Below the pieces are notes generated by a model. The model was not told the DNA's origin and did no database searches. It saw only the letters and a program-made list of their open reading frames with translations. A program made the position numbers and the translations under genes. This document shows positions 1 to 64,000 of a stretch of 64,000 nucleotides of DNA, in pieces (the first letter of the stretch is position 1; every line of letters starts with the position of its first letter). Location: the NCBI GenBank assembly GCA_031459765.1, contig JAVKHY010000002.1, forward strand, positions 1 through 64,000, in the 5' to 3' direction. This DNA comes from Armatimonadota bacterium. GTDB taxonomy: Bacteria; Sysuimicrobiota; Sysuimicrobiia; Sysuimicrobiales; Kaftiobacteriaceae.

Positions 1-230
<230 letters not shown>

Positions 231-341
231 TTCTGAAACTCCTCCACAGCCACCCGGCCGCTAGTCCAGGCTCTTCCACCCGGGGCGCCGGAGGCGATTT
301 TCGCTGCCCGCGCTCACGTGCCAACCCACAGACGCGACCCC

Positions 342-2426
342 TCATGCCCTCGCCGCCGCGCCGGCCTTCATGCGGACCTCGTCCGCGATGCTGGTCGGCA
401 CCTCCTCGTAGTGGGACGGCTCCATGGTGTAGGTGGCCCGCCCCTGGGTGGCCGAGCGCAGGGCGGTGGCGTAGCCGAACATCTCGGCCAGCGGCACCAG
501 GGCGCGGATCAGACGGGCGTTGCCCTGCTGCTCGATCCCCTCGATCCGGCCGCGCCGGGCGTTCAGGTCGCCGATGACGTCGCCCATGTACTGCTCGGGG
601 GTGACCACTTCGACCTTCATCACCGGCTCCAGGAGCACCGGCTTGGCCCGCGCCGCCGCTTCCTTGAAGGCCAGCGATCCGGCGATCTTGAAGGCCATCT
701 CCGAGCTGTCGACCTCGTGATAGCTGCCGTCCACCAGGCGAGCCCGGAAATCCACCACGGGATACCCGGCCAGGACGCCGGACTCCGCCGCCTCGCGAAT
801 GCCGGCCTCCACGGGCGGGATGAACTCCCGGGGAATGGCCCCGCCGGTGATCTCGTCGACAAACTCGATGCCGCTCCCGCGGGGCAGGGGCTCCAGGACG
901 ACCACGCAGTGGCCGTACTGACCGCGACCGCCGGTCTGGCGCACGTACCGTCCCACCGCCTCCGCGGCCTGACGGATCGTTTCCTTGTAGGCGACCTGAG
1001 GCCGACCGACGTTGGCCTGGACATTAAATTCGCGCAGCATGCGGTCGACGATGATCTCCAGATGCAGTTCACCCATCCCGGCGATCAGCGTCTGCCCCGT
1101 CTCCTGATCGAACCGCACTTTGAAGGTCGGGTCCTCCTCGGCGAGCTTGGCCAAGGCCGTGGCCAGCCGGTCCTCATCGGCCTTGGACTTAGGCTCCACG
1201 GCCACGGCGATCACGGGCTCGGGGAACTGCATCGCCTCCAGCACCAGGGGATGATCGGCATCGCACAGGGTGTCGCCGGTGGTCGTCTCGCGCAGCCCGA
1301 CGCCGGCGACGACGTTTCCGGCCGTCACCTCCGGAATGTCTTCCCGGTGGTTGGCGTGCATTTGCAGGATGCGGCTGATCCGTTCCTTCCGGTCCTTGGT
1401 GGCGTTGTACAGGTAGGAGCCGGCGCGCAGCGTCCCGGAGTAGACCCGGAAGTAGGTGAGCTTCCCGACGTAGGGGTCGGTGACGATCTTGAACGCCAGG
1501 GCGGCGAAGGGCGCGGCCGGATCGGCCCGCCGCACCTCGCGGTCGCCGGTCCGGGGGTGCCGCCCCTCGACCGCCGGCACGTCCACCGGCGAGGGGAGGT
1601 AGTCCACCACCGCATCCAGCAACGGCTGCACCCCTTTGTTGCGGAAAGAGCTCCCGGCCAGCACCGGGACGATCCGGTAGGAGAGCGTGCCCAGACGCAG
1701 GCCCCGGCGGATCTCCTCTTCGCTCAGGGTGTGCCCCTCCAGGTACTTGTGCATCAGGTCGTCGTCCATCTCGGCCACGGCCTCGACCAGCGCCTCGCGC
1801 GCCGCCTCGGCCTGCTCCCGCAGGTCGGCGGGGATGTCGGTTTCGTCCGAGCGGGTGCCCAGGTCGTCCAGATAGATGATGGACTTCATCCGGATCAGGT
1901 CCACGACGCCCTGAAAATCGTCCTCCGCTCCGATAGGCAGTTGCACGGGCACGGCGTTGGCCCCCAGCCGCTCGCGGACCATGCGCACCGTGCGCATGAA
2001 GTCGGCGCCGGTCCGGTCCATCTTGTTCACATAGAGCAGCCGGGGGACGCGATAGCGGTCGGCCTGGCGCCAGACGGTCTCGGACTGGGGCTGCACGCCC
2101 TCCACCGCGCTGAGCAGAACCACGGCGCCGTCCAGGACGCGCAGGGACCGCTCTACCTCCACCGTAAAGTCCACGTGCCCGGGAGTGTCGATGATGTTGA
2201 TGCGGTGCTGGCGCCAGAAGCAGGTGGTGGCGGCGGAGGTGATGGTGATCCCCCGCTCCCGCTCCTGCACCATCCAATCCATCGTCGCCGATCCTTCGTC
2301 CACCTCGCCGAGGCGGTGCACCCGTCCCGTGTAGAACAGGATGCGCTCGGTGGTCGTCGTCTTGCCCGCGTCGATGTGGGCGACGATCCCGATGTTCCGG
2401 ATTGTCCGAAGATCAATCCCAGCCAT
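342..2426 (-). CDS. fusA: Elongation factor G
   Basis: EF-G is the translocase GTPase of translation. The 694-residue product has the usual bacterial length. It shows [19 protein letters not shown] (P-loop and switch I start), the [10 protein letters not shown]3 motif and the [10 protein letters not shown]4 motif, followed by the domain II-V sequence ending in the [13 protein letters not shown] region. I chose the ATG at 2426 ([11 protein letters not shown]) because it matches family N-termini. The open frame extends 18 codons further upstream, but that part is not conserved-looking. The gene lies 69 bases after rpsG in the str-type operon. Confidence 0.97.
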
Positions 2427-2495
2427 CGCTACTCTCGCAACTCTCCCCGCCGGACGCGGGGCTTCGCCCCGCGCCAACATCGATGCGCCGCTGAC

Positions 2496-2969
2496 TCACC
2501 ACCGGTAGTGGGCGAAGGCCTTGTTGGCCTCGGCCATCCGGTGGGTGTCCTCCCGCTTCTTGACCGCGCCGCCCTGGCCGTTGCTAGCGTCGAGGATCTC
2601 CGCCACCAGCCGCTCCGTCATCGTGCGCTTGTCCTTGCGCTGGCGGGCGTAGTCCACGAGCCAGCGCAGGCCGAGGGAGAGGCGCCGCTCCGGCCGGACC
2701 TCGATGGGTACCTGATAGGTCGCACCGCCGACCCGCCGGGGGCGCACCTCCAGCAGCGGCATCACGTTGTGTAGCGCCTTGTCCAGGACCTTGACCGAAT
2801 CCTGGCCGCTGCGCTCCCTGACCTGATCCAGGGCGCTGTAGACGATCCGTTCGGCCAGGCTCTTCTTGCCGCGCATCATCACCGTATTCACCAGCCGGTG
2901 CACGATGACGCTGTGGTAGAGCGGATCGGGGGGGATCTCCCGACGGCTGACGGGACCCTTCCTCGGCAT
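2496..2969 (-). CDS. rpsG: 30S ribosomal protein S7
   Basis: S7 is the primary assembly protein of the 30S head and binds the 3' major domain of 16S rRNA. The 157-residue product begins [11 protein letters not shown] and contains the conserved segment with [18 protein letters not shown], followed by GGATYQVP. It ends in AHYRW, the standard length for the family. It sits 16 bases downstream of rpsL, as in the canonical str operon. Confidence 0.98.
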
Positions 2970-2985
2970 CGCCGCTCCTCCGCTC

Positions 2986-3363
<378 letters not shown>

Positions 3364-3593
3364 GGCCGTCCTCCTCACATCCTCCGCGTACACGCTCTCC
3401 CCGGCTCAGGCACAGACCACCCCGGGAGCCCGCCGGGGCGGGCCGGGGCGTCGGCGCGATCCGCGGCGCCTCAGGCGCCGGGTGTCGCTACTGATCTCCG
3501 CTGTTCAGTTGCGCTGCGCCATACGCGACACCGGAGGGTCGGTGTCCTGCGGCGCATAGGAGGGTCGCTCCGGGCGACCCCGATTGGCGGAAG

Positions 3594-3878
3594 CTACCCG
3601 CCGGTCTCTTCCGGCGGCCGCAACACTGCCGCCGCCGCCGCGCCGACGGCGATCCCGCAGGCGCGGCCCAACTCTTTCATCGACCCGACCTCGATCAGTT
3701 CGAGGCCCCGTTCCCGGCCGGCCGCGATCACGTCCGCCACCACCCGGCGGTCGGCGTCGGCCGCCACGAACACCACCTGCGCCCGCCCCCGCTGGATCGC
3801 TTTTGCCGTCTGGTGGGCGCCCACGGCCCGGTACTCCGCGGTCCTGAGGCGCTCCAGCGCATCGGCCGGCTGCATCAT
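3594..3878 (-). CDS. L7Ae/L30e-family ribosomal protein (YbxF-like)
   Basis: This is a small k-turn RNA-binding protein of the L7Ae/L30e/S12e family, about 94 residues. The family core is visible: a helix with HQTAKAIQRG, then VVFVAADADRRVVADVI, then SMKELGRACGIAVGAAAAAV. In Firmicutes and relatives the homologue (YbxF, YlxQ-like) sits between rpoC and rpsL, as here except for the ABC-F gene in between. Starts are tandem ATGs at 3878 and 3875. No Shine-Dalgarno precedes them. Instead the start lies two bases after the U-tract of a terminator-like hairpin, so expression may depend on readthrough. The reading frame extends upstream of the ATGs but runs through the promoter, so the longer form is unlikely. 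Confidence 0.88.
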   Translation of the reverse strand: MMQPADALERLRTAEYRAVGAHQTAKAIQRGRAQVVFVAADADRRVVADVIAAGRERGLELIEVGSMKELGRACGIAVGAAAAAVLRPPEETGG

Positions 3879-3880
3879 CG

Positions 3881-3910
3881 AAAAAAGACCCCGAAGGCCG
3901 TCCCTTCGGG
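3881..3910 (-). terminator. Intrinsic terminator/attenuator hairpin in the leader of the L7Ae-rpsL operon
   Basis: On the minus strand an 8-bp stem CCCGAAGG/CCTTCGGG with a 5-nt loop is followed by GTC and six T residues. It starts only about ten bases after the -10 box of the promoter at 3920-3949 and ends two bases before the ATG of the L7Ae-like gene. Its position inside the short leader makes it an attenuator candidate rather than a terminator of the upstream ABC-F gene. Confidence 0.75.
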
Positions 3911-3919
3911 CACCGTTGC

Positions 3920-3949
3920 ATTCTAGCACCCGGTCTTCAGGAGTGTCAA
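3920..3949 (-). promoter_or_regulatory. Sigma-70-type promoter for the L7Ae-rpsL-rpsG-fusA-tuf operon
   Basis: The minus strand shows a perfect TTGACA -35 (3944-3949), an 18-base spacer and a TAGAAT -10 (3920-3925). It lies between the ABC-F gene and the L7Ae-like gene. The -35 context is the same as in the secE promoter. Confidence 0.8.
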
Positions 3950-4012
3950 CGGAATGCCCCGCCTCCGCCGATGGATGGGGCACCCCCGGCCTCCGGCGCG
4001 GCCCCCGGCCCG

Positions 4013-5908
4013 TCAGCCGCCGGGGTCGCCGTCCGTCGTCTCCAGCAGCCGGTACAACTCGTCCAGGCGCCGTTGCGCAGCCTCGAATCGGGCCCGTGCC
4101 CCCTTCACGCGCTCGGCGTGACGGTAGAGCTCGGGGTCGGCCAAGGCCCGACCGGCAACCTCGAGTTCGTGCTCGGCCGCCGCGATCTCGGCGGCCACCT
4201 CATCGAAGGTCGGCCCGGCCCGCCGCACGACTCGGCCGGGGGCGGGTGGGACTCCGGCGGGGGCCCTGGTCGCCGCCGGGGGAGGGAGGGGGGCACGGGC
4301 CCGGCGTCGCCGAAGTTCCTCGTACGATCCGGGAAAGTCGGTGACCATACCGTCCCGGATCGTCAGGATCCGCGTGGCGATCCGGTCCAGCAGGTAGCGG
4401 TCGTGGGTCGCCACGACGATGGTCCCCTCGAACTCCCGGAGGGCGGCTTCCAGCGCCTCGCGGGACGGAATATCCAGGTGATTCGTAGGCTCGTCCAGCA
4501 GCAGCAGGTTCGGCTCGTCGAGCAGCATCTTGGCCAGGCTGAGGCGCTGGCGCTCGCCGCCGGAGAGGACGGCAACCTGCTTGAAGACGTCCTCCCCGGT
4601 GAAGAGGAACCGGCCGAGGTAGGTGCGCACCGCCTCCGGCGTCATTGGACGATCGGCGAGCACCTCGTCGAGGACGCGCTTCTCAGGGTCGAGCGACGCC
4701 GTCGGTTCCTGGGCGAAGTATGCCGGGCGCACATTGGTCCCAAAGGTGACGCGACCGGTGGTGGGCGGTTCGAGGGCGGCCAGGATCCGGAGCAGGGTCG
4801 TCTTTCCCGCGCCGTTGGGGCCGAGCAGGCCGATGCGCTCGCCGCGAAAGATCACCAGGTCCAGCTCCCGGAGGACGGACCGGTCCCCATACCGCTTGCT
4901 CACGCCCTTCAGGGTGGCGACCGACCGGCCCGACGCGCTCCCCGCAGAGGGCCGGGCCGCCATCGTCCGGTGTCTGCGGGGGGCCTTGAGGAGATGGGCC
5001 TGCACACGGCTGAGCCGCTTCTCGCGACTCCTGGCCATGGTGGCGCGTTGGCCGGCCTTGTAGCGTCGGATGTAGGCCTCGAGTCTGGCGATCTCCTCTT
5101 GCTGCCGCCCGACGAGCTTGCGCTGTCGTTCCTCCCGCTCGGCCTTGAGGCGCGCGTAGACGGAGTACGCCCCGGGATACGACGTGATCCGCCGGTCCTC
5201 CAACTCCAGCGTGCGCGACGTCACCGCATCGATGAGGTGACGATCGTGACTCACGACGATCGCCGCACCCGGGTATCCCTGCAGGTAGTCCTCCAGCCAC
5301 TCCAGCGCCTCGAGGTCCAGGTGGTTCGTCGGCTCATCCAGCAGCAGGAGGTCGGGCTCGGACAACAGGATGCGGGCCAGTTCGGCGCGCACGCGCCACC
5401 CGCCGCTCAGCGTTCCCAGCGGTTGCCGGCGATCGGCCTCGGAGAAGCCCAGGCCGGACAGCACCATCCCCGCGCGGGCTTCGAGGGTGAATCCGCCGGC
5501 ATGCTCGAAGTGCGCGTGCACCGTGCCGTACTCGTCCATGACCGCCCGCAGGCGCGCCGGATCGTCGTGGATCTCAGGCCTGGCCATCTGCGCTTCGAGC
5601 ACTCGCAGGCGTGCTTCGAGGGCCCGGACGTCGGCGGCTCCGGTGAGCACGTGCGCCCACACGGTCATGTCCCCAGACCCTTCCGGGATCTGTGCCAGGT
5701 AGGCGGCCCGGGCCCAGGAGGCCAGGCTGACCGCGCCGCGGTCGGCATCCAGCAGCCCGCCCGCGATGCGCAGCAGCGTGGTCTTACCCGTGCCGTTGCG
5801 GCCGACGAGCGCCACCTTCTCCTTCGGCTCGACGCTGAAGGTCACAGCGTCCAGTAGCACTTCGCCGCCGTAGGTCTTCGTTACGTCGGAAACGGTCAGG
5901 ATCGGCAT
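4013..5908 (-). CDS. ABC-F family ATPase (ribosome-associated, Uup/YfmR/EttA type)
   Basis: ABC-F proteins are cytoplasmic twin ATPases that act on the ribosome (translation-state sensing, stalled ribosome rescue or antibiotic protection). They are not transporters. This 631-residue protein has no membrane segments. It has two ATPase domains: Walker A GRNGTGKTT near residue 37, then LSGGWRVRAELA and LLLLDEPTNHLD; a linker rich in Arg/Lys (about residues 245-320); then GPNGAGKTT, LSGGERQRLSLAKML and a second LLLLDEPTNHLD. A C-terminal charged coiled coil (about 545-625) resembles the Uup-type C-terminal domain. The gene sits between rpoC and the L7Ae-like gene, inside a translation/transcription operon region. 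The subfamily cannot be decided by eye. Confidence 0.92.
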   Translation of the reverse strand: MPILTVSDVTKTYGGEVLLDAVTFSVEPKEKVALVGRNGTGKTTLLRIAGGLLDADRGAVSLASWARAAYLAQIPEGSGDMTVWAHVLTGAADVRALEARLRVLEAQMARPEIHDDPARLRAVMDEYGTVHAHFEHAGGFTLEARAGMVLSGLGFSEADRRQPLGTLSGGWRVRAELARILLSEPDLLLLDEPTNHLDLEALEWLEDYLQGYPGAAIVVSHDRHLIDAVTSRTLELEDRRITSYPGAYSVYARLKAEREERQRKLVGRQQEEIARLEAYIRRYKAGQRATMARSREKRLSRVQAHLLKAPRRHRTMAARPSAGSASGRSVATLKGVSKRYGDRSVLRELDLVIFRGERIGLLGPNGAGKTTLLRILAALEPPTTGRVTFGTNVRPAYFAQEPTASLDPEKRVLDEVLADRPMTPEAVRTYLGRFLFTGEDVFKQVAVLSGGERQRLSLAKMLLDEPNLLLLDEPTNHLDIPSREALEAALREFEGTIVVATHDRYLLDRIATRILTIRDGMVTDFPGSYEELRRRRARAPLPPPAATRAPAGVPPAPGRVVRRAGPTFDEVAAEIAAAEHELEVAGRALADPELYRHAERVKGARARFEAAQRRLDELYRLLETTDGDPGG

Positions 5909-6001
5909 CCCGAGACAGTCTGCTGGATGGTCCCCTCAAAGTCGTGGGGCCGTGGCGGAGCCAGTCGTCCAGGGCAAGAGGAGCGGCCTCCGAACTGCGG
6001 A

Positions 6002-6029
6002 GCGGGGGACCGCCCGGGCGGTCCCCCGC
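6002..6029. repeat. Perfect 28-bp palindrome just after rpoC
   Basis: The 14-base arm GCGGGGGACCGCCC is followed directly by its reverse complement. It begins four bases beyond the rpoC stop codon in the direction of transcription. In RNA it would form a very stable hairpin, but no U-tract follows. It may be a transcript-end or processing hairpin separating rpoBC from the ABC-F gene. Confidence 0.7.
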
Positions 6030-6032
6030 GGA

Positions 6033-9469
<3,437 letters not shown>

Positions 9470-9470
<1 letters not shown>

Positions 9471-12400
9471 CAGTAGTCCTCCACCAGCGCTTCCTCACCC
9501 TCGAGGTTGATGCCCAGGGCCCGGGCCGTCTCGGCGATGTCCTCCTCGATCTCCTTGAGCTCGATCTCCTTCTTGTCCTCGCTGAGGACCTTGACATCCA
9601 GGCACAGGGACTGCAGTTCCTTGACCAGGACCTTGAAGGACTCGGGCACGCCGGGCTCCTGGATATTCTCCCCCTTGACGATCGCCTCGTAGGTCTTGAC
9701 GCGACCCACCACGTCGTCGCTCTTGACGGTGAGCAACTCCTGCAGGGTGCTGGCGGCACCATAGGCCTCCAGGGCCCAGACCTCCATCTCGCCGAAGCGC
9801 TGCCCGCCGAACTGCGCCTTCCCCCCCAGCGGTTGCTGGGTGATCAGGCTGTAGGGCCCCGTGGAGCGGGCGTGGATCTTGTCCTCCACCAGATGCAGCA
9901 GCTTCATCATGTAGATCCACCCCACGGTGACCCTGGTGTCGAAGGGTTCGCCGGTCCGGCCGTCCCGCAGGGCGACCTTGCCGTCCTGGGGCAGCCCGGC
10001 CTCGGCCAGCATGCGCTTGATTTCATCCTCCTTGGGGCCGTCGAACACGGGCGCCTCCGCCCACAGGTTCATCTGGTTGGCGGCCCAGCCCAGGTGCGTC
10101 TCCAGGACCTGGCCGACGTTCATCCGGCTGGGGACCCCCAGCGGGTTCAGGATGAGGTCCACCGGGGTGCCGTCCGGCAGCATCGGCATGTCTTCCTCGG
10201 GGAGGATGACGGAGATGACGCCCTTGTTGCCGTGCCGGCCGGCCATCTTGTCCCCCACGGTGATCTTGCGCTTCTGCGCCACATAGACGCGCACCAGCGT
10301 ATTCACGCCGGGGGGCAGCTCATCGCCGGTCTCGCGGCTGAACACCTTCACCGCGACGACCTTGCCCTTTTCTCCGTGGGGCACCTTGAGCGAGGTGTCG
10401 CGCACCTCCCGCGCCTTCTCGCCGAAGATCGCCCGCAGCAGGCGCTCCTCCGCGGTCAGCTCGGTCTCGCCCTTCGGGGTGACCTTGCCGACCAGGATGT
10501 CCCCCGCCCGGACCTCGGCGCCGATGCGGACGATCCCGCGGTCGTCGAGGTCGCGCAGGGCCTCCTCGCCGACGTTGGGGATATCGCGCGTGATCTCCTC
10601 GGGGCCCAGCTTGGTGTCGCGGGCCTCCACCTCGTACTCCTCGATGTGGATCGAGGTGAAGAGGTCCTCCTTCACCAGGCGCTCGCTGATGACGATGGCG
10701 TCCTCGTAGTTGTAGCCCTCCCAGGGCATAAAGGCCACCAGGACGTTGCGGCCCAGGGCCAGTTCGCCCTGGTCGGTGCAGGGACCGTCGGCGATGACCT
10801 CGCCCTCCTGGACCTGGTCTCCCGTGCGCACCAGCGGGATCTGGTTGATGCACGTCCCCTGGTTGCTGCGCTGGAACTTGGTCAACCGGTAGACGTCGCG
10901 CGTCCGGCCGGAGTTGACCACGATCTCGTCCCCCGTGACCGACTCCACCGTCCCCGCCCGGCGGGCCACGACCACCGCTCCGGAGTCCACGGCCGCGCGC
11001 AGCTCCATCCCCGTCCCGACCAGCGGCGCCTCCGAGGCCAGCAGGGGGACGGCCTGCCGCTGCATGTTGGACCCCATCAGGGCGCGGTTGGCGTCGTCGT
11101 GCTCCAGGAAGGGGATGAGCGCCGTGGCCACCGAGACGGTCTGCTTGGGCGAGACGTCCATGAAGTCCACCCGGTCGGGCGGGACCAGGACGATCTCCGA
11201 CCCGTGGCGGGCGGAAACGCGCGGCTCGATCAACCGTCCCTCCGCGTCGGTCTTGGCGTTGGCCTGGGCGATGATGTACTGGTCCTCCTGGTCCGCGGTG
11301 AGGTACTCCACCCGGCGGGTGACCCTGCCGTCCCGCACCACCCGGTAGGGAGTCTCGATGAAGCCCAGGTCGTTGACGCGCGCGTAGGTGGCCAGGGAGG
11401 AGATCAGGCCGATGTTCGGTCCCTCCGGCGTCTCGATGGGGCACATCCGGCCGTAGTGGCTGGTGTGCACGTCCCGGACCTCGAACCCGGCCCGCTCCCG
11501 GGACAGCCCCCCGGGGCCGAGGGCGGAGAGGCGGCGTTTATGGGTCAGTTCGGCCAGGGGGTTGGTCTGGTCCATGAACTGGCTGAGCTGGGAACTGCCG
11601 AAGAACTCCTTGATCGCCGCCACCACGGGGCGGATGTTGATCAGGACCTGGGGCGTGATCTGTCCGGTCTCCTGAATCGTCATCCGCTCGCGGATCACCC
11701 GTTCCATGCGCAGCATGCCGATGCGGAACTGGTTCTGGAGCAGCTCCCCCACCGAGCGCACCCGGCGGTTGCCCAGGTGGTCGATGTCGTCCACCCCGAA
11801 GCCTGCCTCGCCATTGAACAACCCGATCAGATAGCGCACCACCTCGACGATGTCGTCGCGGACCTGCTGGCCGTGGCGCAGCCCCTCGCCAGCGACCAGG
11901 TAGAGGACCTCCTTGGTGGACGGGGTGAGGCCGAGCACGACGCGCGTGCCGCGGTCGATCTTCCGGATCTCGACCACCTCGCCGTCCACCTTGGCCAGGA
12001 CGCGGGAGACCTGACCGGTGAACTCGCGCCCGTCCTTCAGGGTGAGGAGAAACTCCTTCTTGTCCTTCAGGAGCCTGACCTCATCCAGTTCTCCTCCGGT
12101 GGTCTGCACCAGGGTGCGGAACTCCAGCGGCACCTCCAGGCCGAGCTTGCGGTTCAGCTTGTAGCGGCCGACCTTGCCCAGATCGTAGCGCCGCGGATCG
12201 AAGAACAGGGTCTGCAGCAGTTGCCGGGCGCTGTCCACGGTCGGAGGGTCGCCCGGGCGAAGCCGGCGGTAGATTTCAATCAGCGCCTCCTCCACCGCTT
12301 TCTGCCCGCTGCGCTCCTTGACCGGATCCTTGGCCAGGGTGGCCTGAATGGCCTTGTCGTGGCCGTAGAGCTTGAGGATCTTCTCGTCGCTGTCGTACCC

Positions 12401-13132
12401 CAGGGCCCGCAGCAGCACCGTGACCGGGATCTTCCGGGTGCGGTCGATCCGCGTGGAGATCACGCCGTTGGCGTCCACCTCGAGTTCCAGCCAGGCCCCG
12501 CGGTGGGGGATGACCGTGGCCGCGGGCATGGGACGGCCCGAGGTATCGGGGACGTGGCTGTAGTAGACGCCGGGGGAGCGCACCAGCTGGCTCACCACCA
12601 CCCGCTCCGCGCCGTTGATGATGAAGGTGCCGCGCCGGGTCATCAGCGGCAGGTCCCCCATGAAGACTTCCTGTTCCTTGATCTCGCCGGTCTCCTTGAT
12701 CAGCAGGCGCACCTTAACCTTGAGGGCGGCGCTGTAGTTGTAGTCCCGGTCGCGGCACTCCTCCTCACTGTACTTCAGCCGCTCCAGACGGTAGCCGCCG
12801 AAGTCCAGCACAGGGTCGTCGTCAAAGACCGCCGGCATGGGGGGGCGCTTGCCGCGCCCTTCCACGGCAAAGTGGAGCTCGAGGTTCCCCGTGAAGTCCT
12901 GAATGGGGGAGACCTCCTCGAAGACCTCGCGGATGCCCTCCCGCAGGAACCACTCGTAGGATCGGCGCTGGACCTCGATAAGGTCGGGCACATCGAGAAT
13001 CTCGGGAATCTTGGCGAAGCTGACCCGCGGCCGCCGCCCGCGGGTCACCAGCTGTCCGTTGACCGGGAGGCGGAACCGGGCGCCGCCCGTACGCCCCAGC
13101 GTCCTTCGGCTGCGCGTCTTCACGGGATGCAC
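9470..13132 (-). CDS. rpoB: DNA-directed RNA polymerase subunit beta
   Basis: The 1220-residue product is the second catalytic subunit of RNA polymerase. The rifampicin-pocket region reads [20 protein letters not shown] and continues into [12 protein letters not shown], with no resistance-type change that I can see. The [13 protein letters not shown] segment and the C-terminal clamp region ([20 protein letters not shown]) are intact. I chose a GTG start at 13132 (reads [10 protein letters not shown]) because a perfect GGAGGTGAA ribosome-binding site lies directly upstream. Its own promoter is at 13257-13285. Confidence 0.98.
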
Positions 13133-13256
13133 TTCACCTCCACTGAGGATTCAGGCGGGAAAAGCAACGAAAGCAAGGCGGTGACGGCCTCGCTTTCGAG
13201 TTGTCGGGTTCGGAGTCGTCAAACTCAGCGTCCTGACCCAAGATGCCGTAAAGACT

Positions 13257-13285
13257 ATACTAGCGGGCTCAAAGCGGAGCGTCAA
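13257..13285 (-). promoter_or_regulatory. Promoter for rpoB-rpoC
   Basis: The minus strand has TTGACG (13280-13285), a 17-base spacer and TAGTAT (13257-13262), between rplL and rpoB. It would give a leader of about 115 bases before the rpoB GTG. It probably lets rpoBC be transcribed apart from the rplKAJL genes. Confidence 0.65.
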
Positions 13286-13306
13286 GCCCTCGGGGCAGGA
13301 ATCCGG

Positions 13307-13705
13307 CTATTTGATCTCGACGGTCGCGCCTTCGGCCTCGAGCTTGCTCTTGATCTGCTCGGCCTCCTGCTTGCTCACCTTCTCCTTGACGGGCTTGGGG
13401 GCGCCGTCCACCAGATCCTTGGCCTCCTTCAGGCCGAGGCCGGTGAGCTCCCGGACGACCTTGATCACCTGGATCTTCTTCTCCCCGACGCTCTTGAGGA
13501 TGACGTCGAACTCGGTCTGCTCCTCCACGGCGGCGGGCGCACCGGCGGCCGTCCCCCCCGCCATCGGCCCCGCCGCCACCGCCACCGGCGCCGCCGCGCT
13601 GACCCCGAACTTCTCCTCCAGGGCCTTCACCAGGTCGGCCAGTTCCAGGACGGTGAGGTTCCCGATGGCCTCGACGATTTCATCCTTCCCCAGTTTGGCT
13701 GCCAC
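13307..13705 (-). CDS. rplL: 50S ribosomal protein L7/L12
   Basis: L12 forms the ribosomal stalk that recruits translational GTPases. The 132-residue acidic product has the N-terminal dimerisation helices ([20 protein letters not shown]), an Ala/Gly-rich hinge (about 38-60) and the C-terminal domain with [20 protein letters not shown] and ending ATVEIK. I chose the GTG start at 13705 (reads [13 protein letters not shown]) because a GGGGGAG ribosome-binding site precedes it and it matches the family N-terminus. It lies 53 bases after rplJ. Confidence 0.97.
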
Positions 13706-13758
13706 AGCCTCTCCCCCTTGTCCTGCGGCGGTCCGGCCCGCTGCTGACAGCGCTGGCC

Positions 13759-14325
13759 CTACGCCGCCGCTTCCTTCTGCTTCTGGATCTGGCTCAAGGC
13801 ATACACCAGGTTCCGCTGGAGCCCGGTCAGCACTCCGACCAGACCGTACAGCGGCGCCTTCAGGGCGCCGACGGCGATCGCCCGCATCTGGGGCTTGGCC
13901 GGCATCTCGGCCAGGCTCTTGACCTCGTCCGCGGTGAGCACCCGGCCCTCGACGAAGGCGCCCTTCACCTCGAGCTTGCGCATCTGCCGGATGTACTCCT
14001 GGAGGACGCGGGCCGGGGTGACCGGATCGTCGGGACAGATCGCCACCGCCGTCGGTCCCTCCAGATAGGGCGCCAGGCCCGTGATCCCCAGGTCTTCCGC
14101 GGCCCGCGCCAGCAGGGTGTTCTTCACCACCTGGTACCGGGCGCCGGCGTCGCGCAGCCGGCCGCGCAACTGACCGATCTCCGCCACGTTCAGCCCGCGG
14201 TAGTCGGTGAGGATCACCCCGGCGGCCCGATGGAGCCACTCCCGGATGGCGGCCACCTGCGCGACCTTTTCGGGCCGGGCCTGTGTCCGCTCGCGATGTT
14301 CGTGCCTTCGGACCTGCGCCTCCAT
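13759..14325 (-). CDS. rplJ: 50S ribosomal protein L10
   Basis: L10 anchors L12 dimers to 23S rRNA and usually represses its own operon by binding the leader. The 188-residue product shows the family pattern: an [17 protein letters not shown] segment, [13 protein letters not shown], and a C-terminal helix that carries L12 ([20 protein letters not shown]). The ATG at 14325 gives [15 protein letters not shown]. An L10-leader-like RNA precedes it. Confidence 0.96.
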
Positions 14326-14340
14326 CGGTGGTGTGTCGCT

Positions 14341-14480
14341 CCTCGCCCCTGAAGCAAAATAGGCCCGCCGCTCGACAGGCCCACCTCGGTGAGCACCTCG
14401 GCAGGTGACCGATCCGGTCCTTCGGATCCCCGCGGGGATCGCCTGCGGTCTACGGCGCGGCGTATGCGATTGAGCGCCCG
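14341..14480 (-). ncRNA. L10 leader (ribosomal protein autoregulatory RNA element)
   Basis: In the 188-base gap between rplA and rplJ the minus strand carries CCGTAGACCGCAGGCGAT, then a GATCCCCGCGGGGATC hairpin, then CCTGCCGAGGTGC. This is the sequence arrangement I know from bacterial L10 leaders, where AGACCGCAGG pairs with CCTGCCGAGG around a hairpin; the core is 14392-14456. Between it and rplJ lies a GC-rich hairpin (GCCTGTCG/CGGCGGGC) followed by CTATTTTG, which could act as an attenuator. Confidence 0.8.
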
Positions 14481-14513
14481 GACGATCCTGCCCGCCCGGG
14501 CGCGGTCAGTCTA

Positions 14514-15230
14514 TCACGCGGTGGCGACCTTCGTCAACGCTTCGGCCTTCGAGGGATCGACCCGGACGCCCGGCCCCATGGTGGTGGAGAGGGTGATCGA
14601 CCGCAGGTACTGCCCCTTGGCAGCGGCCGGCCGGGACCGCACCACGGCATCGACCAGGGCGGTGAAGTTCGCCAGCAACTGCTCCTCGGTGAAGGAGGCC
14701 TTGCCGATGGGGACGTGGATGATGCCGGCCTTCTCCGTCCGGTACTCGATCTTCCCCGCCTTGATCTCGCGCACCGCCCTGGCCAGGTCGAAGGTCACGG
14801 TCCCGGCCTTCGGATTCGGCATCAGCCCGCGGGGCCCGAGGATCCGCCCAAGGCGACCCACGGCGCCCATCATATCCGGGGTGGCCACGGCCACATCGAA
14901 CTCCAGCCAGCCGCCTTGGATCTTTTCGATGTACTCCTCGGCGCCGACGTAATCCGCCCCGGCCGCCTCCGCCTCCTTGACCTTCTCGCCCTTGGCGAAG
15001 ACCAGCACCCGCACCTGACGGCCGGTCCCGGCGGGGAGCGGCACCGTCCCCCGGACCTGCTGGTCGGCCTGCTTGGGATCGATCCCCAGGCGGATGGCGA
15101 TCTCCACCGTTTCGTCGAACTTGGCCCGGGCCGTGGCCTTCACCAGGCGCACCGCCTCCCGGGGGTCGTACAGCGTCCCGGGGGCGACCATCTTCATCAG
15201 CTCACGGTACCGCCTGCCGCGGTTGCGCAT
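14514..15230 (-). CDS. rplA: 50S ribosomal protein L1
   Basis: L1 forms the mobile stalk next to the E site and binds 23S rRNA; in many bacteria it also represses the L11-L1 mRNA. The 238-residue product begins [15 protein letters not shown]. It contains [19 protein letters not shown] and the C-terminal block with [20 protein letters not shown], both diagnostic. It follows rplK by 19 bases. Confidence 0.98.
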
Positions 15231-15249
15231 CGGTCGCTCTCCGCCCTCT

Positions 15250-15672
15250 TCAGACGACCTGCAGGCCCATCGACCGCGCCGTCCCCTCGATCATGCGCAT
15301 CGCCGCCTCGAGGTCGTTGGCGTTGAGATCCTTCATCTTCTGCTGGGCGATCTGCCGGATCTGCTCTCTGGTCACCTTGCCGACCTTGGTCTTGTTGGGC
15401 TCGCCCGACCCCTTCTCCACCCCCGCCGCCTGGCGCAGGAGCACCGCGGCCGGCGGGGTCTTGGTCACAAAGGTGAAGGTGCGGTCGGCGTAGACGGTGA
15501 TCTCCACGGGCACGATGGTCCCCACCTGGGACGCCGTCCGCTCGTTGTAGGTCTTGCAGAACTCCATGATGTTCACGCCGTGCTGGCCCAGGGCCGGGCC
15601 CACCGGCGGGGCCGGGGTGGCCTTGCCCGCCGGGATCTGCAGCTTGACGACGGCGATGATCTTCTTGGCCAT
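15250..15672 (-). CDS. rplK: 50S ribosomal protein L11
   Basis: L11 binds the GTPase-associated centre of 23S rRNA and is needed for the stringent response and thiostrepton binding. The 140-residue product contains [20 protein letters not shown] followed by [10 protein letters not shown], and ends in [13 protein letters not shown], all family standard. Prolines of the thiostrepton-binding N-domain are present. It lies three bases after nusG. Confidence 0.98.
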
Positions 15673-15675
15673 GAC

Positions 15676-16353
15676 CTAGGTCTTCTCCACGTCTCCGAAG
15701 TTCAGCTCCACCGGCGTGGCCCGCCCGAAGATGGAGACGAGCACGCGCACCTTCTCCTTCTCCACCATCACCTCGTCCACGACGCCCGTGAAGTCGGCGA
15801 AGGGGCCGCTGGTGATCCGGACCGTGGAGCCCTTCTGGAAGGTGATGCGGTACTTGGGCGTCTCATCCCGCAGTTGCTTCAGCAGCTGACGGACCTCGGC
15901 GTCGTCCAGGGGGACGGGCCGCGCCCCGGAGCCGACGAACCCGGTCACGCCCGGCGTGTTCCGGACGACGTACCAGGAGTCGTCATCCATGATCATCTCG
16001 ACCAGCACATAGCCGGGGTAGATCTTCCGATCGACTTCGCGCCGTTTCCCGCCTTTGATTTCCTTCTCTTTCTCCGTGGGCACCAGGACCTGCGCGATCT
16101 TGTCTCCGCCCTGAGCGCGCATGGACTGCCGGCGCCGCTCCAGATTGGACCGCACCTTGTTCTCGTACCCCGAGTAGGTGTGGATCACGTACCACTTGAG
16201 CCGGGGGTCTTTCGGCGCCTCCTCCGTCGGGGCCTCGGCCTCGGGAGCCTCCGTCGGCGCCGCCTCCTCCGTCCGGTCGGCGCGAGGCGCCTCCTCCTCG
16301 ATGTCGGCGAAGATCGTCCGGGCCAGTTCCTCTTTCAGGCTCTCTTCCACCAT
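15676..16353 (-). CDS. nusG: Transcription termination/antitermination factor NusG
   Basis: NusG binds RNA polymerase and links transcription with translation and Rho. The 225-residue product starts at the ATG at 16353 (MVEESLKEELARTIF). It carries an unusual acidic N-terminal extension of about 50 residues rich in Glu, Ala and Pro. The NGN domain (WYVIHTYSGYENKVRSNL, then YPGYVLVEM) and the C-terminal KOW domain (VRITSGPFADFTGVV) follow. A longer open frame runs upstream into secE and is ignored. It lies 11 bases after secE. Confidence 0.96.
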   Translation of the reverse strand: MVEESLKEELARTIFADIEEEAPRADRTEEAAPTEAPEAEAPTEEAPKDPRLKWYVIHTYSGYENKVRSNLERRRQSMRAQGGDKIAQVLVPTEKEKEIKGGKRREVDRKIYPGYVLVEMIMDDDSWYVVRNTPGVTGFVGSGARPVPLDDAEVRQLLKQLRDETPKYRITFQKGSTVRITSGPFADFTGVVDEVMVEKEKVRVLVSIFGRATPVELNFGDVEKT

Positions 16354-16364
16354 GGCGACAGGTG

Positions 16365-16628
16365 TCAGCGGCCCAGGAGGCGCCGGAAGATCCAGGTAAA
16401 GAGGAGATCCCACAGCCCGAGGTACAACGCCATGGCCAGCAGGACCACCAGGACGACGATGGACATGGCCGTCAGCTCCTGCCGGCTGGGCCAATCTACC
16501 TTGGCCAGCTCGATCCGGACCTCCCGAAAGTACCGGGTGATGCGCTCGACGACGGGGAGACCTCCCCGCCGCACCGGCACCGCCCGGGCCATCGGCCGCT
16601 GGACTTTGGCGTCCGTCAGACGCGCCAC
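16365..16628 (-). CDS. secE: Preprotein translocase subunit SecE
   Basis: SecE is the small essential clamp of the SecYEG channel. The 87-residue product has the conserved amphipathic part (FREVRIELAKVDWPSRQEL), one membrane segment (about residues 55-78) and a basic C-terminus. I chose the GTG at 16628 because a GGGGGAG ribosome-binding site precedes it and the next internal ATG would remove only the basic N-tail. It leads the secE-nusG-rplKAJL unit and has a consensus promoter at 16668-16696. Confidence 0.95.
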   Translation of the reverse strand: MARLTDAKVQRPMARAVPVRRGGLPVVERITRYFREVRIELAKVDWPSRQELTAMSIVVLVVLLAMALYLGLWDLLFTWIFRRLLGR

Positions 16629-16667
16629 AACTCCCCCAAAATAAAAAAGACTTTGAAGGCCGGACTC

Positions 16668-16696
16668 ATTATAGGTTCGGCTCTGGGGAGTGTCAA
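16668..16696 (-). promoter_or_regulatory. Consensus promoter for secE-nusG-rplKAJL
   Basis: The minus strand has TTGACA (16691-16696), a 17-base spacer and TATAAT (16668-16673), a perfect sigma-70 consensus. It lies in the 131-base gap between the type II molybdoenzyme operon and secE. The early transcript contains GGCCTTCAAAGTCTTTTTT, which resembles the leader of the L7Ae operon. Confidence 0.85.
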
Positions 16697-16759
16697 TCGC
16701 CGGGATCGACGGCGCCTTCCCCTGAGGGTCGCCCTCGGCGGAGAGAGCATCTCGTCGGG

Positions 16760-16966
16760 CTAACCGGCGTCGTGACGGTCAGAGTCGGCGGGAGGCAGGC
16801 GTTCGGCTCCGGCCAGTTTGCCGGCCAGTTGTTGTGGGTCGTGGATCAGAACCGGGAGGTGCTGCGAGCAGATCCAGAACGTCCGCCCGTGGTAGTGGAC
16901 AGCCAGCAGCGGCACCGCATTGTCGTCACGGCCGCAGTGCACACAGCGCTCGGGGCTCCGGGTCAT
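16760..16966 (-). CDS. Small CxxC/CxxH putative zinc-binding protein
   Basis: The 68-residue product begins MTRSPERCVHCGRDDNAV and contains a second potential metal pair in FWICSQHLP. The Cys-x2-Cys and Cys-x2-His spacing suggests one zinc ribbon-like site. I do not recognise a named family. It is the last gene of the type II molybdoenzyme operon, 59 bases after the gamma subunit. The ATG at 16966 was preferred over a longer open frame that overlaps gamma. A role in cofactor handling or assembly is only inferred from position. Confidence 0.6.
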   Translation of the reverse strand: MTRSPERCVHCGRDDNAVPLLAVHYHGRTFWICSQHLPVLIHDPQQLAGKLAGAERLPPADSDRHDAG

Positions 16967-17025
16967 GCTCTGCCGCCCGCCCGGACCATCCTGGAGCGTC
17001 GCGCCCGGTCCACGGCGACCTCTTT

Positions 17026-17898
17026 CTACCGGCGCAACGGTGTCAATCGCAGGGGCCACCACATCAGCGTGATGTTCTTCTGACCGTTGCGATCCTCGTT
17101 CCCCCCGTCCCACACCGCGACGTTGAGGTGCGTGGTCTCCCCGGGCTGGAACTGCGCATCGGCTTCATCCGGCGTCCGCAGGGACCGGACCATGATCACC
17201 GTCCACCGGCCGGCCTTCCACCGGCCGACGGCCGCGACGTCCTGCCTGGGCTGCGTGGTAAGCGTCCCAAACCCCCACGCCACCAGGTCTTCAGCCGCGC
17301 TGGTGCGCGCCGTGGCGGATCGCAGGTTGCCGGCGGCGGCACCCGCGTTGAACCCCTGCCGGGCGCGCTCGGTCTTGGCCAGATGGACGTCATAGTAGTA
17401 GTCCACGGCCATCGCGGGATAGCTGCGACGGAGGTCGGCGGCGCGCGCCAGGTCCTCCTGCCAGGACGCCTTCCACTGCCAGATATTCACCGGATGCCGG
17501 GCATCGCCCATGAAGGGATTGGGCAGCGTCCCGGGCTGCACCGGAAACTGCAGCGCTACAGCGTCCGTGAACTCGCGCTGGCGCCGGTCGGCGGTATTCG
17601 CCGTCGCATCCGCCCAGGAAAGCTCGAGGAAGAGGGTCCTGCCGTCATGGAGGGCGCGGAGGCGGACCTCCTTCACCGTCCCGCCCCCGTGAGGGCGGAT
17701 GATGGTCTGCGGCATCATCGGGATCGTGCGGGCCGGGGCCCGGGTGAAGACCGCGGCGGCGCGGTCCACATCGAGGGGCACCTTCGCCGCGGTGAACAGG
17801 ACGTCGATGGGCGGCGGCTGAGGCTGGCCGGCGGCGGTGACCAGGTCCAACACGACCAGGAGGACACCCGCAACCACGGCCCCCGCGATCTGCCGCAT
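17026..17898 (-). CDS. Type II DMSO-reductase-family gamma subunit (heme-b protein, EbdC/DdhC-like)
   Basis: This is the periplasmic cytochrome-b subunit that takes electrons to or from the beta subunit's Fe-S chain. The 290-residue product has a Sec-type signal peptide (MRQIAGAVVAGVLLVVLDLVTAAG) and the ethylbenzene-dehydrogenase-type heme domain. Family hallmarks are the LFLELSWADAT strand, the PFMGDARHPVNIWQWKASW block and GRWKAGRWTVIMVRSL. The Met of PFMG and the Lys of GRWK are candidate axial heme ligands by analogy with the Met/Lys pair of ethylbenzene dehydrogenase; I have not aligned them. It follows the HExxH gene by 13 bases. Confidence 0.88.
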   Translation of the reverse strand: MRQIAGAVVAGVLLVVLDLVTAAGQPQPPPIDVLFTAAKVPLDVDRAAAVFTRAPARTIPMMPQTIIRPHGGGTVKEVRLRALHDGRTLFLELSWADATANTADRRQREFTDAVALQFPVQPGTLPNPFMGDARHPVNIWQWKASWQEDLARAADLRRSYPAMAVDYYYDVHLAKTERARQGFNAGAAAGNLRSATARTSAAEDLVAWGFGTLTTQPRQDVAAVGRWKAGRWTVIMVRSLRTPDEADAQFQPGETTHLNVAVWDGGNEDRNGQKNITLMWWPLRLTPLRR

Positions 17899-17911
17899 CC
17901 TGCTCCCTCCC

Positions 17912-18847
17912 TCACGAACCGCTCAAGACTCCCTGCAGCGAGACGGCATAGCCCTCCACGCAGCGCGCGCACGCCTTAAGCCGGGGGTGCCAGTCCGGAA
18001 AGTCGGTGCGGATCCGCGCCGCCACCGCCTCCTCGATCGTCGTCGCCCACTCGTACGTGGGAAACCGGCACAGCGGGCAGCGCCCTCCGGCAGGCGGCGG
18101 AGGATCACCCTCCTCGACCGCCACCCCGGCAAAGGCCGCGAGTGCGGCCCGGTCGGACGCTAGGCGCAGCAGCATCGGGTACGTCGGTCGATCGCCGTCC
18201 CAGAGCCGGGTGACAATGGCCCGGGCGGCCGGGGCGGGCATCCAGGCGAATATCTGCACACCAGCCTCTTCGTACTCCGCCCGAGTGCGCCAGGGGGAGT
18301 TTCCGGCCCGAACGGCGCGGCCGTCGACGCTGCAGTCCCAGAGAAAGCGGAACTGCTCTCCCACGGGCCGCCCTGCGCCGGCGGGGTCGGGCAGCCCTTC
18401 CCCGTAGCCAAAGGTCTCATCGAGCACGTCGACGATGTGGCCGAACTCGTGGCGGAGGAACCGCGTCAGGTCGGCCGGAGCCTCGAAGCGCGCGGGGCGC
18501 AGACGCACCCCGACGGTCCGTCGGTCCCTGCCGAGGTCGGCCCCCTCCTCTGTCCGGCTCCAGGCACGCGACACGATGATCTCGTCGACCTGCGGAGGGA
18601 GCGCGCCCGCCGCGTCCGTCACCGGCCGGCCGCCGCCCAGGATCTCGAAGAAGCGGGCGGACAGCAGCCGGAACGCCTGGCGGCGATCCTCCGGTCGGAC
18701 GTGCTGAACGTAGATGCGGTCGGCGGCGCGCCGGTACGGCTCGTAGAGTGCCGCGTCGCCGGCTTCCGCGCGCCGCCGCAGGAGCAGCTCGACCACCGCC
18801 TCCTGCAGGCCGGCCGTGTACCGGATGCGGGGAGCGGCATGGCTCAT
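17912..18847 (-). CDS. Putative HExxH metallopeptidase-like accessory protein with C-terminal zinc ribbon
   Basis: I do not recognise a named family for this 311-residue protein. It has an HEFGH motif at residues 133-137 followed by IVDVLDETFGYGEG, like the zinc site of gluzincin-type peptidases. A C-terminal treble-clef-like pair of knuckles has Cys257/Cys260 (CPLC) and Cys293/Cys296 (CARC). No signal peptide or membrane segment is visible, so it should be cytoplasmic. The start ATG overlaps the stop of the TorD-like chaperone gene (ATGA), and gamma follows 13 bases later. It is therefore an integral member of the molybdoenzyme operon. It may act in maturation or proofreading of an exported subunit; this is inference. 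Confidence 0.75.
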   Translation of the reverse strand: MSHAAPRIRYTAGLQEAVVELLLRRRAEAGDAALYEPYRRAADRIYVQHVRPEDRRQAFRLLSARFFEILGGGRPVTDAAGALPPQVDEIIVSRAWSRTEEGADLGRDRRTVGVRLRPARFEAPADLTRFLRHEFGHIVDVLDETFGYGEGLPDPAGAGRPVGEQFRFLWDCSVDGRAVRAGNSPWRTRAEYEEAGVQIFAWMPAPAARAIVTRLWDGDRPTYPMLLRLASDRAALAAFAGVAVEEGDPPPPAGGRCPLCRFPTYEWATTIEEAVAARIRTDFPDWHPRLKACARCVEGYAVSLQGVLSGS

Positions 18848-19605
18848 GGCGATGGCTCCAGGGGGCAGCGGTCGGCCCCGCACGGCGGCGTTGCCTCCCC
18901 GGGCTCCCCGAAGACTGGAAGCGCCGATTCGTCCTCTCCGTCGACGATGATGCCCAGCGCAGCGGCATCCGCTGTGATCACCGCCCGGGTGAGGTGCGCC
19001 AGCTCGCCGTAGAGGCCGTCATCCCTGGCGGTGACGAGGCGGGTGAAGGTGGGAACCCACCTGGCCACATGGTCCCGCAGGAAGGCCCGCCGGGCGTCCA
19101 CGAAGGGCCAGACCTTCTCGGCCTCTTCGTGGACCGAGGCATGGGCTTCCCGAAACGCCAGCACGTGCAGAAACTCAAGCTCCAGGCTCAGGTGGTCGAC
19201 GCGTTCACCTGCGCCGGCGGCCACTTCCAGACCGAAGGCCAGGTAGAACCCGGCGATATCCGCCAGCTGTTGCGCCTGCTGGAAGATGTGGCCGACCCCG
19301 TACTGCGTCTCGTGCAGCGGGCAGTCGCGGGAAATCTGGTGGCCGAAAAGTCGCCGGTAGGCGGCCTGCAGCCCGGCCGGCGCCGATGCCGTCAGCACCC
19401 CAACGACGCGCCGCGCCTGCTCCTGCGCCCGGACCCCGCCCATACGCTCCGCCGCCGCCGTCACCGCCTCCAGCACGGCCGGAGCGGTCCGCAGAGCGGC
19501 CAGCCCGTCCTCCGGCGGAGACCAGCCCAGTGAGAGGAACCGGTACAGCGTGCTGCGCGCCAGGGCGAGGGCGGGGTCGGGGATCTCGGTGACCGGGGGC
19601 GCCAT
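18844..19605 (-). CDS. TorD/DmsD/NarJ-family molybdoenzyme chaperone (delta subunit)
   Basis: These cytoplasmic chaperones bind the catalytic subunit, assist cofactor insertion and hold back Tat export until folding is complete. The 253-residue helical product has the family marker DHLSLELEFLHVLAF (about residues 137-151), an upstream CPLHETQYG segment, and a C-terminal cysteine pair in PPCGADRCPLEPSP. It sits ten bases after the beta subunit gene and overlaps the next gene by four bases, matching the alpha-beta-gamma-delta sets of ethylbenzene dehydrogenase, selenate reductase and DMS dehydrogenase operons. Confidence 0.9.
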   Translation of the reverse strand: MAPPVTEIPDPALALARSTLYRFLSLGWSPPEDGLAALRTAPAVLEAVTAAAERMGGVRAQEQARRVVGVLTASAPAGLQAAYRRLFGHQISRDCPLHETQYGVGHIFQQAQQLADIAGFYLAFGLEVAAGAGERVDHLSLELEFLHVLAFREAHASVHEEAEKVWPFVDARRAFLRDHVARWVPTFTRLVTARDDGLYGELAHLTRAVITADAAALGIIVDGEDESALPVFGEPGEATPPCGADRCPLEPSP

Positions 19606-19615
19606 GGCGGGCTCC

Positions 19616-20861
<1,246 letters not shown>

Positions 20862-20869
<8 letters not shown>

Positions 20870-21149
20870 CGCCGCTCTCCTCCCGGATCCAGCATCCCCT
20901 CCACCGGGCCGCTGTCTCGGTGACGAGCCGCCGCACGCAGTCCTCGCCCAGCTGTCGATGGATGACGTGGAGGGTCCGGTAGAAGGGGTTGCGGAACAGG
21001 GCCAGCAGCCGGTCCGCCTCCCATCCGGCGCGCACGTATTCCTCAACCAGACAGCGGGCCATCTCCTCCAGCGCCCCCGCGCCGGCAACCACCCCCACCC
21101 CGACCAGAACCATGGGGTCGTCCGGCTCGTAGGGCTTCGCCCTGCTCAC
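20862..21149 (-). CDS. Conserved-looking 95-residue protein between alpha and beta subunit genes
   Basis: I do not recognise this protein. The GTG start at 21149 overlaps the alpha stop (GTGA), and its end overlaps the beta start by eight bases, so it is translationally coupled on both sides. It reads MSRAKPYEPDDPMVLVGVG at the start. Then come an acidic/hydrophobic helical part (ALEEMARCLVEEYVRAG) and a basic C-terminal half (LFRNPFYRTLHVIHRQLG, then ARWRGCWI). There is no signal or membrane segment. Length and position suggest a cytoplasmic assembly factor for the enzyme; this is inference. Confidence 0.7.
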
Positions 21150-24100
21150 CGCGTTCTGACCCGGACCAGCGCCCCGGCCAGGTAGCGCTTCATGAACTCG
21201 TTTTCCCGGCCGGGAGTGAAGCCCGTGCGGGCCGGCTCCCACAGCCCCTTCCCCCCGATGCCGCCGTCCTCGGCCTTGGTGATTTTCACCAGGGTCTCCT
21301 TGGGCACGGTGTTCACAGCGTGGTTGTCCGCTTCCCCGCCGAAGAGGAAGGCCACCGTCGCCTTCGCCTTGTGAAACAGCGTGTCGGTCTGATGCATCGG
21401 CATGAGCCAGTCGCGGGTCAGCGACTGCTGGCCGCCGTAGCGCAGGTTGGCCTGATAGCCGGTGTCCTCGGAGCGGGCCAGGCCGTCGGGACGGGTTTCG
21501 TGGGCCCGCACGGATTTCTCCGTGGCGATGAACGGCGCGTGTTTCATCATCAGCACGTTGTAGGGGTAGGCCGGATTGTATTTCACCCGCACCATGCAAC
21601 GGGCCACCCGGTAGAAGGGATCGCCGGGCTTCCATCCGATGTACGGGCGGTCGGCGGCGTAGGCGTCCACGTACACGTAATCGCCGTCGTTGATGCCGAG
21701 ATCCCTGGCCGCTTGGGGGTTGATGTGCATCTGGTGCTCGCCGACCCCCGGGGCCCGCCGGTCCAGCCGGTACGGATCGCCGAAGTTGCTGTCCCAGATC
21801 AGGTTCCAGTCCACAGCGCTCCAGCTCGAGTGCACCCGGTGACGGGTCTTGGGCGTGAGGAAGTAGAACCGGTAGCCCTGCGCCCACAGCGGGTTGGTCG
21901 TCCGCTTCACCTCCCGCCACGGGAGCTTCACATTGCGGACGGTGCGCTGGTCCCAGTGCAGCGCGTCCTGCGGGATGCCGTAGTCCTCGGGCCGCACCAG
22001 CGGGTTGCTGGTGACGATGACGTTGGGCAGGTACGGGGTGGCCTCCGGGCCTTCCCGGTGCACGATGAAGTTCTCACCGTACTCGATCGCCTCGGGCAGG
22101 TCGCAGTAACTGTTCAACCGGCCGGTGTCGGTGTAGAAGGGCTCGCTGTCATGAACCTGCTCGTAGAACGGCACGCGCGGATAGGTCCGGAAGAGCATCA
22201 GGGCCGCGCCGGGTTCGCCGTAGGCGCCCGCGAGGATCTCCTCCACCCGGTACCCGACCGTGGAGGTGGAGCTGTCCAGCAGCCGCTGGATGTAGACCTC
22301 GGGCCGCCGCTCCAGCAGGAACTTGAAGTACTCCCTGAACCGCCGGTCCTTGGTGAGGTCGGCCAGCTTGGCCGCCACCTCGGCGATGATCAGCCCGTCG
22401 TCCTTGGTGTCGTAGAGCGGGGTGATCCCGCCCTTCCAGATCTGCAGGAAGGGGTTGCTGCAGGACGCCGTGAGCTCGTAGGTCTCGAACTCAGCCCAGG
22501 AGTTCGCGGGGAGGATGACGTCCGCGTACTCGGCGCTGGCGGTCATTTCGATGTCCTGGTTGATGATCAGCTCCACGTTGGGGTTGACGTTCTTGATCAC
22601 GCCGTAGGCCCACTTGGCGTTGTTGATCAGGTTGACGTTGTTGTACCAGATGACCTTGGTCGGGGTCGGCATGTGGGTCTGGCCGGTAAAGACCTTGCGA
22701 CCGGTCTTGGGGGTGGTCACGATCAGCGGCATGTCGCCGTGGTCCCAGTACGCCGGTTCCTCATCCTTAACATACTTCTTCACCTTAATGTCCCGGCCGG
22801 AGACGTGAGGGTCGACCGCCGGATGGAACGGATCTTCAAAAAACCACCCCAGGATGCCCGGGCCGGTCCAGGGGGAGCCCTGGAAGAGGGCGGCTTTGTA
22901 GTTCCCTGCCCAGGTATGGCAGCCACCGCCGGGGATGCCGATATTCCCGGTGAGCATGAGGGGCAGGTAGAAGGCGCGGTTGGCCAGGGTGGCATGGAAC
23001 CAGTGGTTGATCCCTTCGCCGATGTGGATGGCCGCCGGTTTGATCGTGGCGATGTCCCGGGCCAGGCGCGTAATCATCGCCTTGGGCACGTGGGTGATCT
23101 CGGCCACGGTGTCCAGGTCGTAGTCGCGCAGGTGGTCGCGATAGGCCTCCCAGATCGTGAGGCACTCCACTTCGGCGCCGTCCACGAGTTTCACCCTGCC
23201 CCGCCACCGCAGCTCCGGCTCCAGTCCGGCCCGGGCGAGACGGTCGCCCACGTCGTCCCGGGTAAGGGGCTTCAGCTGCCGGCTCTTCCGGTCGAAGATC
23301 ACGAAATCTCCGAGTTTCCGGTACTGGTCCGGGGTGAGGTTCTGGCGGGTGAAGCTGGGGCCAGCAGGATCGAGCCCGGGCCTGTAGTGGGGAAAAACTT
23401 CCGCGGCCCGCAGCCGCTGCAGCGTGTCGGTCCTGATGAGCAGGGGGAAGTCGGTAAACCGCGTCACGAAGGCCGCATCGTACCAGCGGCGGTCCATCAT
23501 CAGCCGGGTGATGCCCAAGAACAGCGCCGCATCGGTCTGGGGCCGGATCGGCATCCAGTAGTCGGCCTTCACCGCGGGCGGACCGTACTCGGGGGTGATG
23601 ACGACGATGCGGGCCCCGCGTTCCATGAGCTCATTGAAGAAGTGGCTCTCCGGCATCTTGTTTTCGATCAGGTTCTTGCCGACCTGAATGTGCAGCCGGG
23701 CATGCCGCAGTTCATTGAAGTCCACGTCGGACGCCTGCAGGCCGTGCACAAAGGGCTGCCCCGGCGCCTGGTCGCCGTGCCAGGTGTAGTTGCTCCAGAT
23801 GCGCGCCCCCAGGGCCTGATCGGAGGGCACCCGGCGCACGTGGACATCCAGCAGGGCCATGGCGTTGGCCATGCGGTAGAGGCCGTACTTGCCGATCACC
23901 CCGGTCAGCCCCATCCCGCCGCGGAACTTGAAGGTGCGCACGCCCGCCCCGTGCATCGCCTCCACCATCTCCGGTGCATAGCCCTGGGCCAGCAGACGCC
24001 TCGCACCCGCCTCGCCGCTATAGCGTCGGGCGACGGCGAGGAAGGCCTGCGCGATGTAGGTGTAGGCCTGCTCCCAGCTGATCCGCTCGAAGGTATCCAG

Positions 24101-24646
24101 GCCGCGGCGGTCAAAGCGATACCGGCTCTTCACCTCGGGCGTCAGCTCGGGGAAGCCGGCGTCGGCCCACTGCTTCCACCCCAGGCGGACCATGGGGTAC
24201 TTCAGGCGGTACGGTCCATAGACCCGGCGGTGGAAGGTGTACCCTTTCAGGCACCCCCGGGGGTTCCAGTGGGGGGTGGCCCGATTCCCGTACAGGTCCC
24301 TGTAGCGATGGACGTCATAGTTCTGCTCGATGCGCATGATCACGCCGTTGCGCGCATAGGCCCGCAGCCGGCAGTGGTGGGTGTCGTTGGGCGAGCAGAC
24401 GAAGGTGAAGGTGCGGTCGTAGCGGTACTGGTCGCGGTAGACCTTTTCCCAGTCCCTGGCCGGATAGAAACCCAGCGGGTTCTCGATCGTGGCCAGGGGT
24501 CTCAGCAGCCGCAGCGGGAGCGCCTGAGCCAGGAGGAGCCCGCCGACACTCAGGCCGGCCGTCTCGAGAAACTCCCGGCGGGTCAGCCGGAGGGCATCGG
24601 GAAGCTCGGTCTCCCCAGCCGTCGGACCGTCCAGGCCGTCGCTCAC
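21146..24646 (-). CDS. Type II DMSO-reductase-family molybdopterin catalytic (alpha) subunit, Tat-exported; nitrite oxidoreductase/ethylbenzene dehydrogenase-like
   Basis: This is a 1166-residue molybdo-bis-PGD oxidoreductase. A twin-arginine signal (LTRREFLETAGLSVGG, residues 21-36) predicts periplasmic action. The N-terminal cluster (FS0) ligands read C84-x3-D88-x3-C92 and then C132, so an Asp sits where most relatives have Cys. The likely molybdenum ligand is Asp292 in YTWHGDQAPGQP, matching the WYCDLPP region of NarG. The CSPNDTHHC pattern recalls periplasmic nitrite oxidoreductase and its nitrate-reductase-like relatives, but hydrocarbon hydroxylases, perchlorate, chlorate and selenate reductases share the fold. 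The substrate is not decidable by eye. It overlaps the regulator gene upstream (ATGA) and the 95-residue gene downstream. Confidence 0.92.
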   Translation of the reverse strand: MSDGLDGPTAGETELPDALRLTRREFLETAGLSVGGLLLAQALPLRLLRPLATIENPLGFYPARDWEKVYRDQYRYDRTFTFVCSPNDTHHCRLRAYARNGVIMRIEQNYDVHRYRDLYGNRATPHWNPRGCLKGYTFHRRVYGPYRLKYPMVRLGWKQWADAGFPELTPEVKSRYRFDRRGLDTFERISWEQAYTYIAQAFLAVARRYSGEAGARRLLAQGYAPEMVEAMHGAGVRTFKFRGGMGLTGVIGKYGLYRMANAMALLDVHVRRVPSDQALGARIWSNYTWHGDQAPGQPFVHGLQASDVDFNELRHARLHIQVGKNLIENKMPESHFFNELMERGARIVVITPEYGPPAVKADYWMPIRPQTDAALFLGITRLMMDRRWYDAAFVTRFTDFPLLIRTDTLQRLRAAEVFPHYRPGLDPAGPSFTRQNLTPDQYRKLGDFVIFDRKSRQLKPLTRDDVGDRLARAGLEPELRWRGRVKLVDGAEVECLTIWEAYRDHLRDYDLDTVAEITHVPKAMITRLARDIATIKPAAIHIGEGINHWFHATLANRAFYLPLMLTGNIGIPGGGCHTWAGNYKAALFQGSPWTGPGILGWFFEDPFHPAVDPHVSGRDIKVKKYVKDEEPAYWDHGDMPLIVTTPKTGRKVFTGQTHMPTPTKVIWYNNVNLINNAKWAYGVIKNVNPNVELIINQDIEMTASAEYADVILPANSWAEFETYELTASCSNPFLQIWKGGITPLYDTKDDGLIIAEVAAKLADLTKDRRFREYFKFLLERRPEVYIQRLLDSSTSTVGYRVEEILAGAYGEPGAALMLFRTYPRVPFYEQVHDSEPFYTDTGRLNSYCDLPEAIEYGENFIVHREGPEATPYLPNVIVTSNPLVRPEDYGIPQDALHWDQRTVRNVKLPWREVKRTTNPLWAQGYRFYFLTPKTRHRVHSSWSAVDWNLIWDSNFGDPYRLDRRAPGVGEHQMHINPQAARDLGINDGDYVYVDAYAADRPYIGWKPGDPFYRVARCMVRVKYNPAYPYNVLMMKHAPFIATEKSVRAHETRPDGLARSEDTGYQANLRYGGQQSLTRDWLMPMHQTDTLFHKAKATVAFLFGGEADNHAVNTVPKETLVKITKAEDGGIGGKGLWEPARTGFTPGRENEFMKRYLAGALVRVRTR

Positions 24647-25407
24647 GCCGCCGCCCTCCCTTCTCTGCCCTGTCCGTCTTCCTGACCCGTTGCTGCAGAG
24701 GGAACCCCGGATGGACGGCGTTCCGGAGCGGCCAGCACAAACACACAGCGGGGATCGCCCCGCAGGACGGACTCCCGCTGCACCACCTCCGTGCCCACCA
24801 GCAGGGCCAGCAGGCCCCGGGCGATGGCGCAGATCTCGCGGAAATCCCGAGCAAGGTCAGCAAGCCGGCAGCCGCCAAGGCTCACCTCGTACCCTCCATT
24901 CATCCGCCGCAGTTCGGCCGGCGGCAAGGCGTCGAACAAGACACCAAGCGCCGCTCTGATCCGCACCTCGGGGTCCGGAATCTGCGCAACCTCCGGGTGC
25001 TCCGCCGCCAGGCGCTCGGCCGCCGCCTGAATGGTCCGCCGCATCTGGTCCGGCCCCTGCGTCCTGATCCCCCTGAGGAGAGAGGCCAGCAGGGTCGCGT
25101 AGGTCTCAGGGGTCGGCGGCTCAGGGACCGGCGGCCTCTGCGGCGTGGCAGCGTAGACGATGGGGGGGCGACCGGGCCGGCCCCTGATCACCTGTCTGGA
25201 GATGAGACCGTCCCGCTCCAGGAGCATCAGGTGCTGACGCAGGGCAGACGGTGACAGGCCCGTGGCGGCTACGAGGTCCTTCAGGGTGGAGGGCCCGGAA
25301 GCGGTCAGGTAGCGGAGCATCTCGGTGCGGGCGGGGTAGGCGCGAGAGATCCTGGAACCCGGCTCCCGCTCGGGGGAGGAACCAGCGGCCGGTTTCAACG
25401 GTTTCAA
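24643..25407 (-). CDS. Winged-helix transcriptional regulator with C-terminal cysteine motif (COG2345/SufR-like)
   Basis: The 254-residue protein has an N-terminal ArsR-like winged helix (about 28-88: LKDLVAATGLSPSALRQHL, then a wing rich in Arg/Gly/Pro). The C-terminal sensor domain holds Cys180, Cys193 and Cys221, spaced C-x12-C-x27-C. This resembles the Fe-S-binding region of SufR-type regulators with one Cys missing, so redox, oxygen or Fe-S sensing is plausible. A TTG start at 25407 is supported by GGAGGAGG just upstream. It is the first gene of the type II molybdoenzyme operon and overlaps alpha by four bases, so it is probably an autogenous regulator of that operon. Confidence 0.82.
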   Translation of the reverse strand: MKPLKPAAGSSPEREPGSRISRAYPARTEMLRYLTASGPSTLKDLVAATGLSPSALRQHLMLLERDGLISRQVIRGRPGRPPIVYAATPQRPPVPEPPTPETYATLLASLLRGIRTQGPDQMRRTIQAAAERLAAEHPEVAQIPDPEVRIRAALGVLFDALPPAELRRMNGGYEVSLGGCRLADLARDFREICAIARGLLALLVGTEVVQRESVLRGDPRCVFVLAAPERRPSGVPSAATGQEDGQGREGRAAA

Positions 25408-25593
25408 CGCCTCCTCCGATTACTCTGCACGGTAGCGGGAGATCGCGTGGGCGACAATCGGGCGGGGAGAGTATTTTTCAGCCCGACCGGCCAGCCCCCT
25501 ACGCCCGGAGATATCAACTACATCGCATTGGACCTGCACAACAACACCCGATGTCGCGGCGGTGCCGATGGCCTGTGTCAGTTGCAGGCAAGG

Positions 25594-25670
25594 TGGCAGG
25601 GGCGGAGGGATTCGAACCCCCAACATCCGGTTTTGGAGACCGGCGCTCTGCCCGTTAGAGCTACGCCCCT
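25594..25670 (-). tRNA. tRNA-Trp (CCA), inner copy
   Basis: The minus strand folds into a full cloverleaf. It has acceptor AGGGGCG/CGCCCCT, D-stem GCTC/GAGC, anticodon arm CCGGT-CTCCAAA-ACCGG with anticodon CCA, a T-loop with GGTTCGAATCC and an encoded CCA end. It differs from the copy at 33201-33277 by a single base in the D-loop. It lies between the two molybdoenzyme operons. Confidence 0.96.
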
Positions 25671-25683
25671 GGGAACGGCTGGA

Positions 25684-25772
25684 CGGCGAAGGCCACGGCC
25701 GCCGCGGTGCCCTCCAGGAACTCATCGGGAGGCAGAGGTAGCAAGCCGCGGAGGTCGTTCTAGCGCGAGGTG
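25684..25772 (-). pseudogene. Decayed fragment of folP (dihydropteroate synthase)
   Basis: This 89-base stretch aligns without gaps to positions 37244-37332 of the intact folP gene in this window, with about 14 mismatches (roughly 84% identity). In the folP frame the fragment reads S-R-stop-N-D, then a segment ending [16 protein letters not shown], where the intact gene has [16 protein letters not shown]. The in-frame TAG and small size show it is dead. It lies 13 bases upstream of the inner tRNA-Trp and 11 bases from the stop of the multi-cluster Fe-S gene. Confidence 0.8.
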
Positions 25773-25783
25773 CCACCAGTCCC

Positions 25784-27382
25784 TCATATCGGAGACATCG
25801 AGGCGGCCCGGCAGTCCTGGCAGTACCGGGCGATGACATCCCGCGCCCTGGCATGCTGATCGCCCAGCAGGACCCCGATCCGCTGCAGCATCGTTTCGGG
25901 AGCGATCGGAGCGCCGCACGCCGCGCACCGACGCTGGCGGCTCCGCCGCACCTCGGTCCGCCCGGCGGCGAGGCGACCGAGATCCGCCACCTGCCCCAGG
26001 TGTAGCACGTCAGGCTCTGGGCAGGCCGGCAGGCACTGCCCGCAGGCGACGCACCTGGCGGGATCGACGATCAAAATCTCGTCTTCGTCACGCTGCAGTG
26101 CGAGCGCCCCCGTGGGGCAGACGGCGGCACAGGCGCCGCAGAGGGTACACCCGTCGCGGACGTCGAGAACCCCGAACGGGGAGAAAGGGTGGGACACCGC
26201 AACGGTCTCCGCATCATAGGCGCGGGCCAGGTGCTGGAGCAGCTGCGCGGCAGCGCCCGCGGCGAAGGCGCCGGGCAACGCCGGATCGCCCGGGCCTGGA
26301 CCGGGCAGGGGCTGCCGGAGAACCCGGGCGAGGGCTGCCGGCTCCGCGGGAAGCGTTAGGATCCGCGGCTCCGACTCCCCCATGCGCGCCAGCAGCTGCC
26401 GGCAGAAGGCCACCCGCCCCTCGATCCGCCCCGGCCCACCGGTCCGGCAGCCGTTCGGACAGGGCACAACTCCCACCGCCGCCGCGCCGCGGGCCAGAAA
26501 GGCGAGAAGCCATCGGGCAGGAACCATCTCGGCGCACGGGACTTCCAAGGGCAGCCAGGATGCCGGGATCGGGTGAATCCCTCCGGCCAGGGCAGGTAGA
26601 GCAGGACTCCCGGCGCAGCTCAAGAGGATCGCCCGGGGCTGAAGCGGGCTGATCAACGGGTCCAGGAGCGCCCGTGTCCGCGCGTCCATCTCCGCGGCCG
26701 TAAATCCGGGAAACTCCATGGCATCGTGCGGACAGGCGGTGACGCATACGGCACAGCTCGTGCAGCGGAGTTTGAGCAGCCGAATCTCGCCGCCTGTGGC
26801 TTCCAGGGCCTGGTGGGGGCAGGCCAGCACACACAGCGCACACCCGGCGTCCGCCCGGCACCGGTCTGCCCGGGCCGCCGGCACCACCTGGTATTCGAGC
26901 CACGAGAGGGCAAACAGTGACCTGCGGCTGACGGCCGGGGGCAGGACGGGGCGAAGATGCTGCGGCCGGCTGCCGGAGAAGGCCTCGACTCGCGCCGCCG
27001 CCGCGGCCGTCAGGATCACGGCCCTCTCGACCGCCAGAGAGGCGGGGACCGCCCGGGCAAGAAGGCCCAGAGCAACAATCTCGACGCCCAGGGGATCGAG
27101 CCCGGCCCGGCGCATCGCCGCCTGGAGCGGCGCCAGCGACGTCATCGGGCGGCACAGGCCCAGCACCGCTGCCGACCCTCTACCCGTGAGGTGACGGGCA
27201 GTCCGCTCGGTGCGCGTGCACAGGTCGGGAACCACCTGGACGGAGGCGGAAGGCATGTACGCCGCGAGCCGTCGGGCCACGGCCTGCGGGTCGATCCCGG
27301 CAGGGGAGGACGCCAGATCTCCGCACAACAGCACCCACGTGCCCCCGGGAACGCCGGCATGAGGGACCGGACCCGCCGGCAT
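25784..27382 (-). CDS. Multi-cluster Fe-S protein with MvhD-like centre and C-terminal zinc ribbon
   Basis: This 532-residue cytoplasmic-looking protein contains two ferredoxin-like modules. The first has CRADAGCALCVLACP and CTSCAVCVTACP (175-218). The second has CTLCGACAAVCP and CVACGQCLPACP (412-454). Between them a segment with LSCAGSPAL, VPCAEMVPARWLL and VVPCPNGC resembles the MvhD/HdrA-associated delta subunit family. The C-terminus has a zinc ribbon-like pair, CAAC (486-489) and CQDC (521-524). The N-terminal 150 residues are not recognised. The start overlaps the TorD-like stop by one base. It may link the membrane-bound molybdoenzyme to a cytoplasmic electron pool or serve in assembly; both are inference. 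Confidence 0.8.
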   Translation of the reverse strand: MPAGPVPHAGVPGGTWVLLCGDLASSPAGIDPQAVARRLAAYMPSASVQVVPDLCTRTERTARHLTGRGSAAVLGLCRPMTSLAPLQAAMRRAGLDPLGVEIVALGLLARAVPASLAVERAVILTAAAAARVEAFSGSRPQHLRPVLPPAVSRRSLFALSWLEYQVVPAARADRCRADAGCALCVLACPHQALEATGGEIRLLKLRCTSCAVCVTACPHDAMEFPGFTAAEMDARTRALLDPLISPLQPRAILLSCAGSPALPALAGGIHPIPASWLPLEVPCAEMVPARWLLAFLARGAAAVGVVPCPNGCRTGGPGRIEGRVAFCRQLLARMGESEPRILTLPAEPAALARVLRQPLPGPGPGDPALPGAFAAGAAAQLLQHLARAYDAETVAVSHPFSPFGVLDVRDGCTLCGACAAVCPTGALALQRDEDEILIVDPARCVACGQCLPACPEPDVLHLGQVADLGRLAAGRTEVRRSRQRRCAACGAPIAPETMLQRIGVLLGDQHARARDVIARYCQDCRAASMSPI

Positions 27383-28092
27383 CACCGATCCCTCGCGCGG
27401 GCAGCCTCTCCGCCGGAGCCGACGGCAATCAGCCGGGACAGCAGGTCGATGAGATCCTGATCGTGGTGGACGAAGCCGTCCGCCGCAGCCGTCGCCTGCG
27501 CGTAGAACCCGCTCTGAGCAGCCGCACCGACCGCCCGGGCGAGGGAGGGAAACCACCGGCCGAGATGCCGGCTGAGGAATTGCCGCTCCCGGGACAGGAT
27601 CGACACCCCCGCCTCTGACGAAACCTGAAGCCAGGCCGCAGCCTCCAGGCCGCAGAGCGCGGACATGAACTCCAGCTCCACGGCCGCATGGTCGGGCGGC
27701 TCCCCCGATGGTCCCGCGGCGGCAAGCCCCTGCGCCGCATACTCCCGCTCGACGGCCAGGACGACCGCTGCCGCCAGTCTGGGGTCTTCCACGAGGAAGG
27801 CGGACTCGGTCGGCGCGGGACCGCCAGCACCGTCCAGGCCGAACAGGCGAACGTACTCCGTCTGCAGCCCTTCGCCCTGGTGGTGCGGCAGACGCCGCAG
27901 GGTGTCCAGGAACGCCCACCACGGGAGACCCACAGCCAGCCCGGACAGCAGTGCGCGCTGCCGCAACAGCCCGGAGGCCATCGTCTGGAGAGAGCGCACC
28001 CTCCGCGGCTCGGGATACAGGAACACCTGGGACAGCAACCGATAGGCCCCGGCCCGGAACCGGGCCAGGCGGGCGAGTGTCTGTTCAGGCAC
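27382..28092 (-). CDS. TorD-family molybdoenzyme chaperone
   Basis: The 236-residue helical protein begins at a GTG at 28092 (reads MPEQTLARLARFRAGAY), eight bases after the upstream membrane-protein gene. The family marker appears as DHAAVELEFMSALCGLEAA (about residues 136-154), and a second helix has FLSRHLGRWFPSLARAV. It should bind the Tat signal of the catalytic subunit at 30415-33087 and assist cofactor insertion. Its stop overlaps the next start (TGATG). Confidence 0.87.
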   Translation of the reverse strand: MPEQTLARLARFRAGAYRLLSQVFLYPEPRRVRSLQTMASGLLRQRALLSGLAVGLPWWAFLDTLRRLPHHQGEGLQTEYVRLFGLDGAGGPAPTESAFLVEDPRLAAAVVLAVEREYAAQGLAAAGPSGEPPDHAAVELEFMSALCGLEAAAWLQVSSEAGVSILSRERQFLSRHLGRWFPSLARAVGAAAQSGFYAQATAAADGFVHHDQDLIDLLSRLIAVGSGGEAARARDR

Positions 28093-28100
28093 GGTGTCGC

Positions 28101-28373
28101 CTACCGCGGCCGCAGTTCGCGTCTGCCGGAGGGGCCCTGGCGACTCGCCGGGTCGGGCAGGAGTTCGTACACCGCGGCCGCGGTGAACATCAGCATGATG
28201 CCTGCGATGAAGGCCACGGGCAGGTAGGGGATCGGCTGTCCCAGGGCCAGCGCAAGACCACTGCGCACCGGCAGGCCGGGAATCCTCAGCGGCAGGGCCA
28301 GGCTGAAGCTCGCCGCCGCGAGCGCGAATCCCGCCATGATGATCAGCCTCGTCACCGCCGTGCGCGCGGACAT
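28101..28373 (-). CDS. Small two-helix membrane protein of the Psr/Nrf-like operon
   Basis: The 90-residue product begins MSARTAVTRLIIMAGFALAA and has two hydrophobic segments (about 8-28 and 50-70) and a basic tail ending RRELRPR. Its ATG overlaps the nrfD stop by one base (TGATG). I do not recognise a family. Position suggests an auxiliary subunit of the membrane anchor. Confidence 0.72.
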   Translation of the reverse strand: MSARTAVTRLIIMAGFALAAASFSLALPLRIPGLPVRSGLALALGQPIPYLPVAFIAGIMLMFTAAAVYELLPDPASRQGPSGRRELRPR

Positions 28374-29662
28374 CAACCATCGCCTCCGTCTTCCTCTGGC
28401 AACTCGATAATCGGAAAGACCTTGACGAACAGGACGTAGAGGAGGATGCCCAGAGATACCAGGCCCCCGATGATGCTGTATTCCACCCACGTCGGGCTGT
28501 AGGTGCCCGGCGGGTATGGCAACAGCGCCCCATGCGTCTGCGAGGGCACGACGATCAGCAGGCGTTTGCCCACCGCGGCCACGTTCACGAGGATCCCCGA
28601 CAGGACGATGACGGGAATGCTGGTGTGGCCGGTGAGGAACTGCCGCAGCAGCAGGTAGAAGGCGAGGAGCAGAGCGGCGACCGAGGCCCAGTAGATCCGG
28701 GCGTACCGGCCGAAGAAGATCGCCTGGGTGACACGGCTCTCGTGCAACGGCGCGGCGTAGGTGGCGGTCAGCCAGTCCACGAGCATGAAATAAATGTAGG
28801 CCGCGGTTAGCACCATCAGAAAATTGCCGAGCCAGCGGAACACGTCGGGGGGGAGGCGATCCTGCGCCGCCAGCGTGCGCCTCACCACCGCGGCGATGAC
28901 GATCAACAAGCCGACCCCGGAGACGCCGGCCAGGATGACGAACGCCGGCGCCTGCAGCGCGCTGAACCAGCCCGGCCGACCGACCTGCAGACCGAAGACG
29001 AAGCCCAGTGTGGAGTGGGCGATGACCAGCAAGGGGAGGATGGCCAGGGACAGCCAGAAGCTGACCCGCTGGTGACGCTCCCGCTCGGCCGGCGTGTCCC
29101 GGTACCCCGACGCCCACAGGCGGTAGAACCATTGCAGCCGTCCCGGTCTCCGGGCGCAGAGGGCGGCGTCGCGGCGGCCGTCCAGGAAAAAGTACACCAG
29201 GCTGGCAAACAGATAACCCGCAATGACCATGGTGAAGGTCCCGAAGAACGGCGATTGGGGACGGGCGTATTTGAGCAGGTGAAAAATGCCGCGCAGCGGC
29301 TGCCCCAGGTCCGGCAGGACGCTGAAGGCGGCCAGGATCAGCGAGATGATGGTCAGCACCTCCGCCATGCGGGACACCGCCCGCAGGTGCCGCAGGTTCA
29401 GCAACCGCACCAGCGCTGCCGTGGTGATCCCGGCGAAGCTCACCCCGACGAAGTAGACGTCGAAGGCGATGTACAGCCCCCACGAAGACCCGCCCATCGT
29501 GCCGATGTCGCGCAGGCCCGTGACCACCAGTCCCTCGGTCAGCTGGGTGTACAGCGCGTTGACGCCCTGGGCGAGGACACCGAGCAGCACCGCTATGGCG
29601 AGCCAAACGCGCGCCGACATCTGCCCGACGCCGTAGGGAATCCGATCCATCCGCAGGACCAC
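28373..29662 (-). CDS. nrfD: NrfD/PsrC-family integral membrane subunit
   Basis: NrfD/PsrC proteins are quinone-interacting membrane anchors of Fe-S molybdoenzymes. The 429-residue protein has about ten hydrophobic segments. Family-typical parts are the TMGGSSWGLYIAFDVYFVG region, FSVLPDLGQPLRG and the RVSFWLSLAILPLLVIAHST segment. It lacks heme-binding motifs. The gene lies three bases after the four-cluster ferredoxin gene. Together with the catalytic subunit it suggests quinone reduction or oxidation coupled to a periplasmic substrate. Confidence 0.9.
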   Translation of the reverse strand: MVLRMDRIPYGVGQMSARVWLAIAVLLGVLAQGVNALYTQLTEGLVVTGLRDIGTMGGSSWGLYIAFDVYFVGVSFAGITTAALVRLLNLRHLRAVSRMAEVLTIISLILAAFSVLPDLGQPLRGIFHLLKYARPQSPFFGTFTMVIAGYLFASLVYFFLDGRRDAALCARRPGRLQWFYRLWASGYRDTPAERERHQRVSFWLSLAILPLLVIAHSTLGFVFGLQVGRPGWFSALQAPAFVILAGVSGVGLLIVIAAVVRRTLAAQDRLPPDVFRWLGNFLMVLTAAYIYFMLVDWLTATYAAPLHESRVTQAIFFGRYARIYWASVAALLLAFYLLLRQFLTGHTSIPVIVLSGILVNVAAVGKRLLIVVPSQTHGALLPYPPGTYSPTWVEYSIIGGLVSLGILLYVLFVKVFPIIELPEEDGGDG

Positions 29663-29665
29663 GGG

Positions 29666-30415
29666 CTACACCCTCGCCTTCACCGTCTCGATCTGCCGGA
29701 CCTCGTGCCCCGGCGCCCTGCCGCCCAGGTAGTACACGCGGGGCTCTGTGCCGGCATACTCCAGCAGTCGAAAATGCGCCCGGCGCCTGAGCAGCTGGGA
29801 AACCTTGCTCGCGGGATCGTCCAGATCGCCAAAATGCAGGGCGAACAGCGGGCAGTTGGCCACGCAGGCCGGGAGCAGGCCCTTCTCCACCCGGTGCACA
29901 CAGAAGGTGCACTTCTCGATGACCCCCTTGAGGTGGCCGCCGCCAGCGGTGCGTCGGCGCTCTGGGCCCTGGGGGAGGTCCAGGTCCGGATTCTTGTACG
30001 GCGGAACCGCCCCGCCGGTCACTCCGGCCAGGGCTTCCACGGCCTCCCGGTCCATCCAGTCGAGGTACTGGTTCCGCTCCGGCCGCTTCCAGTTGAAGTA
30101 GTTGACGCCGTAGGGACAGGCCACTTCGCAGTACCGACAGCCGATGCACCGGTCGAAGTCGGTGGCCACCAGGCCGTCCGGCCGCTTGTAGCGGGCGCCC
30201 ACCGGGCAGACCTTGACGCACGGGGCGTTGTCGCAGTGCATGCACGGCCGCGGCATGAACCACACCCGCGTATTGGGATACTCGCCTTCCTCAAACCGGA
30301 AGACGTACATCCAGAAGTTGGCCTGCGGGGTGTTGTTCTCCACTTTGCAGGCCTCCATGCACGCCCGACAGCCGGTGCAGCGGTCCAGGTCGATGACCAT
30401 GGCATAGCGCGCCAT
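29666..30415 (-). CDS. Four-cluster ferredoxin-type electron-transfer subunit (PsrB/NrfC/DmsB-like)
   Basis: The 249-residue subunit contains four Cys groups: CTGCRACMEACKVENN (13-28), CMHCDNAPCVKVCP, CIGCRYCEVACPYG and CTFCVHRVEKG paired with CVANCP. These predict four [4Fe-4S] clusters between the molybdenum subunit and NrfD. There is no signal peptide, so it is probably co-exported with the Tat-bearing subunit. The start overlaps the catalytic subunit stop by one base (TGATG). Confidence 0.93.
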   Translation of the reverse strand: MARYAMVIDLDRCTGCRACMEACKVENNTPQANFWMYVFRFEEGEYPNTRVWFMPRPCMHCDNAPCVKVCPVGARYKRPDGLVATDFDRCIGCRYCEVACPYGVNYFNWKRPERNQYLDWMDREAVEALAGVTGGAVPPYKNPDLDLPQGPERRRTAGGGHLKGVIEKCTFCVHRVEKGLLPACVANCPLFALHFGDLDDPASKVSQLLRRRAHFRLLEYAGTEPRVYYLGGRAPGHEVRQIETVKARV

Positions 30416-33087
30416 CAGGAGGACTCCTTGAACACCCGGACCTTCACGTGGAAGGACTGGTCGGCGGTGTTAGCCACGTAGCCCTCGCCGGTGAAGAAGA
30501 GGGCGTTTGGGGTCGGCCCCTGCCCCTTCGCCCACGGGTGACTCCACAGGCCGTAGTGGTGGGGCAGGCCGACGGTGTCGGGGCGGATGGCCTCGGTGAA
30601 GTGGACGCGCACCCTGACCTTCCGGGTCTCGCCGGTGAGGGCGTTGTGCGACTCCACCCACACCTCCTCCCCGTCGCGGATGCCGCGCTCCCGGGCCGTC
30701 CTGGGATTGATGTCCAGGCGCTGGCGGGGAGCCAGTTCGGCCAGCAGCGGGATGAAGCTGCTGCGGGATTGCTTGAACTCGATCATCTTGTAGCTGATGA
30801 GGTAGAGATCATAGCGCTCCGGGGACGCATCCATCGTCGGCCGCCGCCAGGTGGGCAGGGGCGTGTAGTCCCGCCAGTAGACCTCGGCCGCGCCCCTGGC
30901 CCGCATCGTCTCCCGGTAGCGGAGCAATGCCTCTCCGTACAACCGGTGGCGCACGCCCCCGAAGGGCGGATCGGTCGCGTACCCGTAGGCGGCCGAGGGC
31001 GGAATCGGCCCCTTCACCTTGACGCCGTGCTTCTCGAAGTAAGCGACCCCCGCGACAATTCCCTCCGACTTCGCCCACCGATCGAAGATCTCGCGCACGG
31101 ACGGCTTGCGGTCCAGGGGCAGCCGATACGGCTCCTTCAGCGCAAGCGCTTCGTTCAGCCGGTCCAGGTAGCCCCCCCGGCCGTAGAGAATGCCCGCCTT
31201 CTCGCACAGGTCGAGGTAGATGTCGATGTCTCCCCGGGACTGGAACAACGGCTTCATGGGCGGCAGGCGGAGCGCCACGCCGTCCAGGTATTGATCGCTG
31301 GCCTTGCTGGGTCCCTCGTACTTCTCGATGGTGGCCGCCGGCAGGACGACGTCGGCGAAGTAATCCGCGGTCTCCGACAGCCAGGGGTCAATGGCGGCAA
31401 CGAACTTGAAGCGTTTGTAGGCTTCGATGAGGTCCGGCTGGGAGGCGAAGGCCACCAGGGGATTGCTCATATGCACCAACAGGACCTCCGGCCGGTCCTG
31501 AACCCCGTAGCGCTCGGGGTGCTGCAGCACCCGCGCCACCACCGATGAGTTGTTGCTGTTGATGGGGAAGTAGATGCTGTCCTTCAGGTAGATGTTGTAC
31601 GGCGGATCCTTGATCTCGATGCGGTCGAGTTTCTCGAAGTTCTCGTGGATCGTCCACCTCCCGACGTCCGTACGCTGCCCGCCGGCGGCGCCCACGGCGC
31701 CCAGGAGCATCATCACGGTCAGCATGGCCCGGACCGCCTGGAAGCCCAGTTCCTGCTGCGCCATGTGGTAGGCCATGATGGCCACCGGACGGTACGGCAG
31801 CGTGACGCCGTCGAGAACGATGCGGCTGCCGATCCGCGCCTGCTCTCCCAGCTCCTGCGCCACGCGGGTGATGGACTCCGCCGGCAGCCCGCACACGCCG
31901 GCCGCCCACTCCGGCGTGTATCGGGCCACGTGGTCCTTGAAAACCTGGAAGGCGGGCCGGACCGTCACGCCCCCGACGCGGAATTCGCCCTCCAGCGCGG
32001 GCTCGACGCCGGCGGCGTCGTAGGGACGGACCGCCCCCCGCGCGCTGTCCCAGATCTGCTCCTTGCCGTCGATGCGGAGGAAGAAGCCGTCGGGCCCGAC
32101 AAGAAAGGGGGCGTTGGTGTAGCGGAGCAGGTAGTCGCGGTCGATGGTGCCTTGAGCGATCAATCGGTGGCACAGGGCCAGCGCCAGGGCCAGGTCTGTC
32201 CCCGGGCGGATGGGCAGCCACTCATCGACGAAGGGCCCGGCTCCCCGCAGCCGGGGGTCGACGACCACGACCTTCAGCCCCCGCTCCTTCGCCGCCGCCA
32301 GCTGCTGGGGCCAGGTGATCCAGCACAGCTGGTTGCCGCCGGCGTTGGTGATATTCCAGCCCCAGGCCAGCAGATACCGCGTGTGCCGGAAGTCCGGGTG
32401 CAGCACGCCCGACGTCCCGATGGTGTACTCGCTGGCCCGGTACCCCGCGTCGGAGCAAAAGGCGCCGTGGTGAAGTTTGGTCGCCCCGCTGGCCTTGACG
32501 AAGGCTTCGTCGTAGAACGCCTTGCCCTTGCTGCGGCCCTTCTGCCAGACCAGGAGGCGAGGATCCCTGGCCCGCGCTTCTTTGATCTTGTCCGCCACCA
32601 GCGCCAGCGCCTCGTCCCACGAGGCCCGGCGCCACTGCCCCGGAACCCCCTTGGCGTTGGTCCGGACCAGCGGCGTCTTCACGCGATGGGGATCGTAGAT
32701 GGCCATGATCTGGGCCACGCCCTTGGGACACAGCGTGCCGGCGTTGAGCGGGTTACCGGGGTGACCCTCCAGCTTCACCAGCCGACCGTTGATGCGTCGG
32801 GCCAGAAGGCCGCAGTCCTGCTTGCCGATCCAGCAGGTGGTGGGGACCCACTCCTCCTCCCCGGAAGTCGCTGGTGCGGCGCCGCTTCGAACAAGAGTCT
32901 GGAGACCGCCAGGGAGGAACCGGGAGGCGGCCAGGATCCCCCCGACGGCCGCCGAGCCCTTAACAAACGTGCGTCGGGTGACCCTCACCGCTCCGCCACA
33001 GGGGGATTCGAGCTCGGCTGGGGAAATCGGCAGCGGCCTCCCCGCTCTCCTTTCGAAGGGGTCACAGGAGACACTCTGGGTAAGCAT
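30415..33087 (-). CDS. Molybdopterin oxidoreductase catalytic subunit, Tat-exported (Psr/thiosulfate-reductase-like)
   Basis: This is an 890-residue DMSO-reductase-superfamily enzyme. A twin-arginine signal (VTRRTFVKGSAAVGG, residues 36-50) predicts export. The N-terminal cluster site reads C85-W-I-G88-K-Q-D-C92 and then C120. The usual second Cys of C-x2-C-x3-C is a Gly, so one ligand is missing. The likely molybdenum ligand is Cys211 in HGAFCSDAGY, as in Cys-type enzymes such as polysulfide, thiosulfate and arsenate reductases. The substrate is unknown. The frame opens at an ATG at 33087 without a visible ribosome-binding site; a GTG at 32988 just before the Tat motif is a possible alternative start. 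It is the first gene after tRNA-Trp. Confidence 0.88.
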   Translation of the reverse strand: MLTQSVSCDPFERRAGRPLPISPAELESPCGGAVRVTRRTFVKGSAAVGGILAASRFLPGGLQTLVRSGAAPATSGEEEWVPTTCWIGKQDCGLLARRINGRLVKLEGHPGNPLNAGTLCPKGVAQIMAIYDPHRVKTPLVRTNAKGVPGQWRRASWDEALALVADKIKEARARDPRLLVWQKGRSKGKAFYDEAFVKASGATKLHHGAFCSDAGYRASEYTIGTSGVLHPDFRHTRYLLAWGWNITNAGGNQLCWITWPQQLAAAKERGLKVVVVDPRLRGAGPFVDEWLPIRPGTDLALALALCHRLIAQGTIDRDYLLRYTNAPFLVGPDGFFLRIDGKEQIWDSARGAVRPYDAAGVEPALEGEFRVGGVTVRPAFQVFKDHVARYTPEWAAGVCGLPAESITRVAQELGEQARIGSRIVLDGVTLPYRPVAIMAYHMAQQELGFQAVRAMLTVMMLLGAVGAAGGQRTDVGRWTIHENFEKLDRIEIKDPPYNIYLKDSIYFPINSNNSSVVARVLQHPERYGVQDRPEVLLVHMSNPLVAFASQPDLIEAYKRFKFVAAIDPWLSETADYFADVVLPAATIEKYEGPSKASDQYLDGVALRLPPMKPLFQSRGDIDIYLDLCEKAGILYGRGGYLDRLNEALALKEPYRLPLDRKPSVREIFDRWAKSEGIVAGVAYFEKHGVKVKGPIPPSAAYGYATDPPFGGVRHRLYGEALLRYRETMRARGAAEVYWRDYTPLPTWRRPTMDASPERYDLYLISYKMIEFKQSRSSFIPLLAELAPRQRLDINPRTARERGIRDGEEVWVESHNALTGETRKVRVRVHFTEAIRPDTVGLPHHYGLWSHPWAKGQGPTPNALFFTGEGYVANTADQSFHVKVRVFKESS

Positions 33088-33200
33088 ATAGCACGAAGGA
33101 ACTAGCCGCGCATCGGGCGGCGACCTGATGCCTCACCGATTGGTGCGTTCCCTGGGGGGTCCTGCCGGCCGGAGGAGGAGAGAAGGCCTGGATCTTTTCC

Positions 33201-33277
33201 TGGCAGGGGCGGAGGGATTCGAACCCCCAACATCCGGTTTTGGAGACCGGCGCTCTGCCAGTTAGAGCTACGCCCCT
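33201..33277 (-). tRNA. tRNA-Trp (CCA), outer copy
   Basis: It has the same cloverleaf as the inner copy: acceptor AGGGGCG/CGCCCCT, anticodon loop CTCCAAA, encoded CCA. The single difference is U instead of G in the D-loop (TAACTGGCA against TAACGGGCA). It lies 78 bases after rpmG, the place where many bacteria have tRNA-Trp followed directly by secE. Confidence 0.97.
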
Positions 33278-33355
33278 GCGGACAACCGAACTGCTCTACC
33301 TCTCACTATAGCCAAAGAGCGAAACGCTGACGAGAGGGAAACCCCATCCCGGGCG

Positions 33356-33508
33356 CTACCGGGTCTCGCGGTGCGTCGTGTGCTTCCGGCACCACGGGCA
33401 GTACTTCTCCAGCTCGAGCCGGTCGGGGTCGTTCTTCTTGTTCTTCGTCGTGGTGTAGTTCCGCCGCTTGCACACCGAGCAGGCCAGGGTGATGATCTCG
33501 CGGACCAT
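33356..33508 (-). CDS. rpmG: 50S ribosomal protein L33
   Basis: This is a 50-residue ribosomal protein too short for many gene finders. It begins [18 protein letters not shown] and continues [20 protein letters not shown]. It has two CxxC pairs (CSVC and CPWC), so it is the zinc-binding form of L33, then ends HTTHRETR. It follows tuf by three bases, the standard tuf-rpmG-tRNA-Trp order. Confidence 0.96.
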
Positions 33509-33511
33509 GGG

Positions 33512-34732
<1,221 letters not shown>

Positions 34733-34821
34733 CGTCCGCCCCCGACAATCGGTCTATTTTCGTGATAATGACTCGTCCCCCGCAGGCCCCTGGGCGGCCG
34801 GCGGGTGACGAGTCACACCGG

Positions 34822-34897
34822 TGGAGCCCACGACCGGATTCGAACCGGTGACCTTGTCCTTACCAAGGACACGCTCTGCCACCTGAGCTACGTGGGC
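34822..34897 (-). tRNA. tRNA-Thr (GGU)
   Basis: On the minus strand the acceptor GCCCACG pairs with CGTGGGC. The anticodon arm is TGTCC-TTGGTAA-GGACA with anticodon GGT, and the T-arm has GGTTCGAATCC. The CCA end is encoded. It is the first gene of a tRNA-Thr-tuf-rpmG-tRNA-Trp unit. Confidence 0.96.
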
Positions 34898-34908
34898 GTT
34901 ACGCAGGT

Positions 34909-34939
34909 ATTATAGGGGCGCCCCCATACCGTTTCAAGC
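34909..34939 (-). promoter_or_regulatory. Promoter for tRNA-Thr-tuf-rpmG-tRNA-Trp
   Basis: The minus strand has TTGAAA (34934-34939), a 19-base GC-rich spacer and a perfect TATAAT (34909-34914), eleven bases before the mature tRNA-Thr 5' end. The spacer is longer than the 17-base optimum. Confidence 0.6.
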
Positions 34940-35021
34940 CTCGGGAACCAGGCCTAGGCAGGAGTCGGCGCGGGCATACCGAAGGGGAGGACGATTCAAC
35001 ACAGGAGGGAGGGAGGACACA

Positions 35022-35087
35022 TTGGACTGGGTCTGGTGGGTCGTCGCACTGGCGCTGATCTGGTTCCTCTTCTTCCGCAGCAAGTAG
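35022..35087 (+). CDS. 21-residue putative membrane peptide
   Basis: A TTG start is preceded by a very strong purine tract (GGAGGGAGGACACA). The product starts MDWVWWVVALALIWFLFF and ends RSK: one Trp-rich membrane helix with a basic end. An intrinsic terminator follows 35 bases later (35123-35150). The complete unit (ribosome-binding site, one helix, terminator) argues for a real small gene. No homologue is known to me. Confidence 0.55.
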   Translation: MDWVWWVVALALIWFLFFRSK

Positions 35088-35122
35088 TCGGTTGCGGCTC
35101 CTGGTGTTGATGGTCGATGACC

Positions 35123-35150
35123 AAGCCCCGGTTGCCGCCGGGGCTTTCTT
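35123..35150 (+). terminator. Intrinsic terminator after the 21-residue ORF
   Basis: AAGCCCCGG and CCGGGGCTT form a 9-bp stem with loop TTGCCG, followed by the T-rich run TCTTCTCTT. It ends the short plus-strand unit at 35022-35087 and separates it from the tRNA-Gly promoter. Confidence 0.8.
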
Positions 35151-35167
35151 CTCTTCCGGAGCCTCAG

Positions 35168-35173
35168 TATAAT
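35168..35173 (+). promoter_or_regulatory. -10 box (TATAAT) for tRNA-Gly-tRNA-Cys
   Basis: A perfect TATAAT lies 13 bases before the tRNA-Gly 5' end. The -35 region overlaps the T-rich tail of the preceding terminator and has no good TTGACA match. Confidence 0.55.
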
Positions 35174-35186
35174 GGAGGCCGAGCGG

Positions 35187-35261
35187 GCGGGAGTAGCTCA
35201 GAGGTAGAGCGTCTCCTTGCCAAGGAGAAGGTCGCGGGTTCAAGTCCCGTCTCCCGCTCCA
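35187..35261 (+). tRNA. tRNA-Gly (GCC)
   Basis: The acceptor GCGGGAG pairs with CTCCCGC. The anticodon loop TTGCCAA gives GCC, and the T-loop is GGGTTCAAGTCCC. The CCA is encoded. Confidence 0.97.
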
Positions 35262-35271
35262 GCCTGTGCCG

Positions 35272-35346
35272 GGCGGCGTAGCCAAGAGGCAAGGCAGGGG
35301 TCTGCAAAACCCCCATTCCCCGGTTCGAATCCGGGCGCCGCCTCCA
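35272..35346 (+). tRNA. tRNA-Cys (GCA)
   Basis: The acceptor GGCGGCG pairs with CGCCGCC. The anticodon loop TCTGCAAAA region gives GCA, and the T-arm has CGGTTCGAATCCG. The CCA is encoded. It lies ten bases after tRNA-Gly, probably in the same transcript. Confidence 0.96.
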
Positions 35347-35376
35347 GAATCCGGAAGATGGGGCGGTCCATCGGAG

Positions 35377-35465
35377 TGGTGCCCAGGGTGGGAGTCGAAC
35401 CCACACGGCCCTGGCGGGCCAGGAGAGTTTAAGTCTCCAGCGGCTGCCGGTTACGCCACCTGGGC
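35377..35465 (-). tRNA. tRNA-Leu (UAA)
   Basis: On the minus strand the acceptor GCCCAGG is paired. The anticodon arm is GGAGA-CTTAAAC-TCTCC with anticodon TAA, and a long variable arm (TGGCCCGCCAGGGCCG) marks a class II tRNA. The CCA is encoded. Confidence 0.96.
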
Positions 35466-35492
35466 GCGGTCACCAGGCATTGTAGCACAGGG

Positions 35493-36551
35493 TCAGGACC
35501 AGAAGGTGCGCCGGCGCTGGGTGCGCAGCAGATAGAGGAAGAACGGCGCGCCGAGCGCCGCCGTCACGATCCCGACGGGGATCTCTCCCGGGGCGGCGGC
35601 AGCCCGGGCGACCGCGTCGGCGACCAGCATCGTGCACCCCCCGGCCAGCGCCGCGGCCGGCAGCAGACGCCGGTGGTCGGGTCCCACCACCAGCCGCAAA
35701 AGGTGCGGCACCACCAGTCCGACGAAGCCGATCAGGCCGCTCGCGGCCACCGCCGCCGCGGCCATCAGGGAGGCGGCCGCGATCAGGGCGGCACGCGCCT
35801 GTCCGGGCTGCGCCCCCAGCGAGCGGGCCGTCTCATCGCCCAGGACCAGCAGGTTCAGGTCACGGGCCCGCGTCCAGGCGATCAGATAGCCCGCGGCGAC
35901 GTAGGGCGCCGTCAGTAGCACGTGGGGCCAGGACCGTCCGCCGAATCCGCCCATCAGCCAGAAGATCACCTGCTGCAGGCTCTCGCCGCCGAGCAGCTGC
36001 ATCGCGGAGATGACCGCGGCGAGAAAGGCGCCGACGGCCACCCCGGCCAGCAGGAGGTGCTCGACCACCACCTCGCCCCGGAACCAGGCCAGCCGGTAGA
36101 CGAGGAGGGTGACGAGCACGGCTCCGGCGAACGCCGCCAGGCTCACGCCGCCGACGCCGAGCAGCGGGATGGTGAAGCCGAAGACGATGGCCGCCGTGGC
36201 CCCGAGGGCCGCCCCCGCGGAGACGCCGATGATGTACGGGTCGGCCATCGGATTGCGGAACACTCCCTGCAGTACCGTCCCCGAGGCGGCCAGCGCCACC
36301 CCCACCACGGCGGCCAGCGCGATCCGGGGCAGCCGCACCTGCAGGACGATGGTGCGTGTGACCTCGTCCGCGGCCGGGCCCACCCCGAGCGCCCCGAGGA
36401 CCGCCGCCGGGGGAAGGCGCACCGACCCGACGGCGGCGCTGCCGACGGCGAAAAGGACCAGCGCCGTGCCCAGGACGGCCAGAACCGGCCACGTCGCCCC
36501 GGGCCGCTCACCCGCCGCCTGTATCCGGCGCGCGCCCTCCACCCGGGCCAT
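35493..36551 (-). CDS. FecCD/BtuC-family ABC transporter permease
   Basis: These permeases import iron-siderophores, heme, cobalamin or similar metal chelates together with a periplasmic binding protein and an ATPase. The 352-residue protein has about nine to ten membrane helices. Family motifs include RLPRIALAAVVGVALAASG, GVFRNPMADPYIIGVSAGA, GFVGLVVPHLLRLVVGPDHR and the C-terminal GEIPVGIVTAALGAPFFLYL. No ATPase or binding protein gene adjoins it in this window, so its substrate is unknown. It starts five bases after the folE stop side and could be co-transcribed with folE-folP. Confidence 0.92.
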   Translation of the reverse strand: MARVEGARRIQAAGERPGATWPVLAVLGTALVLFAVGSAAVGSVRLPPAAVLGALGVGPAADEVTRTIVLQVRLPRIALAAVVGVALAASGTVLQGVFRNPMADPYIIGVSAGAALGATAAIVFGFTIPLLGVGGVSLAAFAGAVLVTLLVYRLAWFRGEVVVEHLLLAGVAVGAFLAAVISAMQLLGGESLQQVIFWLMGGFGGRSWPHVLLTAPYVAAGYLIAWTRARDLNLLVLGDETARSLGAQPGQARAALIAAASLMAAAAVAASGLIGFVGLVVPHLLRLVVGPDHRRLLPAAALAGGCTMLVADAVARAAAAPGEIPVGIVTAALGAPFFLYLLRTQRRRTFWS

Positions 36552-36556
36552 CGATG

Positions 36557-37123
36557 CTAGCGCTTTCCCTCCACGATCGAGAAGAACTCGGCCCGCGTGC
36601 GTGCATCCTCGCGGAAGAGGCCGCGCGTCGCGGAGGTGACGACGAGGCTACCCGGCTTTCTCACCCCGCGCATCGTCATGCAGGTATGGGTGGCTTCGAT
36701 GACGACCGCGGCCCCGCGGGCCTTCAACCCTCCCTCGCACAGGAAGTCCGCGATCTGCGAGGTGAGCCGTTCCTGCACCTGGGGCCGCCGGGCCAGGATC
36801 TCCACGAGGCGCGCCACCTTGCTCACGCCCAGGAGGCGCCCCTGGGGGATGTAGCCGACGTGCGCCAGGCCGTGGAAGGGCAGGAAGTGATGCTCGCAGA
36901 GGGAGTCAAAGGGAATGTCTTTGACCACGACCATCTCGTGATGGTTTTCGTCGTCGAACCCGACCTCGAGCAACTCGCCGGGATCCTGCCCCAGTCCGCT
37001 GAACAACTCCCCGTACATCTCGGCGATGCGCCGGGGGGTATCCCGCAGCCCCTCGCGGCCGGGATCCTCGCCGATGGCGACGATGATATCCCGCACCGCC
37101 CGTTCAATGACCGATTTGTCCAT
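36557..37123 (-). CDS. folE: GTP cyclohydrolase I
   Basis: FolE converts GTP to dihydroneopterin triphosphate, the first step of folate synthesis. The 188-residue product has standard length. The zinc ligands are visible in [12 protein letters not shown] (Cys and His) and in [14 protein letters not shown] (second Cys). The [20 protein letters not shown] segment is typical. The gene overlaps folP by 20 bases, so the two are translationally linked. Confidence 0.97.
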
Positions 37124-38297
37124 GCTGACCAGCCTCCTCGGGAGTCGGGACCCTGCGGTGACCGAGGAAGAACTCCATCATCCGGGCCACGCGCACCATG
37201 ACCTGCACATCGTGCACCCGGAGCATGTTGGCGCCCTGGGCCGCGGCGAACGCCACGGCCGCCGCGGTGCCCTCCAGCAGCTCGTCGGGATGCAGTCGCA
37301 GCAGGTCGCGGATGTAGTCCTTGCGCGAGGTGGCGACGAAGATGGGACAGCCCAGGCTGCGCAGTTCGGGCAGCCGCCGCATCAGCTCCAGATCGCGGGC
37401 CGGATGCTTGCCGAAGTTCAGCCCGGGATCGACCAGCAGGCGGTCCCGGGGCACCCCGCGGGCGACGAGGTCGTCGATCCGCCGCGCCAGGAACGCCGCC
37501 ACCCAGTCCATCATCGACGGCACGGGCACATCTTCGTAGTGCTGCTTGGGGCGGCCGTGGAGGTGCATGATCACCAGCCCCGCCCCGCCCGCCCTGACGA
37601 CCTCCGCCATCCGCGGGTCGTTCGCCCCGCTGATGTCGTTGATCAGGACCGCCCCGGCGTCGATCGCGGCCCGGGCCACCTCGGCCTTGTAGGTGTCCAC
37701 GGCCACCGGCAGCGGGAAGCGTCGGGTCAGTTCCCGCACCAGGGGGGCGACGCGGCCGATCTCCTCGGCCGCCGGCAACGGGACGCCCTGCTGCGCCGAC
37801 TCTCCGCCGACCTCGATGAGATCGGCGCCCTGGCGCACGATCTCCTCCGCCCGCCGCAGCGCCGCATCCATCCCGAAATCCCGGCCGCGGTCAAAGAAGG
37901 AGTCCGGGGTGTTGTTCAGGATGCCGGCGATATAGAGGCGCGCGGCGAAGTCGAAGGTGAAGGAGCCGAGCGTCATCCTGGGCGGCGGAGTCCCGATCCT
38001 GGCCAGGACCTCGCGCAGGGCGGCCCCCACCGCCCCCCCGGCGCGAGCGGCCAGGCGATCGAGTTGACTGAGCGTCCCGGCCAGGACGAGCGCCCACTGG
38101 CCGTCGTCGGCGACCCCGGCCGGCCCCACCGGCGACGACCATCCGGACTCGGCGCGGAAGGATGCCGCGGCGGCGCGGAGCGCATCCTCCGGACCGATCA
38201 GGCGGATCTTCTGAAAGGTCGTCTCGCGGGGCTCACCCGGCCTCGCCAGCGGGGCGAGCGCCCAGGCCCGGACGGCACGGTGGATCACGCCGGTCAC
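37104..38297 (-). CDS. folP: Dihydropteroate synthase, long divergent form
   Basis: FolP joins p-aminobenzoate to the pterin pyrophosphate in folate synthesis. The 397-residue protein has an extra N-terminal region of about 120 residues before the TIM barrel. Core motifs are [14 protein letters not shown] (loop 1, about 125-138), [10 protein letters not shown] (162-171, where the usual form is GGEST-R-P-G), [36 protein letters not shown] and the terminal LRVHDV. The changed loop 2 residues are in the pABA/sulfonamide region. The GTG at 38297 has no ribosome-binding site. A TATGAT -10 box (38304-38309) lies six bases before it, suggesting a leaderless transcript. Confidence 0.9.
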
Positions 38298-38345
38298 AAC
38301 GCCATCATAACAGAGGGCTATTCCGGCACCGACCCGGCGCGGGGA

Positions 38346-39335
38346 TCAGTGCTGGCCGAGCGATCCGTCCAGCCGGCTGCGATACTCGAGCCGCCGCAGC
38401 ATTCCCAGCCCGGCCACGACCATTAGCACCATGAACAGTCCGCCCACCGCGGCCTGCAGGGGCAGCGGAAGAATCGGCGTGGTTCCAAGCAGCAGGGCCC
38501 GGATGCCGTCGTAGCCGTAGGTCAGCGGCAGGACCAGCGACAGCAGCACCATCGGCCGGGGGAGGACGAAGATCGGGTAATCGCGACCACTCAGCAGGCC
38601 GAGGGTGAAGTGGCTCACATCGATCAGGGTGTCGGCGTCGCGCAGGCGGAGGACGATCCCGGCAAGCATGAAGCCCAGTCCGCAGAGCCCGACCACCACG
38701 GGCAGGGCGAATCCCACCGCCGGCAGGATCTGACCGCGGAGCGACAGGCCGAAGATCCACATCGCCAGCACGGCGAATCCGGCGGCGGTGCACGTCGTCA
38801 CGGCGAGGCTGGCCAGGGTCCGGCCCACGAGCAGCACGGCCGGCGAGGCGGGCGCGACCCAGTTGGCCTCCAGCACGCCCTGGTCCATCTCCGTCTTCAA
38901 CGAAAACCCCATGCCCCACATCACGGCCGAGACGTAGGCGGAGAGCATCCATCCGACGACGACAAACGCCATGTCGTCACCGGTGCCCGTCCATGCCGCG
39001 AATCCCGGCGCGGACCCGCCTTGGGAGAACGTCCGGCTGAGGGAGTACACCGGCAGCAGCCAGCCGACGGGCTCGACCACGCGAGAGATAGATTGAGTCA
39101 GCGCCAGGACCGCCAGCGCCCCCCCGTAGTCCGCGGAAAACCGGATCCCCAGCACGAGGGAGAACTCCATGAGGCTGATGGCCAGAAAGGCCAGGGCCAG
39201 GACGGCATGGCTCGCGGCGATGCCGAGGAGCAGCGCGAAGCGTGGGGCCGGCGTCAGCCAGTTCGACTCCAGCACCCCCGGAGCTGATCCAGGCGCAGGC
39301 TCGTCCCCACGCCCCACAGCGTGATATTCAGCCAC
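38346..39335 (-). CDS. ABC-2-type exporter permease, composite and probably frameshifted
   Basis: Residues from about 75 to 329 form an ABC-2/DrrB-like permease with six or so membrane helices, including MDQGVLEANWVAPASPAVLL and YPIFVLPRPMVLLSLVLPL. The first 75 residues repeat the same kind of segment (GVLESNWLTPAPRFALLLG), as if the remnant of a first permease were fused to a second. The true upstream part of that remnant is in another frame: an ATG at 39370 gives MRNDLVTIWAWMWLN and then GTSLRLDQLRG. One added base in the C5 run at 39275-39279 would join the frames. It pairs with the ATPase at 39489-40505. Confidence 0.75.
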   Translation of the reverse strand: MAEYHAVGRGDEPAPGSAPGVLESNWLTPAPRFALLLGIAASHAVLALAFLAISLMEFSLVLGIRFSADYGGALAVLALTQSISRVVEPVGWLLPVYSLSRTFSQGGSAPGFAAWTGTGDDMAFVVVGWMLSAYVSAVMWGMGFSLKTEMDQGVLEANWVAPASPAVLLVGRTLASLAVTTCTAAGFAVLAMWIFGLSLRGQILPAVGFALPVVVGLCGLGFMLAGIVLRLRDADTLIDVSHFTLGLLSGRDYPIFVLPRPMVLLSLVLPLTYGYDGIRALLLGTTPILPLPLQAAVGGLFMVLMVVAGLGMLRRLEYRSRLDGSLGQH

Positions 39336-39359
39336 ATCCAGGCCCAGATTGTGACGAGG

Positions 39360-39476
39360 TCATTCCGCATGGTGGGGGATCACCCTGAGGGATCGCACCG
39401 GCGACAGCAGGACCCACAGGAACGCGAGGGCCCCGGCCCACAGCGAGCGCCCGGCGGGCGTCCCGGCCTCGGCCAT
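39360..39476 (-). CDS. 38-residue small ORF between exporter ATPase and permease
   Basis: An ATG at 39476 follows a good GGAGG ribosome-binding site and begins 12 bases after the ATPase stop. The product, starting MAEAGTPAGRSLWAGALAF, has one hydrophobic segment and ends PHHAE. Its end overlaps the reconstructed permease start at 39370. It may be a genuine small membrane protein or the out-of-frame beginning of the decayed first permease. Confidence 0.4.
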   Translation of the reverse strand: MAEAGTPAGRSLWAGALAFLWVLLSPVRSLRVIPHHAE

Positions 39477-39488
39477 GTGGCCTCCGAT

Positions 39489-40505
39489 CTAGTCGCGGAG
39501 TCGCCGCCCGGTCAGGGCGATAAACACATCCTCCAGCGAGGTCTCCACCATCTGCAGGTACCGCACCTGGCCGCCGCTCCGGGTGATGGTGTCCACCGCC
39601 CGCGGCAGCGCGCTGGCGGAGTCGCTCAGGCGCAGGATGAGCTCCCGCGCGCCGTCCGCGTTCGCCCCGCCCAGCGACACCGCCGTCACGCCGGGCAGAC
39701 TTCGCAACGTCGGCTCCAGGTCGTCGCGCCAACCCTGCACTTCACACCGCAGCACCGGCCCCTGCCCCAGGGACCGCTTCAGGGACTGGGGTGTGTCCAG
39801 GGCGATGATCCGGCCGTGGTCGATGATCCCGATACGCTCGCTGAGCTGGTCGGCCTCTTCCATGTAGTGCGTCGTGAGGATGATCGTCTTGCCCGAGGCG
39901 TGGAGTTGCCGAATCAGGTCGCGGATGTTGCGCGCGGCCTGCGGGTCCAGCCCCGTCGTCGGTTCGTCCAGCAGGAGCACCGGGGGGTCGTGCACCATGG
40001 CCTTGATCAGCGCCAGCCGCTGGCGCATGCCGGTGCTGTAGCGCTCGACGAGGTCGTCGGCCCGGGCGGCGAGACCGACCCGGTCCAGCAGATCGGCGAT
40101 CCTCCTCCGGGCCACAGCCCGCGGGACCTGATAGAGGGCGGCGAAATACTCGAGGTTCTCGCGCCCGGTGAGTTTCCAGTACACGGACCGCTCGCCGGTG
40201 AGGACCACGCCGAGGTGCCGGCGGACCTCCTCGGGGTGGGCGACGACGTCGATGCCCCAGACGCGGGCCCGCCCCGCCGTCGGGAGGAGGAGCGTGCAGA
40301 GCATACGGATGGTCGTGGTCTTGCCGGCGCCGTTGGGCCCGAGCAGGCCGAACAGCTCGCCGCGACGGATCTGCAGGTCGATCCCGTCCACGGCCCGGAT
40401 CTCGGACTGCACGGGGCGGCGGCGCGCGCCGTTCTCGCGTACGCTGCGCACGGGGAAGCGCTTCGTCAGGTGCTCCAGCTCCACCGCGAACTCAGGTGGG
40501 GTCAT
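39489..40505 (-). CDS. ABC exporter ATPase (DrrA/CcmA-like)
   Basis: The 338-residue cytoplasmic ATPase has Walker A GPNGAGKTTTIRML (about residues 55-68), signature YSTGMRQRLALIKAM, Walker B LLLLDEPTTGLDPQA and the H-loop LTTHYMEEADQL. A C-terminal domain of about 90 residues follows, ending in the ETSLEDVFIALTGR motif typical of this exporter group. It forms an exporter with the permease downstream. Its ATG overlaps the SHOCT-like gene stop (ATGA), so it belongs to the DUF2089 operon. Confidence 0.93.
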   Translation of the reverse strand: MTPPEFAVELEHLTKRFPVRSVRENGARRRPVQSEIRAVDGIDLQIRRGELFGLLGPNGAGKTTTIRMLCTLLLPTAGRARVWGIDVVAHPEEVRRHLGVVLTGERSVYWKLTGRENLEYFAALYQVPRAVARRRIADLLDRVGLAARADDLVERYSTGMRQRLALIKAMVHDPPVLLLDEPTTGLDPQAARNIRDLIRQLHASGKTIILTTHYMEEADQLSERIGIIDHGRIIALDTPQSLKRSLGQGPVLRCEVQGWRDDLEPTLRSLPGVTAVSLGGANADGARELILRLSDSASALPRAVDTITRSGGQVRYLQMVETSLEDVFIALTGRRLRD

Positions 40506-40855
40506 TCCACGATAACCTCCACCACCGTCCCCCCCGCGTCCTTGATATCCACGAGGGGCCCGCGCGAGGTCCCCTGCTGGACGGCTCTGAGGACTCCCTC
40601 CAGGTCGATGCCCCGGGCCAGGAGGCGGGCCCGAACCTTCTCCGGGACCATGGCGCCGATCGACACGGCCAATCGGGCGGGCAGCGCCACCTGCAGCTTG
40701 CTGCCTCCGGCATCCCGGATGTTCACCCGGACCGTCCGGGACAGATCTCCGGCCGGCGGCCCGTCCAGCTCCTCCAGCAGCCGCACGCCGTCCTCCGGCG
40801 TGATCTTGCCGTCGCGGACCATCTCCAGAATGCGGAGCCGGTCCTCCGCCGTCAT
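40502..40855 (-). CDS. SHOCT-like domain protein
   Basis: The 117-residue protein starts MTAEDRLRILEMVRDGKIT followed by PEDGVRLLEEL, the short helical SHOCT-like module also seen at the N-terminus of the next gene upstream. The remainder (SRTVRVNIRDAGGSKLQVAL onward) looks like a small beta domain with two similar strands, ending GGTVVEVIVE. It has no membrane segment. It overlaps genes on both sides by four bases. In other bacteria such modules accompany DUF4097 proteins in envelope-stress operons; the function here is inferred. Confidence 0.75.
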   Translation of the reverse strand: MTAEDRLRILEMVRDGKITPEDGVRLLEELDGPPAGDLSRTVRVNIRDAGGSKLQVALPARLAVSIGAMVPEKVRARLLARGIDLEGVLRAVQQGTSRGPLVDIKDAGGTVVEVIVE

Positions 40856-42108
40856 CGCCCCCGCACCACCACGTCTCCGCTCGTCGCCAGCAGACGCACC
40901 GTGGCCCCGGGCCCGTTCAGCACGCCCCGCAGGCTGCGGACGCCGGCGGTCTGCTCGGTCAGGGGAAGCCCGACCGAGACGCTGCCCGAACGCGTGGAGG
41001 CGTCGATCGTCGCCCGGGAATCGGCCGGCACGGCCAGCGTGATGTCTCCGCTGATGGTCTCGACGACCACGGCCCCCTGGACCAGTTCCTCCAGGTCGAT
41101 CTCGACCTCCCCCGCGAGGGTGCGGACGTTCACCTCCGTGCTGCGGGAGTGGACCAGCCTGACATCGCCGCTTTTCGTCGTCACCGCCACCGGTCCCGCC
41201 ACGCGCCGCAGGTCCACATCGCCGTTGACGAGGTCCAGCGCGGCCCCCCGGCTCTCCTGGATCGCCACGTCGCCGTTGAGGATGCGGCCCTCCACCCGGC
41301 CGCGGATATCCGAGGCGGCCACATCGCCGCTCTTGATGTCCACCCGGACGTCGCCCTCGACCCGGCGGATCTCGAGGTCGCCGCTGACGACATCGGCCCG
41401 CAGCGCTCCCTCCAGGCCGGCCACCCGCACATCTCCCCGCGCCACGTGGAGCTCCGCGCCGGCGACTCGATCCAGCGACAGATCGCCTTTGGCCACATCA
41501 ATCCGGGCCCCGACGCCTCTCGGCACGGTGATCTCAAAATCCACCCTGGCCCGTCGCCCGGCGGGGCGCGGCACGTGCACGACCACACTGGACCCGTCGC
41601 GACGGACCTCCACCGGGAGCGCCTCGGCCTCCCGCCGGGCCTCCTCCGCGGTGAGGGCCCACACGCGCTTGACCGCCCGGAGCCGCATCGGGCCCTCGTC
41701 CGCGGCGCTGATGCGGACGTCCCCCCAGGCATGGCGCAGGTCCAGCGTTTCCCCCGGGCGCATCGCCTCCTCCGCCGTGGTCTCCGCGCGTCCCTCCGTC
41801 AACCCCCGCAGCCCGCGCAGCACCTCGACGAAGGTGGGACGGAAGACCTCGCGGGTGCGGCGAATCTCATCCATCACCTCTCTGGGGATGGACTCTGTGA
41901 GCTCTTTGAGCACGCGGCGCAGCTCCACCCGCACATCCACGCCTTCCAAATCCTCACCCGGGCGGGATGCGGCGCGGCCTTCTTCCCGCCCGCCTTCCGG
42001 CGCCTCTTTCGACTGATCGGCGAGCTCCTGCAGCAGGGCGTCGGCCTCCTCGACGGAGATCTTGCCCTCTTTCAGCATGCGCAGCACCATCTCACGCTCT
42101 TCGTCCAT
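40852..42108 (-). CDS. DUF4097-family beta-strand repeat protein with N-terminal SHOCT-like helix pair
   Basis: The 418-residue protein starts MDEEREMVLRMLKEGKISV, a SHOCT-like module. A charged linker (about 35-110) follows. Then comes a DUF4097 right-handed beta structure (about 120-418) made of repeating SGDV/NGDV/KGDL-type turns (for example DVVSGDLEIRR, DIKSGDVAAS, ILNGDVAIQ, TKSGDVRLV). It lacks a signal peptide. Related YvlB/LiaX-type proteins monitor envelope stress in Firmicutes. It overlaps the next gene by four bases. Confidence 0.83.
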   Translation of the reverse strand: MDEEREMVLRMLKEGKISVEEADALLQELADQSKEAPEGGREEGRAASRPGEDLEGVDVRVELRRVLKELTESIPREVMDEIRRTREVFRPTFVEVLRGLRGLTEGRAETTAEEAMRPGETLDLRHAWGDVRISAADEGPMRLRAVKRVWALTAEEARREAEALPVEVRRDGSSVVVHVPRPAGRRARVDFEITVPRGVGARIDVAKGDLSLDRVAGAELHVARGDVRVAGLEGALRADVVSGDLEIRRVEGDVRVDIKSGDVAASDIRGRVEGRILNGDVAIQESRGAALDLVNGDVDLRRVAGPVAVTTKSGDVRLVHSRSTEVNVRTLAGEVEIDLEELVQGAVVVETISGDITLAVPADSRATIDASTRSGSVSVGLPLTEQTAGVRSLRGVLNGPGATVRLLATSGDVVVRGR

Positions 42109-42120
42109 CGGGGACCTCCG

Positions 42121-42495
42121 TCATCGGCGCTCGCGCAGCAGGCGCAGCGCCTCTTCCGCCGAGATTTTTCCGGCGTCCAGGGCGTCGAGGATCTCGCGAC
42201 GCTTCGTCAATTCCGCCCGGCGGTCGGGCTCCACGGCGTAGCCCAGCGCGGCCAGCAGAGCATCCAGCCGGGCGCGCACGGTGGGATAGGACAGGCCGAG
42301 TTCGCGCTCGACCTCCTTGATGTTCCCCCGGGCCTTCAGGAACAGCTCCAGGAAGGCCAGCTGCTCGGGGGTCAGCCGGGTGAACTTGGACAGCTCGAAG
42401 TGCCCTTCCACCGCCGTTCCGCACGAGGCGCACTGCAGCCGGATGACCTCGAGGTCGGATCCGCAGACGGGGCACTTCCCGGGAGCCTGTGGCAT
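42121..42495 (-). CDS. DUF2089-family regulator (zinc ribbon plus helix-turn-helix)
   Basis: The 124-residue protein begins MPQAPGKCPVCGSDLEVIRL with a zinc ribbon (CPVC and CASC). A helix-turn-helix follows (LFLKARGNIKEVERELGLSY, then PTVRARLD). The C-terminal EILDALDAGKISAEEALRLL helix pair echoes the SHOCT-like modules of the two downstream genes. It is likely the regulator of this operon. The ATG overlaps the upstream stop by one base. Confidence 0.85.
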   Translation of the reverse strand: MPQAPGKCPVCGSDLEVIRLQCASCGTAVEGHFELSKFTRLTPEQLAFLELFLKARGNIKEVERELGLSYPTVRARLDALLAALGYAVEPDRRAELTKRREILDALDAGKISAEEALRLLRERR

Positions 42496-42686
42496 CAGCG
42501 AGGTTCGCCCGGCGCGACCACAACGACCTCCGGGCCGCCCCTGACCCAGGTCAGCACCCGCTTCCACAGGGGGCGCTGCTCCTCGCGAGGCTCTACCGAC
42601 CGGACGAGCCGCTCCCGCTCGGCCGCCTGATACATCTCCGCGAGCCGCTGCCGTCCCAGCATTTCGCTGACGAACCGGTTCTGCAT
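42495..42686 (-). CDS. 63-residue protein, first gene of the DUF2089-exporter operon
   Basis: The product begins MQNRFVSEMLGRQRLAEMYQ, is mostly helical and basic, and ends EVVVVAPGEPR. A GGGAGAG ribosome-binding site precedes the ATG and a promoter lies at 42734-42762. It overlaps the DUF2089 gene by one base. I do not recognise a family. Confidence 0.7.
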   Translation of the reverse strand: MQNRFVSEMLGRQRLAEMYQAAERERLVRSVEPREEQRPLWKRVLTWVRGGPEVVVVAPGEPR

Positions 42687-42733
42687 CAGACTCTCCCAAG
42701 TCGCTTTTTAATGAGAATAAGCAACCTGAGAGA

Positions 42734-42762
42734 ATGCTAGCACAAGGTTTCTATTCTGTCAA
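42734..42762 (-). promoter_or_regulatory. Promoter of the DUF2089-DUF4097-exporter operon
   Basis: The minus strand has TTGACA (42757-42762), a 17-base spacer and TAGCAT (42734-42739), in an AT-rich gap between this operon and the ogt fusion gene. The leader is about 40 bases. Confidence 0.7.
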
Positions 42763-42818
42763 CTCCATGGTGTAGATTATTAAGAAAGCGGTCATACGTT
42801 CGTATATTGGAGCATCGG

Positions 42819-43532
42819 TCAGGCGATACGGAGGTGATTCACATCGACCCCCTCACGGGCCAACAGCTGCTGCTTGAAGGCGGGCCCACCGCGCAGGGAG
42901 TATCCTCCCAGCCCGCCGTCGCTGCGCACCACGCGGTGACAGGGGATGATCAGGGGCACCGGATTCCTGGCGCAGGCGGTGCCCACCGCCCGGGTGGCGC
43001 CGGGCTGGCCGATCGCGCGGGCGATGTCGCGGTAGGTCCGGATCTGCCCTCTGGGGATCCGGCGCAGCTGCTCGAGCACGCGGCGCTGGAAGGGACCAAC
43101 CAGCGAGAGGTCCACGGGACCGCGGAAGGGCTTGAAGTCCGTGAAGAACTCGCGCAGCAGCGTGACCAGCTTTCGGGGCGGATGGGGATCGCGGGTTACC
43201 TCCGCGCCGAAGCGCCGGCGAAAGGTCCGGCGAAACGCCTCATCGCCGGGCGCCAGGTCGACACAGGAGACGCCACGGGCGGAGTAGGCCACGTACACCT
43301 CGCCGAACGAGGTCGACAGGGAGGTGAATCGCCACGGCCCCCGCGCCCCTCCGGTCTCCCCACCCCTGCCCGCGTGCTTGAGGATGAATTCGGCCAGCTC
43401 CCCCTCCGTGAGCCGGGTGATCGCCGCGGCCGGCTTGCCGTGCAGGGTGACGATGACCGGCTCCCCCGCGACGACATCGCGCAGCAGTTCGTTGGTGCGG
43501 TTCTTCAGTTCCACGGTGTTGACCACGCGCAT
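42819..43532 (-). CDS. ogt: Phd/YefM-type antitoxin domain fused to O6-alkylguanine-DNA alkyltransferase
   Basis: The C-terminal part (about 66-230) is a methylated-DNA-protein-cysteine methyltransferase, which removes alkyl groups from O6-guanine onto its own Cys. It shows GPFQRRVLEQLRRIPRGQIR, then TYRDIARAIGQPGATRAVG, and the active-site IIPCHRVV with Cys198. The first 55 residues instead match the Phd/YefM antitoxin fold: VNTVELKNRTNELLRDVVAG, then EPVIVTLHGKPAAAITRL. No toxin gene follows. Phd domains bind operator DNA, and an 8-bp inverted repeat overlaps the promoter just upstream, so self-regulation is plausible. The ATG at 43532 follows a GAGGGGCGGG ribosome-binding site. Confidence 0.88.
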   Translation of the reverse strand: MRVVNTVELKNRTNELLRDVVAGEPVIVTLHGKPAAAITRLTEGELAEFILKHAGRGGETGGARGPWRFTSLSTSFGEVYVAYSARGVSCVDLAPGDEAFRRTFRRRFGAEVTRDPHPPRKLVTLLREFFTDFKPFRGPVDLSLVGPFQRRVLEQLRRIPRGQIRTYRDIARAIGQPGATRAVGTACARNPVPLIIPCHRVVRSDGGLGGYSLRGGPAFKQQLLAREGVDVNHLRIA

Positions 43533-43546
43533 GACCCGCCCCTCGA

Positions 43547-43572
43547 AGAATAGCCATTTTAATAGCTATTCT
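43547..43572. promoter_or_regulatory. Inverted repeat, candidate operator for the Phd-Ogt protein
   Basis: AGAATAGC (43547-43554) and GCTATTCT (43565-43572) form 8-bp arms ten bases apart. The right half is part of AATAGCTATT, itself a perfect 10-bp palindrome. It overlaps the -10 box of the promoter at 43568-43595 and lies 15 bases before the ATG. Confidence 0.7.
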
Positions 43573-43595
43573 ATCACGAGGGCTCCGGCCGTCAA
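43568..43595 (-). promoter_or_regulatory. Promoter of the Phd-Ogt gene
   Basis: The minus strand has TTGACG (43590-43595), a 16-base spacer and TAGAAT (43568-43573). The -10 is inside the inverted repeat, which fits repression by occlusion. Confidence 0.6.
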
Positions 43596-43667
43596 GCGGG
43601 CGGGCGGCGTCCAGAGGCCGTGATCAGGCCGGTCGCCCGGCGAAGGGGGCGTCGAACTCCGACGCCG

Positions 43668-45557
43668 TCACCGGGACTCCTGCACCGCTTCGTCCCGGTA
43701 CCGGACGTCCGGGTGCGCCTGCAGGTAGTCGAAGACCTTCTGCGCGGTCTTCGCGCCCACCACCTCGGCGATCTGCTCCACGGTGGCCTGGCGGATGGCG
43801 CGCACCGAGCCGAAGCGGCGGATCAGGTCGCGCTTGCGCTTCTCCCCGATCCCCCGGATTTCATCCAGGACCGAGAAGACCACCCGCCGTTCTCGGAGCC
43901 GGCGGTGGTAGGCGTTGGCGAAGCGGTGCGCCTCGTCGCGGAGGCGCTGCAGCAGCTGCAGCGAGTGGGAATCCCGCGGCAGCTGCAGGGGATCGGGGTG
44001 GGCCGCGGTCACGACGAGCTCTTCCTGCTTGGCCAGCGCCACGGCCGGGATGGCGTGGTTGTACTCGAAGAGCACCTCGCGCGCCGCGTTCAGTTGCCCC
44101 CGCCCGCCGTCGATGAGGATGAGGTCGGGCAGCACCGACCACTTCACCCGGACCGGCTCGTCGCGGTCCAGGCGCTCCTGCTCCTCGCGGCCGGCGGCGA
44201 ACCGCCGCCGCAGCATCTCCTGGAGCATGGCGTAGTCGTTGGGCCCCTCGGTCCACTTCATCCGGAAGCGCCGGTAATCGCGCTTAAGGGGCCGTCCGCC
44301 CTCGAAGACCACCATCGACCCCACGGACTCGCCGGACTGGAAGTTGCTGATGTCGTAGGCCTCGATCCGGAAGGGCGGGGTCTCCAGACCGAGGACCTCC
44401 TGGAGCTCCTTGACCGCCGCGCCCTCCAGCCCGGTCCGCCGGGCCCGTTCGTGCTGCAGGAACAGCGCGGCGTTCTCCGCCGCCATCTCCACGAGCCGTC
44501 GGCGATCCCCGCGCTGGGGGACCACCACCTGGACCCGACCGCCCCGCCGGTCGCCGAGCCAGGTGGCGATGAGCTCGGCGTCCTCCACCGCTTCCTGGAG
44601 CACGACCTCCGGCGGCAGCGAGGGGGCATCCTGGTAGTACTGTTTGATGAACTCGGAGAGGATCTCGCCGGTGGTGGCGCCGCCCGCGCCTTCCAGAATG
44701 AAGTGTTCCTGCCCCTGCAGGCGGCCGCCCCGGATGAAGAAGGCCTGGACGCAGGCCAGCTGGCCCGCCTGGGCCAGGGCAAAGACATCCCGGTCTTCCA
44801 GACCCGCGGTGGCGATGCGCTGCCGCTCGTAGACCGCCTCCATGGCCTGGATCTGATCGCGCAGCTGGGCGGCGCGCTCGAAGGCCATGGCCTCCGCCGC
44901 ACGGGTCATCTCCTGACGCAGTTCGTCCAAGAGCGCGGAGGCCTTCCCCTCCAGGAACAGCGCCGCCTGTCGCACCTGCTCGGCGTAGGCCTCCGGCCCG
45001 GGGCCCCAGGCCACGCACGGGGCGGTGCACTGCCCGATGTAGTAGTCCAGGCAGGGCCGCGGCAGGTCCCGCGTGATGTCGATGTCGCAGGAACGCAGCT
45101 TGAACAGCTTTCGGATGGTGCGGATCGTCCGGCGGACGAGTTTGGGTTCGTGATAGGGGTACGGGCCGAAGTAGCGCGCGCCGTCGCGGAGCACCCGCCG
45201 GGTCATGAGGATCTTGGGAAAGGCCTCGTTGGTGATCTTCACGTAGGGAAAGGCCTTGTCGTCGGCCATCCGCACGTTGTACAGGGGGCGGTGCCGCTTG
45301 ATCAGGTTGGTCTCCAGGATCAGCGCTTCGACCTCGTTCTCGCAGGCGATCACCTCGAAGTCGGCGATCCGGCTCATCAGATGGCGGATCCGGGGGCTCT
45401 CCAGATGGCCGCTGTCCTGGAAGTACTGGCGGACCCGCTGGCGCAGGACGGCGGCCTTGCCCACGTAGATCACCCGGCCGGCTCCGTCCTTCATCAGGTA
45501 GACGCCGGGCCGGGCGGGGACGAGCTTCAGTTTGTCCTCGAGGTTGGCCACGGCCAT
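43668..45557 (-). CDS. uvrC: Excinuclease ABC subunit C
   Basis: UvrC makes both incisions in nucleotide excision repair. The 629-residue protein has the N-terminal GIY-YIG nuclease (PGVYLMKDGAGRVIYVGKA), a Cys-containing CLDYYIGQCTAPC segment, the UVR domain (about 200-235), the RNase H-like C-terminal nuclease (IDGGRGQLNAAREVL and DSHSLQLLQRLRDEAHRFA) and terminal helix-hairpin-helix motifs (EIRGIGEKRKRDLIRRFGS). The ATG at 45557 (MAVANLEDKLKLVP) matches the family. It follows an aminotransferase gene by 13 bases. Confidence 0.96.
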   Translation of the reverse strand: MAVANLEDKLKLVPARPGVYLMKDGAGRVIYVGKAAVLRQRVRQYFQDSGHLESPRIRHLMSRIADFEVIACENEVEALILETNLIKRHRPLYNVRMADDKAFPYVKITNEAFPKILMTRRVLRDGARYFGPYPYHEPKLVRRTIRTIRKLFKLRSCDIDITRDLPRPCLDYYIGQCTAPCVAWGPGPEAYAEQVRQAALFLEGKASALLDELRQEMTRAAEAMAFERAAQLRDQIQAMEAVYERQRIATAGLEDRDVFALAQAGQLACVQAFFIRGGRLQGQEHFILEGAGGATTGEILSEFIKQYYQDAPSLPPEVVLQEAVEDAELIATWLGDRRGGRVQVVVPQRGDRRRLVEMAAENAALFLQHERARRTGLEGAAVKELQEVLGLETPPFRIEAYDISNFQSGESVGSMVVFEGGRPLKRDYRRFRMKWTEGPNDYAMLQEMLRRRFAAGREEQERLDRDEPVRVKWSVLPDLILIDGGRGQLNAAREVLFEYNHAIPAVALAKQEELVVTAAHPDPLQLPRDSHSLQLLQRLRDEAHRFANAYHRRLRERRVVFSVLDEIRGIGEKRKRDLIRRFGSVRAIRQATVEQIAEVVGAKTAQKVFDYLQAHPDVRYRDEAVQESR

Positions 45558-45570
45558 GAGGCGCCGTCCT

Positions 45571-46686
45571 TCAGAGCCCCCGGAGCAGGGCCGCGGTGCG
45601 GGCCAGGCCTTCCTCCAGGGTCCGTCGTTCCATGCCAAAGCCGATCCGCAGGTAGCCGTCCATCTGGAAGTGGTCGCCGGGGACGACGAGGACATCCTGC
45701 TCCCGCCGCAGCCGCTCCGCCAGTACGGTGGAGTTGATCGCGGCGCGGTACTGGACGAAGGCGATGGCGCCGGCCTGCGGCGGGTGCCAGGAGAGCTCCT
45801 CGGCCAGGCCCTCCATCCAGGACGACAGCACCCCGAAGTTCTCCGTGAGGATCCGGCGCGTGCGCGCCTGCAAACGCTGTCGGGTGCGGGGCAGCAGGGC
45901 CATGAGGGCCAGCCGATCGCTCAGCACGGCGGGGGCGATGGTGGTGAAGTCGTGGTAGGCCCAGCAGGTGTGCACCACGTCGGGCGGAGCGACGATCCAC
46001 CCGATGCGCAGTCCGGGCAGTCCGTAGGCCTTGGACAGCCCACCGGTAACCACGGTGCGCGGGTACCGCCCCCAGAAAGACGGCGTGGCAGGACCGTCGC
46101 GCTCTGCGCCGCGGTACACTTCGTCGGCCACGACCCAGGCCCCGACCCGGTCCGCCACCGCGCAGACGGCGTTCAGCGTCTCGACGGAGAACACCGCCCC
46201 GGTGGGGTTGTTGGGATGGCAGAGGAAGATCGCCTTGGTCCGCGGCGTCACCGCGCCGGCCAGCTCGTCCACGTCGGCGACCCACCCTCCATCCGTTCGG
46301 TGCAGCCACCACTCCCGCACGAGGCCGCTCCAGGCTTGGGCCAGCAGGGGCAACTGCATGTAGTTGGGCAACATGACCACGGCCTCGTCGCCGGGATCCA
46401 GCAGGGACCAGGCCACCAGGAAGTTGGCCTCCGCCGTGCCCGCCGTCACCAGGACATTCTCCGGGCCCGCTCCGTGGTAGAGGCCGGCGATCTCGCCGCG
46501 CAGTTCCGGGCTGCCGTTGGTGTGGCCGTAGCCGAGCGGCTGGTGGGCCAGGACCTCCTGCACCCAGGTGTGATCGACCAGGGCGGCCAGGGAGAGGGGC
46601 TGGATCCCGCTCTCGGAGAGGTTGTAGGCGACGGTGGTCTCCCACGTGGACTGGAACCGCTCCATCTCGAAGCGCGCGATCTTCAT
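45571..46686 (-). CDS. PLP-dependent class I/II aminotransferase
   Basis: The 371-residue fold-type I enzyme shows CHPNNPTGAVFS, ADEVYRGAE (PLP ring Asp) and the PLP-lysine block GGLSKAYGLPGLRIGW, with a terminal RIGFGMERRTLEEGL. The substrate cannot be assigned. The ATG at 46686 (MKIARFEMERFQSTW) is chosen over a longer frame because of family length and the GGCAGC-type spacing; it lies 22 bases after uvrA. The position between uvrA and uvrC is unusual. Confidence 0.9.
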   Translation of the reverse strand: MKIARFEMERFQSTWETTVAYNLSESGIQPLSLAALVDHTWVQEVLAHQPLGYGHTNGSPELRGEIAGLYHGAGPENVLVTAGTAEANFLVAWSLLDPGDEAVVMLPNYMQLPLLAQAWSGLVREWWLHRTDGGWVADVDELAGAVTPRTKAIFLCHPNNPTGAVFSVETLNAVCAVADRVGAWVVADEVYRGAERDGPATPSFWGRYPRTVVTGGLSKAYGLPGLRIGWIVAPPDVVHTCWAYHDFTTIAPAVLSDRLALMALLPRTRQRLQARTRRILTENFGVLSSWMEGLAEELSWHPPQAGAIAFVQYRAAINSTVLAERLRREQDVLVVPGDHFQMDGYLRIGFGMERRTLEEGLARTAALLRGL

Positions 46687-46708
46687 CGGCAGCGTCTCCC
46701 GGCGATCG

Positions 46709-49651
<2,943 letters not shown>

Positions 49652-49670
49652 ACTGTCCGACCCCGTGTCC

Positions 49671-51818
49671 TCAGTAGGTCCGGCCCGGGCGCAGCCGTCC
49701 CCGTCCCCGGCGCAGCCCGCCCCGCCGGCCGCCGGCCCCCCGTCCGCCCCGGGCTCCGGCGAAGAAGGGCTCGCCCAGCCCCTTCTTCAGCTCGCTGATC
49801 TGGTCGCGCAGCACCGCCGCCTTCTCGAACTGGAGCTCGGCCGCGGCCCGGCGCATCTCCCGCTCCAGCGAGGCAATGGTCTGCTCCAGTTCCTGGGGGG
49901 AGAGCATCAGCAGGCGCGCGATGTCCCAGGGCACTTTGGCCCGCTGCGTCTCGGCCAGCGTGATCAGCTCTTTCGCCGTGAGGACTTCCTGCTCGGGCTG
50001 GTAGGCGGCGACCTCTTCCGCCACCTCGGCCAGGTCAATGAGGTCGCGGATGGGCTTGACCACGGACTGCGGCGTGATCCCGTGCTCCTCGTTGAACCTG
50101 ATCTGGATCTCGCGCCGGCGGTTCGTCTCGGCGATGGCGCGCCGCATCGAATCCGTGACCTCATCGGCGTAGAGCAGCACCCGCCCGCCGATGTGGCGGG
50201 CGGCGCGCCCCATGGTCTGGATGAGGGCGGTCTCCGAGCGGAGGTAGCCTTCGCGGTCGGCGTCGAGGATGGCCACCAGCGAGACTTCCGGCAGATCCAG
50301 GCCCTCGCGGAGCAGGTTGATCCCCACCAGAACGTCATAGGTCCCCAGGCGCAGGTCCTTCAGGATCTGGACGCGGTCCAGGGTCTCCACTTCGGAGTGC
50401 AGGTAGTGGACCTTCAGGCCCATCTCCTGGAGATAGGCGGTGAGGTCCTCGGCCATCCGCTTGGTCAGCGTGGTGACCAGGGTGCGCTCGCCCTTCTCCA
50501 CCTGCGCTTTGATCTCCGCCAGCAGGTCGTCGATCTGCCCCCGGGCCGGGCGCACCTCCACGTAGGGGTCGACCAGCCCGGTGGGGCGGACGATCTGCTC
50601 CACAATGGTCTGGCTGACCCGCCGCTCGTACTCCGCGGGCGTGGCCGAGACGAAGACCACCTGGTGGATCAGAGTTTCGAACTCCTCCCAGGACAGCGGC
50701 CGGTTGTCGTAGGCGCTGGGCAGCCGGAAGCCGAATTCAACAAGGTTCTGCTTGCGTGAACGATCGCCCTCCAGCATGCCGTGCACCTGCGGCACCGTGA
50801 CGTGGCTCTCGTCGATGAACATCAGGTAGTCCCGGGGGAAGTAATCCAGCAGGCAGCCCGGCCGCTCGCCCGGCCGCCGCCCGTCCAGGTGGCGGGAGTA
50901 GTTTTCGATGCCCGGGCAGTAGCCGACCTCGCGCAGCAGTTCCAGGTCGTACTTGGTCCGAAACTCCAGGCGCTGCGCTTCCAGCAGCTTCCCCTGCGCC
51001 CGGAACCACGCCACCCGTTCCCGCAGCTCGGCCTCGATGCTCTCCAGCGCCCGCGCCAGCCGCTCCTCCGTGGTCACCCAGTGCTTGGCCGGCCAGATGG
51101 CCACGGCCGTCTTCTCCTCGAGGATCTCCCCGGTGACGGGGTGGAGTTCCATGATCCGATCCACCTCGTCGCCGAACAGCTCGATGCGCACGGCGCGGTC
51201 CTCGTAGGCCGGATGGACCTCGATGACGTCCCCGCGCACCCGGAAGCGACCGCGGGCAAAGTCGATGTCGTTGCGCTCGTACTGGATGTCGACCAGCCGG
51301 CGCAGGAGCTCCTCCCGGCTGCGGCGCTCGCCCTTGCGGACAAACAGCATGACCTCCTTGTAGTCCTCAGGCCGACCCAGGCCGTAGATGCAGGAGACCG
51401 AGGCGACGACGATGACATCCCGCCGCTCCATCAGCGCCTTGGTCGCCGCGTGCCGGAGCCGGTCGATCTCGTCGTTGATCGAGGCGTCCTTGGCAATGTA
51501 GAGGTCGGTCTGGGGGACGTAGGCCTCCGGCTGGTAGTAGTCGTAGTAGGAGACGAAGTAGCGGACGGCGTTGTGGGGGAAGAACTGACGGAACTCGCCG
51601 TAGAGCTGCGCGGCCAGGGTCTTGTTGTGGGCCAGGACCAGGGTGGGCCGCTGGATCTGCTCGATGACCTTGGCCATGGTGTACGTCTTCCCGGATCCCG
51701 TGACCCCGAGCAGCGTCTGGTAGCGGTGGCCCTTCCGGATGCTCTCCACGAGCCGGGCGATCGCCTGGGGCTGATCGCCGCGGGGGGGCATCTCGGTCAC
51801 CATCTCAAACTGCGGCAC
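49671..51818 (-). CDS. uvrB: Excinuclease ABC subunit B
   Basis: UvrB verifies damage and loads UvrC. The 715-residue product has Walker [20 protein letters not shown], the beta-hairpin [15 protein letters not shown], helicase motifs ([20 protein letters not shown] and [19 protein letters not shown]) and a C-terminal UVR domain. It ends in an unusual Gly/Arg-rich tail of about 25 residues. I chose the GTG at 51818 because GGAGGGTG precedes it. A TATACT -10 box (51853-51858) on the minus strand may mark a local promoter. Confidence 0.96.
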
Positions 51819-51951
51819 GGCGAAGCACCCTCCGGCAACAGAGCATAAAAAAAGTATAGCATCGGGTCGAAAGGGCGGTCCACCCGGCCCCTGCAGCCGC
51901 CGCGGGCCATGGCGGCCAGCACGAGGGCCGCGGCGCACCGCCGGGAAGCGA

Positions 51952-52563
51952 TCAGGTGTTCGCGGCCGTCAGCCGCCGCCAGAGGGCTTCGACCTGGGCG
52001 CGCGTCTCAGCCACGGTCCCGGAGTTGTCGATGACCCAGTCCGCTTCGGCGGCCTTGAGCGCCACCGGGCGCTGCGCCTCGAGCCGGCGCTGCGCCTCCG
52101 CCTGGGTCAGCCCGTCGCGGCGCATCACCCGATGGATCTGCTGCTCGGGGGTGGCCGTGACCACGATGACGCCGTCCAGATCGAAGGCCTCCGGCCCCAC
52201 GGTGTCCAGGAGCAGCGGGAGGTCCACGACGACGACCGCGTCCGGCCTCGCTCCACGAATCTCTGCGATGCGCTCCCGGAGGCGGCGGCGGATGGCGGGG
52301 TGGGTGATGGCGTTGAGCCGGGTCCGGGCCGCCGGATCGCCGAAGACGATCCGGCCGAGCCGGCGGCGGTCCAGCGCGCCGTCGGGACCCACCACCTCGG
52401 GGCCGAAGGCCTCCACGATGGCCCGATAGACCTCCGACCCCGGGCGGACCACCTCGCGGGACACTTCGTCGGCCTCCACGACGACGGCGCCCAGATCCCC
52501 GAACATCCGGGCGACCAGGGTCACCCCGGTGGCGATACCGCCGGTGATGCCCAACACCTTCAC
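51952..52563 (-). CDS. coaE: Dephospho-CoA kinase-like protein with altered P-loop
   Basis: CoaE phosphorylates dephospho-CoA in the last step of CoA synthesis. The 203-residue protein matches the family in length and in VLGITGGI, the ADEVSR segment, [10 protein letters not shown] and the [19 protein letters not shown] block. The P-loop reads GGIATGVT (residues 8-15): the invariant Lys of GK(S/T) is Val14, encoded GTG. The usual VPLLFE motif is also altered (LPLLLDTVG). Activity is therefore doubtful. The GTG start overlaps the polA stop by four bases. Confidence 0.85.
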
Positions 52564-55202
52564 AGCGGACTCATGTCGGCCCAGTTCGGGCCCAGGCGCA
52601 GGTCGGCACGGAGGGGCACGCGCAGGGGGAAGGCCCCTTCCATCGTCCGCTTGACCTCGGGGGCCAGGGCGCGCAGCTCAGCTTCCGGCGCCTCAAAGAG
52701 CAGCTCGTCGTGCACATGCAGGGTCATCATCGCCCGGGGAAACCGCGGCAGGACGTCGCGGGCCAGATCGACCATCGCCTTTTTGATGATGTCGGCGGTG
52801 CCCCCCTGGATGGGGGTGTTGATGGCGGTGCGCTCGGCCGCTTCGCGAATGGGACGGTTGCGGGTGAGGATCTCGGGAATGTACCGGCGGCGGTTCATGA
52901 GGGTGGTGACGTACCCGTCCCGCCGGCACTGCTCGACGATCTCCACCATGTACTGGCGCACCTTCGGATAGCGGGCATAGTAGCGCTCGATGTAGGCCCG
53001 GGCCTCGTCCTTGCCGATCCCCAGCTGGGCGGCCACGCCGAACTCCGTCATCCCGTAGGCCACCCCGAAGACGATGACCTTGGCCCGCCGGCGCAGCTCG
53101 GGTGTCACCGCCTCCCGCGGCACGCCGAAGATCTCCGCGGCGGTAACGCTGTGAATGTCCTCGCCGCGCGCGAAGGCCTCCAGCAACCCGGGGTCGCCGG
53201 TGACGTGGGCCATGACGCGCAGATCGATCTGGGAGTAGTCTGCGGCGAGCAGCAGATGGCCCGGACCGGCCACGATGGCCCGGCGGATCTTTCGGCCTTC
53301 CTCGGTGCGGATCGGGATATTCTGCAGGTTGGGGTCGGTGGTGATGATCCGGCCCGTCGCGGCCACGGTCTGGTTGAAGACGGCGTGGACACGGCCGGTC
53401 CGGGGGTTGATCGCCGCCGGCAGGACGTCCACGTAGGTCTGCTTCAGCTTGCTCAGCTCGCGGTGCATGAGGATCTTGGCCACGATCTCGTGCTGGGGGG
53501 CCAGCTGCTCCAGGACGTCGGCGTCGGTGGAATACCCGGTCTTGGTGCGCTTGAGCGCCGGCAGCTGCAGCTTCTGGAAGAGGACGAAGCTGAGCTGTTT
53601 CGTCGACCCGATGTTGAACTCGGTCCCCGCCAGCCGGTAGATCTCCTCGCTGAGATCGGCCAGCCGGCGGTCCAGCTCCGCGGAGAGCTCCTGCAGGTAC
53701 GGAACATCCACGGCCACGCCGGCCGCCTCCATGTCGGCCAGGACGGCCGCCAGGGGCATCTCGATGGTGCGGAACAACTCGAAGACCTCGCGCTCCTGCA
53801 TGCGCTCGGTCAGGACGCCCCGCAGGCGCGCCAGGACGTCGGCCTGCTCGCACGCCTCCGCCGCCACATCCCGGCTCAGGCCGAGCCCGCCCTCCGCGGC
53901 GTCGGGCCGCTCCGCCTCCGAGCGCAGCCGCCACCCCAGGAACTCCCAGGAGGCCGTCCCCAGGGTGTGCGTCCGGCGGCCGGGGTTCATCAGGTAGGAG
54001 GCCAGAACCACGTCGAAATCCAGTCCGCGGGGCCGGAGGCCGAAGCGGCGCAGGGTTAAGAGGTCGGCCTTCACGTCCGCGCTCGTCTTGGCCACATCGG
54101 ACTCGATCAGCGGGCGGAGCTCTTCGGGAAAGGCATCCTCAACCGGCAGGTACCGGGCCTCACCGGGGGCCCTGGAGAGGGCGATGCCGTCGAGTCGTGC
54201 CGTCAGCGGGTGTCCCTCTCCTCGCACCAGCACCACGCCCACCGGCCCCGCACCACCCACCCACCGGGCCAGCTCCCCGGCCGACGCCGCCTTCGCGTAG
54301 ACCCCTTCCGGCCGCGGCTCGGGAACCACGCCGACCCGATCGATCAAGCTCCTGAACTCGAGCGCGGTAAACAGCTCCCGCACCCGCGTCCGGTCCGGTG
54401 GGCGGCGGCGGAGGTCGTCCCACCTCCAGGCCATCGGCACATCCGTGACGATCGTCGCCAGGTGCTTGCTCTGCAGGATCTGCTCGGCGGCCTGGCCGAT
54501 CGCCTGCCTCAATTTGGGCGGCAGTTGATCGAGGTGCTCCAGGAGGTGTTCCACCTCGCCGAACTGCCGGATGAGCTGGCTGGCCGTCTTCTCCCCCACC
54601 CCCGGAACGCCGGGCAGGTTGTCGGTGGCGTCCCCCTTGAGGCCCTTGTAGTCCGGCAGCCGCGCCGGGTCGAAACCGAAGCGCTCCCGGACCCTGGTCC
54701 CGTCGTAGATGACCGTCTCCGTGATGCCGCGGCTGGTCATCATTACCCGGATCTTCGTGTCCACCAGCTGCAGACAGTCCAGGTCGCCGGTGACGATGAG
54801 GACATCGAAGCCTTCGGCCGCCGCCTTCCGCGCCATGGTGCCCAGGATGTCGTCGGCCTCGTAGCCCGCGACCTCGTAGACGGGGATGGCCAGGGCCTCC
54901 AGGATCTCCTTGGCCGCAGCCAGCTGCGGCCGCAGGTCATCCGGCATGCGCTGGCGCGTGGCCTTGTAGTCCTTGAACGTCGCGTGGCGGAAGGTGGGCG
55001 CGGCCTTGTCGAAGGCCGCGGCGATGTAGTCGGGCCGCTCCTCCTCCAGGATCTTCAGGAGCATGGTTGTGAAGCCGTAGACGGCGTTCGTCGGCCGGCC
55101 GTCGGCCGTGGTCATGTAGGGCAGGGCGAAAAAGGCCCGGTAGACCAGGCCGTTGGCATCGATCAGCACGAGCTTGCGACTGGGGGAATCGCCGGTCGTC
55201 AT
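52560..55202 (-). CDS. polA: DNA polymerase I
   Basis: This is an 880-residue polymerase for gap filling and primer removal. The N-terminal 5' nuclease (LVLIDANGLVYRAFFALP, then EVAGYEADDILGT and VTGDLDCLQLVD) is intact. The central 3'-5' exonuclease domain lacks its catalytic Asp/Glu motifs, as in Taq-type enzymes. The polymerase has motif A DYSQIDLRVMAH (Asp where Glu is usual), motif B RRRAKVIVFGVAYGM and motif C LHVHDELLFEAP. No ribosome-binding site precedes the ATG. A TAGAAT box (55210-55215) seven bases upstream suggests a leaderless transcript. Confidence 0.96.
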   Translation of the reverse strand: MTTGDSPSRKLVLIDANGLVYRAFFALPYMTTADGRPTNAVYGFTTMLLKILEEERPDYIAAAFDKAAPTFRHATFKDYKATRQRMPDDLRPQLAAAKEILEALAIPVYEVAGYEADDILGTMARKAAAEGFDVLIVTGDLDCLQLVDTKIRVMMTSRGITETVIYDGTRVRERFGFDPARLPDYKGLKGDATDNLPGVPGVGEKTASQLIRQFGEVEHLLEHLDQLPPKLRQAIGQAAEQILQSKHLATIVTDVPMAWRWDDLRRRPPDRTRVRELFTALEFRSLIDRVGVVPEPRPEGVYAKAASAGELARWVGGAGPVGVVLVRGEGHPLTARLDGIALSRAPGEARYLPVEDAFPEELRPLIESDVAKTSADVKADLLTLRRFGLRPRGLDFDVVLASYLMNPGRRTHTLGTASWEFLGWRLRSEAERPDAAEGGLGLSRDVAAEACEQADVLARLRGVLTERMQEREVFELFRTIEMPLAAVLADMEAAGVAVDVPYLQELSAELDRRLADLSEEIYRLAGTEFNIGSTKQLSFVLFQKLQLPALKRTKTGYSTDADVLEQLAPQHEIVAKILMHRELSKLKQTYVDVLPAAINPRTGRVHAVFNQTVAATGRIITTDPNLQNIPIRTEEGRKIRRAIVAGPGHLLLAADYSQIDLRVMAHVTGDPGLLEAFARGEDIHSVTAAEIFGVPREAVTPELRRRAKVIVFGVAYGMTEFGVAAQLGIGKDEARAYIERYYARYPKVRQYMVEIVEQCRRDGYVTTLMNRRRYIPEILTRNRPIREAAERTAINTPIQGGTADIIKKAMVDLARDVLPRFPRAMMTLHVHDELLFEAPEAELRALAPEVKRTMEGAFPLRVPLRADLRLGPNWADMSPL

Positions 55203-55322
55203 CTGGTATATTCTAGTACCTGCCTATTCCTGATGCGACCCGATCTCCGCCAGTCTGACGACCCGTACCGGACTGCGCACCGGAGAGGCGGCGTTGGCCG
55301 AATCGGGGATGGCGTCTTGGCC

Positions 55323-55411
55323 TGGTGCCGGGGGCGGGAGTCGAACCCGCACGGACCTTGCGGCCCAGCGGCTTTTGAGGCCGCCGCGAATGCCAGTTCC
55401 GCCACCCCGGC
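55323..55411 (-). tRNA. tRNA-Leu (CAA)
   Basis: The minus strand gives acceptor GCCGGGG paired, anticodon arm GCGGC-CTCAAAA-GCCGC with anticodon CAA, a long variable arm (TGGGCCGCAAGGTCCG) and an encoded CCA end. Confidence 0.96.
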
Positions 55412-55429
55412 GTGAGCGCGCCTACGGAG

Positions 55430-55459
55430 ATTATACGGTGGGCTGCACCTGAACCGCAA
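55430..55459 (-). promoter_or_regulatory. Promoter for tRNA-Leu (CAA)
   Basis: The minus strand has TTGCGG (55454-55459), an 18-base spacer and TATAAT (55430-55435), 18 bases before the mature tRNA. It lies in the divergent gap with the molybdate transporter gene. Confidence 0.6.
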
Positions 55460-55484
55460 ACGATCCGGCCGAAGGAGCCTCATC

Positions 55485-56678
55485 GTGCCTCAGATCCCGC
55501 TGCTGCGCGCCGTTCCGCGGACTGGCCCTGCGTCGATCCGCTTTGACCGCAACGAGCTGGCCGGCGCCTTCGGCGACATCGGTACCGACCTGCCGCTGAT
55601 CGTCGGGATGATCCTGGCCGCGGGGCTGGACAGCGCCAGCGTGCTGACCATGTTCGGCATCATGCAGATTGCCACCGGACTCATCTACCGCATGCCGATG
55701 CCGGCGCAGCCCCTCAAGGCCATGGCCGCCATCGTCATCAGCCGGAAGCTCGCCGCGGGCGTCCTCTACGGCGGAGGTCTGGCCGTGGGCCTCATCATGC
55801 TCCTGCTGGTCGCCACCGGCCTGCTGACCTGGCTGGCCCGCGTCATCCCCCTGACGGTGATCCGCGGGATCCAGTTCGGGCTGGGACTCCAGCTCGCGTC
55901 CCTCGCCCTGCGCGACTACGTGCTGGCCGAAGGCCTCCCCGGCTACCTCCTGGCCGCGGCGGCCTTTCTGATCGTGGTGCTGCTCCTCGGGAACCGCCGG
56001 TTCCCGGCGGCGTTGTTCGTCATCGCCTGCGGAGTCGTCTACGCCTTCGGGTTCACCCTGGATGCGGGGACGGTCGCCCGAAGCGTCGGATTTCGTCTGC
56101 CGGCCGTGCACCTCCCCGCGACGGGCGAGGTGCTGACGGGGTTGGTCCTCCTCGCCCTGCCGCAGATTCCCCTGTCGCTGGGGAACTCGGTGCTGGCCAC
56201 CTGGCAGACCGCGCGGGACCTCATGCCGGAGCGGCCGATCACCCTGCGCAAGATCGGGGCAACCTACGCGGCGATGAACCTCCTCAACCCCTTCCTGAGC
56301 GGGATTCCGACCTGCCACGGCTCCGGCGGGCTTGTCGGCCACTACACCTTCGGGGCGCGCACGGGCGGGTCGGTCGTCATGTACGGCCTGCTCTACGTGA
56401 TCCTGGGACTGTTCTTTAGCGGCGGCTTCGACCGACTCATCCACGTCTTCCCCCTGCCGATGCTCGGGGTGCTGCTGCTGTTCGAGGGGCTCGGGCTGAT
56501 GGCCCTGGTGGGACGGCTTGACGACGGACGCGGCCAACTCCGCCTGGCCCTGCTCCTCGGGCTGATCGCGGGGTGGCTGCCGTACGGGTATCTCCTGGCC
56601 CTGGGGATCGGACCGCTGCTGGTGGCGCTCGACCGCTATCGGGGCGCGGGAGGCGGACCGGCGAAGACGCCGAGATAG
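55485..56678 (+). CDS. MOT1-type molybdate transporter (SulP-related)
   Basis: The 397-residue protein has about ten membrane helices. It carries the two signature blocks of MOT1 proteins: ELAGAFGDIGTDLPLIVGM near the N-terminus and GIPTCHGSGGLVGHYTFGAR (about 282-301), plus RMPMPAQPLKAMAAIV. MOT1 proteins are high-affinity molybdate carriers in plants and algae, and bacterial homologues are annotated as molybdate/sulfate transporters. A GTG start follows GAAGGAG at a seven-base spacing. It is the only sizeable plus-strand protein gene here. It could feed the two molybdoenzymes at 16.8-33 kb. Its 3' end overlaps the convergent FAD gene by 43 bases. Confidence 0.88.
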   Translation: MPQIPLLRAVPRTGPASIRFDRNELAGAFGDIGTDLPLIVGMILAAGLDSASVLTMFGIMQIATGLIYRMPMPAQPLKAMAAIVISRKLAAGVLYGGGLAVGLIMLLLVATGLLTWLARVIPLTVIRGIQFGLGLQLASLALRDYVLAEGLPGYLLAAAAFLIVVLLLGNRRFPAALFVIACGVVYAFGFTLDAGTVARSVGFRLPAVHLPATGEVLTGLVLLALPQIPLSLGNSVLATWQTARDLMPERPITLRKIGATYAAMNLLNPFLSGIPTCHGSGGLVGHYTFGARTGGSVVMYGLLYVILGLFFSGGFDRLIHVFPLPMLGVLLLFEGLGLMALVGRLDDGRGQLRLALLLGLIAGWLPYGYLLALGIGPLLVALDRYRGAGGGPAKTPR

Positions 56679-57664
56679 CGGCGCATGAAGCCGGCCAGGG
56701 GGCCGGGCCGGGAGAGCATGGCCGCGGCCGCGCCGGTCAGGCGCAGGGGCAGGAGCAGCAGCGCCGCGTTGGCCCAGGTCAGCGCGAGGAAGGTTCCCCG
56801 GGCCGCGCCGGTAAAGGCCTCGTAGGCCCGCGCCGCCGCGGCGAGGGAGGAGGTGCCGTCCAGCACCTCCTGGAGCAGCTGGCCCGCCTTCCACCCGGCC
56901 AGGACGGCGGTGCGGATCCCTTCACCGGTAAGCGGCAGGCACTGCCCCGCGGCGTCCCCGACGACGAAGACCTCATCGACCACGGGTGAGGTCAGTCCGG
57001 AGGCCAGATACCCGCCGTGCAGCGCACCCGGCCGCAGGCCAAACCGGGCCAGGAAGGCGGTGAGACCGTCCGCCAGGCGCGTGCGGCCCAGGTAGCTCAA
57101 CACCCCGAAGCGGACGGTCTCCCGGCAGGGAAACGCCCAGGCATATCCGTCGCGCACCTCCGGAAGGAAGTAGAAATGGAGTCCCGGCGGAAACGGGGTC
57201 GCAAGCTCCGTCTCGATCCCGAAGGCCCTCAGGCGTCGCCTCACGGCGTGGCTGGCTAGGGCCGCCCGCCACCCGGTGGCGTCGATCAGGAGCCGGCCGG
57301 CCACCGCGCCGTCCCGGGTCAGCACCGTTCGGCCGTGCCGCCGCAGGACCGCGCTCTGACGGAAGACGGCCACGGTGCGGGCGAAGGCCTGCTGGCAGAA
57401 CCCCGCATAGTCGAAGGTACAGAACGGCTCGGGCAGCGGCCACACCGTCTCCCGGCGGGGGGTATGCAGGACGAGGGCGTCGTGCACCTGGAGGACGGCG
57501 GCCTCCGCGCCCATGGCCCGGACGATCCCTACCGGCGCGGCGCAGGCCGAGGTCTGCCCGGCGCCCAGGGGAGACCGGTCCAGCAGCAGGACCCGGCCCC
57601 GCAGCCGCTGCGCCGCGGCCAGGCCGCCGAAACTGGCCCCGGCGATGACGGCGTCCCAGATCAT
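56636..57664 (-). CDS. FAD-dependent oxidoreductase (geranylgeranyl reductase-like family)
   Basis: The 342-residue flavoprotein starts MIWDAVIAGASFGGLAAAQR, a dinucleotide-binding motif (G-A-S-F-G-G). It has a second FAD motif, FVVGDAAGQCLPLTGEGIRT, and a LLIDATGWRAALA strand. These resemble geranylgeranyl reductase and related FAD hydroxylase-fold enzymes; the substrate is unknown. The C-terminus has a hydrophobic segment (FLALTWANAALLLLPLRL). The ATG overlaps the DUF881 gene stop (ATGA). Confidence 0.85.
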   Translation of the reverse strand: MIWDAVIAGASFGGLAAAQRLRGRVLLLDRSPLGAGQTSACAAPVGIVRAMGAEAAVLQVHDALVLHTPRRETVWPLPEPFCTFDYAGFCQQAFARTVAVFRQSAVLRRHGRTVLTRDGAVAGRLLIDATGWRAALASHAVRRRLRAFGIETELATPFPPGLHFYFLPEVRDGYAWAFPCRETVRFGVLSYLGRTRLADGLTAFLARFGLRPGALHGGYLASGLTSPVVDEVFVVGDAAGQCLPLTGEGIRTAVLAGWKAGQLLQEVLDGTSSLAAAARAYEAFTGAARGTFLALTWANAALLLLPLRLTGAAAAMLSRPGPLAGFMRRYLGVFAGPPPAPR

Positions 57665-58392
57665 TCCACGGGTTTGGCGTACTCGAAGGTGAGCGGCCCC
57701 TTGTAGGGGGGCACGGTGAGGGCGTCCCGGCGGAAAATGTGGATCGTCAGCCCCAGCGCCCGCAGCCCTTCAATCAGGCCGCCCCGGATCTTCAGGGCGC
57801 CTTCCAGTGTGGCCGGATCGCCGATGGCCACGATCTCGAAGGGACCCGTCAGCCGCTGGAGGTTGACGACGATGGTCCCGCCGACCTGATTCAGCCCGGT
57901 CGTGGCGCTGATGCGCTGGCCATTGACGGCGATCGCCTCGGCGCCGGCGGCCCACAGTTCGTTGACCACGGCGACGATGTCCTGGTAGTTGACGACCACG
58001 GGCGTGGGGCCTTTGGGCGGTGTCTTCGGATCGGCCAGACGGACAATGACCCCCGGTCCGCGCATCGCCTTCAGACCGAGGGCCACCCGCAGGGTCTCCA
58101 GTTCGCGCCCCATCGCCTCCTGCAGGCTGCGTCCCTCGCTGGCCGCCCGTTCGTAGGTCTCCAGCTGTCGACGCAACTCGGTGACCTGGGATTCCAGCGA
58201 AAGCCGCGCCTCGCGCTCTTCGCGGAGCAGCGTGGCCAGGGCATAGACGTTCCGCGTCGGCACCGGCACCTGGGAGGTGAGGGTCCGGCCGGCCCGGCTC
58301 TGGATGACGACGAGAAACCCCAGGGCCACCATGGTCAGTGTCATGGCCAGGCGCCAGAAGGTCAGGCCGGGACGGAGGGTCATTCCTGCCAT
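57661..58392 (-). CDS. DUF881-family (YlxW-like) membrane-anchored protein
   Basis: The roughly 243-residue protein has one N-terminal membrane helix (LAMTLTMVALGFLVVIQS), then a coiled coil (about 52-98, rich in Glu/Arg/Leu), and the DUF881 domain with GPGVIVRLAD, VNELWAAGAEAIAVNGQRI and GLTIHIFRRD. In Firmicutes and Actinobacteria such genes lie near division or envelope genes; the function is unclear. I chose the ATG at 58392 because GGGGAA precedes it; an ATG at 58383 overlaps the dnaE stop. Confidence 0.82.
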   Translation of the reverse strand: MAGMTLRPGLTFWRLAMTLTMVALGFLVVIQSRAGRTLTSQVPVPTRNVYALATLLREEREARLSLESQVTELRRQLETYERAASEGRSLQEAMGRELETLRVALGLKAMRGPGVIVRLADPKTPPKGPTPVVVNYQDIVAVVNELWAAGAEAIAVNGQRISATTGLNQVGGTIVVNLQRLTGPFEIVAIGDPATLEGALKIRGGLIEGLRALGLTIHIFRRDALTVPPYKGPLTFEYAKPVE

Positions 58393-61300
58393 ACGCTTCC
58401 CCTGCCCAGCAGCGCCTCCAGTTCGCCGCGCAACTCCGGGGTAGCGCTCACCCGCACCTCGCGCGCGTCCAGGACGACTTCCCGCCCGGCACTGACCAGG
58501 TGCAGGACCACGGGATCCCCGCCCCGGCGGCGGCCCAGGAGGTCGCGGAGTCGCTGCAGCCCTTCTTCGCCGCACTGCGCCGTGTCCACGCGCAGGTGCA
58601 GGCTGCGGGACGGCGGCTCCTCCTCCGCTCCCTGGTCCTCCGGCGTGCCGGGACGCACAGCGCCGTTGCCCGACTCGGGCGCCACCAGCGGTTCCACCTC
58701 CTCCGCCTCCTCCAGGGGCAGGATGGCGTCGGCCAGGACCTTGGCCTGCTGCTCGGCGACGTCGAGCCTGCCGCGCACCACCACCACCGCGTCGCGCTTG
58801 AGCAGGAAGTGCACCTGTTCATAGGTCTTGGGGAAGACGATCACTTCCGCGCTGGCGGTGAGGTCTTCCAGGGTGACGAAGGCCATGGCCGATCCACTCT
58901 TCGTCGTGGTGCGTTTCACCCCCGTGATGATGCCGCCGACCACCACCGGGGTCCTGTCCGGCAGTTCGGCGAGGTGCCGCAGGGCGACGTTCACCCGCGC
59001 GCTCAGCTGGGCGTGGACATGGCGCAGCGGATGGTCGGAGATGTACAGACCGAGCATCTCCTTCTCCATCTGCAGCAGCTCCTCCCGGGAGAACTCCTCG
59101 ACCTGGAGGGCGGATTCCCCGGCCGCGGGCGCCAGTTCGAAGAGGCCGGTCTGGCCCGAGGCGCGCTCCCGCTGCGCCCGCTGGGCCCGGTCCATGGCGC
59201 TGTCCAGCAGCGCCAGCATCTGGGCGCGCCCGCCGAGCCGGTCCAGCGCGCCGGCCTTGATCAGGCTCTCCAGCACCCGCTTGTTCACGGCGCGGGGATC
59301 GACGCGCTCCAGCAGGTCGAGCAGGCTGGTGAACGGCCCGCCGTGCTTGCGGGCCTGGAGGATGGCCTCCACCGCCCCCAGCCCCACGTTCTTCACCGCG
59401 GCCAGCCCGAACCGGATGGCATCGCCCACCACGGTGAAGGTCTCGAAGGATTCGTTGACGTCGGGGGGGAGGACGTCGATGCCCATCCGCTGGGCTTCGG
59501 TCACGGCGGCGGCGACCTTCTCGGCGTTGCCGGCCTCGCTGCTGAGCACCGCCGCCATGTACTCCACCGGGTAGTTGGCCTTCAGGTAGGCGGTGTAGTA
59601 GGCGATGAGGCCGTAGCAGGCGGCGTGCGCCCGGTTGAACCCGTAGCGGGCGAAGGGCTCGAACAGTTCGAAGATCGCCTCGGCGGTGGGGAGGGGCACG
59701 CCGCGGTTGACGCACCCGGCGATGAACTTGGCCCGTTGCTGCTGGAGCTTGTCGCGGATCTTCTTGCCGATGGCGTAGCGCAGGACGTCGGCCTCGGCGG
59801 AGGAGAAGCCGGCCACGGCCTGGGCCACAGCCATGACGTCTTCCTGGTAGACCATCACCCCGTAGGTCTCCCGCAGGACCGGTTCCATGGCCGGGTGAAG
59901 CACGGTAGGCGGTTCCAGGCCGTGCTTGCGGCGGATGTAGCTGGGGATGTTCGCCATCGGGCCGGGCCGGAACAGGGCGACCATGGCCATGATGTCCTGG
60001 ATGCTGGTCGGACGCAGCTCCTTGAGGTAGCGGGTCATCCCCGCGCCTTCCAGCTGGAAGACCCCCACGGTCTCGCCCGCGGAGAGCAGGTCGTAGGTCT
60101 TCCGATCGTCCAGCGGAATGGCCGCCAGGTCGATGGTCACCCCCCGCGTCTTCCGGATGATGGTCATCGCCCGGTCCAGGATGGTCAGGTTGGCCAGCCC
60201 CAGGAAGTCCATCTTCAGCAGGCCGATCCGCTCGACCGCCGTCATGTCGTACTGGGTCATGGGCATGACCGCGGTCTCCCCTTCGCCCGGCCGGCCCGCC
60301 CCTTGCCCCTCGGCCTTCGTGGCCCGCTGCAGCGGGACGTGATCGGTGAGCGGATCGCGCGAGATGATGATGCCCGCGGCGTGGGTGCTGGCGTGGCGAG
60401 CCACGCCTTCCAGCTTGCGGGCCAGGTCCAGCAGGCGCCGGATCTGCGGATTCTCCCCGGCCGCACGCTGCAGCTCGGGCTCGCCCCGCACCGCCTCTTC
60501 CAGGGAAGTCCCGAAGGGGATGAGTTTGGCGATGCGGTCCACCTCGCCGTAGGGCAGCCCCATGACGCGGCCCACATCCCGCACGGCCTGCCGCGCGCCC
60601 ATCGTGCCGAAGGTGATGATCTGGGCCACGTGGTCCGCCCCGTACTTGTCCACCACGTAGCGGATGACCTCGTCCCGCCGGCTGTCCATGAAGTCCACGT
60701 CGATGTCCGGCATGGTCACGCGCTGGGGGTTCAGGAACCGCTCGAAGGGGAGCCGGTAGGCGAGCGGGTCGACGTCGGTCACATTCAGCGCGTAGAGCAC
60801 CAGGCTGCCCGCGGCGGAGCCCCGCACGGTGGTGAGGATGCCCCGGCGCTTGGCGAAGTTCACGAAGTCGGCGACGATCAGGAAGTAGGCGGCGTATCCC
60901 ATCCGCCCGATGATGGAGAGCTCCTCCTCGAGCCGCTGCCGCACCCCCGGCGTTACGGACGCGTAGCGCCGCTGCAGTCCGGCTTCGCAGAGGTTGCGCA
61001 GGTAGGAGTCCACGGTCTCCCCCGCCGGCACGGGGAAGTGGGGCAGCTTCACGGCGCCCAGCTCCACCTCCACCTGCGCCCGCTCGGCGACCTCCAGGGT
61101 GGCCCGCAGCGCCTGGGGCAGCTCGGCGAAGACCCGGGCCATCTCTTCTCCCGACTTCAGGTAGAACTCCGGCGTGGCCCCCATCCGCGGCTTGTCGGCG
61201 GCATCCAGATTGACATTCATCTGGATGCACATCAGGGCGTCCTGGGCGTCGGCATCGCCCTGCTCCACGTAGTGGACGTCGTTCGTGGCGATCAGCGGCA

Positions 61301-61898
61301 GCGCCAGGGCCCGGCTCAGTTCGCGCATCGCGGCGATGTGTTCCCGCTGTTCAGGAAGGCCGTGGAACTGGACTTCGAGATAGAAGTTGCCCGGGCCGAA
61401 GATCTCACTGTAGCGGCCCGCAAGGTCGCGGGCCGCGGCCATGTCCCCGCGCAGGACGGCCTGGGCGATCTCTCCCTTCAGGCACCCGGACAGCCCGATG
61501 AGCCCCGCGCTGTGGCGGGCCAGCAGATCCTTGTCGATCCGCGGCTTGTAGTAGAACCCGTCCAGGTGCGCGGCCGTGGTGAGCCGGATCAGGTTGCGGT
61601 AGCCTTCGGCGTTCGTCGCCAGCAGGACCAGGTGGAAGGCGTTGCCGTCCAGCTTGGGATCCCGGTCGGCCAGCGTGCGCGGCGCGACGTAGGCCTCCAC
61701 CCCGATGATCGGCGTGATCCCGGCCTCCCGGGCCCTGGTGTAGAACTCCACCACCCCGTACATCGCCCCGTGGTCCGTGATGGCGATGGCCGGCATCTCC
61801 AGCTGCCGCGCCCGGGCGATGAGGGGGGCAATCCGGCTGTGGCCGTCCAGCAGGGAGTACTCCGTATGGAGGTGACAGTGTACGAATGGGGTGGGCAT
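58380..61898 (-). CDS. dnaE: DNA polymerase III subunit alpha
   Basis: This is the replicative polymerase, 1172 residues, DnaE type. It has the PHP domain (FVHCHLHTEYSLLDG, ITDHGAMYG), the catalytic PDIDVDFMDSRRDEVIRYV segment, the FGTMGARQAVRDVGRVMGLP fingers region, a helix-hairpin-helix region with NVGLGAVEAI, and the C-terminal OB domain (VVGGIITGVKRTTTKSGSAM). The PHP metal-binding His residues appear intact. The ATG at 61898 gives MPTPFVHCHLH. An extended -10 promoter lies at 61932-61940. Confidence 0.97.
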   Translation of the reverse strand: MPTPFVHCHLHTEYSLLDGHSRIAPLIARARQLEMPAIAITDHGAMYGVVEFYTRAREAGITPIIGVEAYVAPRTLADRDPKLDGNAFHLVLLATNAEGYRNLIRLTTAAHLDGFYYKPRIDKDLLARHSAGLIGLSGCLKGEIAQAVLRGDMAAARDLAGRYSEIFGPGNFYLEVQFHGLPEQREHIAAMRELSRALALPLIATNDVHYVEQGDADAQDALMCIQMNVNLDAADKPRMGATPEFYLKSGEEMARVFAELPQALRATLEVAERAQVEVELGAVKLPHFPVPAGETVDSYLRNLCEAGLQRRYASVTPGVRQRLEEELSIIGRMGYAAYFLIVADFVNFAKRRGILTTVRGSAAGSLVLYALNVTDVDPLAYRLPFERFLNPQRVTMPDIDVDFMDSRRDEVIRYVVDKYGADHVAQIITFGTMGARQAVRDVGRVMGLPYGEVDRIAKLIPFGTSLEEAVRGEPELQRAAGENPQIRRLLDLARKLEGVARHASTHAAGIIISRDPLTDHVPLQRATKAEGQGAGRPGEGETAVMPMTQYDMTAVERIGLLKMDFLGLANLTILDRAMTIIRKTRGVTIDLAAIPLDDRKTYDLLSAGETVGVFQLEGAGMTRYLKELRPTSIQDIMAMVALFRPGPMANIPSYIRRKHGLEPPTVLHPAMEPVLRETYGVMVYQEDVMAVAQAVAGFSSAEADVLRYAIGKKIRDKLQQQRAKFIAGCVNRGVPLPTAEAIFELFEPFARYGFNRAHAACYGLIAYYTAYLKANYPVEYMAAVLSSEAGNAEKVAAAVTEAQRMGIDVLPPDVNESFETFTVVGDAIRFGLAAVKNVGLGAVEAILQARKHGGPFTSLLDLLERVDPRAVNKRVLESLIKAGALDRLGGRAQMLALLDSAMDRAQRAQRERASGQTGLFELAPAAGESALQVEEFSREELLQMEKEMLGLYISDHPLRHVHAQLSARVNVALRHLAELPDRTPVVVGGIITGVKRTTTKSGSAMAFVTLEDLTASAEVIVFPKTYEQVHFLLKRDAVVVVRGRLDVAEQQAKVLADAILPLEEAEEVEPLVAPESGNGAVRPGTPEDQGAEEEPPSRSLHLRVDTAQCGEEGLQRLRDLLGRRRGGDPVVLHLVSAGREVVLDAREVRVSATPELRGELEALLGRGSVWQE

Positions 61899-61931
61899 GC
61901 CACCGAAGACCCTCACACCGGATTCTCGGTC

Positions 61932-61940
61932 ATTGTAGCA
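61932..61940 (-). promoter_or_regulatory. Extended -10 promoter of dnaE
   Basis: The minus strand reads TGCTACAAT, an extended -10 (TGn) with TACAAT, 33 bases before the dnaE start. A poor TTCCCC occupies the -35 position 17 bases upstream. Confidence 0.5.
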
Positions 61941-61977
61941 GCCCCCTGCGCCGAGGGGAACGCGGCGCGGGGGGCCG

Positions 61978-63339
61978 CTACCGGGCGGTCCCGCGCGGGC
62001 GCGGGGCGGTCCCCTCCTGCGCCACCTCGAGCACCGTCGCTTCCAGGATGCCCAGCGCCTCCTCCAGCTGCGCATCGCTGATGACCAGCGGCGCAAGGAG
62101 GCGCACGACGTTGTTGAAGAGGCCGGCCCGCAGCAGCAGCACCCCCCGGTGCATGGCGCGCCGGATCACCTCCAGCGTTTCGCGCGGGGCGGGTTCCTTG
62201 GTCGCCCGGTCCCGGACGAGCTCCAGGGCCACCATCGCCCCCAGTCCGCGCACGTCCCCGACCAGTGCCGCCTTTTCCTGCAGCCGCCGGAACCGCTCCA
62301 CCATCCGCGCCCCGAGCGCCGCGGTGCGCTCGACCAGACGCTCCTCGGCCATGACCTGGAAGACCGCCAGGGCCGCCGCGCAGGCCACCGGGTTGCCGAC
62401 GTAGGTCCCGCCCAGCGCTCCCTCCGGCAGCGCATCCAGGTAGTCCCGGACTCCGACGACGGCGGAGACGGGCAGCCCCACGGCGATGGATTTGGCCACG
62501 GTCATCAGGTCGGGCTCGACGCCGTAGTGCTCCACGGCGAACATCCTGCCGGTGCGACCGAAACCGGTCTGGATCTCGTCCACGACCAGCAGGATGCCGT
62601 ACCGGTCCGCGAGCTGGCGCAGCTGGGGGAGGAACTCCGCCGGCGGGATGATGAACCCGCCCTCGCCCAGGACCGGCTCGACGACGATGGCCGCCACCCG
62701 GTCGGGCTGCACGTGCGCGACGAACAGATGCTCAAGGCGGCGGAGGGCCCAGGCCGCCGGGTCGGCAGCCTCCGACCGGTACGGGTCGGGGAAGGGGGCG
62801 CGGTAGACTTCGGGCATGAAGGGCCCGAAGTTGCGCTTGTACGGGTCGATCTTGCTGGTCAGGGAGAGACTCATGTAGGTCCGACCGTGGAACGCGCCCT
62901 CGAAGGCGATGACCGCCGGGCGGCCGGTCACGGCACGGGCAATCTTCACCGCGTTCTCCACCGCTTCGGCGCCGGAGTTGAAGAGGACTGCCTTCTTGGG
63001 CCGGGGACCCGGCGCCGCCCGGCACAGCGTCTCGCAGAGGCGGACGTAGGGCTCATAGGGCATGACGCTGAAGTCGGTGTGGGTGAAGCGGGCGGCCTGC
63101 TCCGTGATGGCCCGGACGACCCGGGGATGGGAATGGCCGACGTTCAGGCAGCCCACACCCCCGGAGAGATCGATGAAGGTGTTGCCGTCGACGTCGTGGA
63201 GCAGCGCGCCCTCCGCGCGCTCGACCACGGCCGGAAGGTGGATCCCGATGGCGGTGGAGACGTAGCGCTCCTTTTCCGCCAGGATGGCCTTCGATTTCGG
63301 GCCGGGGAGCGTGCGGGTCACCACGTTGGCGTACGGCAT
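61978..63339 (-). CDS. gabT: Class III aminotransferase (4-aminobutyrate aminotransferase-like)
   Basis: The 453-residue PLP enzyme contains SGGVGCLNVGHSHPRVV, LFNSGAEAVENAVKIARAVT, VIAFEGAFHGRTYMSLSLT, the VVDEIQTGFGRTGRMFAVEH block (PLP ring Asp) and LMTVAKSIAVGLPVSAVVG with the PLP lysine. This pattern is closest to GabT/ornithine-type aminotransferases; 4-aminobutyrate is the most likely substrate but is not proven. The ATG at 63339 starts MPYANVVTRTLPGPKSKAI. It follows the TrmA-like gene by 41 bases. Confidence 0.88.
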   Translation of the reverse strand: MPYANVVTRTLPGPKSKAILAEKERYVSTAIGIHLPAVVERAEGALLHDVDGNTFIDLSGGVGCLNVGHSHPRVVRAITEQAARFTHTDFSVMPYEPYVRLCETLCRAAPGPRPKKAVLFNSGAEAVENAVKIARAVTGRPAVIAFEGAFHGRTYMSLSLTSKIDPYKRNFGPFMPEVYRAPFPDPYRSEAADPAAWALRRLEHLFVAHVQPDRVAAIVVEPVLGEGGFIIPPAEFLPQLRQLADRYGILLVVDEIQTGFGRTGRMFAVEHYGVEPDLMTVAKSIAVGLPVSAVVGVRDYLDALPEGALGGTYVGNPVACAAALAVFQVMAEERLVERTAALGARMVERFRRLQEKAALVGDVRGLGAMVALELVRDRATKEPAPRETLEVIRRAMHRGVLLLRAGLFNNVVRLLAPLVISDAQLEEALGILEATVLEVAQEGTAPRPRGTAR

Positions 63340-63380
63340 CGGACCTTTCCCTCCCGTTGTTGACTCGCTCCAGTCGTCTC

Positions 63381-64000
63381 CTACCCGGCGCGCCGCAGGG
63401 CCACGACGCAGTGCACCCGGCTGGTCTGGGGCAGCAGATCCACCGGCTGGATCCCGGTGACCGCGAATCCCGCGGCTCGGGCGGTCCACAGGTCCCGTTC
63501 CAGCAGGCGCAGGGAGGTCCCGGCCACGGCCAGCCGTCGGACGCCCGTTCCGCCCAGGGCGGCAAACACCTCGGGGCTGGTGGGCCGGCGCCGCGAGGTC
63601 ACGACGGCGGCATCGAACCGCTCCCCGCGGGCGCGGAGCTTCTCCGTCACCCGCTCCGGCGCGCGGGTGTAGAAGACACAGTTGTGGACCCCGTTGATCT
63701 GCGCGTGTTCCCAGGCGCGGTGCATCGCCTCCCGGGTCGGAGCAATGCCCACCACCCGGGCGGCGCGCGAGGCCAGCCAGAGGGGGACGAGGCCGTCTTC
63801 GCAGGCCACGTCCAGCACGGTGTCGCCGCTCCGGACGGCCAGCGCCGCGGCGATCGCCTCCAGCCACACCGGTATCGCCCCGGGGTTGGGCGGCAGGGAG
63901 GGTTCCGGGTACAGCCGCAGGCGCAGCCCGGCGATTTCGTCCTCGATGTAGGGCCGACCCCACAGCAGCGTGACCCGGCCCAGCGGCTCCGCGCTGTGCC
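63381..64000 (-). CDS. TrmA/RlmD-like RNA m5U methyltransferase homologue with degenerate active site (N-terminus outside window)
   Basis: The gene continues past the right edge. The visible 205 residues align by eye with the catalytic part of RumA/RlmD proteins: VLDVACEDGLVPLWLA (SAM motif), a segment with AWEHAQINGVHNCVF and the C-terminal PVDLLPQTSRVHCVVALRR. Key motifs are altered. FFQVN is replaced by SLPPNP, DPPR by a TSRRRP segment, and the catalytic Cys region SCNP by AGTS. The protein is therefore probably not an active methyltransferase of this class, or has a changed role. Confidence 0.7.
   Translation of the reverse strand, partial: HSAEPLGRVTLLWGRPYIEDEIAGLRLRLYPEPSLPPNPGAIPVWLEAIAAALAVRSGDTVLDVACEDGLVPLWLASRAARVVGIAPTREAMHRAWEHAQINGVHNCVFYTRAPERVTEKLRARGERFDAAVVTSRRRPTSPEVFAALGGTGVRRLAVAGTSLRLLERDLWTARAAGFAVTGIQPVDLLPQTSRVHCVVALRRAG

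Follow-up and report, generated by a model that had tools for sequence, protein, structure and literature searches.

Does the str operon of this bacterium open with a regulated attenuator, or does the short leader in front of its first gene act in some other way? In the window, the whole stretch of 64,000 nucleotides that was analysed, the L7Ae-family gene at the head of the operon is preceded by a promoter, a hairpin and a U-tract that ends two bases before the ATG. A sequence-only reading had given coordinates for this leader, which proved exact, and had proposed that the hairpin is a terminator, that readthrough must be controlled for the operon to be expressed, and that the L7Ae-like protein might regulate its own synthesis there. 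The operon products include S12, S7, EF-G and EF-Tu, so control of the operon sets translation capacity, here in a lineage for which metagenomes are the main source of knowledge.

The genes lie on the minus strand in the order secE-nusG-rplKAJL-rpoBC, an ABC-F gene, the L7Ae gene, rpsL, rpsG, fusA and the start of tuf; names other than L7Ae and ABC-F were assigned by reading the translations. The L7Ae-family gene scores above the cut-off of Pfam PF01248, and its best NCBIfam model is PRK13602, with a score below the model cut-off. The first codons of tuf, at about 230-1 on the minus strand 3' of fusA, confirm the earlier placement of fusA and then tuf in the operon.

3594-3878, minus strand: YbxF/RplGB-like gene of the L7Ae family, at the head of the str operon, with a family-aligned start ATG
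2986-3363, minus strand: rpsL (S12), with a GAGGAGG Shine-Dalgarno sequence upstream
2496-2969, minus strand: rpsG (S7)
342-2426, minus strand: fusA (EF-G); the longest open reading frame starts at 2480

The ABC-F ATPase (ribo_prot_ABC_F; 4013-5908, minus strand) sits between rpoC and the L7Ae gene, and in several loci of families f5 and f7 rpoC apparently lies immediately 5' of the L7Ae gene, as judged by eye. The L7Ae gene is present in 39 of the 43 genomes of the order. The window's own family, f1, supplies ten genomes or loci, among them the window's locus (L002) and L003, which represent two species of one genus; a second, partial L7Ae contig (L032) in the bin of genome G007 has the same leader as L003 and probably comes from the same organism. 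Among the named records with related loci, MAGs under the labels Armatimonadetes/Armatimonadota or Terrabacteria group bacterium ANGP1 predominate; Bacillota, Candidatus Nitrosymbiomonas, Bacterium HR32 and plain bacterium each label single records, and three distant records belong to Alicyclobacillus. We take the lineage to be Sysuimicrobiota (CSP1-3). In the parts used here, the phylum paper (PMC11604079) recognises a single class with one order and five families, and ANGP1 goes unmentioned in the main text.

The leader of the str operon contains the following elements, in the direction of transcription.

3944-3949, minus strand: -35 hexamer TTGACA
3920-3928, minus strand: extended -10 element TGCTAGAAT, separated from the -35 hexamer by an 18-nt spacer
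3911-3915, minus strand: predicted transcription start region, 5-9 nt past the -10 element, from promoter spacing
3890-3910, minus strand: 8-bp leader hairpin, CCCGAAGG-GACGG-CCTTCGGG (3' arm also given as CCUUCGGG), with an identical stem in L003, the second species of the genus
3881-3889, minus strand: GUC spacer (GTC, 3889-3887) and U6 tract (T6, 3886-3881), T-score 1.94

The promoter is real and heads the str operon. At 3949-3920 it matches the consensus at 11 of 12 positions and carries an extended -10, which bears out the earlier claim of a consensus promoter before the L7Ae-like gene. Over 12 kb there are 3 promoter-like sites, where shuffles give 0.7 (sd 0.8), and the whole genome (G000) holds 18 exact TTGACA-16..18-TANNAT sites against 0 in a reversed control. 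A TTGACA-like/TATAAT-like pair stands upstream of the str operon in 39 of 39 loci of the order, in a scan that kept the best-scoring pair within 220 nt and so always returns some pair; scores range from 9.4 to 11.9, and TTGACA is exact in 36 of the 39. Three ideas about the start region were dropped. A leaderless upstream reading frame of 12 codons, running from the GTG at 3913 and overlapping ATGATG, stops after 4 codons in the sister species L003. An N-terminal extension of the L7Ae-like protein from the same GTG is out of frame in L002, L003, L008 and L010; the frame is in register and open in L004-L007, in register but stopped in L009, and the GTG is absent in L011. Reiterative initiation of the pyrG type, a known start mechanism, was set aside since the predicted start has no run of G or U.

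The hairpin begins 9 bases past the -10 element and is GC-rich, with 6 GC pairs among its 8 bp. Of 500 shuffles of the window leader, 0.4% produced a perfect stem of at least 8 bp so near the -10. Perfect stems of at least 7 bp occur in L002 and L003 (8 bp each) and in L010 (7 bp), each in no more than 0.4% of 500 shuffles, and none was found near the promoter in loci outside f1 (0/29). Across f1, a hairpin lies near the start in 8 of 10 loci (L002, L003, L005, L006, L007, L009, L010 and L011), its sequence differing from genus to genus and its position about constant; the leaders of L004 and L008 lack the 3' half, which may be a real deletion or an assembly fault. The stems of L005, L006, L007 and L009 are longer and interrupted, and 0-12% of 60 shuffles fold as well by energy; for L011 the script picked another fold, and 30% of shuffles were as good. 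A few leaders of other families, such as L026, L028 and L031, have stable stems of their own. The folding energy of the window hairpin is itself unremarkable (z -1.48, with 21 of 200 shuffles as good, and 33% of 60 in a second test), because in GC-rich DNA this test does not discriminate. Within the genus, between L002 and L003, in hand-picked pieces with gaps allowed, the 5' arm is identical at 11 of 11 positions and the 3' arm with GUC-U5 at 16 of 16, against 11 of 18 in the -35/-10 spacer and 2 of 5 in the loop.

The U-tract is a different matter. It begins 3 nt past the stem and is followed by CG and then the ATG at 3878-3876 (ATGATG). Post-stem T-scores in f1 are 4.37 in L011, 1.94 in L002, 1.86 in L003, 1.47 in L010 and at most 0.60 in the other four; the tract is thus kept in 3 of the 8 hairpin-bearing leaders (L002, L003 and L011) and the score falls below 1.5 in the remaining 5. 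The family trait is the stem rather than the U-tract. In the same genome, the window tail at 1.94 compares with 3.42 for the terminator of a fluoride riboswitch and with 3.5 and 3.12 for candidates in the rplJ and rpoB leaders. The 3' end lies 7-9 nt from the stem at terminators (PMC8060035, in part) and 11-12 nt from it at hairpin pauses (PMC12288461, in part), and the GUC between stem and U6 gives the window leader a geometry intermediate between the two. The earlier description of a terminator hairpin holds as to the GC-rich 8-bp hairpin and the U6 before the ATG; its reading as a terminator is weakened by the offset, the low T-score and the loss of the tract in most f1 leaders. The start of the L7Ae gene indeed has no Shine-Dalgarno sequence, though the same is true of 20 of the 47 window genes by a simple core test that overlooks the GGGGGAG of secE, the 47 starts being those of our own gene caller. 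Among these 47 genes, only secE and the L7Ae gene have a U6 within 20 nt of the start.

Leaders of comparable build occur elsewhere in the genome. Of 24 distinct near-consensus promoter sites, one (L076) was missed by the spacing rule of the script; a terminator-like hairpin follows 5 of the other 23, against about 0.4 expected from summed mononucleotide shuffles that preserved base but not dinucleotide content. The five are the str leader, L054, L075 (before a V-ATPase-like operon), L077 (before a glutamine-synthetase-like gene) and L070, the gene names at L075 and L077 coming from a reading of the translations; the promoter of L070 is probably a false one that probably lies inside a coding region. 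L054 (G000 C1, about 6.5 kb) served as a positive control: it is a fluoride riboswitch (RF01734, E 5.6e-9) placed right after its promoter. This riboswitch and its terminator precede a membrane protein that resembles an ion antiporter, and L075 and L077 show long hairpins with T-rich tails shortly past their promoters. Taken together, terminator-like sites show no enrichment in 12 kb (5 against 3.7, sd 2.1). When the whole window was scanned for terminators, the matches were the rplJ and rpoB leaders and, for the rest, mostly intragenic places; the str-leader hairpin was missed because the scan demands a tail directly after the stem. In the rplJ leader (14356-14383 and 14330-14510, minus strand) a GCCGUAGACCGCAGGCG stretch is accompanied by a terminator-like hairpin close upstream of the ATG; this leader resembles an L10 leader, though it has no Rfam match. 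Another terminator-like hairpin lies between rplL and rpoB (13159-13193, minus strand).

Can the str leader be a switch? If transcription starts near 3913, as promoter spacing predicts, the transcript has about 3 nt ahead of the stem, which leaves no room for an antiterminator fold, so that readthrough could be controlled only through RNA polymerase and its factors. At the would-be terminator the RNA would be about 30 nt long and almost wholly hairpin, with no time for a ribosome either, and control in the leader would need RNA polymerase, NusA, NusG or sigma. A scan of 39 leaders with a strict kink-turn motif gave a single match, in L079, and none in the ten f1 leaders, which therefore offer no visible binding site for the L7Ae-like protein; autoregulation by this protein through the leader is thus not borne out. 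The premise that readthrough must be controlled is likewise unsupported, since a pause or an inefficient terminator would be enough.

We tentatively favour the view that the leader is a promoter-proximal brake, a pause or partial terminator and perhaps a 5' shield, rather than a switch controlled by a ligand or by L7Ae, and we judge this to be slightly short of an even chance. The strong sigma-70-type promoter would start the RNA some 3 nt before a stable stem-loop, and the message would open with a hairpin. Within the genus, the stem and the GUC-U5/6 that follows would most likely cause RNA polymerase to pause, or sometimes to terminate, just past promoter escape, with NusA/NusG assisting; polymerases that get past would transcribe the whole operon (L7Ae-like protein, S12, S7, EF-G and EF-Tu). 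The start site, the pausing or termination and the protein partner are all predictions from sequence, and a dependence on NusG is suggested by motif resemblance. Any autoregulation of the operon would more likely act through a separate RNA between the L7Ae gene and rpsL. Known leaders with NusG pauses hold them further from the start site. A pause 3' end 11-12 nt past the stem, the distance given in the parts of PMC12288461 used here, would place GTCTTT/TCTTTT at -11..-6; the match to the TTNTTT pause motif of that source is 4/5 at 11, 12 and 13 nt and 5/5 at 14 nt. The leader is like the NusG-dependent hairpin pauses described for B. subtilis (PMC12288461, PMC8060035, each in part) in having a hairpin, a T-rich stretch at about pause distance, a NusG with an N-T pair and a leader position; it differs in that the motif reaches only 4/5 at 11-12 nt and the pause is a predicted one.

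In favour of the brake we count the promoter at all 39 loci, the retention of stem and tract within the genus, the stems of different sequence at about the same place in other genera, the recurrence of the tract in front of secE, the pause geometry, the N-T pair of NusG and the excess of terminator-like hairpins past near-consensus promoters. Against it stands the loss of the U-tract in 5 of the 8 hairpin-bearing f1 leaders, so that what is conserved may be only the stem, as a stabiliser; the incomplete hairpins of L004 and L008, the ordinary folding energy and the near-control count of one-mismatch CCTTCNNNGTCTTTTT sites also weigh against it. A 5' stem-loop stabilises the mRNA of ompA and aprE, and here such a structure at the very 5' end could block 5'-end-dependent decay, the U-tract serving as an unstructured landing site for ribosomes at a start that has no Shine-Dalgarno sequence. 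What is common to f1, a stem near the start whose sequence changes while most genera go without the U-tract, fits stabilisation, and a long-lived mRNA would suit a str operon. Two f1 leaders (L004 and L008) nevertheless lack the stem, and the exact GUC-U5/6 is retained within the genus and resembles an element of the secE leader that itself has no strong hairpin; we consider stabilisation possible, somewhat on the unlikely side. A regulated attenuator, terminating at 3881-3886 while some signal or the L7Ae-like protein adjusts readthrough, would account for a hairpin and U6 ahead of the operon head, for the strong tail of L011, and would have company in the fluoride-riboswitch attenuator of the same genome. 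Premature terminators at the head of str operons are moreover a reported kind, the rpsL-leader, for which candidate antiterminators were found (Naville and Gautheret 2010, PMC2965389, in the parts used here). These resemble the present case in having a terminator-like hairpin in a str leader whose form varies by lineage; the window hairpin differs in preceding an L7Ae-like gene and in lying at the 5' end of the mRNA, where an antiterminator has no room. The 3-nt spacer ahead of the tract, a tract unconserved at 3 of 8, and f1 leaders without a canonical kink-turn also count against regulation of this kind. The attenuator interpretation is partly supported, and we demote it to one among several readings, an unlikely one.

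Two further explanations were considered. The hairpin lies about 100 nt past the ABC-F stop codon on the same strand and could be the terminator of the upstream rpoBC-ABC-F transcript, placed beyond the next promoter by accident. It would then act on the str promoter too, and relatives with similar upstream gene ends (by eye) keep the hairpin and have no U-tract, which makes this origin very unlikely. Chance alone, given that hairpins are common in a GC-rich genome and that U6 might be incidental, agrees with a folding energy within the shuffle range and with the absence of enrichment of terminator-like sites in 12 kb. It is scarcely credible, however, against a perfect 8-bp stem found in 0.2-0.4% of shuffles for two species, a 7-bp stem in 0.2% for a third, and the exact retention of hairpin and tract inside the genus. 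With the brake as the preferred reading, the likely control point of the str operon shifts from an L7Ae attenuator toward the GUC-U-tract and toward an RNA before rpsL.

This RNA spans 3556-3420 on the minus strand, directly before the r-protein gene rpsL, and comprises three domains; an outer stem was noticed by eye.

3515-3556, minus strand: D1, GCGCC-GCAGG-stem-CNCGUAUGGCGC, from the covariance model and a reading of the gaps
3456-3488, minus strand: D2, a GCGAY..AUCGC stem with one C/A mismatch in the window copy
3420-3448, minus strand: D3, a less conserved CCCC..GGGG hairpin, seen by eye

The gaps between the L7Ae gene and rpsL were taken as 450 nt, or what the contig offered, where the rpsL motif was absent. 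The D1 core GCGCCGCAGG occurs in 36 of 39 gaps. In 21 sequences, 13 D1 pairs were formed in all 272 cells (100%). In the inner helix both sides change in 23 cells, where shuffles give 8.1, the number of pairs so changed (3 against 2.4) not being above shuffles; the outer helix is invariant in the 21 sequences, and L081 has GCACC/GGUGC in place of GCGCC/GGCGC. At a threshold of E<=1e-6 the covariance model recovers D1 from 29 of the 43 genomes: 21 had contributed the sequences used to build it and 8 had not, and each gives one strong match, the next best being at 0.0019. Local search added D1 in G012 (E 1.5e-8), G011 (4.6e-4) and G023 (3.4e-3); D1 is diverged in most f3 sequences and in the f2 form. 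For D2, 15 cells covary in 14 sequences against 5.3 in shuffles (pairs, 3 against 2.5); the signal drops to 2 cells in a set of 8 f7 sequences, a count reached by 44 of 500 shuffles, and a 7-pair subset in 27 sequences gives 3 cells against 0.4. The D2 counts left out L005 and L006 (no D2 end found), L081 (stem GCGAC/GUCGC) and families f2-f4, and L002, L009, L013, L025 and L030 entered the 27-row count and neither of the 14- and 8-row counts. RNAalifold recovered D1 only from the D1-D3 alignment. In the window, the D3 hairpin is followed by TGGTCTGTG and no U-tract, so there is no terminator of the rpsL-leader type near the rpsL ATG.

The D1-D2 RNA is a covarying, conserved structure in most genomes of the order and is unmatched in Rfam 15, where a search gave nothing near the gathering score. 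In two Alicyclobacillus genomes the best E of the D1 model (R1) was 0.19, and the parts of the literature consulted held no matching element. It shares with r-leaders conservation, covariation and a place immediately ahead of an r-protein gene; it differs in having no Rfam 15 match and in being so far confined to one order, its newness being relative to Rfam models. Structures 5' of rpsL are reported for Pelagibacter and others in part of this literature. The RNA is a more likely candidate for autoregulation than the leader hairpin, with S12, S7 or the L7Ae-like protein as the putative ligand. The one biological role established for YbxF/OapC is that in the OLE RNP (PMC9723947, in part), so an RNA adjoining a gene of this type deserves attention. 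The operon resembles that system in that its first gene encodes the same L7Ae-type RNA-binding family; it differs in that f1 leaders have no canonical kink-turn and that none recurs across genera in the L7Ae-rpsL gap. The strict motif occurs in 7 of 39 gaps, the window's included (one match, overlapping D2), and is common only to the close relatives L007 and L008.

The GUC-U-tract recurs in the window in front of secE.

16668-16696, minus strand: secE-nusG promoter
16638-16654, minus strand: element AAAGUCUUUUUUAUUUU of the secE leader, resembling the GUC-U-tract of the str leader but lacking a strong hairpin

Exact CCTTCNNNGTCTTTTT occurs twice in G000, in the str and secE leaders; allowing one mismatch raises this to 5, not far above the 2 sites of a control pattern. 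AGUC-U6..9 starts 14-18 nt past the secE -10 in all nine f1 genomes with a SecE match, and the tenth (G001), which has no such match, holds a one-mismatch CCTTCNNNGTCTTTTT site elsewhere (L113). NusG was found in 41 of 43 genomes. The window NusG carries VRNTPGVTGFVG, whose N-T pair we take to be the equivalent of N81/T82 in the NusG motif; the N-T pair is tied to T-rich recognition in a review. That the secE-nusG and str leaders share a GUC-U-tract would point to autoregulation by NusG, which may act on its own operon through pausing at this tract; a narrow literature search found no paper on such self-control. A wider scheme, in which NusG sets secE-nusG output and, in the genus, str output through a GUC-U-tract pause in the first 15-35 nt, and in which str is fine-tuned by the lineage-specific L7Ae-rpsL RNA bound by S12, S7 or the L7Ae-like protein, strikes us as fairly unlikely. 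Outside f1, a comparable GUC/GUUC-U-tract is present in 11 of the 21 nusG leaders read among the loci returned (10 of 10 in f5, and L149 of f7). In L133 and L137 the tract is present despite a low-scoring promoter pair. Three f3 nusG loci have a hairpin followed by GUCUUGUGUUU, three other f3 loci have neither, and four f7 loci have no convincing promoter by search.

Follow-up and report, generated by a model that had tools for sequence, protein, structure and literature searches.

A decayed piece of folP stands 13 bp from a second tRNA-Trp gene on this chromosome, and we consider it probable that an intrachromosomal duplication, later trimmed to the tRNA gene, left it there as a dead passenger. 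The argument draws on the following features of the window, the whole stretch of 64,000 nucleotides that was analysed.

25684-25772, minus strand: decayed folP copy, 89 bp of the folP 3′ region with an in-frame TAG
37244-37332, minus strand: matching segment in the intact folP (within ORF 37104-38297), the likely source
25671-25683, minus strand: junction of 13 bp, running from the folP piece to the tRNA 5′ end
25594-25670, minus strand: inner (duplicate) tRNA-Trp, anticodon CCA (ARAGORN; Rfam RF00005, 64.2 bits)
33201-33277, minus strand: native tRNA-Trp; as in relatives it follows tuf and rpmG, and it has a promoter-like site at 33333-33305
25784-33087, minus strand: molybdoenzyme operon 1, between the two tRNA-Trp genes (NCBIfam and homologues in other genomes), including a TorD-type chaperone gene
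30415-33087, minus strand: operon 1 catalytic subunit (NCBIfam)
29666-30415, minus strand: operon 1 Fe-S subunit
28373-29662, minus strand: operon 1 membrane-subunit-like ORF
25784-27922, minus strand: operon 1 ferredoxin-like ORF, its last gene
17026-25407, minus strand: regulator (24643-25407) with the DMSO-reductase-type-II-like operon 2, in the interval from the inner tRNA-Trp to secE-nusG

The ORF at 37104-38297 was identified as dihydropteroate synthase, folP (TIGR01496, E 1e-76); the segment matched by the piece lies near its 3′ end and includes an 11-residue protein motif common to the folP genes of the family. Nucleotide alignment of the two segments, which make up repeat family D7, bore out what the first-pass annotation had read there: an 89-base match without gaps and in the same orientation, with 14 mismatches (84% identity) and the folP reading frame interrupted by an in-frame TAG. 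The similarity is beyond chance, with an alignment score of 108 against a best of 32 in 500 shuffles, and an E value of 1.8e-21 when BLAST was run across the whole 2.8-Mb genome. No ungapped extension of the alignment was found in either direction. The piece does lie beside the inner tRNA-Trp, as had been claimed, starting 13 bp upstream of it; at its other flank 11 bp lead up to the stop codon of the last operon 1 gene, and the piece fills most of the space between that stop and the tRNA 5′ end. A search of the genome for folP found only the intact gene and this piece. Five relatives in the family carry a second folP-like gene (L054, L057-L060), with about 45-47% identity at the protein level; as a source it was set aside, the identity of the piece to it being only 0.49-0.58.

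On the minus strand the window runs folP, folE, ORF 35493, a group of tRNA genes, tuf, rpmG, native tRNA-Trp, operon 1, the folP piece and inner tRNA-Trp, followed by the regulator, operon 2, secE, nusG and rplK and then on to rpoB and rpoC (rpmG, secE, rpoB and rpoC were named by reading sequence and position). With the intact folP upstream and the native tRNA-Trp downstream on one strand, the two are 3,966 bp apart, against 13 bp at the scar, where order and strand are the same. Because this native order is matched, the piece and the inner tRNA-Trp can be read as a colinear copy with about 3.95 kb missing. The copy is colinear with its source and both are on the minus strand, as tandem duplication with loss would have it. 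The earlier description of the piece as a scar of duplication or recombination is supported. Calling it far from folP was misleading, given where the native tRNA-Trp lies, and the special donor that had been proposed, with folP near tRNA-Trp, is not needed: folP already precedes tRNA-Trp on this chromosome, and nothing foreign has to be invoked. Relatives retain folP-folE-tRNAs-tuf as one block and tRNA-Trp-nusG, with a single tRNA-Trp, as another on other contigs; their contigs often break in or near tuf. The matches in 42 other genomes of the order showed neither the junction of folP with tRNA-Trp, which the earlier reading had proposed to look for in relatives, nor any copy or intermediate form. 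Two further observations concern this neighbourhood. Positions 1-230 and 34503-34732, the latter inside tuf, are 99% identical over 230 bp and presumably represent two tuf genes, and folE of genome G008 (L046:1021-2586) matches in two parts, codons 1-76 and 76-188, with about 1 kb between them, in the manner of an insertion.

The piece drifts without coding constraint: in addition to the TAG, its mismatches to its own folP are spread 6/3/5 over codon positions 1, 2 and 3, as against 1/1/13 when the own folP is compared with its counterpart in the congener G002. At third positions, the piece departs from its own folP at 5 of 30 sites and the own gene from the G002 gene at 13 of 30 (p = 0.047); for positions 1 and 2 together the counts are 9 of 59 and 2 of 59, respectively (p = 0.053), although for a piece of 89 sites p values near 0.05 are weak. 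With this loss of constraint and its significant similarity to an intact gene of the same genome, it qualifies as a pseudogene piece. The mismatches are unevenly placed: the 34 bp nearest the tRNA have 1, and the remaining 55 have 13 (p = 0.014).

No other sampled folP is as close to the piece as its own, and the best topology of the likelihood tree makes the piece and its own folP sisters. Topology tests rejected a source in G005 (AU p = 0.034), nearly rejected one in G003 (AU p = 0.056), and gave AU p values of 0.49 for grouping with the G002 folP and 0.18 for a position basal to the genus, all from 89 sites and with fragmentary sister genomes, G001 having no folP match and G002 only the last part of the gene, within which its contig ends. 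Because third positions differ less between the piece and its own folP than between the own and G002 genes, the piece most likely branched from the own folP line once G002 had diverged, and has drifted since then. The own lineage is thus the most likely source on this comparison, and a congeneric one is possible.

The inner and native tRNA-Trp genes differ at 1 of 77 bases, in the D-loop, where the native base is common to all five family relatives examined; both score well (64.2 and 63.3 bits). This single change contrasts with the 14 in 89 of the folP piece (p = 0.0009), and about 12 would be expected of a tRNA changing at the pace seen at codon positions 1 and 2 of the piece. The inner copy has probably been retained by selection or by gene conversion with the native copy; that it is younger than the piece is less likely. 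An assembly misjoin at the tRNA repeats also appears less likely, because the two copies are non-identical.

Under the history that we favour, the stretch from inside folP through folE, the tRNA genes, tuf and rpmG to tRNA-Trp would have been duplicated with its orientation kept, a tandem duplication adjoining the native tRNA-Trp being the simplest form. The duplicated length would be about 4.1 kb, rising to about 11.5 kb had operon 1 been present by then. About 3.95 kb of redundant sequence from the middle of the copy would then have been deleted, leaving 89 bp of folP beside a second tRNA-Trp. Selection or gene conversion would have held the tRNA nearly constant, and the folP piece would have decayed. 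Operon 1 would have entered downstream of the native tRNA-Trp, before or after the duplication. We infer the tandem mechanism, the order of events and the placing of operon 1 before or after them. By eye, a CAGGG microhomology between folP and the tRNA 5′ end is a possibility.

Several observations sit uneasily with this history. The intermediate is one that we infer, and no other remnant of the duplicated block (folE, tuf or rpmG) was found near the inner tRNA, in 25408-25593 or 25671-25783; since neither intermediates nor further remnants were found, tandem duplication with loss is the likeliest mechanism rather than a proven one. The 13-bp junction, tried as the native tRNA leader and as folP with small indels, is a weak fit to each and seems convincing as neither. 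The uneven decay along the piece is not predicted. If the gene order of G017 is ancestral, an extra deletion or insertion is needed: in that genome operon 1, the regulator and operon 2 are contiguous with no tRNA between them, and they lie elsewhere in the genome.

The two operons are not bound to one another. The unit of regulator and operon 2 also occurs in G038 and G017, in G038 without operon 1, and operon 1 occurs in G005 without an adjoining operon 2; a single ancestral cassette was therefore rejected, joined though the two are in G017. A 28-bp block at 25449-25476 (AAATACTCTCCCCGCCCGATTG...), upstream of the regulator, is conserved in that position at the regulator homologues of G017 (L159) and G038 (L183) and is probably an operator or part of a promoter. 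Most proteins of both molybdoenzyme operons (17026-33087) are rich in Trp, up to 5.4%; the housekeeping proteins of the window have about 0.5-0.7%.

The gap that receives these operons is variable in the relatives. From tRNA-Trp to nusG, with secE inside, it is nearly empty in G002, G004 and G009, at about 0.4-0.9 kb. G003 has a cation-ATPase gene there together with genes for a peptide transporter, G005 a diguanylate cyclase gene, and G017 genes with HEAT, HD and M78 domains; in the window the stretch between tRNA-Trp and secE (16900-33200) is occupied by the two molybdoenzyme operons. The cargo proteins tested in the relatives included no member of an integrase family. The tRNA-Trp to secE gap thus looks like a recurrent insertion place without a visible integrase; a literature search for a tRNA-Trp/secE hotspot found nothing. 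Comparison of the flanks of both tRNAs with the relatives' tRNA-Trp-secE gaps and with the G017 spacer did no better than shuffles, which leaves neither downstream flank identifiable as ancestral.

The position of operon 1, exactly between both tRNA-Trp genes, suggests another origin for the scar, which we regard as possible if rather unlikely. Operon 1 may have come on DNA (a circle recombining at tRNA-Trp, for example) from a relative whose folP had been rearranged beforehand so that its end lay beside tRNA-Trp, and a single crossover at the tRNA would then have left two tRNA copies around the operon. Mobility is suggested by the catalytic subunit, which is 83% identical to that of G017, from another family, and 80% to that of G005, from the same family, and the placements of the piece with the G002 folP or basal to the genus are compatible with the tree tests. 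Such an import would, however, require a folP-tRNA-Trp junction elsewhere, and none was seen in the matches from the 42 genomes of the order, none in exact form in viral contigs and none at 80 loci of related first operons, all of which are without tRNA-Trp; the own folP is also the nearest of those sampled. A similarity search of the spacer against plasmids gave matches to only about one-fifth to one-quarter of the query, at the tRNA. That the scar records the arrival of operon 1, as the first-pass annotation had suggested, is possible.

A promoter-like site was found by pattern match for the native tRNA-Trp (TCGTCA-17-TATAGT) and none directly upstream of the inner gene, which would consequently depend on operon 1 transcription. 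The inner tRNA might then be read as the tail of the operon 1 transcript and kept for Trp-rich molybdoenzymes, tying its supply to a respiratory operon. The catalytic subunits of the two operons contain 2.25% and 2.49% Trp, against about 0.5% in RpoB, RpoC and EF-Tu. The lack of a tRNA-Trp beside any of the 80 related operon 1 loci counts against this, and we think it improbable. Still harder to sustain is site-specific integration, with operon 1 as an integrative element, tRNA-Trp as its attachment site and the inner tRNA as the displaced target copy. Both ends are flanked by tRNA-Trp, forming a 77-bp direct repeat with one difference as in an island, and the gap downstream of tRNA-Trp has differing cargo in relatives. 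Yet 25784-33087 is filled by operon 1 genes and leaves no room for an integrase, the relatives' tested cargo is likewise devoid of one, the duplication takes in all 77 bp of the tRNA rather than only the 3′ portion, and a piece of folP does not belong in an attachment site. Finally, chance similarity, or a functional element (leader, terminator or antisense RNA) common to folP and tRNA-Trp, can virtually be dismissed: GC-rich sequence, a folP motif conserved at the protein level and the almost unaltered 34 bp nearest the tRNA speak for it, but the E value and shuffles rule out chance, in G002, G005 and G010 the best hits for this part of the query fall on the folP genes, Rfam gives nothing but the two tRNAs, no promoter or terminator pattern was seen, and the segment is absent beside tRNA-Trp in the other species sampled.

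The closest known process to the duplication and trimming that we favour would be tRNA gene birth by tandem duplication. Large tandem duplications adding tRNA copies were observed in laboratory evolution of Pseudomonas fluorescens SBW25, and the authors foresaw their remodelling to smaller fragments (PMC7661048). There too, a within-chromosome duplication raises tRNA gene copy number, junctions can cut off promoters and trimming was proposed, whereas the event here is old and has left a remnant with no intermediate preserved. Tandem duplication-random loss in animal mitochondria (e.g. PMC4860592, PMC5745709) is similar in its duplicated block, loss of redundant genes and pseudogene remnants, often involving tRNA genes, but here the setting is a bacterial chromosome, one gene piece and one tRNA are left, and gene order is otherwise unaltered. 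tRNA-borne genomic islands likewise place extra genes next to a tRNA gene with repeated tRNA sequence; here, in contrast, there is no integrase, the complete tRNA is duplicated and a housekeeping gene piece lies at the junction.

For the molybdoenzyme operons, this history means that a special donor is no longer needed. The tRNA-Trp-secE gap, inside the tuf-nusG-ribosomal gene cluster, is flagged as a site that gathers unrelated cargo in this bacterial order. The piece itself may be a natural fossil of a process known from laboratory evolution, in which a duplication is trimmed to an extra tRNA gene and a small scar.

Follow-up and report, generated by a model that had tools for sequence, protein, structure and literature searches.

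An antitoxin-type DNA-binding domain fused to an O6-alkylguanine-DNA alkyltransferase, with a predicted operator on its own promoter

The fusion gene and its distribution

The window, by which we mean the whole stretch of 64,000 nucleotides analysed, contains a gene that joins a DNA-binding domain of the Phd/YefM antitoxin type to a DNA-repair enzyme. It lies downstream of uvrC and is preceded by a promoter-like site and a predicted operator. The features of the locus are as follows.

43668..45695, minus strand: uvrC, the upstream neighbour, named from its sequence
43590..43595, minus strand: -35 box TTGACG, from a promoter scan
43568..43573, minus strand: -10 box TAGAAT with extended TG, from a promoter scan
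43562..43569, no strand assigned: predicted operator palindrome 1 (ATAGCTAT), overlapping the 3′ end of the -10 box
43550..43557, no strand assigned: predicted operator palindrome 2 (ATGGCTAT on the minus strand), in the early transcribed region
43539..43544, minus strand: Shine-Dalgarno-like GAGGGG, from the sequence
42819..43532, minus strand: Phd-alkyltransferase fusion CDS, a single ORF with an ATG start, 237 aa, two Pfam domains above cut-off
43374..43532, minus strand: Phd/YefM-type DNA-binding domain, aa 1-53, without the toxin-binding tail (PF02604, TIGR01552)
43338..43373, minus strand: linker, aa 54-65, differing in length and sequence across 16 aligned fusions
42843..43337, minus strand: O6-alkylguanine-DNA alkyltransferase, N-subdomain plus catalytic/DNA-binding domain, aa 66-230 (PF01035, TIGR00589, Ada C-terminal profile)
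42933..42944, minus strand: active-site PCHR (Cys198), from sequence and alignment

A reading of the sequence alone had described a Phd/YefM domain (residues 1-55) joined to a complete alkyltransferase with Cys198 in PCHR, and the Pfam and NCBIfam matches within this one ORF bear the description out. PhdYeFM_antitox (PF02604) matches aa 1-39 with 31.2 bits against a cut-off of 29.8, phd_fam of NCBIfam (TIGR01552) also matches above its cut-off, and DNA_binding_1 (PF01035) matches aa 147-229 with 115.7 bits. Because the NCBIfam profile of the Ada C-terminus aligns with aa 60-228, the alkyltransferase is complete, including its N-subdomain; the closest solved structure to this part is E. coli Ada-C (1sfe, E 4e-23). 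The active site reads P197-C198-H199-R200, Cys198 is unchanged in all 16 aligned full-length fusions, and Y167, R181, N190 and E227 are invariant together with the active-site tetrad in alignment A1. The protein has both the domain and the active site of an alkyltransferase, and alkyl-transfer activity is predicted. As an antitoxin it has the DNA-binding domain and lacks the C-terminal toxin-binding tail and an adjacent toxin gene. An AlphaFold2 model of the fusion built on a 5-row alignment has a mean pLDDT of 61, with values of ~34-50 over the Phd part, too low to support a fold comparison.

The genes on either side are uvrC (upstream) and a DUF2089 gene (downstream), in agreement with the earlier statement that no toxin gene adjoins the fusion. 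By tblastn of the loci, uvrC also directly precedes the fusion in further members of the two families that carry it. No PF01035 protein other than the fusion was found in the window's genome (G000, 99% complete). A further good promoter (TTGACA-17-TAGCAT with TG, 42734-42762, minus strand) precedes the DUF2089 gene, so that this gene could be transcribed separately from the fusion. It is of the zinc-ribbon/HTH type and stands first in a group (40502-42699, minus strand) that continues with a SHOCT/LiaG-like DUF4097 gene and with a short ORF whose N-terminus is similar; the group is possibly an envelope-stress operon.

The fusion was searched for in 61 genomes and in 43 genomes of the phylum. 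The domain order to which the sequence-only reading had drawn attention recurs in 17 of the 43 phylum genomes, in two families: f1, the family of the window (8 of 10 genomes, one with a frameshifted copy), and f5 (9 genomes). This recurrence rules out a frameshift or assembly error joining two genes, an artefact that the same reading had named as fatal to its case, and we rejected it. In the alkyltransferase tree the fusions all group together, behind a branch supported at 100/99. Beyond the phylum, a pattern-limited scan of contigs gave fusions only in this group, together with two solo Phd loci; a Phd-alkyltransferase was absent among the plasmid matches listed, and none was found in viral contigs. 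These limited searches, which for two other phyla covered only tiny samples, gave no fusion from beyond the phylum.

We also considered membership of the Ada class and rejected it, since the Pfam scan shows only the Phd and alkyltransferase domains and since PF02805, the methylphosphotriester/zinc domain of Ada, is absent from both the protein and the genome. PF02805 occurs in 14 of the 43 phylum genomes (all 14 of f2, f6 and f7; none of f1, f3, f4 and f5) and is absent from 17/17 fusion carriers. The fusion and Ada are mutually exclusive at the family level, so that few independent events lie behind this pattern.

The promoter, the predicted operator and constraint on the Phd domain

Directly in front of the fusion lies the promoter-like site TTGACG-16-TAGAAT (43595..43568, minus strand); the region contains three promoter-like sites, where 0.1 would be expected by chance. 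An 8-bp inverted repeat had been claimed at the -10 box, and its arms (43547-43554 and 43565-43572) are indeed exact, but a more informative reading of the element is a pair of 8-bp palindromes of the form ATRGCYAT at 43550-43557 and 43562-43569, 12 bp apart from centre to centre. The operators of E. coli YefM and of Axe each consist of two palindromes with the same 12-bp centre-to-centre distance, and the L palindrome of yefM-yoeB covers the -10 box (PMC7730913, PMC4803016). The predicted operator shares this paired arrangement over the -10 box and lacks the TGTACA core.

Across 46 genomes there are nine exact copies of ATRGCYAT-N4-ATRGCYAT, where chance would give ~0.001 per genome and 0.04 in all, and a reversed-pattern control gave zero copies in the same genomes. 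Eight of the nine copies are distributed one per f1 fusion genome (8/8), always directly upstream of the fusion, and the ninth, in G014, precedes a phd gene that stands alone. A diverged operator, matching at 12-14 of 16 positions, precedes all nine f5 fusions; its scores were equalled by no more than 3 of 1000 simple base shuffles in eight genomes and by 19 of 1000 in G029. Upstream of 12 alkyltransferase/Ada genes without Phd (0.7-1.9 kb scanned), the best matches reached 9-12 of 16 positions, no higher than shuffles. A relaxed search of four genomes with up to 2 mismatches returned for the most part ATGGCCATC strings that look like coding sequence, and no further site that was convincing; from these scans the fusion does not appear to control a regulon.

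Several loci deserve separate mention. At L052 (G001:C56) the fusion is frameshifted after aa 34 with its operator intact, which is either real decay or a bin error. At L022 (G005:C7) the Phd part is cut to the first helix region and one operator box is degraded (14/16 overall), with uvrC still upstream, so that this genome provides a naturally occurring loss of the domain; because G005 lacks most of the Phd domain yet keeps a 14/16 operator match, co-decay of operator and domain is not clear. A YefM-YoeB-like pair elsewhere in the window's genome (L001, G000:C24:3066-6266) has two TGTACA motifs 13 bp apart upstream; this canonical Phd-type module differs from the fusion in its operator core.

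Arg10 and Arg31 of YefM are essential for DNA binding (PMC4803016). In our own alignment Lys10 occupies the Arg10 position in 16/16 fusions, and the Arg31 position is Arg or Leu, with Leu in 7 of 16, the window's fusion among them. The dN/dS of the Phd domain is 0.03-0.13 in six of ten pairs, those of f1 and of the f5 genera g13/g22, and in these groups the Phd domain changes at about the same slow rate as the catalytic domain and more slowly than the alkyltransferase N-subdomain (0.15-0.36). In the f5 genus g9 the value is ~0.25 in three of four pairs and 0.65 in one, at low and therefore noisy dS, and the estimated constraint on the Phd domain is weaker in this genus. The conserved operator, the YefM-like geometry, Lys10 and selection on the Phd domain together give good support to autorepression, and we consider it very probable that the Phd domain represses the fusion's own promoter. 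This part of the original proposal thus gains strong comparative backing from an operator that sits on the gene's own promoter and is conserved in carriers.

Origin from phd-parE modules

Up to ~aa 54 the Phd domain of the fusion is 59-69% identical to stand-alone antitoxins (G034:C83, G014:C256 and L043). The similarity covers the LxxFIL segment (aa 46-51) and ends where the toxin-binding tail begins. These relatives are full antitoxins of 83-86 aa, followed by ORFs that match ParE_toxin, and they too have the paired ATRGCYAT palindromes upstream. Because phd-parE modules with a related Phd domain share the operator, the DNA-binding half of an antitoxin appears to have been captured. The simplest history is that an alkyltransferase gene acquired the antitoxin's 5′ half in the common ancestor of f1 and f5, and the operator probably came along with it. 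Solo antitoxins nest among the fusions in a tree of the 55-residue Phd domain, which is too short to fix the direction of the transfer.

Two of the stand-alone modules stand out by where they occur. L043, in a Deltaproteobacteria MAG, is a solo phd-parE pair with a 69% identical domain and the same paired operator, which suggests that a module of this type moves between phyla. G034 encodes both a fusion (L023, G034:C109) and a stand-alone phd-parE pair (L045, G034:C83) with related operators, and with both present cross-regulation of the toxin-antitoxin module and the repair gene is possible.

Autorepression, alkylation damage and known systems

The account that we favour, with moderate confidence, is a self-repressing suicide alkyltransferase that is derepressed when alkylation damage uses it up. 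Two Phd-domain dimers would lie side by side on the two ATRGCYAT palindromes, over the -10 box and the early transcribed region, and would block RNA polymerase; the toxin-binding tail of a phd-parE antitoxin would have been replaced by the alkyltransferase. Alkylation damage would use up the protein, recruit it to lesions elsewhere and make it unstable once it has accepted an alkyl group; the level of free repressor would drop and the gene would be derepressed, yielding a one-gene, one-operator replenishment loop in genomes without Ada. In human AGT, alkylation lowers stability and opens up the fold (PMC10779285), and each repair event consumes a molecule, so that free repressor should fall under damage. 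On these grounds we regard relief of autorepression by DNA damage, as in the self-sensing repair switch proposed from the sequence alone, as somewhat probable. The variable linker gives no evidence of a rigid connection between Cys198 and the Phd domain, which makes loss of the repressor likelier than a tight allosteric signal; coupling is more likely to proceed by suicide consumption or destabilisation than by allostery. A single operator per genome points to a local feedback loop and not to an Ada-type regulon. More tentatively, the system might be a second bacterial adaptive response to alkylation that operates without Ada, in which the inactivating O6-alkyl transfer is itself the signal and the alkylated or consumed protein could no longer hold the antitoxin-type operator on its own promoter.

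Different mechanisms could underlie the same arrangement. The gene might be under plain negative autoregulation, which would stabilise the amount of repair protein and suppress fluctuations without any response to alkylation. All of the operator evidence fits this reading equally well, the linker shows no allosteric route, and the genome contains only one target. However, plain autoregulation requires the alkylated protein to remain an intact repressor, whereas alkylated human AGT is destabilised (PMC10779285) and a self-repressing suicide protein loses its repressor if alkylated molecules are degraded or unable to bind. We consider it unlikely. It is very improbable that the Phd domain is a dimerisation or DNA-tethering module for repair only, with the palindromes serving another regulator such as a different Phd protein. 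There are seven PF02604 matches in G000 that might provide one, but no further exact operator copy exists in that genome, hence none before its other phd genes, and the operator tracks this particular Phd subfamily (the fusions and the close solo phd genes) and is absent before alkyltransferases without Phd.

Slightly less credible again is a role as a toxin-less antitoxin, in which the fusion would neutralise a RelE/ParE-type toxin in trans and the alkyltransferase would be a passenger. The nearest stand-alone relatives of the domain are phd-parE antitoxins and G034 has both arrangements, but the similarity stops at the start of the toxin-binding tail, no toxin gene adjoins the fusion, and no ParE-family toxin (PF05016) was found anywhere in the 99% complete G000. 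The least probable reading is that the dyad acts as RNA, in a leader hairpin hiding the ribosome-binding site: it abuts the Shine-Dalgarno sequence in the f5 genus g9, but the element lies partly inside the -10 box and would be only partly transcribed, each 8-bp box is palindromic or nearly so at a fixed 12-bp spacing, neither of which a hairpin needs, and an RNA leader element was rejected for want of any Rfam match.

The fusion offers a clear example of a housekeeping DNA-repair gene that appears to have taken up the DNA-binding domain of a toxin-antitoxin system, probably along with the operator. In bacteria without Ada, a single protein acting at a single site could in this way tune the supply of alkyltransferase, and one may ask whether an adaptive response can be driven by alkyl transfer alone. 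No antitoxin-alkyltransferase fusion was found in the open-licence literature searched, and a survey of toxin-antitoxin systems does not mention alkyltransferase or methylguanine (PMC2701414). A review of alkyltransferases lists, besides Ada, fusions to an endonuclease or a histone-like domain (PMC10779285). AGT-EndoV of Ferroplasma and the histone-like AGT-2 of C. elegans resemble the present protein in that an alkyltransferase is fused to another domain (PMC10779285), but those partners are not antitoxin DNA-binding domains with an operator. Deinococcus IrrE/PprI, an Xre domain joined to a COG2856 protease domain, likewise places a toxin-antitoxin-type DNA-binding domain in DNA-damage control (PMC2701414); however, its domains and mechanism are different and it controls recA rather than itself.

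Among toxin-antitoxin systems, YefM-YoeB and Axe-Txe share with the fusion the Phd/YefM N-terminal domain and the spacing of the two palindromes at -10, whereas their operator core is TGTACA in place of ATRGCYAT, and the fusion has a repair enzyme instead of a toxin-binding tail and toxin. The phd-parE modules are alike in both domain and paired operator, and differ in that a short stand-alone antitoxin is followed by a ParE-family toxin ORF. E. coli Ada, to whose logic the sequence-only reading had likened the gene, likewise couples, within one protein, an O6-alkylguanine alkyltransferase to a DNA-binding regulator of its own promoter, and its C-terminal domain is homologous to the alkyltransferase of the fusion. 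As that reading held, the fusion is built from parts other than Ada's, with neither the PF02805 domain nor an AraC-type HTH; the likeness does not extend to scope or sign, since Ada activates a regulon and the fusion is a predicted repressor with one operator per genome. Compared with these systems, the fusion is probably a self-regulated alkyltransferase built from toxin-antitoxin parts.
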